In this document: piece after piece, positions 1 to 41,102 of the stretch
Layout of the letters: every line of letters begins with the position of its first letter
Position numbering within the stretch: the stretch's first letter is position 1
Assembly (NCBI GenBank): GCA_017551925.1
Contig: JAFZKA010000124.1
Location: 1 to 41,102 of the forward strand
Direction: 5' to 3'
DNA: 41,102 nt
DNA from: Bacteroidaceae bacterium
Lineage (GTDB): Bacteria; Bacteroidota; Bacteroidia; Bacteroidales; Bacteroidaceae
Translations under genes and position numbers: made by a program
Notes under the pieces: model-generated
What the model saw: only the letters and a program-made list of their open reading frames with translations
Database searches by the model: none
What the model was told of the DNA's origin: nothing

Positions 1-1
1 G

Positions 2-271
2 CCATATCTTGACGGCGCGGTATATTGCTCAAATCCATACCTGATTCAGTATATGGAGCATATTAACTATAAACACCTTCATTGGCTACAGTTCTCCGGT
101 CCCAAGGAGGCATTTGGCTATTTGGCATCGGCTATGGAGGGCGCTGTGTATAATACTTACTATTATAGAGAAATCTTGCAAAACCTAAAGAAAAGCGCAA
201 AACGGCTAGGATGTGAGATTTCCCAACTATCTTTTGATTATGATAAGCCTCCGTTCGTTTTCAAATGGTAG
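2..271 (+). CDS. 3' end of an unrecognised gene (truncated by window edge)
   Basis: The reading frame is open from base 2 to the stop at 269-271, giving 89 codons without a clear start. The first ATG inside is at 53, but the frame continues upstream of it without a stop, so this is most likely the C-terminal part of a longer protein. The fragment is rich in Tyr and has two similar short segments, LDGAVY and MEGAVYNTYYY. I do not recognise the family. It converges with the leftward gene ending at 288. Confidence 0.5.
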   Translation, partial: PYLDGAVYCSNPYLIQYMEHINYKHLHWLQFSGPKEAFGYLASAMEGAVYNTYYYREILQNLKKSAKRLGCEISQLSFDYDKPPFVFKW

Positions 272-287
272 GTGCTTTTTCTAATAG

Positions 288-647
288 TTACATGTAATCG
301 CCTATATCGTATCTATATGGCATTTGAAAGATTTCGCCATTTAGACGGCGGTGATTTTCAAAACGTACGCCCTCTATTCTGATATATGAATCTGTTGCAG
401 GTTGCCACTTTCCGTATTTGGCTGAGTATGCCAGCTCATCGGCATTGAAACTGACGGAGTAGACATCGGTTAATCCGTGCTTGTTGATGTAATCAATACA
501 AGTCTGAACAAGGATTTCCTGGAGTTCCTTGATATGCTCTTTCTGCGTGATACCAGGGATGGGTGAGTCCTCAAGTCTTTCTATAATTGGGTTCTCTTTC
601 CATTTCTTGTCAAATTCTTCTAATATGCGCGTTTTCCTCTTTTTCAT
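288..647 (-). CDS. Hypothetical protein, 119 aa, third gene of the leftward operon 1724-288
   Basis: Unrecognised, hydrophilic, no signal peptide or membrane segment. The N-terminus is basic (MKKRKTR) and the middle looks helical. An in-frame ATG at 689 would overlap the preceding gene. The start at 647 is preferred because AGGAAG lies just before it and it falls after the upstream stop at 664. It follows two other unknown genes on the same strand with gaps of 14 and 16 bp, so it is probably co-transcribed with them from the operator-linked promoter near 1750. Function unknown. Confidence 0.65.
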   Translation of the reverse strand: MKKRKTRILEEFDKKWKENPIIERLEDSPIPGITQKEHIKELQEILVQTCIDYINKHGLTDVYSVSFNADELAYSAKYGKWQPATDSYIRIEGVRFENHRRLNGEIFQMPYRYDIGDYM

Positions 648-663
648 TGTTCTTCCTTTGTTT

Positions 664-1011
664 CTATTCAGATTTATTCGCAATTTCAACTAAATAATCA
701 TAGAAGGCATCTATGTCACTTACGTTGTGCTCTTCTCCTTTTTCTGTCCAATATATGGCTTTGTTTTGTGGTGATTCTTCCATCCACCATTCCAGATCAT
801 CATCGATTCCAAGTTTGTTGAATTCCAGATTGAACAGAAGGCAGAAAGCATATCTTACAGCTGTCCACCAGGGAGAGATGTAAAAGGGCACATTTTGTGC
901 TTGCTCATCATCCCATATGAGTTTAAACGCATCATTTACTTTGTCTTCTTTTTCCTGGGCGTTATTTATGATTGCCATTAATTCTTTGAATTGTTCGCGG
1001 GTTGGCGTCAT
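664..1011 (-). CDS. Hypothetical acidic protein, 115 aa
   Basis: Unrecognised small protein, second gene of the leftward operon, 14 bp after the gene ending at 1026. It is acidic and rich in Trp and Asp/Glu. It has an aromatic central stretch (SPWWTAVRYAFCLLFNLEF) that looks like a buried amphipathic segment rather than a clear membrane helix. A WW pair recurs in LEWWMEES. No catalytic motif or signal peptide is visible. Its position between two other unknown proteins suggests a shared role, which I cannot name. Confidence 0.65.
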   Translation of the reverse strand: MTPTREQFKELMAIINNAQEKEDKVNDAFKLIWDDEQAQNVPFYISPWWTAVRYAFCLLFNLEFNKLGIDDDLEWWMEESPQNKAIYWTEKGEEHNVSDIDAFYDYLVEIANKSE

Positions 1012-1025
1012 AATAGTATTTGTTT

Positions 1026-1724
1026 TTATTTTACATTTCTGAAACTTGTTATTTTGTCGAAACCAGCTGATTCCAGTTTCTCAACGTCAGTGCGTGTATC
1101 GGTAAAAGGCTTATCTTTGAGAGAAGACAGGTAATCATATAGGGCCTGCCATATATCGGCTGGAGGTATTATTTTGGTAATGAATGTGTCGGTTAGAATT
1201 GGATTCTCTACACGATGTAATTGTGTGTTGTCAATCTCTATCCATCGGACTTCATCGGTGGTCCATCGCCAATCTTTAACTTGACATAGAATAATGCACA
1301 TTGGTACATTTGAGTATCGTTTTTGAACATCATTCAAGGTGTCAATTAGTCTATATTCCACATGAGCATTATCCTGTTTTTTGTCTTCAATCCATCGTTC
1401 AACTTCAAAACGATAGTGGGTGTGGCCGACCTCAAGAACAAAGTGATATACATCTCCCTCTTTCCATTTTTTGCTAAACTTATTCTTTGCGGCTTTTGCT
1501 TCACGATATCTTATAATACTTTTTAATTCCCAGTATCGTTTCTCTGACAAGGGTTTATCGGTAAACAAGATTTTGCTACTGAAGTAATGATCCAATCCTT
1601 GTAGCATAATATTGCCAGAATTCAGTGTGACGGAACCTCGACGATCATAAACCACCAGATTATCAATGCCATAGATGCCGGAGATGTAATCGTAATAATC
1701 TTTCTTGTTGTCAATGATTTTCAT
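1026..1724 (-). CDS. Hypothetical protein, 232 aa, first gene of an operator-controlled operon
   Basis: Cytoplasmic-looking protein of unknown function. The N-terminal region contains KDYYDYISGIYGIDNL and VVYDRRGSV, and the C-terminus ends in FDKITSFRNVK. An open frame extends upstream to 1853, but those codons run through the 31-bp palindrome (1774-1804) and the probable promoter (-7 box at 1747-1754). I therefore start at the ATG at 1724, which gives a leader of about 16 nt. The same architecture, palindrome then 19 bp then -7 box then start, precedes the RNA ligase and metallophosphoesterase genes. That suggests this protein belongs to the same regulon. No family assignment is made. Confidence 0.7.
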   Translation of the reverse strand: MKIIDNKKDYYDYISGIYGIDNLVVYDRRGSVTLNSGNIMLQGLDHYFSSKILFTDKPLSEKRYWELKSIIRYREAKAAKNKFSKKWKEGDVYHFVLEVGHTHYRFEVERWIEDKKQDNAHVEYRLIDTLNDVQKRYSNVPMCIILCQVKDWRWTTDEVRWIEIDNTQLHRVENPILTDTFITKIIPPADIWQALYDYLSSLKDKPFTDTRTDVEKLESAGFDKITSFRNVK

Positions 1725-1746
1725 TTGTCGGATTATTGTTATCCTG

Positions 1747-1804
1747 CAAAAATCGGAGATGTGAACGGGGCCACCAAATCTTTGCAAACCTTGCAGATAT
1801 TTGG
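1747..1804 (-). promoter_or_regulatory. Operator-promoter copy 1, leftward (31-bp palindrome plus -7 box)
   Basis: The palindrome at 1774-1804 has outer arms CCAAATCT / ATATTTGG and inner arms TGCAAA / CTTGCA. It carries two substitutions relative to copies 2 and 3. Reading leftward, its end supplies TTTGG as a -33 element. After exactly 19 bp comes GATTTTTG (1747-1754), one mismatch from TAnnTTTG. The start codon at 1724 follows. The 15 bp next to the palindrome (TGGCCCCGTTCACAT in the leftward direction) are identical to those in copy 3. Confidence 0.75.
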
Positions 1805-1824
1805 AGGGGAGTTGGTGGCTGCAA

Positions 1825-1832
1825 TATCTTTG
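1825..1832 (+). promoter_or_regulatory. Rightward -7 box facing palindrome copy 1
   Basis: TATCTTTG matches TAnnTTTG perfectly and lies 20 bp after the rightward TTTGG end of the palindrome at 1774-1804. Transcription from here would read into hipBA, about 85 bp downstream, in addition to the nearer hipB promoter. Confidence 0.55.
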
Positions 1833-1857
1833 TATATTTAAATAATCAAACATAATG

Positions 1858-1912
1858 GTTGAATATTAAACTATTATTGCTATATTTGCATCGGAATAGT
1901 TTAAGATTGAAC
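1858..1912 (+). promoter_or_regulatory. hipBA promoter with two matching palindromic operator candidates
   Basis: The -7 box TATATTTG lies at 1881-1888. Two 14-bp palindromes of the shared form GTTkAAnnTTrAAC flank it: GTTGAATATTAAAC (1858-1871) over the -33 region, and GTTTAAGATTGAAC (1899-1912) at or just after the expected transcription start. Their starts are 41 bp apart, close to four helical turns. This layout fits autorepression by the HipB dimer, as is known for hipBA loci; binding itself is inferred. Confidence 0.6.
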
Positions 1913-1916
1913 TGTT

Positions 1917-2264
1917 ATGGAAGATGTATATATGCTATCAGATGCGATGATTTCTACTAGAATTGGTGAGCATCTGAAGGCGATTAGGTTAAAGCAGAAT
2001 ATTACGCAGCAGAGCCTGGCGGAGGAGACTGGGGTGTCGTTGTCTTCGGTTAAGAAGATAGAGAAGGGTGAGATTGGCTCGTTTGATTCGCTGATGCGGG
2101 TGCTACGTATGCTGGGTAAGTTGGATGTGTTTCTTCCATTGATTGAAGAGGAACAGTTGAGTCCGAGTGAGTACTATGAATTGGTACAGGCTGCGGGCGC
2201 TCATAAACGCAAACGTGCGGTGGGGAAATCAACTAAAATGGATAAGGGGAAATCGACATGGTAG
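1917..2264 (+). CDS. hipB: HipB-like antitoxin, XRE-family repressor
   Basis: 115-aa DNA-binding protein with an N-terminal helix-turn-helix of the Xre/Cro type. It covers about residues 14-70 and includes IGEHLKAIRLKQNITQQSLA and GVSLSSVKKIEKG. In HipBA modules this protein neutralises the HipA kinase and represses its own promoter. Its last 7 bases overlap the start of hipA, a typical toxin-antitoxin coupling. Paired GTTkAAnnTTrAAC palindromes lie just upstream. ATG at 1932 is an alternative start; 1917 keeps the full helix-turn-helix and a leader of about 20 nt. The C-terminal tail is basic (KRKRAVGKSTK). Confidence 0.85.
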   Translation: MEDVYMLSDAMISTRIGEHLKAIRLKQNITQQSLAEETGVSLSSVKKIEKGEIGSFDSLMRVLRMLGKLDVFLPLIEEEQLSPSEYYELVQAAGAHKRKRAVGKSTKMDKGKSTW

Positions 2265-3538
2265 ATGTTGCAAGAGTTAATATGTTTGGGCTGCCGGTTG
2301 GTACGTTTCGCTGGGATGAGCGTTATGAGGTGGCTCAGTTTGAATATGACCACAGTTTTGTAGGGCGGGGGTTGGAGCCTTCGCCATTGATGATGCCAGT
2401 TAGGGAGGGCCGTGTGTATTCATTTGCCGGCTTGAACCGTGAAACCTTTATGGGCCTGCCTGGTATGCTGGCGGATTCGCTTCCGGATACTTATGGTCGT
2501 GCTCTGTTTGACCGTTGGCTGGCGTTGACTGGACGCACAAGCGGCAATCCGATAGAGAGTTTGTGCTACCTTGGTAAGCGTTGCATGGGGGCACTGGAGT
2601 TTGAACCGGCAATTGATAGTGGATACAATCCGCAGCAGCTGTTCGAGATTGACTCTCTGGTGGATGTTGCGCGTGAAGCGCTGTCTGATAAGGCGTCATT
2701 TGGTGTGAATCTGAATGACGACAGGAAGGCTGCTATTGCCGAGATTTTGCGATTGGGTACATCGGCAGGCGGACAGCGGGCAAAAGCCATCATAGCATAT
2801 AACAAGGCCACTGGCGAGGTCCGATCCGGACAAATTGAAGCACCGGCAGGTTTTGACTACTATATAATTAAACTGGACGGTGTGTCGGCAAAGGCAGGCT
2901 TCCACGAAACTGAGAACTATGGACGGTTGGAGTATTCTTTCTATAAGTTGGCGACAGCTTGCGGGATTGAGATGACTGAGTGCTCGCTCATTGAGGAAAA
3001 CGGGCGTGCACATTTTCTGACACGTCGCTTTGATAGAGAAGGCGGACGTAAAATACATATGCAGACGCTATGTGGACTGGCACATTATGATTTCCACTTA
3101 CTTAGGGGATATTCATACGAGCAGGCATTTAATGTGATGCGGGCATTGAGACTGCCTTATTCATCGGCCCGTGAGATGTTCCGGAGAATGGTGTTTAACG
3201 TTGTGGTTCGCAACCAGGATGACCATACTAAAAATATTTCGTTCCTTATGGGCGAGGATGGAAAGTGGCGGCTTTCACCGGCTTACGATATGGGTTATGC
3301 GTATAATTCTCAAGGAGACTGGACGGCACAGCACCAGATGTCCGTTAATGGTAAGTTTGACGATATTTCACGTGCGGATCTGCTGGCGTTTGGTAATGCA
3401 AATGGCATAAAGGATGCATCGGAGGTGATTGATCAGGTATGTGAGGTCGCTGCCCGTTGGCCGGAGATGGCCCGGAAGGCTGGTGTTCCAGCAGAGATGA
3501 TTAATGCTATATTGAAGGATTTTGTCCTATCTCTATAG
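2258..3538 (+). CDS. hipA: HipA-like serine/threonine kinase toxin
   Basis: 426 aa, close to the usual length of full HipA (about 440). HipA kinases phosphorylate translation factors (glutamyl-tRNA synthetase in E. coli), causing growth arrest and persistence. The N-terminal HipA domain is followed by LGTSAGGQRAKA, corresponding to the Ser-containing loop. Then come LTRRFDREGG, the catalytic NQDDHTKN at about residues 319-326 and the metal-binding LSPAYDMG at about 338-345. These key residues are intact, so the toxin should be active. ATG overlaps the hipB stop (ATGGTAG). The gene converges on the small gene at 3562. Substrate is not predictable from sequence. Confidence 0.9.
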   Translation: MVDVARVNMFGLPVGTFRWDERYEVAQFEYDHSFVGRGLEPSPLMMPVREGRVYSFAGLNRETFMGLPGMLADSLPDTYGRALFDRWLALTGRTSGNPIESLCYLGKRCMGALEFEPAIDSGYNPQQLFEIDSLVDVAREALSDKASFGVNLNDDRKAAIAEILRLGTSAGGQRAKAIIAYNKATGEVRSGQIEAPAGFDYYIIKLDGVSAKAGFHETENYGRLEYSFYKLATACGIEMTECSLIEENGRAHFLTRRFDREGGRKIHMQTLCGLAHYDFHLLRGYSYEQAFNVMRALRLPYSSAREMFRRMVFNVVVRNQDDHTKNISFLMGEDGKWRLSPAYDMGYAYNSQGDWTAQHQMSVNGKFDDISRADLLAFGNANGIKDASEVIDQVCEVAARWPEMARKAGVPAEMINAILKDFVLSL

Positions 3539-3561
3539 ATGGTTCCCATAGATCAATGTGC

Positions 3562-3903
3562 TTAGCCCCACGGCTCATCGTCGGTATAGTGATAATCTTT
3601 CATGAGGTGCAGGATCTTCCGCTTTCGTTTGGGATAGTCAAGGGATGGGGCATTTAGGATGTCCATAGCCTTGAGAAATAACTCGCGGGAGATTGGGACA
3701 AAGTCTGCAAAATGCCCTTCTGTGATTGTAGCCATCGGGAAAACGGACGTAGAAACGGAGTCATTGCCAAGAATATGCCAGCGAACTTTGCAAATGTCGC
3801 GGGTGCCGATGATTTCTTCCACCTCCAGTACTTCCAGAAGTATAGGATCCAGGCCGCGGATTTTCCGTCGCTGCCAGAATGTGTCGTTTGCTTTAATTTG
3901 CAT
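3562..3903 (-). CDS. Hypothetical protein, 113 aa, downstream of RNA ligase
   Basis: Unrecognised soluble protein, 42 bp downstream of the RNA ligase stop on the same strand and probably co-transcribed with it. The central part (ILLEVLEVEEIIG, KVRWHILGND) suggests a small beta-rich fold. A basic patch (YPKRKRKILHL) lies near the C-terminus. No catalytic motif can be named. Its position in a two-gene unit with the ligase under palindrome copy 2 makes a partner or accessory role plausible, but this is inference. Confidence 0.65.
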   Translation of the reverse strand: MQIKANDTFWQRRKIRGLDPILLEVLEVEEIIGTRDICKVRWHILGNDSVSTSVFPMATITEGHFADFVPISRELFLKAMDILNAPSLDYPKRKRKILHLMKDYHYTDDEPWG

Positions 3904-3945
3904 ATTGTCTTTGAATATGATGATTTGTTCAGATATGGTGTAGTG

Positions 3946-4959
3946 TTACGGCATTCCAATAAGGTCTTTGATAAAGGTTATGGCACGTTTGGAGATAAGT
4001 CCATTGAGCGTCTTTTGCTCTAGTTTGGCCAGATTATTATAGTCCTCAGTATGCTCTTTGAGTAGGTCCTCCAGTACATCTTTGGCCAGGAGGCCACTGA
4101 CACGTCCTAAATCCTTGGGAAAGGATACCTCACCGATGTGGCTCTTGACGTTGTCCAGTCGTGGGGTGGTGAAGTAGGCTTCAGCCAGGGCGAACAGCTC
4201 TGCTACTTCGATTGGCACTTGTTTCGGAACCTTTGGCGCATGTTTGATACCTTTCTTTTCTGCAAATCGGGCGTTTTTGCTCTTAATGATTATGCGTGAG
4301 CCGTTGGGGATGTATAGAGGTTCCTTTGGACGTATAACAATGCCCTCGCAGATGTTATCGTCGATTTCAGGCAGATTGTAGTGCTTGTAAATCTTACTTG
4401 GGAAAGAGTTTGGGTAGGCCAGACATTCTTGGAGAGTACCTTCAAAGAGGGTTTCGGCGTAGAAGATATTGGCTTCAGAGAAGATCCTGTTTGCTAAATC
4501 AACATCCAGGTAGAATGATTCATCGGTGGTGTATACATATATGTCAAAGCCGTAGAAGTCGTGTCCTGGATGGTAATAAACACCTTTTTGGATGGCCGAC
4601 ATGGCTCCTATGCGTTTGATGTCTTTGTGAGGGTAGGCTCCACCGAACATTTCACCATAGACAATGATGGAGGTAAGGTTAGAGAAACACGCCTTAACCA
4701 TATTATATACCTTGAAAATACGCTCACGATAACGATCGGCCAATTCCTGCCACTGGTAGAAGTTCTCATCATCAGTCACTATGGCGGTGCGCTTGGCAAA
4801 TTGGATTTGCTCTCCGTCGCATAGGAAACTGCAGTTTGAACCATGTACTTTTTCTTGTACTACAAAACGGGCTTCGGCAGGAGTGTGCTCGCGGACCTTC
4901 TCCATAAATGCCTCGTCGAAAGAATTCTCGATAGAACTGTATTTTTTGAATGTCAGCAT
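3946..4959 (-). CDS. Rnl2-type ATP-dependent RNA ligase
   Basis: 337-aa nucleotidyltransferase that should join RNA 3'-OH and 5'-phosphate ends through lysyl-AMP and RNA-adenylate intermediates. The motifs are in order: motif I EKVHGSN with the nucleotidyl lysine K37, motif III IVYGEMFGG (about 99-107), motif IIIa FYGFDI (135-140), motif IV EGIVIR (205-210) and motif V IIKSKN (224-229). A helical C-terminal domain follows. The frame opens at 5019, but the first 20 codons run through the palindrome and promoter. ATG at 4959 is preferred, since its -7 box TACTTTTG is at 4979-4986. The gene is divergent from the 196-aa gene at 5089 and shares palindrome copy 2 with it. The physiological RNA is unknown; repair of cleaved tRNA or other RNAs is a reasonable inference. 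Confidence 0.85.
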   Translation of the reverse strand: MLTFKKYSSIENSFDEAFMEKVREHTPAEARFVVQEKVHGSNCSFLCDGEQIQFAKRTAIVTDDENFYQWQELADRYRERIFKVYNMVKACFSNLTSIIVYGEMFGGAYPHKDIKRIGAMSAIQKGVYYHPGHDFYGFDIYVYTTDESFYLDVDLANRIFSEANIFYAETLFEGTLQECLAYPNSFPSKIYKHYNLPEIDDNICEGIVIRPKEPLYIPNGSRIIIKSKNARFAEKKGIKHAPKVPKQVPIEVAELFALAEAYFTTPRLDNVKSHIGEVSFPKDLGRVSGLLAKDVLEDLLKEHTEDYNNLAKLEQKTLNGLISKRAITFIKDLIGMP

Positions 4960-4978
4960 AGTTGTTTGTATTTGTTGG

Positions 4979-5063
4979 CAAAAGTATGCTGACGTTATGT
5001 GGGGCCCAAATCTTTGCAAAGTTTGCAGAGATTTGGAGGGGGCTAAAGGCAGTTTTACCTTTG
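4979..5063. promoter_or_regulatory. Operator-promoter copy 2: palindrome centred between two divergent promoters
   Basis: The 31-bp palindrome at 5006-5036 has perfect outer arms CCAAATCT / AGATTTGG and inner arms TGCAAA / TTTGCA around a central G, with one mismatched pair. Leftward, TACTTTTG (4979-4986) lies 19 bp away and serves the RNA ligase. Rightward, TACCTTTG (5056-5063) also lies 19 bp away and serves the gene at 5089. Each outer end reads TTTGG outward and can act as the -33 element. Confidence 0.8.
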
Positions 5064-5088
5064 TGCTAAAAGAACTTCAAAACAAAAA

Positions 5089-5679
5089 ATGGGACGTTAT
5101 ATCAGTACTGGAATTGTATACTTCTATTTGTTTGAAAAGTCAGAAGTGGAACGGGCGTATGAGAGACGCTCTTGGAAAAAGAAGCCTTTTTCAGAACTTA
5201 AGCAAGATATAATCAATCAACTGTTTCCAGAGATCTATGATTATTGGGAAGATGAAAATGTTATATTCTTCTATTTATCGGATTCTTTACGTGGAGATGA
5301 TATTGCCTCAATTCTACAGGCATATTATTCCTTATTTGGTGAGAATGTAGATAACAATAAATATATCAAAGAAATTCCAGATCTTTTGAATGGAAAAACA
5401 ATTAAAGAGGCTTATGAGATTGCTAAGAACAAACCATTGCGTCTGTATAGGGAAATAACGATTGGATATAATTATGGATTCTATGCTTATCCATTGGTGA
5501 TAGATGGCTTTAGGACTTTCTATAAAGTACGTGCATCAATATTAATGATTGATAGTTCATCAGCCAAGACTATTACAGAGGATAGCCTTATATCATATGA
5601 TTCCTTTACTGAACTACTTCGCTACAGGTTGAAACCGGATAAACTCGCAGATTCAATGCTTATTTTCCTGTCACCATGA
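5089..5679 (+). CDS. Hypothetical protein, 196 aa, divergent from the RNA ligase
   Basis: Unrecognised soluble protein rich in Tyr, Phe and Asp/Glu. No signal peptide, membrane segment or known motif is evident. The beginning (GRYISTGIVYFYLFEK) looks like a beta strand, and the body alternates acidic and aromatic stretches. ATG at 5089 lies about 25 nt after the -7 box TACCTTTG (5056-5063), which fits a short leader. It shares the bidirectional palindrome with the RNA ligase, so the two should respond to the same signal. It converges with the metallophosphoesterase gene. Confidence 0.65.
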   Translation: MGRYISTGIVYFYLFEKSEVERAYERRSWKKKPFSELKQDIINQLFPEIYDYWEDENVIFFYLSDSLRGDDIASILQAYYSLFGENVDNNKYIKEIPDLLNGKTIKEAYEIAKNKPLRLYREITIGYNYGFYAYPLVIDGFRTFYKVRASILMIDSSSAKTITEDSLISYDSFTELLRYRLKPDKLADSMLIFLSP

Positions 5680-5705
5680 CATAATATGCCTAATCACTTT
5701 ATTGT

Positions 5706-6473
5706 TTATAATTCTATCGCTTTATAGGGATCAAATCCGTTTGTGAGGTGTTCTTTGTAGTAGACGTAACCGAGTTGGTTACATATGATTTTTGTGTTTC
5801 CGATAATGGCGTCAATGTTTGTATGTGAATGACCGTATATCCACGCATCGATTCGGCTGTCTGCAATGAAGCCTCCCAATTCAGTTGCAAAGGCTCCGTT
5901 CAAAGCAGATTCTTTATGTTGCTTTGCTACTGCTGATTGTGTAGGCAGATGATGGGTGACTACAACTATATGCTTGGCGGTACTCTGTTGGACTGCTTGC
6001 TTCAAGAAACTGAGACATTTCTCATGTTCCAGATTGAAATCATCGGGTGTGAACCGATGGCCGCTGTATAGGATTTGCCTGAAATCATTCATTCCTCTTA
6101 GCACATAGAACATATCAACTTCCGGTATCTTTGACCAAAGGGTGGTGAGGATGAAATCCACATCATCTATGCGCACTACTTTATTGTAATAGTATCCGAC
6201 ATTTTCCCTGAGCATCCACTGCCAACTATCTCCACGCTTTGTAACATCACCGTTGTCGTAGAATTCATGGTTGCCTGGCACTAACAATACTTGTCGGAAG
6301 TTCTTGGACGCCCAGTTCCAGAATCGGTAATGCGGTACAACGGTGTCATGTAAGTAAAACGAATCTCCGGCTAAAACCAGTATATCACCCTTAACCTCAA
6401 AATCATTGTTCTTTATGAACCTGGAATTGTCTATGAACTCCAGATGGAGGTCACTCATGTATTGTATTTTCAT
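5706..6473 (-). CDS. Calcineurin-like metallophosphoesterase
   Basis: 255-aa member of the binuclear metallophosphoesterase superfamily. All metal-binding motifs are visible: SDLHLEF (D8, H10), LAGDSF (D37), PGNHEFYD (N68, H69), VVTHHLP and YGHSHTN. No signal peptide, so it acts in the cytoplasm, probably on nucleotide or nucleic-acid phosphates; the substrate cannot be read from sequence. ATG at 6473 lies 20 bp after the -7 box GAAATTTG, which is placed 19 bp from palindrome copy 3. The same operator upstream of an RNA ligase suggests joint action, for example trimming of RNA end phosphates before ligation (inference). Confidence 0.85.
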   Translation of the reverse strand: MKIQYMSDLHLEFIDNSRFIKNNDFEVKGDILVLAGDSFYLHDTVVPHYRFWNWASKNFRQVLLVPGNHEFYDNGDVTKRGDSWQWMLRENVGYYYNKVVRIDDVDFILTTLWSKIPEVDMFYVLRGMNDFRQILYSGHRFTPDDFNLEHEKCLSFLKQAVQQSTAKHIVVVTHHLPTQSAVAKQHKESALNGAFATELGGFIADSRIDAWIYGHSHTNIDAIIGNTKIICNQLGYVYYKEHLTNGFDPYKAIEL

Positions 6474-6493
6474 TGTTACTATTGATGTTTATG

Positions 6494-6551
6494 CAAATTT
6501 CGACCATGTGAACGGGGCCACCAAATCTTTGCAAAGTTTGCAGAGATTTGG
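6494..6551 (-). promoter_or_regulatory. Operator-promoter copy 3, leftward
   Basis: The palindrome at 6521-6551 is identical to copy 2 across all 31 bp. After 19 bp lies GAAATTTG (6494-6501), one mismatch from TAnnTTTG, then the metallophosphoesterase start at 6473. Unlike the other copies, no -7 box is seen on the rightward side at the matching distance. Confidence 0.75.
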
Positions 6552-6617
6552 GTTTGCGCTTCTGTTCGAAAAGGCTGATTTCCTGGAATTCTTCAACGAA
6601 TGTTTTGTAGTTCCTGT

Positions 6618-7001
6618 TTACTTATTACGGCCGATGCGATAGATTCCATCGGGTTGGCGCATTATAATGTAGTGTTGTGCTTTGCGGACTCCTAAAGCGG
6701 TGATGAACTTGCGTTTTATTCGGGAGATGTTGGTGTAGAAGATTTTTTTGGATTCTCCACAGAGAGATTCTATTATATTTAACATCAGTTGTTTATTATC
6801 AAAGACTGATTCATGTGCGTACAGTTTATACAGTTCTTGCCAGTGGATGGGGAGGGTATCGGCCTGGATACCTTCGGGGTGATTCAGAAAGAAGAGGTAG
6901 ATAGTTCTTTCCATCGGGTTCAGATAGATTTGCCTATCATCATCGGGCAGGTGAAATTCGCCTGGGTGGGGGCCGGGGATGATTAGATTTTGGGTTTGCA
7001 T
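6618..7001 (-). CDS. Winged-helix-like small protein, putative regulator
   Basis: 127 aa. The core LNPMERTIYLFFLNHPEGI resembles the start of the OmpR/PhoB-type C-terminal winged helix (L-x-P-x-E-x-x-x-x-x-x-x-L-x-x-x-P-G). The end (NISRIKRKF then HYIIMRQPDGIYRIG) resembles its recognition helix and wing. A related segment occurs in the divergent gene at 7157, so the two are probably distant paralogues. There is no receiver domain. ATG at 7001 is preferred over the frame opening at 7052, because a GACATTTG -7-like box lies upstream of it. A DNA-binding role is inference; it could be the regulator acting at the nearby palindromes. Confidence 0.65.
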   Translation of the reverse strand: MQTQNLIIPGPHPGEFHLPDDDRQIYLNPMERTIYLFFLNHPEGIQADTLPIHWQELYKLYAHESVFDNKQLMLNIIESLCGESKKIFYTNISRIKRKFITALGVRKAQHYIIMRQPDGIYRIGRNK

Positions 7002-7056
7002 ACGGACTGTTTCTTTTTGGGACAAATGTCTCGTTGGAAATCGGCAATTCAAAGTG

Positions 7057-7072
7057 ATTACAAGCTTGTAAT
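7057..7072. promoter_or_regulatory. Perfect 16-bp palindrome between divergent paralogues
   Basis: ATTACAAGCTTGTAAT is a perfect inverted repeat, and partial symmetry continues outward. It lies in the divergent intergenic region between the genes starting at 7001 (leftward) and 7157 (rightward). This is a natural place for a dimeric regulator encoded by one of them to bind. Confidence 0.5.
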
Positions 7073-7117
7073 TGTTTGGAAAAGTTGATTGTTTTTATAT
7101 GGAAACCGGTCTCAGAG

Positions 7118-7149
7118 TTTGGTGGCTGCGGGATTTTTGCGTACCTTTA
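7118..7149 (+). promoter_or_regulatory. Promoter of the gene at 7157
   Basis: The -33-like TTTGG (7118-7122), a 19-bp spacer and TACCTTTA (7142-7149, one mismatch from TAnnTTTG) end only about 8 nt before the ATG at 7157. The mRNA may therefore be nearly leaderless. The spacing matches that in the palindrome-linked promoters, but the palindrome itself is absent here. Confidence 0.45.
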
Positions 7150-7156
7150 TGGTGTT

Positions 7157-7756
7157 ATGATGATACGTGGAAACATTGAGTCACAACTGATGTGGCGGTT
7201 GCTCTTTCAGGGAGCGCAAGTTGAGTTACAGGAACCTGCTGCTGATTACAGCGGCATGCTGGACTGTATGGAGGCGGCGGAACTGTTGACGTTGATGGAA
7301 AAGGTGCAAAAGCGTTTGCATGAACTTGGTTTGGAGGCGGAATGTCAAAAAGAAGAGGCTGAGCCGGTTGAATTGTTCATTGACGAACACTACATGATTC
7401 GTATGGGCGGTGCCGATGGAATGATACTCCGGTTGCGGCCGTTGGTTAAAACATTGTTTATCTTGTTCTTGAAGCATCCTGAAGGCATTGTTTTGAAGCA
7501 ACGGGACTGTTATCGGGAGGAGTTGGAGAGAATATATTCCACCGTTAATCCTAATACTGACCGTGATGATGTCAAGGCCAGGATTGCGCGTCTGGTGGAT
7601 CTGCAGGACAATTCTTTCAGCGAGAAGGCATCGGTCCTGAATGCACGGCTGGGGGAGTTGCTGCCGGAGGGGATTGCAGAAAATTATAAAATTCAGGGTT
7701 ACAACGGCTGCCCCAGAAGGATTATATTGAATCCGCTGCTGGTGCACTGGGAGTGA
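7157..7756 (+). CDS. Protein with winged-helix-like domain, 199 aa
   Basis: The C-terminal half contains LRPLVKTLFILFLKHPEGI followed by REELERIYSTVNP and a helix KASVLNARLGELLPEGI. This matches the layout of the domain in the divergent 127-aa protein. The N-terminal 80 residues are helical (GMLDCMEAAELLTLMEKVQ) with no clear motif. The frame opens at a TTG at 7076, but the promoter-like elements at 7118-7149 lie inside that extension. ATG at 7157 or 7160 is therefore preferred. It could be a transcription regulator or a protein-interaction paralogue; function unknown. Confidence 0.65.
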   Translation: MMIRGNIESQLMWRLLFQGAQVELQEPAADYSGMLDCMEAAELLTLMEKVQKRLHELGLEAECQKEEAEPVELFIDEHYMIRMGGADGMILRLRPLVKTLFILFLKHPEGIVLKQRDCYREELERIYSTVNPNTDRDDVKARIARLVDLQDNSFSEKASVLNARLGELLPEGIAENYKIQGYNGCPRRIILNPLLVHWE

Positions 7757-7821
7757 ATAAGGCTCATTTCTAGAGAGTTCTGATTGTGCGGTCCTGATTT
7801 TATTTTTTAAATAATTATTAT

Positions 7822-7829
7822 TAACTTTG
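7822..7829 (+). promoter_or_regulatory. -7 box upstream of the export operon
   Basis: TAACTTTG fully matches TAnnTTTG in an AT-rich gap and lies 45 bp before the wza-like start. It is the likely promoter for the two-gene export operon 7874-11744. Confidence 0.65.
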
Positions 7830-7873
7830 CGGCTCGAAAACTGAAAAGATTTTAAATTTACAATTACAAAATA

Positions 7874-10576
7874 ATGAAGAAGATTCTGGCTTGTTTTGCA
7901 CTTTTGCTGCCGTTGGCAGTTTATTCTCAGAGTGCATCAATGATTTCAATGGCTCGTGCCGAGTTGCAGAAACGTGGTCTTGAAGAGACTGAGGTTCGTG
8001 CACGTCTGCTTGAGAACGGTATTGATGTGGATAACATTCCGCCTACTGAATACCAGAACTACCAGGGTAGGGTTACTGCCATTCTGAACCAGATGCAGGC
8101 AGAAAAGGCTCAGGCTAATGGTGCAAATCCCACGCCATCGGCTCCTGCAGGTGATGATGTTATAGCCGCTGCTGCAAGTGAGGCACTGACTCCCAATGAT
8201 TTTCCGCAGACCACTCAGGGCGAGGCTGCTGCCGAGGAGGCTCTTGAGGAGGCACTCAAGGAGAATAATGTATCACCGACCGCAGGTGATGACATATACG
8301 GTCACTCTCTGTTTACAGGCAAGTCACTTGATGTATATCGTACTACCGACGGAGCCCAGGCTCCTGACACATATGTGATGGGTGAGGGTGATGAGGTGCA
8401 TATCTCGATATTCGGTTCGTCACAGACTGAGATTCATCAGCGTATCGGTGCCGACGGTTCCATTCAGCCGGCCAATTCATCAAAGATATTCCTTAAGGGT
8501 ATGACTCTGGAGCAGGCGCGCCAGGCAATAAGGAACAAGTTGGCTACATCTTATTCATTCCGTCCGGACCAGATTGCAGTGACTATCACTACTGCCCGTA
8601 CAATAATGGTAAATATATACGGTGAAGTTGGCGTTCAGGGTGGTTTCACACTGTCAGCGCTCAACTCTGCCTTCAATGCTCTTGCTGCAGCAGGCGGCCC
8701 AAGCAAGATTGGTTCTGTACGTAATGTGCAGATGAGCCGTAGCGGTAAGACAAGCCGTCTGGACCTTTACAAATATATGACTGAGCCCGATGCAAACGTG
8801 CATTATGATTTGCAGAACGGTGATGTGCTGTTTGTTCCGGTTGCTGATATGATTGTAACAATTGAGGGTGCTGTAAACCGCCCGATGCGTTATGAGATGG
8901 TGCCAGGCGAGACTGTCAAGGATCTTATCAGATATGCCGGAGGTCTTACATATAATGTATATCCTGATTATCTGCAGATTGAGCGTTATGAGAACGGTGA
9001 AGTAAAATATCTGGAATATGAGTTGGATAATGTTCTTGCCGGTTCTCAGTGGATTGACCTTAAGAATGGTGACATAGTAAGGGTGCGCAATTCAAACAAG
9101 CCCATTGAAGATTATGTCTCTATTGAGGGTGATGTTTTCTATGGCGGCAGATATGCATTGGATAAGAATCCTACACTGCAGACTCTTATTGACAAGGCTC
9201 AGCCCCGCTACACTGCAATGACTGAGTATGTGTTTGTAGAGCGCACACGTCCAGACGAGACTGTTGAGGTGCTTACAATACCGTTCCCCGGAATAAACGG
9301 CAATCCCGATTTTGAACTGCAGCGCAGAGATGCGGTGCGTATCCTGGAGCAGTCAACTTACCGTGATGTGGCTACACTTTCTGTAAGCGGTCAGGTGCGT
9401 GAACCGTTCTCACGTCAGTTCGGTGTCAATGACAGAATGACTGTTGAGCAGGCTATAGGTTATGCAGGCGGTCTCAAACCGAGTGTTTTCCCGGTTGCTT
9501 ACATTTATCGTAGAGACCTGACCAATCCATCAAAGCAGGAGTATCTGCGCATCTCTCTTGAAAAAGACGGTGACACCCTGCTGCAGCCCGGTGATGAACT
9601 TAAGATTTATGACAATACCACATTTACTAACGTTGGTGAGGTTCGTGTAAGCGGTGCTGTAAAGAATCCGTTCGGCACAGAGTATGACAAGTCACTGACC
9701 ATTCATGATATGATTGAAATGGCAGGCGGTTTTGAGGTTGGCGCTGCTTATGACCGTGTTGAGGTCTTCCGCGTAAATTTATCAAAGAAGGATGAGGTTA
9801 CACTGGACCAGATTACACTGACTGTTGATGATAATTACAACATTGTAGGTAATGCGGGATTCCAGTTGCAGCCATATGACCATATTGTAATACGCAGAAC
9901 TCCCAACTTTACAATGGGACGTACCGTTGAGGTAAACGGTCGTGTCAAATATCCCGGTACATATGTGCTGGAGGATAATAAAACACAGTTGTGGGAGATA
10001 ATCCAGATGGCAGGCGGATTGCTTGATGATGCAGACCCGTATGCACGTTTGTTCCGTACCTACAACAACCGTGGTAATTTAGGCCTGGATTTGAGAGAGG
10101 TTAAGAGTAATAAGGGTAAAATCAAATCAGATCCTATTCTGATGGATGGCGATGTTATCAATATCGTACGTTTGGAGAATACCGTGTCAATTCGTGAAAC
10201 CGGCACCAGAATGGGCCAATATATACCTGATGAGTATTCATCGACTCAAAAGAATCTTATTTTCCAGGGTAGTCACAATGCTGCATGGTACGTTCGTCAT
10301 TATGCCGGCGGATTTGACAAACTGGCCGATAAGAACAGCGTGACCGTGACTTTCCCGAACAATCAGACTGAATCAACAAAACGCGGATTCTTGTGGATTC
10401 GCCGTTATCCGAAAGTTGAGTCTGGTGGCGTGATTACAATGCGTCTCAGTGAAGAGAAGCGTGAAAAGATGGAGAAACCCAAGGAGAAGATTGACTGGGG
10501 TAAGGAGTTGAGTACATCTATCAGTACACTTACATCGGTTATCTCATTGATAATACTTGTTGACAGACTGAAATAA
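7874..10576 (+). CDS. Wza-like polysaccharide export outer-membrane protein with multiple SLBB domains
   Basis: 900 aa, much longer than E. coli Wza (about 380). The signal peptide is MKKILACFALLLPLAVYSQ. After a helical Ala/Glu-rich region, the polysaccharide export domain begins near residue 165 (YVMGEGDEVHISIFGSS). Several SLBB-type repeats follow, recognisable by recurring G-x-V-x-x-P and AGG segments (IRYAGGL, IGYAGGL, IEMAGGF, IQMAGGL). The C-terminus has a hydrophobic helix (SVISLIILVDRL). Such proteins form the outer-membrane and periplasmic channel for capsule or exopolysaccharide. It is followed after 1 bp by the Wzz-like gene. No glycosyltransferases are seen nearby, so the polysaccharide locus may lie elsewhere. 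Confidence 0.88.
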   Translation: MKKILACFALLLPLAVYSQSASMISMARAELQKRGLEETEVRARLLENGIDVDNIPPTEYQNYQGRVTAILNQMQAEKAQANGANPTPSAPAGDDVIAAAASEALTPNDFPQTTQGEAAAEEALEEALKENNVSPTAGDDIYGHSLFTGKSLDVYRTTDGAQAPDTYVMGEGDEVHISIFGSSQTEIHQRIGADGSIQPANSSKIFLKGMTLEQARQAIRNKLATSYSFRPDQIAVTITTARTIMVNIYGEVGVQGGFTLSALNSAFNALAAAGGPSKIGSVRNVQMSRSGKTSRLDLYKYMTEPDANVHYDLQNGDVLFVPVADMIVTIEGAVNRPMRYEMVPGETVKDLIRYAGGLTYNVYPDYLQIERYENGEVKYLEYELDNVLAGSQWIDLKNGDIVRVRNSNKPIEDYVSIEGDVFYGGRYALDKNPTLQTLIDKAQPRYTAMTEYVFVERTRPDETVEVLTIPFPGINGNPDFELQRRDAVRILEQSTYRDVATLSVSGQVREPFSRQFGVNDRMTVEQAIGYAGGLKPSVFPVAYIYRRDLTNPSKQEYLRISLEKDGDTLLQPGDELKIYDNTTFTNVGEVRVSGAVKNPFGTEYDKSLTIHDMIEMAGGFEVGAAYDRVEVFRVNLSKKDEVTLDQITLTVDDNYNIVGNAGFQLQPYDHIVIRRTPNFTMGRTVEVNGRVKYPGTYVLEDNKTQLWEIIQMAGGLLDDADPYARLFRTYNNRGNLGLDLREVKSNKGKIKSDPILMDGDVINIVRLENTVSIRETGTRMGQYIPDEYSSTQKNLIFQGSHNAAWYVRHYAGGFDKLADKNSVTVTFPNNQTESTKRGFLWIRRYPKVESGGVITMRLSEEKREKMEKPKEKIDWGKELSTSISTLTSVISLIILVDRLK

Positions 10577-10577
10577 T

Positions 10578-11744
10578 ATGGACGAGAACCGTAATAACAT
10601 GCCCTTGGAACAGGAAGAAGAGGGCATAGACATAATGGCTCTTGTAAAGAGTCTTTGGGAGGGCCGCAAGACGGTAATTATATGGACAAGCGTGTTTATT
10701 GTCCTGGGCCTGATAGCAGCACTGACAATGAAGCGTTCATATGCCGTGAGTACTGTAATGGTGCCGCAGTTGAATTCAAGCAAGACATCATCGTTGAGCA
10801 GCCTGGCTTCATTGGCCGGATTCGACTTGGGATCGGTAAATACCGGTTCTGAACTGTCACCGCTTATATACCCGCAGATAGTCAGCAGTGTTCCTTTCCG
10901 TAAGGAACTTATGTACACACCGTTGCATTATTCAAAGTGTGATACTGCTATCTCAATGTTTGATTATGCGTTGAGTGATTATGCAAAGCCATCGGCCGTA
11001 GGTGCTGTATTTCAGGGTCTGATCAAATATACGATAGGTTTGCCGGGTGTAATCCTTAAGGCTATCAGAGGTGAGAAAGAACCTATTGTGTTGCCTGAGG
11101 GTGAAGGTGCAGGGAGTAACGGTCCTAAACCTTTGCTGATAAGTGATGATGAGGATAAGATTCTGAAAGTACTTGCCGAGAATGTTTCACTTGCCGTTGA
11201 CAAGAAAGAGGGATATGTTACTCTTAATGTCAAGGGTTCTGAACCGATACAGACTGCAGAACTGGCCATGAAGGCCCAACAGTTGCTGCAGGATGAGATT
11301 ACCAGATTCCGTGTTGAGAAATCACAGAGTGAACTTGATTATATTCAGGCCCGCTATGATGAGATTAAGGCTGAGACCGAATCATATCAGGAGCAGTTGG
11401 CACGGATTACAGACCGTTCACAAAGTGTGACTAACACCCGTGACCGCATAGAGCGTGACCGTATCCAGACCAAGTACACTATGTCAAGTTCAATCTACAG
11501 CGAACTGGCCAAGCAGTTGGAACAGTCCAAGATGCAGGTTAAGAAAGACACTCCGGTATTTACCGTCATACAGCCTGTTGCAGTGCCGACTAAGCCTGCT
11601 AACAGCCGTGCTAAGACTTTGATTGTATGGACTTTCTTTGGCGGTATTCTAGGTTGCGGAATAGTGCTTGGTAAACAGTATATGCCTAAACTCAAGGAGA
11701 TGTTTGCCCAGGCTGGTGAGACTGAAGAGAAGGCTGAAAGCTGA
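10578..11744 (+). CDS. Wzz-like polysaccharide co-polymerase (chain length determinant)
   Basis: 388 aa with the family topology: cytoplasmic N-terminus, first membrane helix at about residues 33-51 (VIIWTSVFIVLGLIAALTM), long periplasmic region with a coiled-coil-prone stretch at about 245-315, and second membrane helix near 346-364 (LIVWTFFGGILGCGIVLG). A proline-rich approach (VAVPTKPANSRAK) precedes the second helix, as expected for Wzz. There is no Wzc tyrosine-kinase domain. It is co-transcribed with the Wza-like gene and should set polymer chain length at the inner membrane. Confidence 0.87.
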   Translation: MDENRNNMPLEQEEEGIDIMALVKSLWEGRKTVIIWTSVFIVLGLIAALTMKRSYAVSTVMVPQLNSSKTSSLSSLASLAGFDLGSVNTGSELSPLIYPQIVSSVPFRKELMYTPLHYSKCDTAISMFDYALSDYAKPSAVGAVFQGLIKYTIGLPGVILKAIRGEKEPIVLPEGEGAGSNGPKPLLISDDEDKILKVLAENVSLAVDKKEGYVTLNVKGSEPIQTAELAMKAQQLLQDEITRFRVEKSQSELDYIQARYDEIKAETESYQEQLARITDRSQSVTNTRDRIERDRIQTKYTMSSSIYSELAKQLEQSKMQVKKDTPVFTVIQPVAVPTKPANSRAKTLIVWTFFGGILGCGIVLGKQYMPKLKEMFAQAGETEEKAES

Positions 11745-11763
11745 TTTCCAGTTAAATAGATTC

Positions 11764-11800
11764 AAAAACCGGGTTCCTGATTCAGGAGTCCGGTTTTTTT
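11764..11800 (+). terminator. Rho-independent terminator of the export operon
   Basis: The stem pairs AACCGG with CCGGTT and TCCTGA with TCAGGA, followed by a run of T. It lies about 20 bp after the Wzz-like stop. Confidence 0.85.
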
Positions 11801-11802
11801 AT

Positions 11803-11810
11803 TAACTTCG
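11803..11810 (+). promoter_or_regulatory. -7 box of the queuosine operon
   Basis: TAACTTCG, one mismatch from TAnnTTTG, lies directly after the terminator. The transcript would have a leader of about 55 nt containing the candidate riboswitch. Confidence 0.55.
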
Positions 11811-11837
11811 CAGCCGAGTAGCAGGAAGTGTCTGCTG

Positions 11838-11870
11838 CAAGTGTGCTTGGAACCACTATAAAAACAAGTA
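11838..11870 (+). promoter_or_regulatory. Candidate preQ1-I riboswitch (H-type pseudoknot)
   Basis: P1 pairs AGTG (11840-11843) with CACT (11854-11857). P2 pairs loop bases CTTG (11846-11849) with CAAG (11865-11868). The two helices are joined by an A-rich loop ATAAAAA (11858-11864). The loop ends in GAAC before P1, so C11853 sits where the ligand-pairing cytosine sits in the known class I aptamers. The tail is like that of the Thermoanaerobacter aptamer. The pseudoknot ends two bases before the start codon of a queuosine-precursor transporter, with queF next, which fits translational control by preQ1. P1 is short (4 bp), so a covariance-model search is needed. CAAG at 11838-11841 could pair with the same CTTG as an alternative state. 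Confidence 0.55.
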
Positions 11871-11872
11871 AA

Positions 11873-12595
11873 ATGACTGCAAAAACAAATTCAAAGGGGC
11901 AGCAGGGGCTGTCCGTCACGTTCGTGGTATTGGCAGTGACGTTCTGCGTCTGCCTTATTACTTCAAATCTTTTTGTACCAAGACTTTGGCGAGTTGGAAA
12001 CACCTGGATGCAATTATCAGGTGCTGTAGTTATCTTTCCTATTTCATATATCATAAATGACCTGCTGACAGAGGTGTATGGATACCTCAAGGCTATGAAG
12101 GTTATCTGGATGGGATTTGCCATGAGTGCGTTTGTGGCGTTGGCTGCCGGTCTGGTAAGCATCCTGCCTGCTCCAATATATGAGGATAGCCAGAAGATTG
12201 CCGATAGTTTCAACAGTCTGTTCGGACTCATTCCGCGTACAACAGCCGCATCACTGATAGCCTTCATACTGGGATCGCACATGAATGCATGGGTGTTATC
12301 CAAAATGAAGATTGCAACCAAGGGCAAGGGGTTCGGATGGAGAGCAATTGCATCAAGTCTGGCTGGTGAACTGTCGGACTCCATTTTTTTTTATCCGCTG
12401 GCGTTCATCGGAACCATGAATGCCAAAACAATCATGTCAATTATTGTGACTCAGGTAACTGTAAAGACTCTTTATGAGGTGGTTATACTTCCTGTAACTG
12501 CGCTCATTTCACGTAAACTCAAGGCAAAGGAGGGAATAGACACCTTTGATTACGATATAAAATACAATCCGTTTAAGATTAAAGCCGAAGAATAA
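11873..12595 (+). CDS. Queuosine precursor transporter (YhhQ/VUT family)
   Basis: 240-aa inner-membrane protein with about six hydrophobic helices. It contains family-typical segments: CLITSNLFVPRLW, FPISYIINDLLTEVYGY, and SSLAGELSDSIFFYPLAF in the C-terminal half. The family takes up preQ0 or preQ1 for queuosine synthesis. The frame can be extended to a GTG at 11828, but that would cover the candidate riboswitch. ATG at 11873 directly follows the pseudoknot and is preferred. The stop is 3 bp before queF, so the pair is an operon, and the link to QueF supports a preQ-type substrate. Confidence 0.88.
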   Translation: MTAKTNSKGQQGLSVTFVVLAVTFCVCLITSNLFVPRLWRVGNTWMQLSGAVVIFPISYIINDLLTEVYGYLKAMKVIWMGFAMSAFVALAAGLVSILPAPIYEDSQKIADSFNSLFGLIPRTTAASLIAFILGSHMNAWVLSKMKIATKGKGFGWRAIASSLAGELSDSIFFYPLAFIGTMNAKTIMSIIVTQVTVKTLYEVVILPVTALISRKLKAKEGIDTFDYDIKYNPFKIKAEE

Positions 12596-12598
12596 GTT

Positions 12599-13078
12599 AT
12601 GTCCGAAGACAGAAAGCAGGAGGGCCTGACCGCCCTTGGTGGGAAGACCACGTATTCAAATACTTACAATCCCGATGTACTGGAGGCCTTTGAGAACTTG
12701 AACAGGGAGAATGACTACTGGGTTCGTTTCAACTGCCCTGAGTTTACTACTCTTTGCCCCATTACCGGACAGCCGGACTTTGCAGAGATACGCATAAGCT
12801 ATATCCCTGACGTGAAGATGGTGGAGAGCAAGTCTCTCAAACTCTACCTTCACAGTTTCCGCAATCATGGCGGGTTCCATGAGGACTGCGTGAACCGCAT
12901 AATGAAGGACCTTATCAAACTGATGGACCCCAAATACATTGAGGTTACCGGTTTTTTTGTTCCGCGCGGTGGCATTTCAATCTATCCCTACACCAACTAT
13001 GGCCGTAAGGGCACCAAGTATGAGGCTCTTGCCGAGCAGAGAATGTGCAATTGGGGACTGTCCCCAATTGCACAGTAA
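12599..13078 (+). CDS. queF: NADPH-dependent 7-cyano-7-deazaguanine reductase QueF
   Basis: 159-aa single-domain (type I) QueF, which reduces preQ0 to preQ1. The catalytic cysteine is C53 in [11 protein letters not shown] with the catalytic Asp at 60. The QueF motif [10 protein letters not shown] and the FHEDCVN segment are present. It follows the transporter by 3 bp. The last ten or so codons ([10 protein letters not shown]) are encoded by a hairpin repeat inserted at 13044-13074, so the native C-terminus has probably been replaced. The catalytic core is unaffected. Confidence 0.93.
13044..13074. repeat. Perfect hairpin repeat in the 3' end of queF
   Basis: The 14-bp arms TGTGCAATTGGGGA / TCCCCAATTGCACA around CTG are perfect inverted repeats. 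The repeat overlaps the end of the queF frame and supplies its last codons. A second copy follows at 13083-13111. The GGGGACTGTCCCC core is REP-like. No REP-associated transposase is in the window. Confidence 0.8.
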
Positions 13079-13082
13079 AAAC

Positions 13083-13111
13083 GTGCAAAAGGGGACTGTC
13101 CCCAATTGCAC
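13083..13111. repeat. Second, imperfect copy of the GGGGACTGTCCCC hairpin repeat
   Basis: The pairs GTGCAA / TTGCAC and GGGGA / TCCCC are kept, with AA facing AA as a 2-bp internal mismatch. It lies 8 bp after the first copy and 8 bp before the start of the next gene. Confidence 0.75.
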
Positions 13112-13119
13112 ATTCGCAC

Positions 13120-13716
13120 ATGATTATGACAAAGACTGAGTTTGTATTGAAGTGGCTGGAGGAGCACGGGATAGAGTATCAGGTGCACTATCATCCGCCG
13201 TTGCCTACCATTGAGGAGGCACTGGCATACTGGAAGAACATTGATTCAGTTCACTGCAAGAACCTGTTTTTCCGCAACCATAAGGGTAACCGCCACTATA
13301 TGGCCAGTTTTGAGTGCCACAAGAATCTGGACATTCACGGTTTGGAGCATATCGTGAGGCAGGGTAAACTGAGTTTTGCCAGTCCTGAGCGCATGGACCG
13401 GTGCATAGGTGTAGCGCCCGGTTCAGTGTGCGCTTTCGGTCTTATTCATGATATGAATCTGGCAGAGCATCCTGCTCTTATAAAGCCCGATGGCACACGT
13501 GATTTCGGTTGGGTTAAGGAGGGTGTCAACCCTAAGGAACTGTTTGATAACGGTCATCGGGTAAAGTATTTCCTTGATGCCGACCTTAAAACCGCTCCCA
13601 AAGTATCATTCCATCCTTGTGAAAACACTGCCAGCGTTGTAGTAAGTAACGCGGGTTTCATGCGTTTCCTGGATATCTGGGGCGGTGAAGTGGAGTGGAT
13701 AGAAGTTAACGGATGA
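13120..13716 (+). CDS. YbaK/ProX-type prolyl-tRNA editing protein
   Basis: 198-aa free-standing aminoacyl-tRNA deacylase domain, which hydrolyses mischarged tRNA, most likely Ala-tRNA(Pro). Supporting segments are CKNLFFRNHKGNRHYM, the catalytic-loop region GVAPGSVCAFGLIHD, and a C-terminal VSNAGFMRFLD. The frame extends upstream to 13045 through the hairpin repeats. ATG at 13120 (or 13126) is the natural start, since the protein homology begins there with TKTEFVLKWLEEHGI. It may be co-transcribed with queF. Its last 11 bases overlap the end of the convergent lipoprotein gene. Confidence 0.85.
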   Translation: MIMTKTEFVLKWLEEHGIEYQVHYHPPLPTIEEALAYWKNIDSVHCKNLFFRNHKGNRHYMASFECHKNLDIHGLEHIVRQGKLSFASPERMDRCIGVAPGSVCAFGLIHDMNLAEHPALIKPDGTRDFGWVKEGVNPKELFDNGHRVKYFLDADLKTAPKVSFHPCENTASVVVSNAGFMRFLDIWGGEVEWIEVNG

Positions 13717-14485
13717 TATTGCGGATTTCGTCTTCAGGAACAGAGAGGACTGTGATACCTGTAGAGTAGGGAGCAATGTCATACTGGTTGTAGATGAAAT
13801 CTATGGTGTCCTGACGAATCTCAAAGTTGGGCGACACAAACATCGGCTCGTTGCCGAAATAACCGTAGTCGTCAAGTTCATCGCGGCTGCTGCATCCGGC
13901 ATATTCCAGTAATTTGCGCTCCAAGACGGGTATAAGCGCCTTTTCATATCCGGGCTTGAAATAGTTGTCAAGGGTTACAACGCTGCCGTCACCCAGACGG
14001 TAATTGCGGCAGGTAATGAATGTGCCGCCATGGGCTCCGCCGGTGTATTGGTACCAGTTGATGAAATGACCTATTATGTCTGTATTGTTCCCATAGTGAA
14101 CCTCTGTGTTCAGCACAAACTCATAATCTATGTCACGCGGCTCAAACCCTCCCTCATTGGCATATTCTATCTGTTCCTGATTGTCTTGTTTGAAAACAAC
14201 AATCAGCGAGTCAATGAATTCTGTCATGGCCTTTTGGACATCGGTGGTTTTTTTATTGAACATGAACTCCGATATATCCTTGTTGAATGCGTTGGCGAAC
14301 ATGGTGTCTGTGCCGTAAGCCATGAGTGCTTTCATGTCAAAGTTGCATGAGGGGTGCTCTTTGCCTTGTTTGTATGGAATGTTATATTTGAATGATATGT
14401 AGCGGAATGCGTATTTGTCACCGCTCTGACATGATGCCAGTAAAAGAATCATTAGTGCTGACAGTAGTTTGAATGCTTTCATCAT
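13706..14485 (-). CDS. Lipoprotein with DUF3298/RsiV-like domain
   Basis: 259 aa. Signal peptide with lipobox LLASC (Cys19), so it is anchored in the envelope. The segments YTGGAHGGT, DGSVVTLDNYFKPGY and a C-terminal NFEIRQDTIDFIYNQYDIAPY match the layout of DUF3298 proteins, in which DUF4163/DUF3298 pairs occur in RsiV-type and secreted proteins. The function in Bacteroidales is not established. A -7 box TAATTTCG lies at 14500-14507, just upstream of the start. The second Met, 3 bp in, is an equally good start. Confidence 0.8.
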   Translation of the reverse strand: MMKAFKLLSALMILLLASCQSGDKYAFRYISFKYNIPYKQGKEHPSCNFDMKALMAYGTDTMFANAFNKDISEFMFNKKTTDVQKAMTEFIDSLIVVFKQDNQEQIEYANEGGFEPRDIDYEFVLNTEVHYGNNTDIIGHFINWYQYTGGAHGGTFITCRNYRLGDGSVVTLDNYFKPGYEKALIPVLERKLLEYAGCSSRDELDDYGYFGNEPMFVSPNFEIRQDTIDFIYNQYDIAPYSTGITVLSVPEDEIRNIIR

Positions 14486-14553
14486 GATGTTGTTTTACGC
14501 GAAATTATACAAAAAAACAGACATGCAGGTCCTATGATGTCAGATTCTAGGTT

Positions 14554-14561
14554 TATATTTG
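14554..14561 (+). promoter_or_regulatory. -7 box of the lipoprotein gene at 14587
   Basis: TATATTTG is a full match to TAnnTTTG, 25 bp before the start codon. Confidence 0.65.
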
Positions 14562-14586
14562 CAATCAGAATCCTATTTCAGATAAT

Positions 14587-15882
14587 ATGAAGTTTTCAAA
14601 TTCTTTATTCAGGTCAGCCCTTATTGCTGTCTCTGTATTGTGTCTGTTTTCATGTGAAAAGAAAGATGATGAGCCGTCAGCGTATGTCGTTGAGGGTGTT
14701 ACTCTGAACTTAAGTCAGGCGGAACTGATACCTGGCGATACGGTTAATCTGACGGCATTGTTGCAACCGTTCAACAAAAGTGTTGACGAGGCTATTTCAT
14801 GGGACGAAGGTCTTAAGGGGCTTGTTTTCTGGAAAACATCGGACTCAAAGGTCGCTGCGGTTGATGACAAGGGCGTTGTCGTTGCAAAAGGTGCCGGTTC
14901 ATGTGATATCAGTTTTGTTTGCGGCTCAATTGCGGCAAAGTGCAGGATAACGGTTCGTTCATTTGATAAGAACAAAGTGTTTGGCTTGTGGGATGCAGGT
15001 AGTGAAGGTAAAAAATATCTCTTTACATTTGAATGCACCGGCTATCTGTATGAGCCGAATGATACCAGTTTCTTTGATTGGTCTTTTGACGGCATGCGCC
15101 TGTCAGTGTTGTTCAAGAATACTGAGAAAGGAACTGAGAAACTGATAATTACAGCAGTAAATGAGTCTGTCCTTACATTCTATTATGCCGATGACAAGGA
15201 CAAACGTTCCATCAGTATGAATATGGCGCCGATGCCTGTCACATTTGAGGATTTGAGGTCTGGCATGATTGCAAAAGACGGAATAGGGGTGGTTGATATG
15301 GGGTTGCCCAGCGGCACTGTTTGGGCTGCCTGGAATCTTGGTGCAGTTGATCCGGCTGAGGATGGTGAGCGCTATTCATGGGCCGAGACAGATCCTAAAC
15401 AGACTTACAGTCCGGATAATTACAAGTGGTTTGATTCCGGTAAGCAGAAATATTCAAAATATGTCGGTGATGATACTCTGAGAATTCTGACCGATGATGA
15501 TCCTGCTACGTTCAGTCTGGGAGAGGGATGGTACACTCCTACAAAAGCGGACTTTAAGGAACTGTTTGACAACTGCAATAAGTTTGTTGCCAACCTGGCC
15601 GGAAAGGACGGATTTCTTCTGATTCCCAAGAATGAGGATTATAATGACAAGAGGTTGTTTATTCCTTGCTCATTGTCATCAGATTATGTGAATATTGGTG
15701 GTTCTTCAGACTTGTCTTATTATCAGAAGACCGGTTTCTACTGGACTTCAACACGTGCAGAATCAGATAAGTCAGAGGCATATTATCTGAACTTTAATGT
15801 GGGCGACTTATATTATGGACTGGGTTCTGCCAAGCGTTTCCTGGGAATGTGCATCAGACCTGTGTATGTGGAGAAAAAATAA
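14587..15882 (+). CDS. Surface lipoprotein with bacterial Ig-like (Big2) and FISUMP-like domains
   Basis: 431 aa. Lipobox LFSC (Cys23). Residues about 35-125 form a Big2-type Ig-like domain (VTLNLSQAELIPGDTVNLTA then WKTSDSKVAAVDDKGVVVAK). The C-terminal half begins with VDMGLPSGTVWAAWNLGA and ends with GFYWTSTRAESDKSEAYYL and CIRPVYV. This is the pattern of the Fibrobacter succinogenes major paralogous (FISUMP) domain, common in Bacteroidetes surface proteins. The role is unknown; a surface-exposed binding or adhesion function is likely. Confidence 0.82.
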   Translation: MKFSNSLFRSALIAVSVLCLFSCEKKDDEPSAYVVEGVTLNLSQAELIPGDTVNLTALLQPFNKSVDEAISWDEGLKGLVFWKTSDSKVAAVDDKGVVVAKGAGSCDISFVCGSIAAKCRITVRSFDKNKVFGLWDAGSEGKKYLFTFECTGYLYEPNDTSFFDWSFDGMRLSVLFKNTEKGTEKLIITAVNESVLTFYYADDKDKRSISMNMAPMPVTFEDLRSGMIAKDGIGVVDMGLPSGTVWAAWNLGAVDPAEDGERYSWAETDPKQTYSPDNYKWFDSGKQKYSKYVGDDTLRILTDDDPATFSLGEGWYTPTKADFKELFDNCNKFVANLAGKDGFLLIPKNEDYNDKRLFIPCSLSSDYVNIGGSSDLSYYQKTGFYWTSTRAESDKSEAYYLNFNVGDLYYGLGSAKRFLGMCIRPVYVEKK

Positions 15883-15915
15883 GAGTTTTGCTTTTGATAT
15901 TTTCTGAATATTGTC

Positions 15916-15923
15916 TATCTTTG
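15916..15923 (+). promoter_or_regulatory. -7 box of tRNA-His
   Basis: TATCTTTG, a perfect TAnnTTTG match, lies 30 bp before the tRNA. Confidence 0.65.
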
Positions 15924-15952
15924 CACCGCTTTTCGCGGAAAGCACTATAGAT

Positions 15953-16030
15953 GGTGCCCGTAGTTCAGTTGGTTAGAGCGTCAGATTGTGGTTCTGAATG
16001 TCGTGGGTTCGAGTCCCACCGGGCACCCCA
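15953..16030 (+). tRNA. tRNA-His (anticodon GTG)
   Basis: The acceptor stem is GTGCCCG / CGGGCAC with the additional 5' G (15953) opposite discriminator C, a hallmark of tRNA-His. The anticodon stem is TCAGA / TCTGA with loop TTGTGGT, giving anticodon GTG. The T arm is GTGGG TTCGAGT CCCAC. The CCA end is encoded (16028-16030). Confidence 0.97.
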
Positions 16031-16075
16031 AAAGCAGAAAAAGAGGTCAACTTGACCTCTTTTTCTGCTTTCGGG
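16031..16075 (+). terminator. Terminator after tRNA-His, perfect 20-bp inverted repeat
   Basis: The arms 16031-16050 and 16052-16071 are perfectly complementary (AAAGCAGAAAAAGAGGTCAA and its reverse complement) around a single base. The repeat is directly adjacent to the CCA end. The right arm is T-rich. The following 190 bp up to 16268 hold further GC-rich short inverted repeats (such as GTTCACTACGTGAAC) but no gene. Confidence 0.75.
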
Positions 16076-16242
16076 GCGCCCGGTTTTTGGGCACATCTTT
16101 TTAGTTCACTACGTGAACGCGCTCCCTTTGGTCGCTTGGCGGCCTACCCGGCCGCTCTCGTTCGCATACTCACTTCGCCCCAATACGTTTGTACCTGCGT
16201 GGAAAAAAGAGAGCTTTACATTAGGGAATCAGGATAAAATAC

Positions 16243-16250
16243 TATTTTTG
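16243..16250 (+). promoter_or_regulatory. -7 box of the lipoprotein gene at 16268
   Basis: TATTTTTG matches TAnnTTTG and lies 17 bp before the first ATG. A second match, TACGTTTG, lies about 60 bp further upstream. Confidence 0.5.
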
Positions 16251-16267
16251 GAAATAAATATAATTTC

Positions 16268-17095
16268 ATGTTTATGAAAAAGGCTATCTTCTTTTTTATC
16301 ATGATGCTATTAGTTGCATCATGTGTTTCAACGGATAAATTTAATGGACTTTTGGAGGAAAACCGTGTGTTGAAAAACGACATATCGGATTTACAGAAAC
16401 AACTTGAAAATGCTTTAGCAGAACTGGAACATTACAAGTATGCTCCTGATGTCTTGTATGCTGAGGCAATGACATATAAAGCAAATAAGGATAGAGATAA
16501 TTTAGATAGGATAAGTAAAGAACTGCAGAAATATCATCCACAATCATCTGAATGCCTGAAAGTTAAACAGGCTCTCGAATCATTGGACAAGGAAATTGCT
16601 GCCAAGGAAAAGGCTGAAAAAGAAAAGCGTATGAAAGCAGTATCAAAACTTAAAAAGAGCTTTGATGACGTTTCAGGAATAACATGGTATAAGAATCCAT
16701 ACTTTACTCATTACTATGAGTCAAATCATATCTCAATATACATTGGCCAGCGTGATGGTGGTAAGCCTTGGCTGCGCTTGAAGATGTCATACAACGGAAA
16801 TAATTGGATATTCTTTGAGCAAGCGTACTTATCATTTGATGGTAATACTAAACAAATATCTTTTGACCAATATAAAGATAAGGAAACCGATGTTGATGGT
16901 GGCAAGGTATCAGAATGGATTGATGTAAATGTGGATGCTTCAACTATTGATTTTTTGAAAAAAATGGTTGAAGGTAAAACCTCAAAAATGAGATTATCGG
17001 GTAAATTTTCTAACACCAAAACTCTAACCACCATAGAAGTTAACGCCATTAGGGATGTTCTTCTTGCATACGATGTTTTGTTAAAAGGAGAATAA
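16268..17095 (+). CDS. Coiled-coil lipoprotein of unknown function
   Basis: 275 aa (or 273 from the ATG at 16274). The signal peptide ends in lipobox LVASC, so the mature protein is lipid-anchored. A coiled coil (about residues 25-60, LEENRVLKNDISDLQKQLEN) is followed by a helical segment with Lys/Glu-rich repeats (KEIAAKEKAEKEKRMKA). A C-terminal globular domain starts near residue 135 (ITWYKNPYFTHYYESNHISI). That domain resembles those found in phage or mobile-element lipoproteins, but I cannot name it. It stands alone between the tRNA and the 54-aa gene. Confidence 0.78.
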   Translation: MFMKKAIFFFIMMLLVASCVSTDKFNGLLEENRVLKNDISDLQKQLENALAELEHYKYAPDVLYAEAMTYKANKDRDNLDRISKELQKYHPQSSECLKVKQALESLDKEIAAKEKAEKEKRMKAVSKLKKSFDDVSGITWYKNPYFTHYYESNHISIYIGQRDGGKPWLRLKMSYNGNNWIFFEQAYLSFDGNTKQISFDQYKDKETDVDGGKVSEWIDVNVDASTIDFLKKMVEGKTSKMRLSGKFSNTKTLTTIEVNAIRDVLLAYDVLLKGE

Positions 17096-17198
17096 ACAGA
17101 ACTGTTATTCCCAGGTTTAAATCCCGTTGTTTGGTTAGATTCTGAGGTATGAGGGGATTTGACAGGGAGGGAGGCTTGTTTTTTCAGAGGGAGTTTGC

Positions 17199-17206
17199 TA
17201 ATATTG
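17199..17206 (+). promoter_or_regulatory. -7 box before the 54-aa gene
   Basis: TAATATTG, one mismatch from TAnnTTTG, lies 24 bp before ATG 17230. It is the likely promoter for the small gene and the AGCS symporter. Confidence 0.45.
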
Positions 17207-17229
17207 CATAAACAATTAATGATTTGAGT

Positions 17230-17394
17230 ATGTATTATTTCAAGAGACTTCAGGAAGCCAATAAGATGAGGGATTATTGGGGGGAGAGGAAATTCAAGTT
17301 CCATCAGAAAACTTTGGGAGACCGTTTTATTCAGAAACGTAAGGAAGAGGGTGCCAAAGACATTGAAAATGTTGCTGACAGCCAGGAGAGATAA
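17230..17394 (+). CDS. Small basic protein, 54 aa, upstream of the AGCS symporter
   Basis: Short reading frame with ATG 17230 and stop TAA 17392-17394, encoding MYYFKRLQEANKMRDYW... and ending ENVADSQER. It is highly charged with no membrane segment. It has a -7 box 24 bp upstream and its stop is 5 bp before the symporter start, so it is probably co-transcribed. This spacing, plus the absence of any other reading frame here, argues that it is a real gene. Function unknown. Confidence 0.55.
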   Translation: MYYFKRLQEANKMRDYWGERKFKFHQKTLGDRFIQKRKEEGAKDIENVADSQER

Positions 17395-17399
17395 ACCTG

Positions 17400-18773
17400 A
17401 TGGAAAAGATAGTATCTGCTGTAAACAATATTGTATGGAACCCGGGGCTGGTGGTGTTGCTGCTGGTGGCCGGGCTCTATTTTTCTGTGCGCACCAGGAT
17501 GGTGCAAGTGAGGCGATTCGGGCTGATGTTCCGCTCTTTGTTTGGTAAAAGGCAAGGGAGCGACGGCATATCATCATTTGAGGCGTTCTGTATAGCACTC
17601 TCCGGAAGGGTGGGTACCGGTAATATCGTGGGCGTGGCTACGGCTATCGCATTCGGCGGACCGGGAGCGGTGTTCTGGATGTGGGTGGTTGCTTTCCTGG
17701 GTGCATCGACGGCTTATGTGGAATCCACACTGGCGCAGATGTACAAGTTCCGTCACGCCAGCGGGTTTAGAGGCGGTCCGTTCTCATTCATTGAGGAGGG
17801 ATTGGGAATGCGTTGGCTGGGCATCGTGTTTGCCGTAATAACTATCCTGAGTTGCGGATTCTGCCTTACTATGGTACAGTCAAACGGCGTCTCCATGACC
17901 ATGCAGAATGCTTTCCCTGTGCCTACGTGGGCATCAGGCGTGGTTCTTGCCGCTGTGCTGGGTATTGTGGTAATAGGTGGTGTGAAACGTATTGCAAAGG
18001 TTGCATCAATAGTAACGCCGTTCATGGCTTTCGGGTACATAGTTCTGTCAATTGTTGTGGTGTCTTTCCATATCAAGGATGTGCCGGCGGTTCTGGGCAG
18101 TATTGTTACAGGCGCTTTCGGCCTTGATCCTGTGTGCGGTGGTATTATCGGCTCCACTATTGCCATGGGCGTAAAGAGAGGCATTTTCTCAAATGAAGCG
18201 GGGCAGGGTACCGGAGCCATAGTTTCGGCTGCGGCCGATGTGGATTATCCTGCGCAACAGGGCTTGGCACAGTCATTCTCAGTATATGTGGATACGCTGT
18301 TTGTATGTACGGCTACGGCCCTGATGATTCTGACATCGGGCACCTACAATATAATTGATTCCTCAACGGGCGGTATGCTGCTTGAGAATGCGCCTGAACT
18401 TGGCAACAACTATGCCGGCTTTACTCAAAGCGCGGTGGATTCTGTATTCTCGGGATTCGGCAGCCAGTTTGTGTCTGTGGCGATGGTATTCTTTGCTTTC
18501 AGCACCATCATGGCCTATTATTTCTACGCTGAGACGGGCATACTCTATCTGTTCAAGGGTAAGAATACACGCAGGGAGAAACTTGTGGTGCGTCTGTATC
18601 AGGCTGTAATGCTGAGTGCGGTGGTTATCGGTGCCATCCGTGAGGCCGATGTGGTCTGGCAGTTCGGTGACATAGGTGTGGGCCTCATGGCGTGGGGCAC
18701 GGTGATTCCCATCCTCATTCTCTGCCCCAAGGCAATCAAAGCCTTGAAGGAGTTTGAAAAACAAAAACCTTAA
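17400..18773 (+). CDS. Sodium:alanine (glycine) symporter, AGCS family
   Basis: 457-aa polytopic inner-membrane protein importing alanine, glycine or a related amino acid with Na+. The family signature is present near residues 70-100 (SGRVGTGNIVGVATAIAFGG, PGAVFWMW), as are NEAGQGTGAI and about ten hydrophobic helices. Length is normal for the family (450-490). It follows the 54-aa gene by 5 bp. An inverted repeat at 18895-18942 downstream may terminate it. Confidence 0.92.
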   Translation: MEKIVSAVNNIVWNPGLVVLLLVAGLYFSVRTRMVQVRRFGLMFRSLFGKRQGSDGISSFEAFCIALSGRVGTGNIVGVATAIAFGGPGAVFWMWVVAFLGASTAYVESTLAQMYKFRHASGFRGGPFSFIEEGLGMRWLGIVFAVITILSCGFCLTMVQSNGVSMTMQNAFPVPTWASGVVLAAVLGIVVIGGVKRIAKVASIVTPFMAFGYIVLSIVVVSFHIKDVPAVLGSIVTGAFGLDPVCGGIIGSTIAMGVKRGIFSNEAGQGTGAIVSAAADVDYPAQQGLAQSFSVYVDTLFVCTATALMILTSGTYNIIDSSTGGMLLENAPELGNNYAGFTQSAVDSVFSGFGSQFVSVAMVFFAFSTIMAYYFYAETGILYLFKGKNTRREKLVVRLYQAVMLSAVVIGAIREADVVWQFGDIGVGLMAWGTVIPILILCPKAIKALKEFEKQKP

Positions 18774-18812
18774 CACTATTGTGCCGGTTTCCCCGTGTGA
18801 AAATGGTTCTGA

Positions 18813-19006
18813 GTGCACAGAACTTTTGGGGGTATCGGTATCGGAAACCATGGCCGCCCGTGGGCTTGTGAACGGGAGGGGCCCGCTGTGCAATAAGATG
18901 CCCTGGGATGTATGAGTTTACTCATGCATTTCAGGGCGTCTTAGTGTGCAGTGGGAGGGATAGCGCGAAGCGCGTAGTTTCAGATACTGATACCCCAAAA
19001 AGTTCC
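18813..19006. repeat. Inverted-repeat intergenic element, family copy 1
   Basis: The left end 18813-18842 begins GTGCACAGAACTTTTGGGGG. The right end is 18983-19006 (GATACTGATACCCCAAAAAG and so on). The 24-bp termini at 18819-18842 and 18983-19006 are inverted repeats with about four mismatches, and weaker complementarity continues inward. The first 30 bp are identical to those of copy 2. The last 35 bp, reversed, match the start of copy 3. Between them lies a terminator-like hairpin. Noncoding and MITE-like. Confidence 0.7.
18895..18942. terminator. Strong hairpin between convergent AGCS and channel genes
   Basis: The arms pair AAGATGCCCTG with CAGGGCGTCTT and ATGAGT with ACTCAT around a TT centre, making a stem of about 22 pairs with a few mismatches. 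It lies between two convergent genes and inside the repeat element. It may act as a bidirectional terminator, though no long T run follows. Confidence 0.5.
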
Positions 19007-19025
19007 CTAGACTAACGCACAAAGG

Positions 19026-19892
19026 TTACAGGCGTTCCCCGCAGTGCTTGCAGTAATTTGCGTTGAGATCTGTCTTCTCGTTGCAGCGGGGGCATCGGCC
19101 GTTCTTTCCTTTCTTTTGGGTGGTGTCAATCATGGTGGCCGATACGATACCGGTGGGAACGGCTATGATGGTGTAACCCAGGATCATCACTATTCCGGAC
19201 AGGAACTTTCCGATAGCCGTAACAGGCGTGATGTCACCGTATCCCACGGTCGTAAGGGTAACAATGGCCCAATAGATACTGGTGGGGATGCTGGTGAACC
19301 CGGAGTTGGGCGTGCCGCTCTCTACAATGTACATTATGGTGCCCAGAATGCATACCAGCATTACAACGAACATGAAATAGACCAGGATCTTGGTGAGACT
19401 CTTGCGGATGCTCTCAAGCAGCAGGTAGCCCTCATTCAGGAACGCAAAGAGTTTGAGCACCCTGAATATGCGGAACAGACGGAAAGTTCGCATAAGAGAG
19501 AGGTATCTGAGCGGCGGGAAGAAAATGCTGAGCAGCTGGGGCCACGTGGCCAAAAGGTCAATTATGCCGAAGAAACTGAGTACATAATCGCGTTTTACGG
19601 GCGAGCAATATACTCGGAGCACGTATTCAATGGCAAACAGTATGCTCAATACGTACTCAAGGACAATGATTGAAGCTTTAAGTATTCCGGCACCGTTCAG
19701 TTCCAGATGAATGAGTGTCTGGAATGAGAATTCATCAACCTTAAGAACACTTTCCAATGACGCTATTATAATGCATAGCGCAATAGCAATCATTATAACT
19801 ATGTCAACAGGCTTTGACAGACGGTCTGTTCCCTCAAACAGTATCCTGTAAAGCCTCTCCTTGTCCTTAATTATAGCAATCAGTTTCTTCAT
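19026..19892 (-). CDS. Voltage-gated-type potassium channel with C-terminal zinc ribbon
   Basis: 288 aa. Six-helix Kv layout: the S4-like segment has regularly spaced arginines (RTFRLFRIFRVLKL, 135-148). The pore loop has the K+ filter TTVGYGD (214-220), followed by the last pore helix. The C-terminus has a CPRC...CKHC pair (267-284) typical of a zinc ribbon instead of an RCK domain. The start overlaps the stop of the GH9 gene by 4 bp, so the two are translationally coupled. A cytoplasmic zinc ribbon on a Kv channel recurs in Bacteroidetes, but its role is not known to me. Confidence 0.88.
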   Translation of the reverse strand: MKKLIAIIKDKERLYRILFEGTDRLSKPVDIVIMIAIALCIIIASLESVLKVDEFSFQTLIHLELNGAGILKASIIVLEYVLSILFAIEYVLRVYCSPVKRDYVLSFFGIIDLLATWPQLLSIFFPPLRYLSLMRTFRLFRIFRVLKLFAFLNEGYLLLESIRKSLTKILVYFMFVVMLVCILGTIMYIVESGTPNSGFTSIPTSIYWAIVTLTTVGYGDITPVTAIGKFLSGIVMILGYTIIAVPTGIVSATMIDTTQKKGKNGRCPRCNEKTDLNANYCKHCGERL

Positions 19893-21979
19893 TTATACGG
19901 GTCTTTTGTGCCAGGTTTCCAGGTGCAGCCACCGGCCAGAATGGGATAGACCACCGATGGGAAGCACAGACTCTGGTAAATAGTATATTCGTTGTTCTGA
20001 TAATTGTCCAGTATATCTATGTAGGCACGCTCACGTGGGGTCGTGTTGCGGCTGATGGCCGGATAACTGGGATAGTTGCGCACATAGTTGCCTGCGCCGA
20101 ATACCAGAATACCCGGGCGAGGCCCCCATCCCTGCTCAATGGTGTAGGCCGATTCGCGGTCATGCGGCCAGTGAACCTGATTAAATCCCAGAGTGGTCAT
20201 GTAGCATTTGCCCAGGGGGTTAAGGCCAAGCGCGTAGTCCATCATCTGGCTTACCACATCAATGTACTCCTGATTACCCGTAAGTTTCCACATAAGCACA
20301 ATGGGGAACGTATATTGCCCCTGAGCCACGTTGCTGCCCCACCAGTTTACGTTCATGGGCGCGCCGTTGGGGTAGGCGTTCTCAGTAAATGCGGCCATCT
20401 GCTTATCGACAGTAGCCTGCAGGGCATCCTTGAATATCTTAACGGTAGCGGCATCGGTCTTGCTGGCAGGAGCCAGGATGTAACTGAAGAAATATGATGT
20501 GAGCCAGCCTCGCTCGGCAAATATCTCAGAGCCTTGATTGTAGGTGGAGAGCATCTGTTCCGCATCATGCGCGTGCGCCTTGATATACTCATGGCAATCA
20601 GCATTGCCGGTCATAAGGTATTTTTCAGTGTTGTAGTACATCTGGAATGTGGCCGGCATCTCGCGGTTACGCTCGGCATAAACGCGGGTGGATGCCTTGT
20701 AAGCCTTCTCTGCGCATTCTACGTACTCCTTGCTCTTGGCAGCATCGTACGGCTTGATTATGCGGGCAAAGTGATAGAACAGGCCCGATGCCCAGGCCGA
20801 TGTACGTGGGTCAAGTGCCTCAGAACCAAACAGATGGTCCTCCTGGTCATATGTGGTGAACGGTGAGTATCCGTTGGTCTCGGTGCCCCAAGGAATCTGA
20901 CCGTCCTCCTCCTGGAAGTATTTCCAGAACATGGTGCCCCATTCGGCCTCATCAAGGATATCGGGTATGCCGTTGCTCTTGCCAAGGATGTTGAACTGAG
21001 CATCAAACTTATCGGGTATGTTGAACTGGTCATCGGTAAAGAGTTCGGGGAATGCCTCAAAGGTGGTGAGCAGGGTGCTGGGCACATCCATATGATAGGT
21101 GCGGCGGTCTGCATCGCCTGCATCGTGATATCCACCCCAGGCTTGGATGGTGGGCTCTGTGCCCTTTACAACCAGACGTGCCTCGGCAATGCGGTCATAG
21201 GTCTGGTAAATGGTCTCGTGGCAGCGCTTGGTGCGGTAACTGAAGTCAGAGTACGGCTCAATGATCTGGATTCCGCAGCGCTGGTTAAAGAGTGAGCGGA
21301 AACTGACATAAGAGAGTTTCTGTGAGAACTGACCGCCTACGCCAAAGGGATATGATGCACCGTAACCATCAACCACAATGCGGTACGGGCCGCCCTCCGG
21401 AACCTTAGACAGGTCTATGCGATATACATAATCACCCGATGATCGGTCCTCACCAATCTCCGTTAACTGGCCTGAACAGACCTTTTTGCCCAGTTTGGAT
21501 TTCTTGTACTGATATACGGTGTAAGAGGGCAGGGCGCCTTCAATCTTACGTACACCGCCGTCACCCAGATAGATTGCAAAGTTTGCAAAACGCTTGGTAG
21601 AGAGTGCGCTGTAAGCCACCTGATTGGTCTTGATGGCCTCACAGTATATTTTTTTGGGATCAAACTTGAAACTGTATGTGCCATACGGAGTTTCAACTTT
21701 GTATTTCTGTCCGTTCTTGAGTGTGGGCACGGTAAGATATATAAAGTGGTCACACTGATCTGCAGCCGCAGCGGTTCTATTGACACTAAGTACCTGTGTC
21801 CCGTTCACTTTCCAAAGTGTCGGATCAGAGATATCAACCTCATTCACATCAAGCGTATCGCTGATAAAATAGAGTTCAATCACATCTTTTGAAGCAGTAC
21901 GTATCTCCTGGAATGTAAGTTTGGCACTTGCTGACAGAGACAGCAGCAAAGTGAAAGCAATGGATAGTAAAGGTTTCAT
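19889..21979 (-). CDS. Glycoside hydrolase family 9 endoglucanase
   Basis: 696 aa, secreted (signal peptide MKPLLSIAFTLLLSLSASA). An N-terminal Ig-like CelD_N domain (about 110-220) precedes the (alpha/alpha)6 catalytic domain. The catalytic Asp pair lies in GGYHDAGDADRR. The conserved His region is HWPHDRESA, with GWGPRPGILVFGAGN following. The general acid Glu is in QNNEYTIYQ near residue 664. It probably cleaves beta-1,4-glucan or glucomannan at the cell surface or in the periplasm. The only co-transcribed gene visible is the channel downstream. No SusC/SusD pair is nearby, so it is not in a typical utilisation locus. Confidence 0.93.
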   Translation of the reverse strand: MKPLLSIAFTLLLSLSASAKLTFQEIRTASKDVIELYFISDTLDVNEVDISDPTLWKVNGTQVLSVNRTAAAADQCDHFIYLTVPTLKNGQKYKVETPYGTYSFKFDPKKIYCEAIKTNQVAYSALSTKRFANFAIYLGDGGVRKIEGALPSYTVYQYKKSKLGKKVCSGQLTEIGEDRSSGDYVYRIDLSKVPEGGPYRIVVDGYGASYPFGVGGQFSQKLSYVSFRSLFNQRCGIQIIEPYSDFSYRTKRCHETIYQTYDRIAEARLVVKGTEPTIQAWGGYHDAGDADRRTYHMDVPSTLLTTFEAFPELFTDDQFNIPDKFDAQFNILGKSNGIPDILDEAEWGTMFWKYFQEEDGQIPWGTETNGYSPFTTYDQEDHLFGSEALDPRTSAWASGLFYHFARIIKPYDAAKSKEYVECAEKAYKASTRVYAERNREMPATFQMYYNTEKYLMTGNADCHEYIKAHAHDAEQMLSTYNQGSEIFAERGWLTSYFFSYILAPASKTDAATVKIFKDALQATVDKQMAAFTENAYPNGAPMNVNWWGSNVAQGQYTFPIVLMWKLTGNQEYIDVVSQMMDYALGLNPLGKCYMTTLGFNQVHWPHDRESAYTIEQGWGPRPGILVFGAGNYVRNYPSYPAISRNTTPRERAYIDILDNYQNNEYTIYQSLCFPSVVYPILAGGCTWKPGTKDPYK

Positions 21980-21999
21980 AATTCATTCGGCTGTTTTGG

Positions 22000-22007
22000 C
22001 AAAGGTA
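22000..22007 (-). promoter_or_regulatory. -7 box of the GH9-channel operon
   Basis: Leftward TACCTTTG, a perfect TAnnTTTG match, 20 bp upstream of the GH9 start. Confidence 0.65.
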
Positions 22008-22016
22008 GGTATAATT

Positions 22017-22044
22017 TACAATTGACAATTGATAATTGACAATT
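22017..22044. repeat. AATTGACAATT direct/inverted repeat tract
   Basis: A tract built from AATTGACAATT and TGATAATTGACAATT units lies between the GH9 promoter and repeat element copy 2. It is self-complementary and AT-rich, and could contribute to promoter architecture or be a low-complexity relic. Confidence 0.5.
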
Positions 22045-22058
22045 AATAGGATTGCTAT

Positions 22059-22170
22059 GTGCACAGAACTTTTGGGGGTATCGGTATCAGGTTGCCATTT
22101 GCAGGAGCAGAACTATCAGTTTGGGGAGCATCAGTGACTTGGCGTAAAGCGCATGCCCCCAAAAGTTCTC
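22059..22170. repeat. Inverted-repeat intergenic element, family copy 2 (short form)
   Basis: Starts with a 30-bp block (22059-22088) identical to copy 1. The middle (TTTGGGGAGCATCAGTG, then TTGGCGTAAAGCG) matches the right half of copy 3. It ends with GCCCCCAAAAGTTCTCC, complementary to its left end. It abuts the stop codon of the capA-like gene. Noncoding. Confidence 0.65.
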
Positions 22171-22171
22171 C

Positions 22172-23131
22172 TTACTCCGGCACTACACAGAAGGAACCGT
22201 CCCTTTTGTGTACTTGGTTGGGGTGGAGGTCGTAGTAGCGGAGGGTGGTTGCGGCGCCTATTTTGAGCAGGTGCAGGGTGACGGCAAGGCCGTGGTCGGT
22301 ACGGGGCGCAGTCATGTTGGAGATGTAGTTGCCCAGTGACCATACGGTAAGATGGCGGTCTGCGTAATACTCATGGGGCAGAGTGCGCACGGGCTGCACT
22401 ACATGCGGATGGCCTCCGATAATGTGGTTCACACCTATGCTGTAGAGCCACCTTTCAAGTTTCTTCTGGCTGGCATCGGGTTCGGTACGGTATTCCGTGC
22501 CCCAGTGCATGCAGGCAATGATGCAGTCGGCGTGCAGTTGGCGCGCGCGGATAACATCGGCCTTTATCTGTGTGGTGTCAATGTAGTTTACTATACAGGG
22601 AGGGGCAACAGGTATTCCGTTGGTGTCATAGGTGTAGTTTAGCAGGGCAATACGCATGGTGCCGTGTTCTATTATATAAGGATAGAGGGAGTCACGCTCT
22701 GCCTGGTTGCGGTATGTGCCCAGATGGCCGATGCCCAGACTGTCAAGGATGTCAAGGGTGCGGATGAGGCCGCGGTTACGGCGGTCAAGGCAGTGGTTGT
22801 TCGCGGTCAGGAAGATGTCAAAGCCGGCATCACGGACAGCCAGAGCAAAGGCATCGGGCGAGCAGAACTGCGGATAGCCGGTGTAGGGCGCTCCGCCCAG
22901 TGTGGTCTCAAAGTTGCAGACAGCAATATCGGCTGCCTCAATCTCAGGGATGACCTGAATGAAACAGCCGCTATAGTCATATGTGCCGTTTGGTCTGCGT
23001 GCCGCTTGGAGTTGGGCCTTATGCTGCATCATATCTCCGGCAAAGTAGAGGGAGATACTGTCCAGGGCTTGGGCCGATGCGCTTAGCGTGCATACCAGCC
23101 ATATCCCGATGAATATGGCAGACCTGGTCAC
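22172..23131 (-). CDS. CapA/PgsA-type metallophosphatase-fold protein, secreted
   Basis: 319 aa. The motifs of the bacterial capsule-synthesis protein PGA_cap family are intact: FAGDMMQH, NFETTLG, TANNHCLDR, MHWGTEY and GGHPHVVQP. The family is a calcineurin-like fold linked to poly-gamma-glutamate or other envelope polymers; the exact substrate is unknown. The frame extends to 23239 inside folD. The GTG at 23131, 5 bp after the folD stop, gives a proper signal peptide (TRSAIFIGIWLVCTLSASAQ) and is preferred. It is the last gene of an ffh-folD-capA operon. Confidence 0.85.
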   Translation of the reverse strand: MTRSAIFIGIWLVCTLSASAQALDSISLYFAGDMMQHKAQLQAARRPNGTYDYSGCFIQVIPEIEAADIAVCNFETTLGGAPYTGYPQFCSPDAFALAVRDAGFDIFLTANNHCLDRRNRGLIRTLDILDSLGIGHLGTYRNQAERDSLYPYIIEHGTMRIALLNYTYDTNGIPVAPPCIVNYIDTTQIKADVIRARQLHADCIIACMHWGTEYRTEPDASQKKLERWLYSIGVNHIIGGHPHVVQPVRTLPHEYYADRHLTVWSLGNYISNMTAPRTDHGLAVTLHLLKIGAATTLRYYDLHPNQVHKRDGSFCVVPE

Positions 23132-23136
23132 GTGGA

Positions 23137-24018
23137 TTACTTGTAGATGCTCTTCTGACCTGCCAGCAGGGTGTTCTTCATAAGCGAGCAGATGGTCATT
23201 GGGCCTACGCCGCCGGGAACAGGGGTGATGAAGCTGCACTTGGGGGCGACCTCATCAAACTGTACGTCACCACTCAGGCGGAATCCGCTCTTCTTGGTGG
23301 CATCGGGCACGCGGGTGGTGCCTACGTCGATGATTACGGCGCCCTCCTTGACCATATCGGCCTTGACAAAACCGGGCTGACCCAGAGCGGCTACTATGAT
23401 GTCGGCCTGGAGGCACTCCTCCTTGATGTTGGCGGTGTGGCTGTGGCAGACGGTCACGGTGCAGTCACCGGGGTTGGATTTCTGCATCAGGAGGCTGGCC
23501 ATAGGCTTGCCTACTATGTTGCTGCGGCCCAGGACTACGGCTTTCTTGCCGCGTGTCTCAATGTTGTAGCGCTTAAGCAGTTCCATGATGCCGTTAGGTG
23601 TGGCCGATATGAAACAGGGCAGACCTATGCTCATGCGACCCACGTTGATGGGGTGGAAACCATCTACATCCTTGCGGTAGTCAATGGCCTCTATTACATG
23701 CTGCTCATTGATGTGCCTGGGCAGGGGGAGTTGAACTATGAATCCGTCAACATCGGGGTCATTGTTCAGTTCGGCTACCTTGGCCAAAAGAATGTCTTCA
23801 GTAATATCACTCTCAAAACGGATGAGTGTTGATTTGAAACCGCATACCTCGCATGCCTTTACCTTGGCTGCAACGTATGTCTCGCTGCCACCGTCATGGC
23901 CTACCAGAATGGCGGCCAGATGAGGGCGTTTTTCACCTCTCTCTACCATTGCGGCTACCTGTGCCGCAATTTCCTGCTTAACCTGTTCGGCTACTGCCTT
24001 TCCGTCAATTAACTGCAT
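23137..24018 (-). CDS. folD: Methylenetetrahydrofolate dehydrogenase/cyclohydrolase FolD
   Basis: 293-aa bifunctional enzyme interconverting methylene-, methenyl- and formyl-tetrahydrofolate with NADP. Supporting segments: [15 protein letters not shown] with the catalytic Lys, [26 protein letters not shown] of the nucleotide-binding domain, and the C-terminal [15 protein letters not shown] signature. The family PCTP motif reads SATPNG here, a change from the commonest form. It is 14 bp downstream of ffh and 5 bp upstream of the capA-like gene. Confidence 0.95.
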
Positions 24019-24032
24019 TGTATGTTGTATTT

Positions 24033-25355
24033 TTACCTTCTCATCATGAAATTGGGCAGTTTGGCGCCGGCCACGGTCTTCATCATCTTGCGTGTCTGTT
24101 CAAACTGCTTGATCATACGGCTTACCTCCTGAATTGACTGTCCGCTGCCCTTGGCTATGCGGTTTCGCCTTGACTGGCTCTTGTCAAGCAACTCCGGGTT
24201 GGAGCGCTCTGCGGGAGTCATTGAATAGATCATGGACTCGATGCCTTTGAAAGCGTTGTCATCAATATCAATGTCTTTCAGCGCCTTGCCTACACCGGGT
24301 ATCATGCCCATCAGGTCTTTCATGTTGCCCATCTTCTTGATCTGGCCTATCTGCTCCAAAAAGTCGTTGTAGTCAAACTTGCCCTTGCCCATCTTTTTCT
24401 GGAGGCGTTTGGCTTGTTCCTCATCAAACTGTTCCTGGGCGCGTTCAACGAATGATACAATATCACCCATGCCCAGAATACGGTCTGCCATACGGTTTGG
24501 ATGGAATACGTCAAATGCATCCATCTTTTCACCGGTGCCGACAAACTTGATAGGCTTGTCAACTACAGTGCGAATGCTGAGCGCGGCACCGCCGCGGGTG
24601 TCACCGTCAAGTTTGGTCAGAATGACGCCGCTGAAATCAAGACGCTCGTTGAACTCACGGGCTGTGTTCACGGCATCCTGACCGGTCATGGAGTCAACTA
24701 CAAAGAGTATCTCGTTGGGGTTTACTGCCTCCTTGATGGCCGTGATCTCCTGCATCATCATCTCGTCTATGGCCAGACGGCCGGCGGTATCGATGATTAC
24801 AACGTCAAAGCCTTTGGCGCGTGCCTCCTTGATAGCGTTCTGTGCTATCTCTACAGGTTTGTTGTTTCCCTCCTCTGTATATACTGTTACGCCTATCTGC
24901 TCGCCAAGTACCTTTAACTGGTCTATAGCGGCGGGACGATAGACGTCGCAGGCTGCAAGCAGGGGCTTCTTGGCGCGCTTGGTCTTTAACAGTTTGGCCA
25001 GTTTGGCGCTGAAGGTGGTCTTACCGGAACCTTGCAGACCGGCCATCAGAATGACTGCAGGATGCCCCTTGATATCTATGTCAACTGCTTCACCACCCAT
25101 TAGAGTGGCAAGTTCATCATGTACCACCTTGACCATCAATTGGCCGGGGCGGACCGATGTCAGTACGTTCATGCCAAGGGCTTTTTCCTTGACGGTATCG
25201 GTGAACTGCTTGGCGACCTTGTAGTTTACATCGGCATCAAGCAGGGCTTTGCGGACGTCTTTTAGGGTTTCGGCTACGTTGACTTCGGTGATTTTGCCTT
25301 CACCCTTGAGTATCTTTAGGGACCTTTCTAGTCTTTCTGACAGATTTTCAAACAT
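24033..25355 (-). CDS. ffh: Signal recognition particle GTPase Ffh
   Basis: 440-aa SRP54 protein, which binds signal sequences and 4.5S RNA and delivers ribosomes to FtsY. N domain, then G domain with [16 protein letters not shown] (about 104-119), DTAGRLAID and [14 protein letters not shown]. The Met-rich M domain includes [29 protein letters not shown] and a C-terminal [11 protein letters not shown]. Length is normal. It is the first gene of the ffh-folD-capA unit. A leftward -7 box TAATTTCG lies at 25376-25383. Confidence 0.96.
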
Positions 25356-25375
25356 ATCATAATATTTTCAAGGCG

Positions 25376-25383
25376 CGAAATTA
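25376..25383 (-). promoter_or_regulatory. -7 box of ffh
   Basis: Leftward TAATTTCG, one mismatch from TAnnTTTG, about 20 bp upstream of the ffh start. Confidence 0.5.
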
Positions 25384-25421
25384 ATAAAAAAATCCCAAAT
25401 TGCTGGTTTTTGTTGAAGAGG

Positions 25422-25647
25422 GGAACTTTTTGGGGTATCAGTATTTGAAACTACGCAGGACTAACGGTTTGGGGAGTCAACGTTCCGTGGCTACTCCGAA
25501 CCTTTCCGGACCCTAAACGGCGAGCTCCTCCATCTTAGCCACCTGCGGTGTCTAATCGTCGTCGAACAGGCGCCGTTTTTAACGGGATCCTCCCAAGGTT
25601 CTACGCTTACGCCACTGCACTGATACTCCCCAAACCGTTAATCCTGC
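25422..25647. repeat. Inverted-repeat intergenic element, family copy 3 (long form)
   Basis: Occupies most of the 338-bp gap between ffh and the GH77 gene. The left 35 bp (25422-25456) are the reverse complement of the right end of copy 1, with one difference. Segments 25455-25477 and 25625-25647 are 23-bp inverted repeats with one mismatch (GCAGGACTAACGGTTTGGGG and so on). Weaker complementarity continues inward (AACGGCG / CGCCGTT), so the whole element could fold as one long hairpin. The right half shares TTTGGGGAGTATCAGTG with copy 2. No reading frame of note. Confidence 0.7.
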
Positions 25648-25693
25648 TTCTGCAAAATGCAGGCAGTACACAGAAAGAAGCGTCACTATTGTG

Positions 25694-27814
25694 TTAGCGG
25701 CCGGAGAGGTAGAGCATCTGGCGGATCTCCTCGTTGAAAGCTTTGGCGTTGAGGAGTTTCTCAAGGGTGAGGTGCATGCGGTAGCGCCAGTAGTTGTTGG
25801 GGTCTGCGGGAACGTTGATGCGTTCGGCGGCAGGGTCTTTTGCACGCAGGGTGCTGCTCATGGAGAGCCAGTCCTGAAGCGGGAATATTGCCAGCATTGA
25901 GGGGGATGCCAGATGGGCTGAAATGACGCTGGTGCAGGCTGCCGTGGTGGCACGGCGGGCTGATATCACATGGTTTGGCTCCATCTCCTGTTCAATCCAT
26001 GTGCGCAATACGTTCATGTCATGGGTTGAGGTGGTGCAAACTGACATGTACGGGTATGTTGAGGGGTCTTCAACCTTGACGCCGAGCGTTTTGGGCATGC
26101 GCTGAACCTCAAGGGCAAGAATGCGCAGACGGTCCATGACATCGGGAACACATGAGGGTATCATGCCAAGGTCTTCACCGCATACAAGCATGTCTGTAGC
26201 CTCAATCAGCGTGGGCAGTTTTGACATGGCCACGTTGCTCCAGAATGTGTCATTGCGTTTGTAGTAGAAATCGTCATGTATGTAGCGGAATGCGGCCTGT
26301 TCCTGTTCTGTGAGTTCCTTGAATGCTTTGGTGTCAAAGGCGTTGATACGCGGATGATAGGTGCCTGGCCGATGTTCGTCCTCAAGGAACAGGACATTGG
26401 TCTCAGGTGTTCCGGGGGCAGGTTGGGTATGCTTGTCAGGATCAAAATTGAACCCGAGGCCGCGTATTTCATCGGGGGTATAGGTCAGGGCGGGGTTAAA
26501 GCGTCCCATGAGTCCGCTCTTGTATTTGAGCGGCACCTCCCAGATACGGAAAAATCCCAACAGGTGATCTATGCGGTAAGCATCAAAGTAATCTGCCATT
26601 TTACGGAATCGTGCCACAAACCACGAGTAGCGGTCACGAGCCATCATATCCCAATTGTATGTAGGTAATCCCCATTTCTGGCCGTCAACGGCAAAGGCAT
26701 CGGGCGGGGCGCCAGCCTGACAATCGGTATGGAACAATTCCGGATGTATCCAGACGTCAGCACTGAAACGGTTTACGCCAATGGGTATGTCTCCTTTGAG
26801 CAGGACTCCCTTTTTGTTGGCATATTTCTTTACATCTGACAACTGCTTGTGCAGATGGTACTGTATGAACATGTATTTGCGTATCTCTTTGAAACGCATA
26901 TTGCCGGGAGTGCAGTATTTGTCCAGAAGAGAAGGCTTGTAGGTTGCCTCATATCCCCACTTGCTGAAATCAGCAGTACCGTTCCTGTCTCTCAGATAAC
27001 AGTACAGGGAATATGGTTCCAGCCATGATTTGTTGGCTGAAAAGAAAGAGCGGAACTCCTGAGAGCGCAGGCACTGATCACCGTATTTTGCATACAGACG
27101 GTCAAGATATTCATTTTTGGCCTTGAAGACTCTTTCATAATCTATTACCGGGAGTGAGTTGAGTTCCTTGCGCTCTTTCTCCATGCGGTCAAGGAACTCG
27201 GGATCATCAAGTTGACCGACCAACTCCAGATTGATGTATATGGGATTCAGGGCGAATGATGAATTTGCGCTGTAGGGGTAGGAGTCACGCCATGTTCCGG
27301 TCAGAGTGGTGTCATTTACGGGGAGTGTCTGTATCACGCTCTGTCCGGTTGCTGCAGCCCAGTCAACCAGAAGTTTGAGATCAGTGAATTCTCCTATTCC
27401 GAAATCATTCTCTGAACGTAAAGAGAAAAACGGAATTGAGGTTCCGGCACCTTTCCATCGGGGGCGGTTGTTGTGATGTACGTATGGGATGGCAACCGTG
27501 CGCTGCTCGATATTCTGGCCCCCATAGTCTTTCCATCGGTCAGACAGAACCAGACGGTCGGCACGGGTGTAGGGGATAGAGTGCGATGTTCCCTCTTCCT
27601 GACGGGTGAGTATTCCGTCTGTCTGAACAATATAGTAATAGGTGATGTCTTTAGTTGCGACCGTGTCATCATCAAATTCATAATCAGTGAACCATGTACC
27701 CTGGCCGTTGTTGTCCATATCAAGGCATAAAATGGAACCGTCAGGCAGATTGAGGCAGAGAAACAGGCTCTCTCCCCAACGGGTAAGGTATTCTATCTGA
27801 AAATGTATTTGCAT
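25694..27814 (-). CDS. malQ: 4-alpha-glucanotransferase (amylomaltase, GH77) with N-terminal CBM20-like domain
   Basis: 706 aa. Transfers alpha-1,4-glucan segments in maltodextrin or glycogen metabolism. Residues 1-95 resemble a CBM20 starch-binding domain (FQIEYLTRWGESLFLCLNLP). The GH77 barrel contains LPVNDT, the nucleophile Asp in YRIDHLLGFFRIW (about 413), the acid/base Glu in CGEDLGMIPSCVP (about 543) and TTSTHDM. From memory, Bacteroidetes homologues are usually about 890 aa with two CBM20 modules. Only one is evident here, with no frameshift visible upstream. A -7 box TATATTTG lies at 27833-27840. Confidence 0.9.
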   Translation of the reverse strand: MQIHFQIEYLTRWGESLFLCLNLPDGSILCLDMDNNGQGTWFTDYEFDDDTVATKDITYYYIVQTDGILTRQEEGTSHSIPYTRADRLVLSDRWKDYGGQNIEQRTVAIPYVHHNNRPRWKGAGTSIPFFSLRSENDFGIGEFTDLKLLVDWAAATGQSVIQTLPVNDTTLTGTWRDSYPYSANSSFALNPIYINLELVGQLDDPEFLDRMEKERKELNSLPVIDYERVFKAKNEYLDRLYAKYGDQCLRSQEFRSFFSANKSWLEPYSLYCYLRDRNGTADFSKWGYEATYKPSLLDKYCTPGNMRFKEIRKYMFIQYHLHKQLSDVKKYANKKGVLLKGDIPIGVNRFSADVWIHPELFHTDCQAGAPPDAFAVDGQKWGLPTYNWDMMARDRYSWFVARFRKMADYFDAYRIDHLLGFFRIWEVPLKYKSGLMGRFNPALTYTPDEIRGLGFNFDPDKHTQPAPGTPETNVLFLEDEHRPGTYHPRINAFDTKAFKELTEQEQAAFRYIHDDFYYKRNDTFWSNVAMSKLPTLIEATDMLVCGEDLGMIPSCVPDVMDRLRILALEVQRMPKTLGVKVEDPSTYPYMSVCTTSTHDMNVLRTWIEQEMEPNHVISARRATTAACTSVISAHLASPSMLAIFPLQDWLSMSSTLRAKDPAAERINVPADPNNYWRYRMHLTLEKLLNAKAFNEEIRQMLYLSGR

Positions 27815-27832
27815 TTTTGTCTCGTCAGGTTA

Positions 27833-27840
27833 CAAATATA
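27833..27840 (-). promoter_or_regulatory. -7 box of the GH77 gene
   Basis: Leftward TATATTTG, perfect match, 19 bp upstream of the start. Confidence 0.65.
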
Positions 27841-27973
27841 TGTTTTTTTTAATAAAAGGTGTATGATTGTCATGAAAATCTTTGAACGGAAAATCTTTTC
27901 AACCGATTCTGAAAAGTTATCAACAATTTTCAAAAATCATCTGTTTTTTCTTTTCCGATAAAGAGGGCAAAAT

Positions 27974-27981
27974 TAATTTTG
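27974..27981 (+). promoter_or_regulatory. -7 box of the nucleobase uptake operon
   Basis: TAATTTTG, perfect TAnnTTTG match, 46 bp before the UraA-like start. Confidence 0.6.
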
Positions 27982-28026
27982 CGTAACACCAATGAACTAA
28001 AATTTTATAAACATAACATCTGATTT

Positions 28027-29373
28027 ATGGAATTGAAACAGGACGGTATCTATGATGCCAGTACCCTTGGTGGGGGTAAAATGTTAGTGCTTGGTTTCCA
28101 GCACATGTTCGCAATGTTTGGTGCAACGGTTCTTGTGCCAATTCTTACTGGTCTTTCAGTTTCTGCTACACTGCTGTTTGCAGGTATCGGTACTCTGATT
28201 TTTCATCTGTTTACCAAATTCAAGGTGCCTGCATTCCTGGGCTCGTCATTCGCATTCCTGGGCGGCTATGCTGCCGTTAAAGGATTTGGCGTGGAACTCG
28301 GCATGTCAGAGAGCGTTGCTCTTACATATGCCTGCATAGGTGTGTTCTGCGCAGGTCTGCTCTATTTTGTGCTGGCTGCCTTATTCAAAATTTATGGTGT
28401 TCAGCGTACAATGCGTTTCTTCCCTCCCGTTGTTACCGGTCCCATAATCATTTCAATAGGACTGATCCTTTCATCAAGTGCCATCAACAACTGCCAGGCC
28501 AACTGGTGGATTGCACTGCTGGCTATTCTGATTATTGTGATCTGCAATATCTTCGGTAAGGGAATGATAAAGATTATCCCGATTATTCTGGGTGTTATCG
28601 GTTCGTATATTGTAGCCGCATGCTTTGGACAGGTTGACTGGAGTTCAATGAAGGATGCCGCATGGTTCGGTATGCCATTCCAGATGGAGAATACCGCATT
28701 TGCAGTGCTCAAGGATCCGAACTGGTCATTTGTGGGTACGGCAATCATTGCCATTGTTCCTATTGCAATAGCAACCATGATTGAGCATATTGGTGATGTA
28801 TGCGCCATATCTTCAACCTGCAACCGCAACTTTATTGCTGATCCGGGTCTGCACCGCACTCTTATGGGTGACGGCTGCGCTACCGCTCTTGCTGCTCTGT
28901 TCGGTGCTCCTGCAAATACCACATACGGCGAGAATACAGGTGTACTGAACCTGACCAAGGTGTTTGATCCAAAGGTGGTTCGCATCGCAGCCTGCCTGGC
29001 AATACTGTTCTCATTCTGCCCCAAGTTCGCTGCTCTTATCTATGCTATGCCGACTGCAACTGTAGGTGGCGTTTCTCTGGTGCTTTACGGTATGATTTCG
29101 GCTGTAGGTGTACGTAATCTGGTTGAAAACCACGTTGACTTTACAAACAACCGCAATGTGTTGATTGCTGCTCTGATTCTTGTATTGGCTATCGGTATTC
29201 AGTACGGCCCCGGCAGTATTGCAATAGGTAACGTCAACCTGTCAGGTCTGGCAGTAGCGGCTTTGGTCGGTATTATTCTGAACGCTATACTTCCCGGCAA
29301 GGACTTTGATATGGAAAAAGGTTTTGTCAGCGGCAAGAAAGCGACTGCCGATAAGGTGGAACTGCCCGAATAA
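28027..29373 (+). CDS. uraA: Uracil permease, NCS2/NAT family (UraA-like)
   Basis: 448-aa inner-membrane symporter for uracil with H+. Begins with the family-typical LGFQHMFAMFGATVLVPILTG. Contains the substrate-binding region IATMIEHIGDVCAIS and the NAT motif region GAPANTTYGENTGVLNLT, as in UraA (x-T-x-Y-x-E-N-x-G). About 12-14 hydrophobic helices. It is first in a cluster with an outer-membrane protein and a purine permease, separated by 52 and 33 bp. Confidence 0.93.
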   Translation: MELKQDGIYDASTLGGGKMLVLGFQHMFAMFGATVLVPILTGLSVSATLLFAGIGTLIFHLFTKFKVPAFLGSSFAFLGGYAAVKGFGVELGMSESVALTYACIGVFCAGLLYFVLAALFKIYGVQRTMRFFPPVVTGPIIISIGLILSSSAINNCQANWWIALLAILIIVICNIFGKGMIKIIPIILGVIGSYIVAACFGQVDWSSMKDAAWFGMPFQMENTAFAVLKDPNWSFVGTAIIAIVPIAIATMIEHIGDVCAISSTCNRNFIADPGLHRTLMGDGCATALAALFGAPANTTYGENTGVLNLTKVFDPKVVRIAACLAILFSFCPKFAALIYAMPTATVGGVSLVLYGMISAVGVRNLVENHVDFTNNRNVLIAALILVLAIGIQYGPGSIAIGNVNLSGLAVAALVGIILNAILPGKDFDMEKGFVSGKKATADKVELPE

Positions 29374-29425
29374 TAACAGAAACATTATTTTTAATCCTTT
29401 ATTTATTAACTAAACTAAACTTGCA

Positions 29426-30163
29426 ATGAAAAAAATTGTAGCATTTGCAGGATTCAGCCTGCTTGCAGTTGGTGCTTTTGCACAGACAAACTTACAGGTG
29501 TTCTATGATTTCGGTGACAAACGTAACTATGTTACCACGACCCTTGAGATGTTCAAGGCTGATGACTGGGGTAGCACATTCTTCTTTGTAGATTATGACT
29601 ACGCCGACAAGGATGCACGTGATGCTAAGAGGTGGGGTGCAACCGGTAGTTATTTTGAGATTGCCCGTGCCCTTAATTTCTGGCAGGATTCAAAACTCGG
29701 CGCATTGAGCGCACACGTTGAGTTCAATGCAGGTGTAGGTTTCGGTACACGCAACTGGTTGTTCGGTGTTGAATATTTCCTTCACAATGCTGATTTCTCA
29801 AATACTTTCACATTTGAGGTGATGTATAAGACATTCAATGAGACTGCCAAGAGTGATGTTCCATTGCAGTTCACATTTGTATGGGGCATGCAGGATCTGT
29901 TTGGCGTAGAGGGACTCAGGTTCTCAGGTTTTGCTGATTTCTGGGGTGAGACCACAGAATATTGGTATGGTAAAGGTCAGGAGAATCCAAAGGATGCCGG
30001 CAAGTGGATATTCATCTCAGAGCCTCAGTTGTGGTATAATGTAGGTTCACTCTTTAACTGCCCCAACTTCAATGTAGGCGGTGAGGTTGAACTCGGATAT
30101 AATTTTGCCGGTTTCAAAGGATTTACCTGCAATCCCTGCCTTGGTGTAAAGTGGGATTTCTGA
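29426..30163 (+). CDS. DUF5020-type outer-membrane beta-barrel protein, candidate nucleoside channel
   Basis: 245 aa with signal peptide MKKIVAFAGFSLLAVGAFAQ. It is dominated by alternating aromatic and hydrophobic strands and ends in Phe (LGVKWDF), the usual last-strand signature of outer-membrane barrels. The segments NLQVFYDFGDKRNYVTTTLE and DYDYADKD recall Bacteroidetes DUF5020 and the Tsx nucleoside channel group. Its location between a uracil permease and a purine permease supports a role in passing nucleosides or bases through the outer membrane (inference). Confidence 0.8.
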   Translation: MKKIVAFAGFSLLAVGAFAQTNLQVFYDFGDKRNYVTTTLEMFKADDWGSTFFFVDYDYADKDARDAKRWGATGSYFEIARALNFWQDSKLGALSAHVEFNAGVGFGTRNWLFGVEYFLHNADFSNTFTFEVMYKTFNETAKSDVPLQFTFVWGMQDLFGVEGLRFSGFADFWGETTEYWYGKGQENPKDAGKWIFISEPQLWYNVGSLFNCPNFNVGGEVELGYNFAGFKGFTCNPCLGVKWDF

Positions 30164-30196
30164 TAACTGATTGTTGAACTGTAACATTCAAGTGTT

Positions 30197-31498
30197 ATGT
30201 CACTTTTGAAAGTTTTAGGTTTTGATCCTGCCAAGCATGATGTAAAGACAGAGGTCGTGGCCGGTATCACCACCTTCCTGACCATGGCTTACATTCTGGC
30301 TGTGAATCCCGATATTTTCGGCGCACTTGAGGGCATGGGAATGCCTAAGGATGCAGTCTTTGCTGCAACAGCATTTTCTGCCATTGTAGGTACATTGGTT
30401 ATGTCCCTTTATGCAAAGAAGCCTTATGCCCTGGCTCCCGGTCTGGGCTTGAACGCATTCTTTGTATATACCGTCTGTCTGACCATGGGTTACAGTTGGC
30501 AGTTCGCATTGACGGCTGTACTTATTGAGGGTATCATCTTTGTAATCCTTACAGTCACCAATGTTCGTGAGGCCATTATCAATGCTATCCCCAAGGCTAT
30601 GAAGAGTGCAGTGTCAGCCGGTATCGGTTTGTTCATTGCATTCATCGGAATGGTAAATGCAGGTATCATAGTTGATGACGGCGGCACAATCATTGCCCTG
30701 GGTGATATTACAGGAGGTACTGCTCTGCTGGCCATTGTAGGTCTGGTTATCACTTCAGTTATGATGATCCTCAAGGTTCCCGGCGCAATGCTGATTGGTA
30801 TCATCGTTACCGCTATCATCGGTATTCCGTTCGGAATCACCCATTTTGACGGTGTTGTAAGAGGTGTGCCTTCAATCGCTCCCATTTTCTGCAAATTCGA
30901 GTTCCACAACATCCTGTCATGGGATATGGTTATCGTAGTGTTCACATTCCTCTTCATTGATATGTTTGATACTATCGGTACTGTAATCGGCGTATCAAAG
31001 AAGGCCAATGCAATGAATTCTGACGGTACCATTCCCGGCGTCAAGAAGGTTCTGATGGCCGATGCCGTTGCAACTGTTGCCGGTGCATGCTTTGGAACCA
31101 GCACCACTACCACTTACGTGGAGAGTGCATCGGGTGTTGCCGAGGGTGGCCGCACCGGTCTGACATCATTTACAACCGCTATCTGCTTTGCCATAGCACT
31201 GTTCTTTGCTCCGTTATTCATCGGAATACCGTCAGCAGCAACAGCCCCTGCTTTGATCATTGTAGGTGTCATGATGATGTCATCAATTCTGGATGTTGAC
31301 TTCAATGATTTCTCAGAGAGCATTCCTGCTTATATCTGCATGATTGTAATGCCTTTGGCTTACAGTATCTCTGACGGTATCATGCTGGGTATGATATCAT
31401 TCGTTGTCCTGAACGCACTGACCGGTAAGTTCAAGAAAATCAGCGTTATGATGTGGATTCTGGCTATTCTGTTCATTCTACGTTACATACTCCTGTAA
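30197..31498 (+). CDS. Adenine/guanine/hypoxanthine permease, AzgA-like NCS2 family
   Basis: 433-aa inner-membrane transporter. The family signature TEVVAGITTFLTMAYILAVN is near the N-terminus. APGLGLNAFF, the substrate-site region FLFIDMFDTIGTVIGVSKK and GTSTTTTYVESASGVAEGGR are all present. It is the last gene of the nucleobase cluster, followed by a terminator at 31519-31551. The preferred purine cannot be read from sequence. Confidence 0.93.
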   Translation: MSLLKVLGFDPAKHDVKTEVVAGITTFLTMAYILAVNPDIFGALEGMGMPKDAVFAATAFSAIVGTLVMSLYAKKPYALAPGLGLNAFFVYTVCLTMGYSWQFALTAVLIEGIIFVILTVTNVREAIINAIPKAMKSAVSAGIGLFIAFIGMVNAGIIVDDGGTIIALGDITGGTALLAIVGLVITSVMMILKVPGAMLIGIIVTAIIGIPFGITHFDGVVRGVPSIAPIFCKFEFHNILSWDMVIVVFTFLFIDMFDTIGTVIGVSKKANAMNSDGTIPGVKKVLMADAVATVAGACFGTSTTTTYVESASGVAEGGRTGLTSFTTAICFAIALFFAPLFIGIPSAATAPALIIVGVMMMSSILDVDFNDFSESIPAYICMIVMPLAYSISDGIMLGMISFVVLNALTGKFKKISVMMWILAILFILRYILL

Positions 31499-31518
31499 AT
31501 AAGAATGACAGAAAAATC

Positions 31519-31551
31519 AAGGGCGGTTCCGTTTGGAGCCGCCCTTTTTTT
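31519..31551 (+). terminator. Rho-independent terminator of the nucleobase cluster
   Basis: The stem AAGGGCGG...CCGCCCTT has an inner TTCC / GGAG extension and is followed by a T run. It lies 20 bp after the permease stop and, being A-rich on the left side, may also serve the convergent DUF4831 gene. Confidence 0.85.
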
Positions 31552-31568
31552 ATGATTTCTGTTCTCAA

Positions 31569-32663
31569 TTATTCGTTGATTGTGGCTACAGCGCCTGTAG
31601 CGGAATCAAAGGTAATCTTGGTATCTGCGTTCTTGCCCATGATGGTTGATGAAACAACCTCGACTTTTCCGAATTGTGCTATTGGTAACTCCTTTTCAAT
31701 GAAACTGATACGGTTGTTGTAAACTTTAATGTCGGCGCGTCCGGGAATGCGGCAGTACAGGAATGCATTCTGGTTTTTGCCTGCACTTTTTGTCTTTTTG
31801 GGTGATTCGGTCTCAGACGGGAGTGATATCATTTTCTTGTCTGCAATGTCTATCCAGACCGGCTCTCCTGCCAGATTGTCTATGGGGAGCACGCCCAGTT
31901 TGGTGGAAAAACGGAACAGCAATTGCTTGGTGACCGGGGAATCGGGGGTTACGTCAATGGTGAATGTGTGTTCCTCGGTCTCCGTAGTGCCGCTGAAAAG
32001 GGTAAGCAGGGCGCTTTCCTGTTCTGAGAGTGATTCAAGAATGTACTTGAGGGATTCGCCCTCTGTCGGGATATATTCGGCCTGTCCTCTTGTTATGGCG
32101 TTGCGGCTCTCCCTTATGTTGTAAATCTCTTTTGCTGTCAGTTCTGCCATTTTGGCTGTGGAACCGGCCATGAGAATCTCCTCAGTCATATAGTCCTGCG
32201 GATTGGTCTTGCGGGGTTGAGCGGAGGCGTTGTTGATTACTGTTGTTGTTATAAGTTCATTGCCCTTGGAATGGGTGTTCACGGCAGTAAGTACGCCTTC
32301 ACCGGTCAGTTCAAAATAGGGCCTGCGTCCTTTTAACGGAAAGGAAAGAGTGTAGAGTTGGTCCTTGTCAGGAACTCCGTAAGGTGTCACTTCAACTGAG
32401 GTTATCTCCCAAACCTCTTCGGCCTTGTCTTTGATGCCGTTCATGCGCAGATAACGCTCGGCATAACGTGAGAACTCACCCGGTTTGAAGGTGCTCTTGC
32501 GCGTGGTTACCGTAACTGTGAGTTTGGTCTTGGGGAGCCAGTATGATACTGCGTCCTGGGTTATACCCGGTGAGTAGGGGGTTGAGGTTCCTTGTGCGGC
32601 CATAGGCATGCAGCCTAAGGCAAAGCCCATCAGAAGGGCGTGTCTGATTATATTCATTTTCAT
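31569..32663 (-). CDS. DUF4831 family secreted protein
   Basis: 364 aa with a signal peptide (NIIRHALLMGFALGCMPMAAQ). The segments VSYWLPKTKLTVTVTTRKST, KPGEFSRYAERYL and VEVTPYGVPDKDQLYTLSF match the Bacteroidetes-specific DUF4831 pattern. Function unknown; probably periplasmic. The start at 32663 overlaps the NnrD stop (ATGA), indicating coupling. The ATG at 32684 lies inside nnrD and is less likely. Confidence 0.82.
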   Translation of the reverse strand: MKMNIIRHALLMGFALGCMPMAAQGTSTPYSPGITQDAVSYWLPKTKLTVTVTTRKSTFKPGEFSRYAERYLRMNGIKDKAEEVWEITSVEVTPYGVPDKDQLYTLSFPLKGRRPYFELTGEGVLTAVNTHSKGNELITTTVINNASAQPRKTNPQDYMTEEILMAGSTAKMAELTAKEIYNIRESRNAITRGQAEYIPTEGESLKYILESLSEQESALLTLFSGTTETEEHTFTIDVTPDSPVTKQLLFRFSTKLGVLPIDNLAGEPVWIDIADKKMISLPSETESPKKTKSAGKNQNAFLYCRIPGRADIKVYNNRISFIEKELPIAQFGKVEVVSSTIMGKNADTKITFDSATGAVATINE

Positions 32664-33562
32664 AATATTTCCATTTTGATCCATGCCTGTGGCAGGAAAG
32701 ATATGATATCGGCCGATGTCATGGCTGTCTGGCTCAGGTTCTGTGCGGCCAAATCGCCTGCAAGTCCGTGTATGAATACTGCGATTGCTGCCGAATCTGT
32801 TGCGCTGTATCCTTGTGCGAGCAAGGCCAGAACAATGCCTGTCAGCACATCGCCGGATCCGCCTGTGGCCATTCCGGCGTTTCCGGTGGTGTTTATGTAT
32901 GCAGTGCCGTCAGGTGTTACGGTTACCGTAGGAGCGCCCTTTATGACAACCGTAATGCCGGTGCTGCGTGCAAGCGCGATGGCCTTTTCCGCCATCTGAC
33001 TCCAGTTGTCGGCCTTGCCGGTCAGCCTTGCCAGTTCGCCAGGGTGAGGTGTTATTACGGAACCTGACGGTACATAATCAAGCAGGTAGTTGTTCTGCGA
33101 TATTATGTTCAGGGCATCGGCATCAAGCACAGACGGGCAAGCGGAGTTCTTGAGCAACTTGTCAAGCAGAACGGTCTGAGAATCCCCTTTGCCCAATCCG
33201 GGGCCGGCACCTATGGCGGAATAACGTGACAGGTCAGAGTCAGCGTACATGTCATCGGTGAACCTGACCATGGCCTCAGGGACTGAAATCTGGAGTATGT
33301 CATTGTTGGCGGGTGGGGTGCAGACCGTGAGCAGCCCGACACCCGAACGCATGCATGCCTTGGCTGACAATACCGCCGCGCCGGCCATGCCGTAACTGCC
33401 GGCATAGAGCAGGGCATGTCCGAAAGTGCCTTTGTATGATTGCGGGTCACGGGCTCTCAACAGGCTCCTGATGTAGTCCTGTTTTACAGTCATGATACTC
33501 TCAGCCGGAAGCAGAGTTTCAAGCATCTGTCTAACCCCGTCTATGTATATTTGGTCCGTCAT
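32660..33562 (-). CDS. nnrD: ADP-dependent NAD(P)H-hydrate dehydratase (NnrD/YjeF C-terminal type)
   Basis: 300-aa metabolite-repair kinase-fold enzyme dehydrating damaged NAD(P)H hydrates. Visible: GTFGHALLYAGSYGMAGAAV, ITPHPGELARLTG, VVIKGAPTVTVTPDG and the catalytic GNAGMATGGSGDVLTG. In many bacteria it is fused behind an NnrE epimerase domain (about 500 aa in total). Here only about 45 residues precede the dehydratase domain, so the epimerase is missing from this gene. A leftward -7 box TACATTTG is at 33580-33587. Confidence 0.92.
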   Translation of the reverse strand: MTDQIYIDGVRQMLETLLPAESIMTVKQDYIRSLLRARDPQSYKGTFGHALLYAGSYGMAGAAVLSAKACMRSGVGLLTVCTPPANNDILQISVPEAMVRFTDDMYADSDLSRYSAIGAGPGLGKGDSQTVLLDKLLKNSACPSVLDADALNIISQNNYLLDYVPSGSVITPHPGELARLTGKADNWSQMAEKAIALARSTGITVVIKGAPTVTVTPDGTAYINTTGNAGMATGGSGDVLTGIVLALLAQGYSATDSAAIAVFIHGLAGDLAAQNLSQTAMTSADIISFLPQAWIKMEIL

Positions 33563-33579
33563 TTGGCACTTGTACTTGG

Positions 33580-33587
33580 CAAATGTA
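33580..33587 (-). promoter_or_regulatory. -7 box of nnrD
   Basis: Leftward TACATTTG, perfect TAnnTTTG match, 18 bp upstream of the start. Confidence 0.6.
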
Positions 33588-33672
33588 CGCTTATTTTGTT
33601 AAAAAATGGACAATCTTGTTCCTGTCACTCACAAAAATGGAATTAATATCCTTTTTGCCGTACTTTTTTGAG

Positions 33673-33680
33673 TATATTCG
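33673..33680 (+). promoter_or_regulatory. -7 box of hpt-adk-obgE
   Basis: TATATTCG, one mismatch from TAnnTTTG, lies 20 bp before the hpt start. Confidence 0.5.
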
Positions 33681-33699
33681 CGTAAATATTAGGTTATAT

Positions 33700-34239
33700 A
33701 TGGAAACCATTCAGGTAAAGGACAAGTTGTTCACTCCGTTCATCAAGGAACAGGAGATTCAGAAAGAAATCAAAAGAGTCGCTTCAGAGATTAACCGTGA
33801 TTATCAAGGCAAGGAGCCTCTGTTTCTATGTATTCTGAACGGTTCTTTTATGTTTGCGGCAGATCTGCTCAAGAATGTGACCGTACCGTGTAATGTCTCT
33901 TTTGTAAAAGTGGCATCATACCAGGGCACAGAGACTACCGGTAAGGTAAAGGAACTTATGGGGTTACAGGAATCAGTTGAAGGCCGTGACGTTATCATAA
34001 TTGAAGATATTGTTGACACCGGTTATACTATGCGCGATGTCCTGGAGTCACTATCAGAAAAGAATGCCGCATCAGTGGCTGTCTGCGCTTTGCTCTGCAA
34101 GCCTGACAAACTCAAGGTTGACATTAATCTGAAATACCTTGCCATGAATATTCCTAACGGCTTTATTGTGGGATATGGTCTTGATTATGACGGTTTTGGC
34201 AGGAACTCGCGTGATATTTATAAAATTGTGAAACAGTAA
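33700..34239 (+). CDS. hpt: Hypoxanthine phosphoribosyltransferase
   Basis: 179 aa. Converts hypoxanthine or guanine plus PRPP to IMP or GMP in purine salvage. The PRPP-binding motif is VIIIEDIVDTGYTM (about residues 98-111). ILNGSFMFAADLLKNV and the C-terminal FIVGYGLDYDGFGRN are typical. The frame opens at 33583, but METIQVKDKLF at 33700 is the natural start because a -7 box (33673-33680) precedes it. It is first in an operon with adk and obgE (gaps 11 and 20 bp). Confidence 0.94.
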   Translation: METIQVKDKLFTPFIKEQEIQKEIKRVASEINRDYQGKEPLFLCILNGSFMFAADLLKNVTVPCNVSFVKVASYQGTETTGKVKELMGLQESVEGRDVIIIEDIVDTGYTMRDVLESLSEKNAASVAVCALLCKPDKLKVDINLKYLAMNIPNGFIVGYGLDYDGFGRNSRDIYKIVKQ

Positions 34240-34250
34240 AACGGTTTACG

Positions 34251-34820
34251 ATGGACAACATAGTTATTTTCGGTGCTCCCGGTTCAGGTAAGGGAACATA
34301 CAGTGCTGCCCTGGTTGAAAAATTCGGTTACAACCATATTTCTACAGGTGATGTACTCCGTGCAGAGATCAGAGAGGGTACGGAACTCGGTAAGATAGCC
34401 GAAGGGTATATAGAGAAAGGACAACTTATTCCTGATGACCTGATAATAGATATGCTTGCCGATGTTTATGATACTATGCGTGAAGGCCCGGGAGTGATCT
34501 TTGACGGTTTTCCGCGTACTATTGTACAGGCTAAGGCTCTTAAGGACATGCTTAACAAACGTGGTGAAAAGATATCCGTCACACTGAATCTTATTGTCAG
34601 TGAGGATGTTCTGATGGAGCGTCTGCTGAACCGTGCCAAGATTGAAGGGCGTGCTGATGACAATGAGGAGACTATCAAGAAGCGTTTCAATGTCTATTAT
34701 ACCCAGACACATCCGCTGATTGAATGGTTCAAGAAAGAGGGGGTTCTTTCTGAATTCACCTTTAAGGGTGACAAGGACCTTATGATTAAGGAAATAATAG
34801 AGAAGGTGGAGTCAATCTGA
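34251..34820 (+). CDS. adk: Adenylate kinase
   Basis: 189 aa. Interconverts ATP + AMP and 2 ADP. P-loop GAPGSGKGT (residues 7-15), AMP-site [16 protein letters not shown] and [13 protein letters not shown], with the short LID form (no zinc-binding insert). Situated between hpt and obgE, so the operon joins purine salvage to nucleotide balance and ribosome assembly. Confidence 0.96.
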
Positions 34821-34840
34821 TTCCACCTTATATTTGCATT

Positions 34841-36010
34841 ATGGCTGAAAGCAACTTTGTAGATTACGTTAAGATATTCTGTCGGTCAGGTAAGGGCGGC
34901 CGTGGCTCGGCGCACTTGCGTCATGATAAATACATTCCCAACGGCGGTCCTGACGGCGGTGACGGCGGCAAGGGCGGAAGCGTTATCCTTAAAGGTAACC
35001 GCAACTATTGGACATTGCTGCACTTGCGCTATGAAAGGCATGCATTTGCAGAGAACGGCGGAAACGGCGGCAGCAACAAGTGCTTTGGCAAGGACGGCCA
35101 GGATGTAATAATAGAGGTTCCTTGCGGCACAGTGGCTTACAATGCTGAAACCGGTGAATATTTGTGTGATATTACTGATGACGGTCAGGAGATAGTCCTG
35201 CTCAAGGGCGGCCGAGGTGGTCTGGGTAACTGGCATTTCCGTACCGCTACGCGTCAGGCTCCAAGGTTCGCACAGCCGGGAGAGCCCGCACAGGAGATGA
35301 TGGTCGTTCTTGAACTCAAACTTTTGGCCGATGTGGGCCTGGTGGGATTCCCGAATGCCGGCAAGTCAACGCTCCTGTCTGCAATATCGGCAGCAAAACC
35401 AAAGATTGCCAACTATCCGTTCACCACACTTGAACCTAATCTGGGAATCGTGTCATACCGTGAAGGCAAATCATTCGTTATGGCCGATATTCCCGGTATT
35501 ATTGAGGGTGCGAGCGAGGGTAAGGGACTGGGACTCAGGTTCCTGCGTCATATTGAACGCAACTCATTGCTTCTGTTCATGGTACCCGGTGATACTGATG
35601 ACATAAGGCGTGAGTATGATATTCTGCTGAATGAACTGGCACAGTTCAATCCTGAGATGCTTGACAAGCAGCGTGTGCTGGCTGTGACAAAATGTGACCT
35701 TATTGATGAGGAACTTATGTCCATGCTTGAACCCAATCTGCCCCAGGATATTCCGCATGTTTTCATATCGGGCGTAAGCGGTCTCGGACTCCAACAACTC
35801 AAGGATATTCTGTGGAAGGAACTTAACAGTGAGAGCAATAAACTTGATGCCACCTGGAAGACCGAACATATAGTCCACCGCTCAAAGGATGCAAGTGAAC
35901 TCCATAGTGAACTTGTTGCCGCAGGAGCGGATTTTGAGATTGATTTTGATGATTTCTCTGATGATTCAGATGACATTGACGATCTTGAAGAGGTAGAGGT
36001 TGAACTTTGA
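34841..36010 (+). CDS. obgE: GTPase Obg/CgtA
   Basis: 389 aa. The Gly-rich OBG fold is followed by a G domain: [16 protein letters not shown] and [17 protein letters not shown], then the P-loop [13 protein letters not shown], the switch [16 protein letters not shown] and TKCDLID. The C-terminus is strongly acidic ([20 protein letters not shown]). Acts in 50S ribosome maturation and stress control. Last gene of the hpt-adk-obgE operon. Confidence 0.96.
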
Positions 36011-36042
36011 AAAAAATAATTGAAAAAAACATCCATAAAATT

Positions 36043-36050
36043 TAACTTTC
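36043..36050 (+). promoter_or_regulatory. Possible -7 box of the secreted protein at 36130
   Basis: TAACTTTC, one mismatch from TAnnTTTG, would give an AT-rich leader of about 70 nt. No better candidate is seen nearer the start. Confidence 0.35.
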
Positions 36051-36129
36051 ATTTTAGCGGCATATATGTATAATGAGCGAATTTGAAAAATTCACCTTAT
36101 TATTAATTTATAAACTAAACAAAACTGAA

Positions 36130-36789
36130 ATGAAAAAGATGTTTTTGGCAGCTGCCCTTCTGGCAGTAGTTTCTCTGGCCAACGCTCAGGCTCCGGCCGA
36201 TGCTCCTTACGGAGTAAAATCAGGTGTTATCACCATGTCTATGGATATGATGGGTAACGAAATGATCACTGAGACCTATTTTGACAACTACGGACTGAAG
36301 ACCGCTCAGGTTTCAGAAGGTGGTGGCATGATGGGTATGGGTGGCGAAGGCAAGACCCGTACAATCACAGATAAGGACGGTGCTCAGATCCGCATCAATG
36401 ATGAGGCTAAGACCGCTACCAAGTTCCCTGCAGGCGGCATGGGCTTTGGCATGGGTGGTAACCGTGCTCAGATCAACTGGAACAAGCTGACCGATGAGGT
36501 TAAGAAGGCTAACAACATTAAGGAAGTTGGCAAGGAGACCATCGCCGGTAAGGAGTGCACCAAGTACACCATGACCGTTGACATGATGGGCAACCAGTCA
36601 GAGCAGACCGTTTGGATCTACAAAGGCATCCAGCTCAAGAACGAGATGACTTCAGACTTCGGTACCTTTGGTTCAACCTGCAAGAAGTTCGAGGAGAAGG
36701 ACGTTCCTGCTTCAATGTTCGAGGTTCCTGCCGGTGTTAAGGTTGAGGAGTTTGACATGTCACAGTTCGGTGGCTTCGGAGGATTTTAA
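36130..36789 (+). CDS. Secreted DUF4412-like protein, probably highly expressed
   Basis: 219 aa with signal peptide MKKMFLAAALLAVVSLANAQ. Met/Gly-rich segments (GGGMMGMGGEG, AGGMGFGMGGN) frame a beta-rich body with KETIAGKECTKYTM and QTVWIYKGIQLKNEM, a pattern seen in DUF4412-type proteins. The codons are strongly biased to AAG, AAC, ACC and GGC, unlike the neighbours, which suggests high expression. An upstream in-frame ATG at 36073 would spoil the signal peptide, so 36130 is chosen. It ends in a terminator. Function unknown. Confidence 0.8.
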   Translation: MKKMFLAAALLAVVSLANAQAPADAPYGVKSGVITMSMDMMGNEMITETYFDNYGLKTAQVSEGGGMMGMGGEGKTRTITDKDGAQIRINDEAKTATKFPAGGMGFGMGGNRAQINWNKLTDEVKKANNIKEVGKETIAGKECTKYTMTVDMMGNQSEQTVWIYKGIQLKNEMTSDFGTFGSTCKKFEEKDVPASMFEVPAGVKVEEFDMSQFGGFGGF

Positions 36790-36806
36790 TTTCCGGAAAA
36801 CTTAAT

Positions 36807-36840
36807 AAAAGAGGGTCACATTTTTGTGGCCCTTTTTTTA
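36807..36840 (+). terminator. Terminator between the secreted protein gene and ssrA
   Basis: The stem AGGGTCACA / TGTGGCCCT (one G-T pair) around TTTT is followed by a T run. The ssrA -7 box begins directly after it. Confidence 0.85.
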
Positions 36841-36848
36841 TATCTTTG
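36841..36848 (+). promoter_or_regulatory. -7 box of ssrA
   Basis: TATCTTTG, perfect TAnnTTTG match, 12 bp before the tmRNA 5' end. Confidence 0.7.
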
Positions 36849-36860
36849 CGGCACAATCCT

Positions 36861-37256
36861 GGGGCTGTCTGGCTTTGACAGCGGGCAGGAATGGTATGTA
36901 AGCAGGCAGTGCTCTGTCGGTCCGCACTATAAAAAGACTGTCAACAATTATCTGGCGAAACTAATTTTGCTCTTGCTGCTTGATCGAAGTACAGTAGATC
37001 TGCTTAATCACGGCACAAGGTGTTGTGACAAGACATCACCCGGAAGCTCTTGCTCCGAAGCTCGTCGAAACGGTGGTGCAGTCAAATCGGGGATAGTTTC
37101 TGATGGCTTCGCATCAGGAATGAAATTTTAGAAGATAAGGTCATGACCCGGTAGCTCTATCCAAGTTGTGGCTCGAAAATCCAAGTAGAGATAAGCCTGT
37201 AGAAAGCATATGGTTTCCCCGTTTGGACGAGGGTTCGACTCCCTCCAGCTCCACCA
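36861..37256 (+). ncRNA. ssrA: Transfer-messenger RNA (tmRNA)
   Basis: About 396 nt. The 5' end GGGGCTG pairs with the 3' CAGCTCC before the encoded ACCA, forming the tRNA-like acceptor. GGTTCGACTCC is the T arm. The tag reading frame at 36954-36983 encodes GETNFALAA followed by TGA, preceded by the charged Ala. Pseudoknot-rich sequence fills the middle. It rescues stalled ribosomes with SmpB. A 101-codon open frame across this region is not a gene. Confidence 0.96.
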
Positions 37257-37257
37257 T

Positions 37258-37290
37258 AAACCGCTCTGCACATGCTCAGGGGCGGTTTTA
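37258..37290 (+). terminator. Terminator after ssrA
   Basis: The arms AAACCGCTCTG and CAGGGGCGGTTTT pair around ACATGCT, directly after the tmRNA 3' end. Confidence 0.7.
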
Positions 37291-37298
37291 CTTTTTAA

Positions 37299-37320
37299 AA
37301 CGGTACTGAATCGGTACTGA
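37299..37320. repeat. Paired CGGTACTGA direct repeats after ssrA, possible arm-type or att-related site
   Basis: Two copies of CGGTACTGA are separated by a few bases, about 45 bp beyond the ssrA 3' end. The 3' ends of tRNA and tmRNA genes are common integration sites, and short direct repeats are typical of integrase arm sites. No integrase gene and no second copy of the ssrA 3' end are seen in the window, so this is tentative. Confidence 0.3.
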
Positions 37321-37327
37321 TAAATAC

Positions 37328-37371
37328 AAAAAAAAGAACGAAAGACCGGGGCTCCAAATGAAGCTCCGGTC
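37328..37371 (-). terminator. Possible terminator of the leftward gene 37911-37495
   Basis: The hairpin GACCGGGGCT / AGCTCCGGTC (one mismatch, 37344-37371) is followed, reading leftward, by TTTCGTTC and a run of eight T. Confidence 0.45.
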
Positions 37372-37494
37372 CAGTGGATATTAAATACAAATACCGTATG
37401 GCGGTTGTATTCATTAGCAAAGATACGATAAAATTCAAATATAAAAATCTCAGTAGGCTATTATAAGCTTTGCATCACTCCTACATCACAACCA

Positions 37495-37911
37495 TCAATC
37501 CAGGAAGTACTTCTGCCAACTGTCCAGCCAGGCCTCACCCCAGTCAGAGGCATCATAGAACCTGCTCTGCAGATAGTCAAAATAGTACTCCTCAATAGCG
37601 TCATAAACCCGTCCAAAATCCTCCCTCTTAAAGTTAGGATTGAACTCACAGATAAATGAAGCATACGTATTGATAGCCGGAATCACCTTATAAGGATCCT
37701 GAGCCTTAGCATGAAGCAGCTCATCATTGGGATTCACCTTCCTATAATCCCGCATCACCGATGCAAACACAAACTTGGCCCCCATCTCACTCAGCGAATA
37801 CAGGTTGTCAGATTCATACAGGTACATCATAGGCCGTTCAGTCCGTCCCTTGTTCTCTGCTGCAAACTTGCTCATCTTTGGTGTAATTGAAAAAGTCTTT
37901 TCTGGTAACAT
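37495..37911 (-). CDS. Hypothetical protein, 138 aa, in the post-ssrA region
   Basis: Unrecognised soluble protein rich in aromatic residues (IEEYYFDYLQSRFYDASDWG near the C-terminus). No signal peptide or known motif. The frame opens at 38004, but MLPEKTFSITPKMSKF at 37911 is a more natural start. A leftward -7 box TATCTTTG lies at 38018-38025, giving a leader of about 100 nt. Its place directly after ssrA suggests cargo of an integrated element (inference). Confidence 0.65.
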   Translation of the reverse strand: MLPEKTFSITPKMSKFAAENKGRTERPMMYLYESDNLYSLSEMGAKFVFASVMRDYRKVNPNDELLHAKAQDPYKVIPAINTYASFICEFNPNFKREDFGRVYDAIEEYYFDYLQSRFYDASDWGEAWLDSWQKYFLD

Positions 37912-38290
37912 AATTGTAAAATGAATAACGTGGGTACCTCCTTTAAAGGAATCAGAAGCGAATATCAAATAATATCCAACATATCCTGATTGCCGCGCAA
38001 ACATCGGCTATCCGAAGCAAAGATAGTGCAAGTCGAGAGAAACAAAAAACAAGCTTGCTTGGTTTTTTACTTCCGAGACGCAGCCTATCTTATCTAAAGA
38101 TAAATAAAAGCCGATGAAATAATCAACGCCCTTCAAGCACTATTTTTCAACCGAGAGTAACCCCTTGCACACATTCTCCGGATTTGTTACCTTTGCTATT
38201 GAAATAGCGAACCCTGGCTGCGCTCGGTATAAACGAACAAGCTTGTTTCTACTCTCGCATGCACAGGCTTTGCAATAAAAGGTATTTACT
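37912..38290. other. Divergent intergenic region with two promoters and a terminator-like hairpin
   Basis: Contains the leftward -7 box TATCTTTG (38018-38025) and the rightward -7 box TACCTTTG (38188-38195). Between them, at 38044-38068, is AAAAAACAAGC / GCTTGGTTTTTT, a hairpin with A and T runs. The rightward leader of about 90 nt holds short palindromes such as GAACAAGCTTGTTTC. No gene seen. Confidence 0.5.
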
Positions 38291-38791
38291 ATGAAGAACA
38301 CAATTCACCCGATTATCTCGTCACTGGCCATCCTTCTTCTGATGACCATCAGCTGCCGCAGCACAAATCAGATGAGCAGCACCCAGTCCACAACCACCAC
38401 CATCACCACCCAGTCGATGGACAGCTTGGCGAAATCCATCCTGAACACCCAGAAGACCACAACCAACATAACCTACCTTCCGATACAAACACCTGCGTTC
38501 CCCAAGCCCGCCGTACCCGATGTCCCCGAACCAGTCCAGGATATGATAAACACACTCATCACCCATGGAGGCGGCACCCTCATCATCACCCATGAAGAGC
38601 ATCTGCAGAACGATACCACCACCATAAGCCATACCACAAATGAAACAACCGCCCAAAACAAATCAGAGACCAATGAGACTCACACCCAATCCAACCCGCC
38701 CCGAGCCTCACCTATTATAAACAAACTATTCTACCTGTTCCTCATGTCCTTCATCCTTATACTATTATGGGAGTCCAGGGACCGTCAATGA
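38291..38791 (+). CDS. Lipoprotein with C-terminal membrane segment, candidate u-spanin
   Basis: 166 aa. The N-terminus is a lipoprotein signal with Cys22 in TISC. The middle is very rich in Thr, Ser, Gln and Asn with little hydrophobic content. The C-terminus has one membrane segment (KLFYLFLMSFILILLW) and a short charged tail ESRDRQ. An outer-membrane lipoprotein tied to an inner-membrane helix is the layout of phage unimolecular spanins such as T1 gp11, which fuse the membranes in the last lysis step. The next gene is a GH24 endolysin, which supports this. Assignment is by topology and context only. Confidence 0.6.
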   Translation: MKNTIHPIISSLAILLLMTISCRSTNQMSSTQSTTTTITTQSMDSLAKSILNTQKTTTNITYLPIQTPAFPKPAVPDVPEPVQDMINTLITHGGGTLIITHEEHLQNDTTTISHTTNETTAQNKSETNETHTQSNPPRASPIINKLFYLFLMSFILILLWESRDRQ

Positions 38792-38828
38792 CACACCATT
38801 CAAACAACCAACCATAAAACACACTACT

Positions 38829-39254
38829 ATGAAATCAACCAACTACGCAATCTTGCTAATAAAAAGTTTCGAGCAGCTACGCCTCAACTCCTACCTCTGC
38901 CCGGCAGGCCGCTGGACAATCGGCTACGGCCACACCGAAGGCGTCAACCGTGGAATGCTAATCACCGAAAAGACTGCCGATGCCTTCCTCCGTCAAGACA
39001 TCCAGAAAGCTGAAACTGAAGTCAATCGCATCGATGCAGACCTCACGCAGGAACAATTCGATGCCTTGGTAAGTTTTGTCTTCAATGTTGGTACTCAGGC
39101 CTTCCGAGTAAGCACTCTGCGCAAGCTCATAGAGCGTAACCCCTCAGACCCAAAGATAGCCGATGAGTTCCGTCGCTGGGTTTACGCTGGAGATAAGAAA
39201 CTCCCTGGCTTAATCAAAAGGAGAGAGCAAGAAATCAAATTGTACTACTCATAA
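38829..39254 (+). CDS. Phage-type lysozyme/endolysin, GH24
   Basis: 141 aa, the usual size of T4-lambdoid GH24 muramidases that cut peptidoglycan. Catalytic Glu is in KSFEQLRLNSYLCPAG, followed by WTIGYGHTEGVNRG with the Asp position replaced by Glu/Asn as in many endolysins. FDALVSFVFNVGTQAF and a C-terminal RRWVYAGDKKLPGLIKRR complete the family pattern. There is no signal peptide, so release would need a holin. It lies 37 bp after the spanin-like gene and 13 bp before the coiled-coil gene. Confidence 0.9.
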   Translation: MKSTNYAILLIKSFEQLRLNSYLCPAGRWTIGYGHTEGVNRGMLITEKTADAFLRQDIQKAETEVNRIDADLTQEQFDALVSFVFNVGTQAFRVSTLRKLIERNPSDPKIADEFRRWVYAGDKKLPGLIKRREQEIKLYYS

Positions 39255-39267
39255 AAACGTAGGCACC

Positions 39268-39612
39268 ATGGAACCACAAACCATAAACCTGATAACCGAT
39301 TGCCTGGTACCATCCATCACAGCAGCTGCAGGCTGGCTTGCCGGAAAGAGGAAACGCCGCAATGACTTCCTCAAAAACATGCAGGACTCAATAGACATCC
39401 TGAGTAAGGAAAACAAACGCCTCCTGGAAGACCTCACCGCAGTCAATCGTGAAGTCGTTGCCCTCCGCAAGGAAAACGGAGAACTCAAATACTCAGTAGA
39501 TCAACTCTGCAAAGAGAACTCACAATTAAAAGATGAAGTACGTGACCTTCGCAAACGCATCACCCAGCCAAAACAGACCAGACACAAAACCGCCAAAGAA
39601 AAGACCGCTTAA
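39268..39612 (+). CDS. Membrane-anchored coiled-coil protein, possible lysis accessory
   Basis: 114 aa. A short hydrophobic stretch near the N-terminus (CLVPSITAAAGWLAG) is followed by KRKRR. A coiled coil then runs to about residue 95 (heptads in ILSKENKRLLEDL, LRKENGELKYSVDQLCKEN), and the tail is basic. One N-terminal membrane helix plus a coiled coil could be a holin-like or inner-membrane spanin-like protein; the topology is not decisive. It is third in the lysis-like cassette. Confidence 0.6.
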   Translation: MEPQTINLITDCLVPSITAAAGWLAGKRKRRNDFLKNMQDSIDILSKENKRLLEDLTAVNREVVALRKENGELKYSVDQLCKENSQLKDEVRDLRKRITQPKQTRHKTAKEKTA

Positions 39613-39626
39613 AACTTGCGTGTCTT

Positions 39627-39693
39627 CCGATGCACAGCATCGGTTCCGTCCCGTAACTATCGCCTTTCCCGAAAGCCGATAATTACGGGGCGG
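39627..39693. repeat. Adjacent strong inverted repeats after the lysis-like cassette
   Basis: First, CCGATGC ACA GCATCGG (39627-39643), a perfect 7-bp stem. Directly after it, 39646-39668 and 39671-39693 form a 23-bp inverted repeat with three mismatches (key parts CCCGTAA / TTACGGG and TATCG / CGATA). Could terminate the cassette or be a repeat element; there is no T run. Confidence 0.6.
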
Positions 39694-39875
39694 TTCATAA
39701 ATGGCCGATAAACATTCAGGAACCTCACCACACACAAATAGAAAAGGCCGATATCTCTATCAGCCTCCTCAGTCCTTTTCCAATAATTGAAATTAAAAAG
39801 GCCCGGTTTCACAACCAGTGCCTTCTCCTCCTTGTTTGCAGTAGCAAAGATACAACAAGACACCGATATAATCAT

Positions 39876-39883
39876 TACTTTTG
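39876..39883 (+). promoter_or_regulatory. -7 box of the GNAT gene
   Basis: TACTTTTG, perfect TAnnTTTG match, 23 bp before the start. Confidence 0.6.
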
Positions 39884-39905
39884 CAGCACAATAACCAGAC
39901 ACCAG

Positions 39906-40379
39906 ATGAATTACCAGATAAGACCAATACACCCCACAGAGATACCTCTGCTCAAAGATTTCCTATATGAAGCAATCTTCATCCCGGAAGGTGTTCAGGC
40001 CCCTCCAAGGAACAGTATCGATGATGAAAGCCTACAGGTTTATATTCGAGATTTTGGTAAGTCTCCCGATGACTATTGCCTAGTAGCTGAAGCCGATGAT
40101 AAAGTAGTAGGAGCCATCTGGAGCCGTATCATAAATGACTACGGCCATATAGCCGATGATACCCCATCAATAGCAATCTCATTGTACAAAGAATACCGTA
40201 ACCAAGGTATAGGCTCAGACCTGCTTAAACAGATGCTGGATCTGCTCAAAGAAAAAGGATACAAAAGTGTCTCCCTCTCCGTCCAGAAGGCAAACTATGC
40301 CATGAAGATGTACCAGAAAGCAGGCTTCAATATCCTGTCCGATGATGGCGAAGAGGTAATCATGCAATGTCACCTTTAA
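39906..40379 (+). CDS. GNAT family N-acetyltransferase
   Basis: 157 aa. The acetyl-CoA pyrophosphate-binding loop is in KEYRNQGIGSDLLKQMLDLL (motif A, R/Q-x-x-G-x-G/A), preceded by a central strand (PSIAISLYKE). NYAMKMYQKAGF is the typical C-terminal motif B. The acceptor substrate is not predictable. It has its own -7 box and stands alone after the lysis-like cassette. Confidence 0.88.
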   Translation: MNYQIRPIHPTEIPLLKDFLYEAIFIPEGVQAPPRNSIDDESLQVYIRDFGKSPDDYCLVAEADDKVVGAIWSRIINDYGHIADDTPSIAISLYKEYRNQGIGSDLLKQMLDLLKEKGYKSVSLSVQKANYAMKMYQKAGFNILSDDGEEVIMQCHL

Positions 40380-41102
40380 GGCCGATGCCTTAACGGCCGA
40401 TATCCCTGTATCGCGGGCTGGCAGGTCTGTATCAGAGGGCCTTCTGCAAATGGAAGCAGAGTTTTACTTACGGCCCCGCCCTATAGAGGTAGCAGCCAGT
40501 GGCCCGAACCGTGAACCCTCCGGTTCACGCGCCACCCAATAGTGGTATAGAAAGCCTTATACACCCGCCCAGTGGCCACTGTCTGGATTGTTTAACCCAG
40601 AACAGCCGGCGCCTGGAAATAAAGGAATAGAGCACTATTGGGTCCTTCTCAGTTCCAGTCCCCGTCTGTTCTTCCCGTGAGGCCGTCTGCAAATAGAAAC
40701 CGCATCAAACCCCAAACCTTCCTTCACCATCCTGCAAATAGAAACTATCCTGCACAATTCCAACCGCACTGCAGTAACAGTAATAAGGTGTTCCATACCA
40801 TTGTTATATCTACACCCTCCACGGTGCAAGCACTGTTCCTGGCATAGATATAACAATCGTATTCCACGCTTCTTTTAATTGCGGCTTCTGGCCGCAATGG
40901 AGTACGGCTCGCTTTGAAACTATAGTGCAGTCTTTTCCAGTATGTAACATAATGGAATTCTTGATTATTTAAAAATGCCCTCCCGCACTCGGTCATTTGT
41001 AAATAATCCCCACTATGTTAAATACTTCCAGCATCAGGCGGTCAGGCCCTCAAAAACAAATGTATCGCACCTGCGCTTCCTGCCGCCAGCGTCAAGCGCA
41101 AC
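40380..41102. other. Gene-free right end with inverted and direct repeats
   Basis: No convincing reading frame over about 720 bp. Visible structure: hairpin GTGAACC CTCC GGTTCAC near 40516; CTGCAAATAGAAAC at 40687-40700 and again at 40732-40745 (45 bp apart), with a related copy at 40444; the stem 40795-40812 / 40845-40862; and ATTGCGGC / GCCGCAAT at 40878-40898. It could be noncoding RNA, a remnant of an integrated element, or the edge of a larger repeat; I cannot decide. Confidence 0.5.
40795..40862. repeat. 18-bp inverted repeat with 32-nt loop
   Basis: Left arm 40795-40812 (ATACCATTGTTATATCTA) and right arm 40845-40862 (TAGATATAACAATCGTAT) are complementary except at one position. The loop contains CACCCTCCACGGTGCAAG, which can form a small inner hairpin. 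There is no T run, so it is not an ordinary terminator. Confidence 0.65.

Follow-up and report, generated by a model that had tools for sequence, protein, structure and literature searches.

A palindrome over the −33 element as the putative operator of a small regulon with changing cargo in Bacteroidales

Comparative genomics gives good support to the idea, advanced in a preliminary description of this DNA, that a dedicated small regulon is controlled from a palindrome of 31 bp covering the −33 TTTG of its promoters. On sequence grounds, the palindrome can be regarded with high confidence as the operator of this regulon. Probably, this operator on the −33 element is bound by a winged-helix protein of 127 amino acids that controls its own gene as well, represses slightly more likely than it activates, and governs a cargo that changes from genome to genome. 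What is new here is that two families of tRNA-like genes also lie behind the palindrome, one of which combines a fixed body with a changing anticodon. A search of open-licence PMC papers found no published account of the system.

Architecture of the palindromic promoters

The window, i.e. the whole stretch of 41,102 nucleotides analysed here, comes from a Bacteroidaceae bacterium. Its relevant features are the following; other genomes and loci are designated by working labels (G and L numbers).

288..647, minus strand: 119-aa protein, encoded at the end of the copy 1 unit
664..1011, minus strand: 115-aa protein; in G119 and G321 a palindrome is immediately followed by a relative
1026..1724, minus strand: phrog_4243 protein of 232 aa, whose gene is the first to the left of copy 1
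1747..1754, minus strand: −7-like box GATTTTTG of copy 1, leftward
1774..1804, no strand: palindrome copy 1 (imperfect)
1825..1832, plus strand: −7-like box TATCTTTG of copy 1, rightward, toward the HipBA pair, gap 21
1917..2264: HipB-like protein
3562..3903, minus strand: 113-aa protein, second gene of the ligase unit
3946..4959, minus strand: T4 Rnl2-type RNA ligase, first gene left of copy 2
4979..4986, minus strand: −7 box TACTTTTG of copy 2, leftward
5006..5036, no strand: palindrome copy 2, putative divergent promoter
5056..5063, plus strand: −7 box TACCTTTG of copy 2, rightward, leading into the frame 5089..5679, gap 20
5089..5679, plus strand: unknown protein of 196 aa, whose gene is the first to the right of copy 2; L023 has a relative
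5706..6473, minus strand: calcineurin-like metallophosphoesterase, whose gene is the first to the left of copy 3
6494..6501, minus strand: −7-like box GAAATTTG of copy 3, leftward
6521..6551, no strand: palindrome copy 3, same sequence as copy 2
6618..7001, minus strand: candidate regulator, 127 aa, stand-alone OmpR/PhoB-type winged helix
7050..7079, no strand: proposed auto-operator, a related palindrome CCAAACAATTACAAGCTTGTAATCACTTTG within the winged-helix gene's promoter
7157..7756, plus strand: divergent paralogue, 199 aa, with a winged-helix region homologous to 6618..7001

All three palindromes are found where the preliminary description had placed them. Copies 2 and 3 are the same over 31 bp, each with 28 of 30 positions self-complementary, while copy 1 departs from them at three positions and falls under the cut of 26/30 used for near-palindromes. 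At or above this cut, the window contains five near-palindromes, copies 2 and 3 included, compared with a total of one in 20 first-order Markov sequences of the window; they are thus rare by chance. The loose outer-arm pattern (up to three mismatches) is poor evidence by itself, its three hits being matched by 2 of 100 shuffles, and the strength comes from the inner arms and from recurrence in other genomes.

The Bacteroides promoter consensus, as given in PMC7366714, comprises TAnnTTTG at −7 and TTTG near −33. All three leftward boxes stand 19 bp from their palindrome, as had been claimed, and 20 bp from the arm TTTG. They had been described as TAnnTTTG-like; all are present, but only one of the three, that of copy 2, has the TA. 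Start codons had been expected 20-23 bp past the box, and the ATG does follow at 22 and 20 bp for copies 1 and 3, but at 19 bp for copy 2. The common spacer of 15 bp reported for copies 1 and 3 is TGGCCCCGTTCACAT. The rightward boxes at copies 1 and 2 had been overlooked, and so had the related palindrome at 7050..7079; since copy 2 has one in addition to its leftward box, it resembles a divergent promoter. An alternative longer frame of the 232-aa gene, extending to 1853, spans copy 1. Because the family match starts at residue 44 of this frame, the ATG at 1724 is taken as the start of the gene and the palindrome as intergenic.

The ligase has both the RNA_ligase and the Rnl2 C-terminal domains above Pfam cut-off, with the motifs KVHG, EGIV and KSK (corresponding to KxxG, EGxV and KxK); against TIGR02307 it scores 171 bits, below the cut-off of 197. 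A relative of its 113-aa neighbour stands immediately behind a palindrome in G318 and another near one in G230. A Pfam scan of 11 proteins of the island found no RtcB, RtcA or RtcR, and PADLOC gave weak or partial matches only for the 10 proteins submitted.

Distribution among genomes and promoter register

The genome of origin (2.6 Mb in 127 contigs, 97% complete) has the outer-arm pattern with up to three mismatches at 10 places per strand, and a reversed control pattern at eight. Three of these places are real copies (0, 0 and 1 mismatch), all in this window, within 5 kb and in promoters; the other seven have three mismatches each and are devoid of inner arms. The palindrome is therefore not dispersed throughout the genome; dispersal at random positions would have spoken against a regulon. 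To call the small operons unlinked was too strong, as in this genome all lie within these 5 kb.

The full motif occurs in 5/301 genomes of the family sample, every one from the genus of the window, and in 5 of 37 genomes of this genus; in the order sample it is found in 1/393, the genome of origin itself. In a collection of 84,980 species the exact core is present in 20 stretches, 19 from Bacteroidales and one from Clostridiales, and a ruminant is named for 12 of the 20 records. The Clostridiales match (L027) was rejected as chance, with different outer arms and no boxes. The exact core motif is absent from the viral contigs scanned. Whole-genome searches gave 44 sites in 19 genomes (that of the window and 18 further), a set that excludes two weak sites with five mismatches each (L014 9427 and L094 3515); L089 6543, with four mismatches, is counted for pair spacing only.

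Most of these 44 sites keep a strict promoter register. A TTTG lies 24 or 25 from the arm TTTG in 46 of 88 flanks (34 at 24 and 12 at 25), compared with 0.82 in shuffled flanks, and the next commonest gap accounts for seven flanks. The claim that the arm itself supplies the −33 TTTG thus extends to other species, at least one flank being in register at 37/44 sites and both at nine; among the seven exceptions, several have near-miss boxes (TATCTTTT, TAACTTTA). A smaller count places TTTG in register at 39/65 flanks, with TA at 29 of the 39, and omits 23 flanks with a palindrome-like neighbour, some of which do have a box. Neighbouring palindromes form eight pairs, spaced by 72 bp in every case, or about seven helical turns. 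Six of the pairs are flanked by outward boxes on either side, whereas those of L023 and L086 have such a box on one side only (L089 was judged by eye). Outside the palindrome, conservation by eye amounts to little beyond a start resembling AGGGG and a far flank resembling AAATCA.

A candidate regulator

The protein encoded at 6618..7001 consists of a winged helix only, with no receiver or sensor domain and no Pfam family above cut-off. AlphaFold2 models it confidently (pLDDT 86.9, pTM 0.81), and the OmpR/PhoB effector fold is predicted over nearly the entire chain: N-terminal strands, three helices and a C-terminal hairpin. The structural matches displayed are OmpR/PhoB effector domains and ToxR/CadC-type domains, with modest scores.

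Strong orthologs are encoded in 17 of the 19 palindrome genomes (12 of the 14 reached via contig hits; absent from G324 and G328). Within the genus they occur in all five palindrome genomes versus one of 32 palindrome-free genomes (G311, with a contig end nearby), and weak paralogues in five more of the latter. The order sample gave the genome of origin and one weak match among 392 others, using a wider model with at most 10 candidates scored per genome. Fisher tests of the co-occurrence give 1.4e-5 and 6e-27, kinship being ignored. Linkage explains part of this association, as the gene is often inside the island; in G317, however, it is located on another contig, and in G326 the closest strong site is about 10 kb away.

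Genes of the winged-helix family have palindromes of their own upstream, of TTACAAGCTTGTAA-type in 13 of 21 cases, many flanked by CCAAA or CCAAG, and of CCAAATTTTGGCAAGCCTTGCCAAAATTTGG-type in four (G318, G326, G327, G329). Neither type occurs within 170 bp upstream in G319, G321 and two remote paralogues of G329. The element CCAAA-N6-CAA-N2/3-TTG is common to the regulon palindrome, the CCAAATTTTGGCAAGCCTTGCCAAAATTTGG-type and the TTACAAGCTTGTAA-type of the window's lineage, and in G318 a CCAAATTTTGGCAAGCCTTGCCAAAATTTGG-type and a regulon palindrome form a 72-bp pair. The co-occurrence and the palindrome in its own promoter make this protein the best candidate for the regulator, with moderate confidence; local winged-helix proteins had been among the binders proposed in the preliminary description. 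The winged-helix part of the 199-aa paralogue aligns with it at an hhalign probability of 97.7; the paralogue is devoid of the conserved SRIK helix.

Genes behind the palindrome

Metallophosphoesterases of three kinds are the first genes behind palindromes at 10 flanks, one with a near-miss box only and four with seemingly shortened frames. DUF7873 follows at five flanks, a 546-aa family without Pfam match at three, and DUF6557 and a family marked by LLQIE.RSGARLNR at two each; single cases include the Rnl2 ligase, an AAA ATPase and the 232- and 196-aa proteins of the window. Members passing the Pfam cut-off, at least one in every case, exist for the three phosphoesterase kinds, DUF7873 and DUF6557, and the others are assigned by BLAST clustering; the automatic cluster F0/C1 is a mix of two families.

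Rnl2 is found in 1/37 genomes of the genus, that of the window, and among the loci compared it recurs in G319 only (G000 and G319). In these loci Thg1 is confined to G330, where a Thg1 homologue and a phosphoesterase are among the genes behind one palindrome. The proteins scanned included none assigned to a polynucleotide kinase family. The second Rnl2-like gene, in G319, is 49% identical over 227 residues and lies on a contig other than that of the palindrome, divergent to a relative of the long winged-helix paralogue; it is preceded by a CGACCTTTG box and, at 26 bp from each other, two inner cores TGCAAGCCTTGCA, the outer arms being missing. Ligase, core motif and winged-helix gene thus recur together in altered form.

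Relatives of DUF7873 are present in 15 Lak megaphage records at less than 60% identity (45-46% among the 10 matches listed), with no tRNA-like gene beside them in the two regions examined. Plasmids gave none, and neither did 148 sampled genomes of the phylum, that of the window included; 1 of 14 control genomes has one. Narrow peptide patterns confirmed no relative of the ligase or of DUF7873 in viral contigs. A structure model of DUF7873 is worthless (mean pLDDT 39.5).

tRNA-like RNAs

In G319 and G326, the −7 box is followed, at a distance of 10-11 nt, by the start of a tRNA-like gene with anticodon CAU, and remnants with a similar start, identified by eye, occupy the same place in G329 and G330. 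In the 19 palindrome genomes, the G326 sequence matches only itself and that of G319 (E<=1e-3), so that no other tRNA of these genomes closely resembles it.

The second family, with the GGCCGCG-type body GGCCGCGTACCTTAG, comes after DUF7873 in six genomes. G147, G230, G323, G325 and G329 have an intact DUF7873 gene as the first one after a palindrome, while in G324 it is reduced to a piece of 95 residues. Mean column identity among the six tRNA-like sequences is 92%, and their covariance model retrieves 6/20 genomes at 99.7-109 bits, the next best score being 49.5. Their anticodons are UGU (G147, G230), GCA (G323, G325), AGU (G329) and UGCA in an eight-base loop (G324). A constant body with several anticodons does not fit what would be expected of an ordinary tRNA. 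A scan of viral contigs gave no exact match to the 5′ pattern of this family. In G147 and G230 a DUF6904-like gene comes after this tRNA-like gene, and the contig of the window opens within a frame resembling DUF6904, at 24.7 bits against a cut-off of 27. The genome of origin gave no strong hit for this tRNA-like gene, which places the tRNA-like part outside the window.

Alternative explanations

The identity of the binder is the point at which another reading has some weight. A regulon operator could be bound by a different protein, encoded elsewhere or identical with the 199-aa paralogue or the HipB-like protein; this is possible, though unlikely. Two palindrome genomes have no detected 127-aa protein, one of which (G324) has a shortened long paralogue in place of the short one, and HipB relatives adjoin the palindrome in the window and in G318. 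However, among the loci compared HipB relatives occur in no further genome, the SRIK helix is missing from the long paralogue, and no other DNA-binding gene was noticed recurring so widely in loci scanned in part.

Other readings deny the palindrome its role as an operator. A dispersed repeat or mobile promoter module of REP or MITE kind, without dedicated regulator, would account for the spacer common to copies 1 and 3, as if promoter modules had been copied within the genome, and for the recurrence of 72-bp pairs with similar spacer; it was rejected as improbable given the slight conservation outside the palindrome, the register kept between species and the confinement of the real copies to 5 kb. 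Such repeats typically form many copies unrelated to promoters, and here three are found, in promoters. Recombination sites for cassette- or inversion-like swapping of cargo are a shade more improbable still. Cargo differs strongly between genomes, the pairs have fixed spacing, and integrase-family genes lie about 5 kb off in L018 and beside the palindrome of L030, but most sites are upstream of promoters in strict register, the promoters of pairs are outside rather than between the palindromes, and no common integrase was noticed in the remaining loci, for which reasons a recombination site was rejected. A transcribed hairpin or terminator, to which the strength of the inverted repeat might point, was likewise rejected and is the most improbable of all, since the predicted starts lie beyond the palindrome, on both sides of it at the nine two-sided sites, and its arm contains the −33 element.

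Mechanism and possible function

In the preferred reading, that of an operator on the −33 element, the palindrome would extend from about −61 to −30, with its centre near −45, and provide the TTTG of a housekeeping promoter of the Bacteroidetes kind, in many cases serving two divergent promoters together. It would most likely be bound by a dimer or a pair of dimers of the 127-aa protein, which would control its own gene via the related palindrome. A position covering −33 would suit a repressor blocking polymerase and a class II-like activator equally. The balance tips slightly toward repression, given that the two promoter boxes (−33 and −7) seem able to work unaided and that the site overlies −33. 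Since the protein has no sensor domain, a partner is expected for relief of repression, perhaps the 199-aa paralogue.

The cargo changes between genomes, its recurring theme being RNA-end processing and tRNA-like RNAs. The Rnl2 ligase, phosphoesterases, Thg1 and the tRNA-like RNAs point to RNA-end processing; an RNA-repair purpose is a hypothesis, because the cargo is heterogeneous, Rnl2 and Thg1 are so rare and many targets are unknown. A bolder and rather doubtful idea is that the islands are inducible bait-and-repair systems directed against tRNA-cleaving toxins or defence nucleases, with tRNA mimics and RNA-end enzymes under one operator. The body of the mimic would be kept and its anticodon swapped, while Rnl2, phosphoesterases and Thg1 would mend or trim RNA ends; if so, the exchangeable anticodon would track local nucleases.

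These data define a testable regulatory unit (operator, candidate regulator and targets) for mostly unknown genes of uncultured Bacteroidales, and connect genes for RNA ligase and phosphoesterases with a family of tRNA-like RNAs whose anticodon changes. They offer a way to ask whether bacteria, and not phages alone, use decoy or replacement tRNAs together with RNA repair against tRNA damage.

Comparison with known systems

Sites of OmpR/PhoB regulators are direct repeats, and those of PhoB overlap −35. The candidate resembles the effector domains of NsrR, AdeR, CovR, SaeR and PhoB in its predicted fold over nearly the whole chain and in the overlap of its putative site with the −33/−35 element, but differs by the lack of a receiver domain and by the palindromic form of that site, which spans 31 bp. 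Bacteroidetes SOS repressors share palindromic operators and self-control; as described in PMC8565304, however, they belong to the S24-peptidase family and recognize the motifs GGA-N5-TCC and CTAA-N5-TTAG. Neither core is present in the palindromes (compared by reading), and an SOS box was rejected.

Phage tRNAs with altered anticodon loops, for which escape from anticodon nucleases is proposed in PMC10264068, have unusual loops in common with the RNAs found here. In contrast to those presented there, the latter are chromosomal, lie behind an operator and combine one body with several anticodons. RNA ligase and Thg1 also belong to linked bacterial gene sets in the Thg1/polynucleotide kinase/RNA ligase neighbourhoods of PMC2904730, whereas here Thg1 and Rnl2 occur in the loci of separate genomes and the kinase is missing from the families named.

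The nearest known analogue is the RtcR-controlled repair operon with tRNA-like YrlA, the rsr-yrlBA-rtcBA/RtcR system of Salmonella (PMC7790460). As presented in that paper, it combines an RNA ligase, end-processing enzymes, a tRNA-like noncoding RNA and a dedicated regulator, and its authors suggest that the tRNA-like domain of YrlA may compete for an anticodon nuclease. Unlike that operon, the window has a ligase of Rnl2-type rather than RtcB and the cargo varies between genomes; RtcR is a sigma-54 activator with a CARF domain, whereas the candidate regulator here is a small winged helix of the OmpR/PhoB type.

tRNA-like genes and palindrome arrangement

The tRNA-like RNA lying behind DUF7873, one of the families that recur as first gene behind the palindrome, has a variable anticodon and a near-invariant body. 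Another tRNA-like gene, with anticodon CAU, immediately follows the palindromic promoter in two stretches and has no close match elsewhere in the L018 and L094 genomes.

tRNA-like genes (L, stretches of other genomes or records, own coordinates)
L012 9999-10070, -, UGU, behind DUF7873
L014 11965-12036, -, UGU, behind DUF7873
L023 3317-3390, +, GCA, behind DUF7873
L024 3710-3784, +, UGCA, behind a 95-residue piece of DUF7873
L088 14959-15032, -, AGU, behind DUF7873
L091 7770-7843, -, GCA, behind DUF7873
L018 6521-6593, +, CAU
L094 14940-15011, -, CAU
L088, starting at 7378, -, remnant of the CAU-type gene
L095, starting at 5529, -, remnant of the CAU-type gene, 5′ part only, then a phosphoesterase frame

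Where palindromes are paired, their spacing is constant at 72 bp and the spacer is similar (8 pairs: L015 2860/2932; L019 7090/7162; L023 2007/2079; L086 11898/11970; L089 6471/6543; L094 13307/13379; L095 5568/5640 and 8247/8319). The palindromes at L024 5981-6010, L030 1750-1780, L083 116-146 and L088 16278-16308 resemble one another in what comes next on a promoter-less side: AAATCA...AATAATT-like sequence that may serve as an upstream promoter element. On L077, a G319 contig other than that genome's palindrome contig, two TGCAAGCCTTGCA cores separate a second Rnl2-like ligase gene (452-1141, -) from a divergent winged-helix paralogue (1267-1860, +).

Other features of the window

A GC-rich palindrome of a different repeat type occurs twice at 13044-13107 (AATTGGGGACTGTCCCCAATT and a variant), and a perfect 31-bp palindrome at 16036-16066, immediately past tRNA-His (15954-16030), is probably a terminator. 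Between copies 1 and 2 lies a HipB/HipA-type toxin-antitoxin pair (1917-3538), whose HipA domains score above the cut-off and which has its own inverted repeat (~1864-1908, by eye). The contig start truncates a DUF6904-like gene to a C-terminal fragment (2-271).

Relatives in phages

The DUF7873 of the islands (L014 12346-13152, -) has relatives in Lak megaphages (L126 6001-6783, +; L127 6001-6783, +), at 46% and 45% identity.
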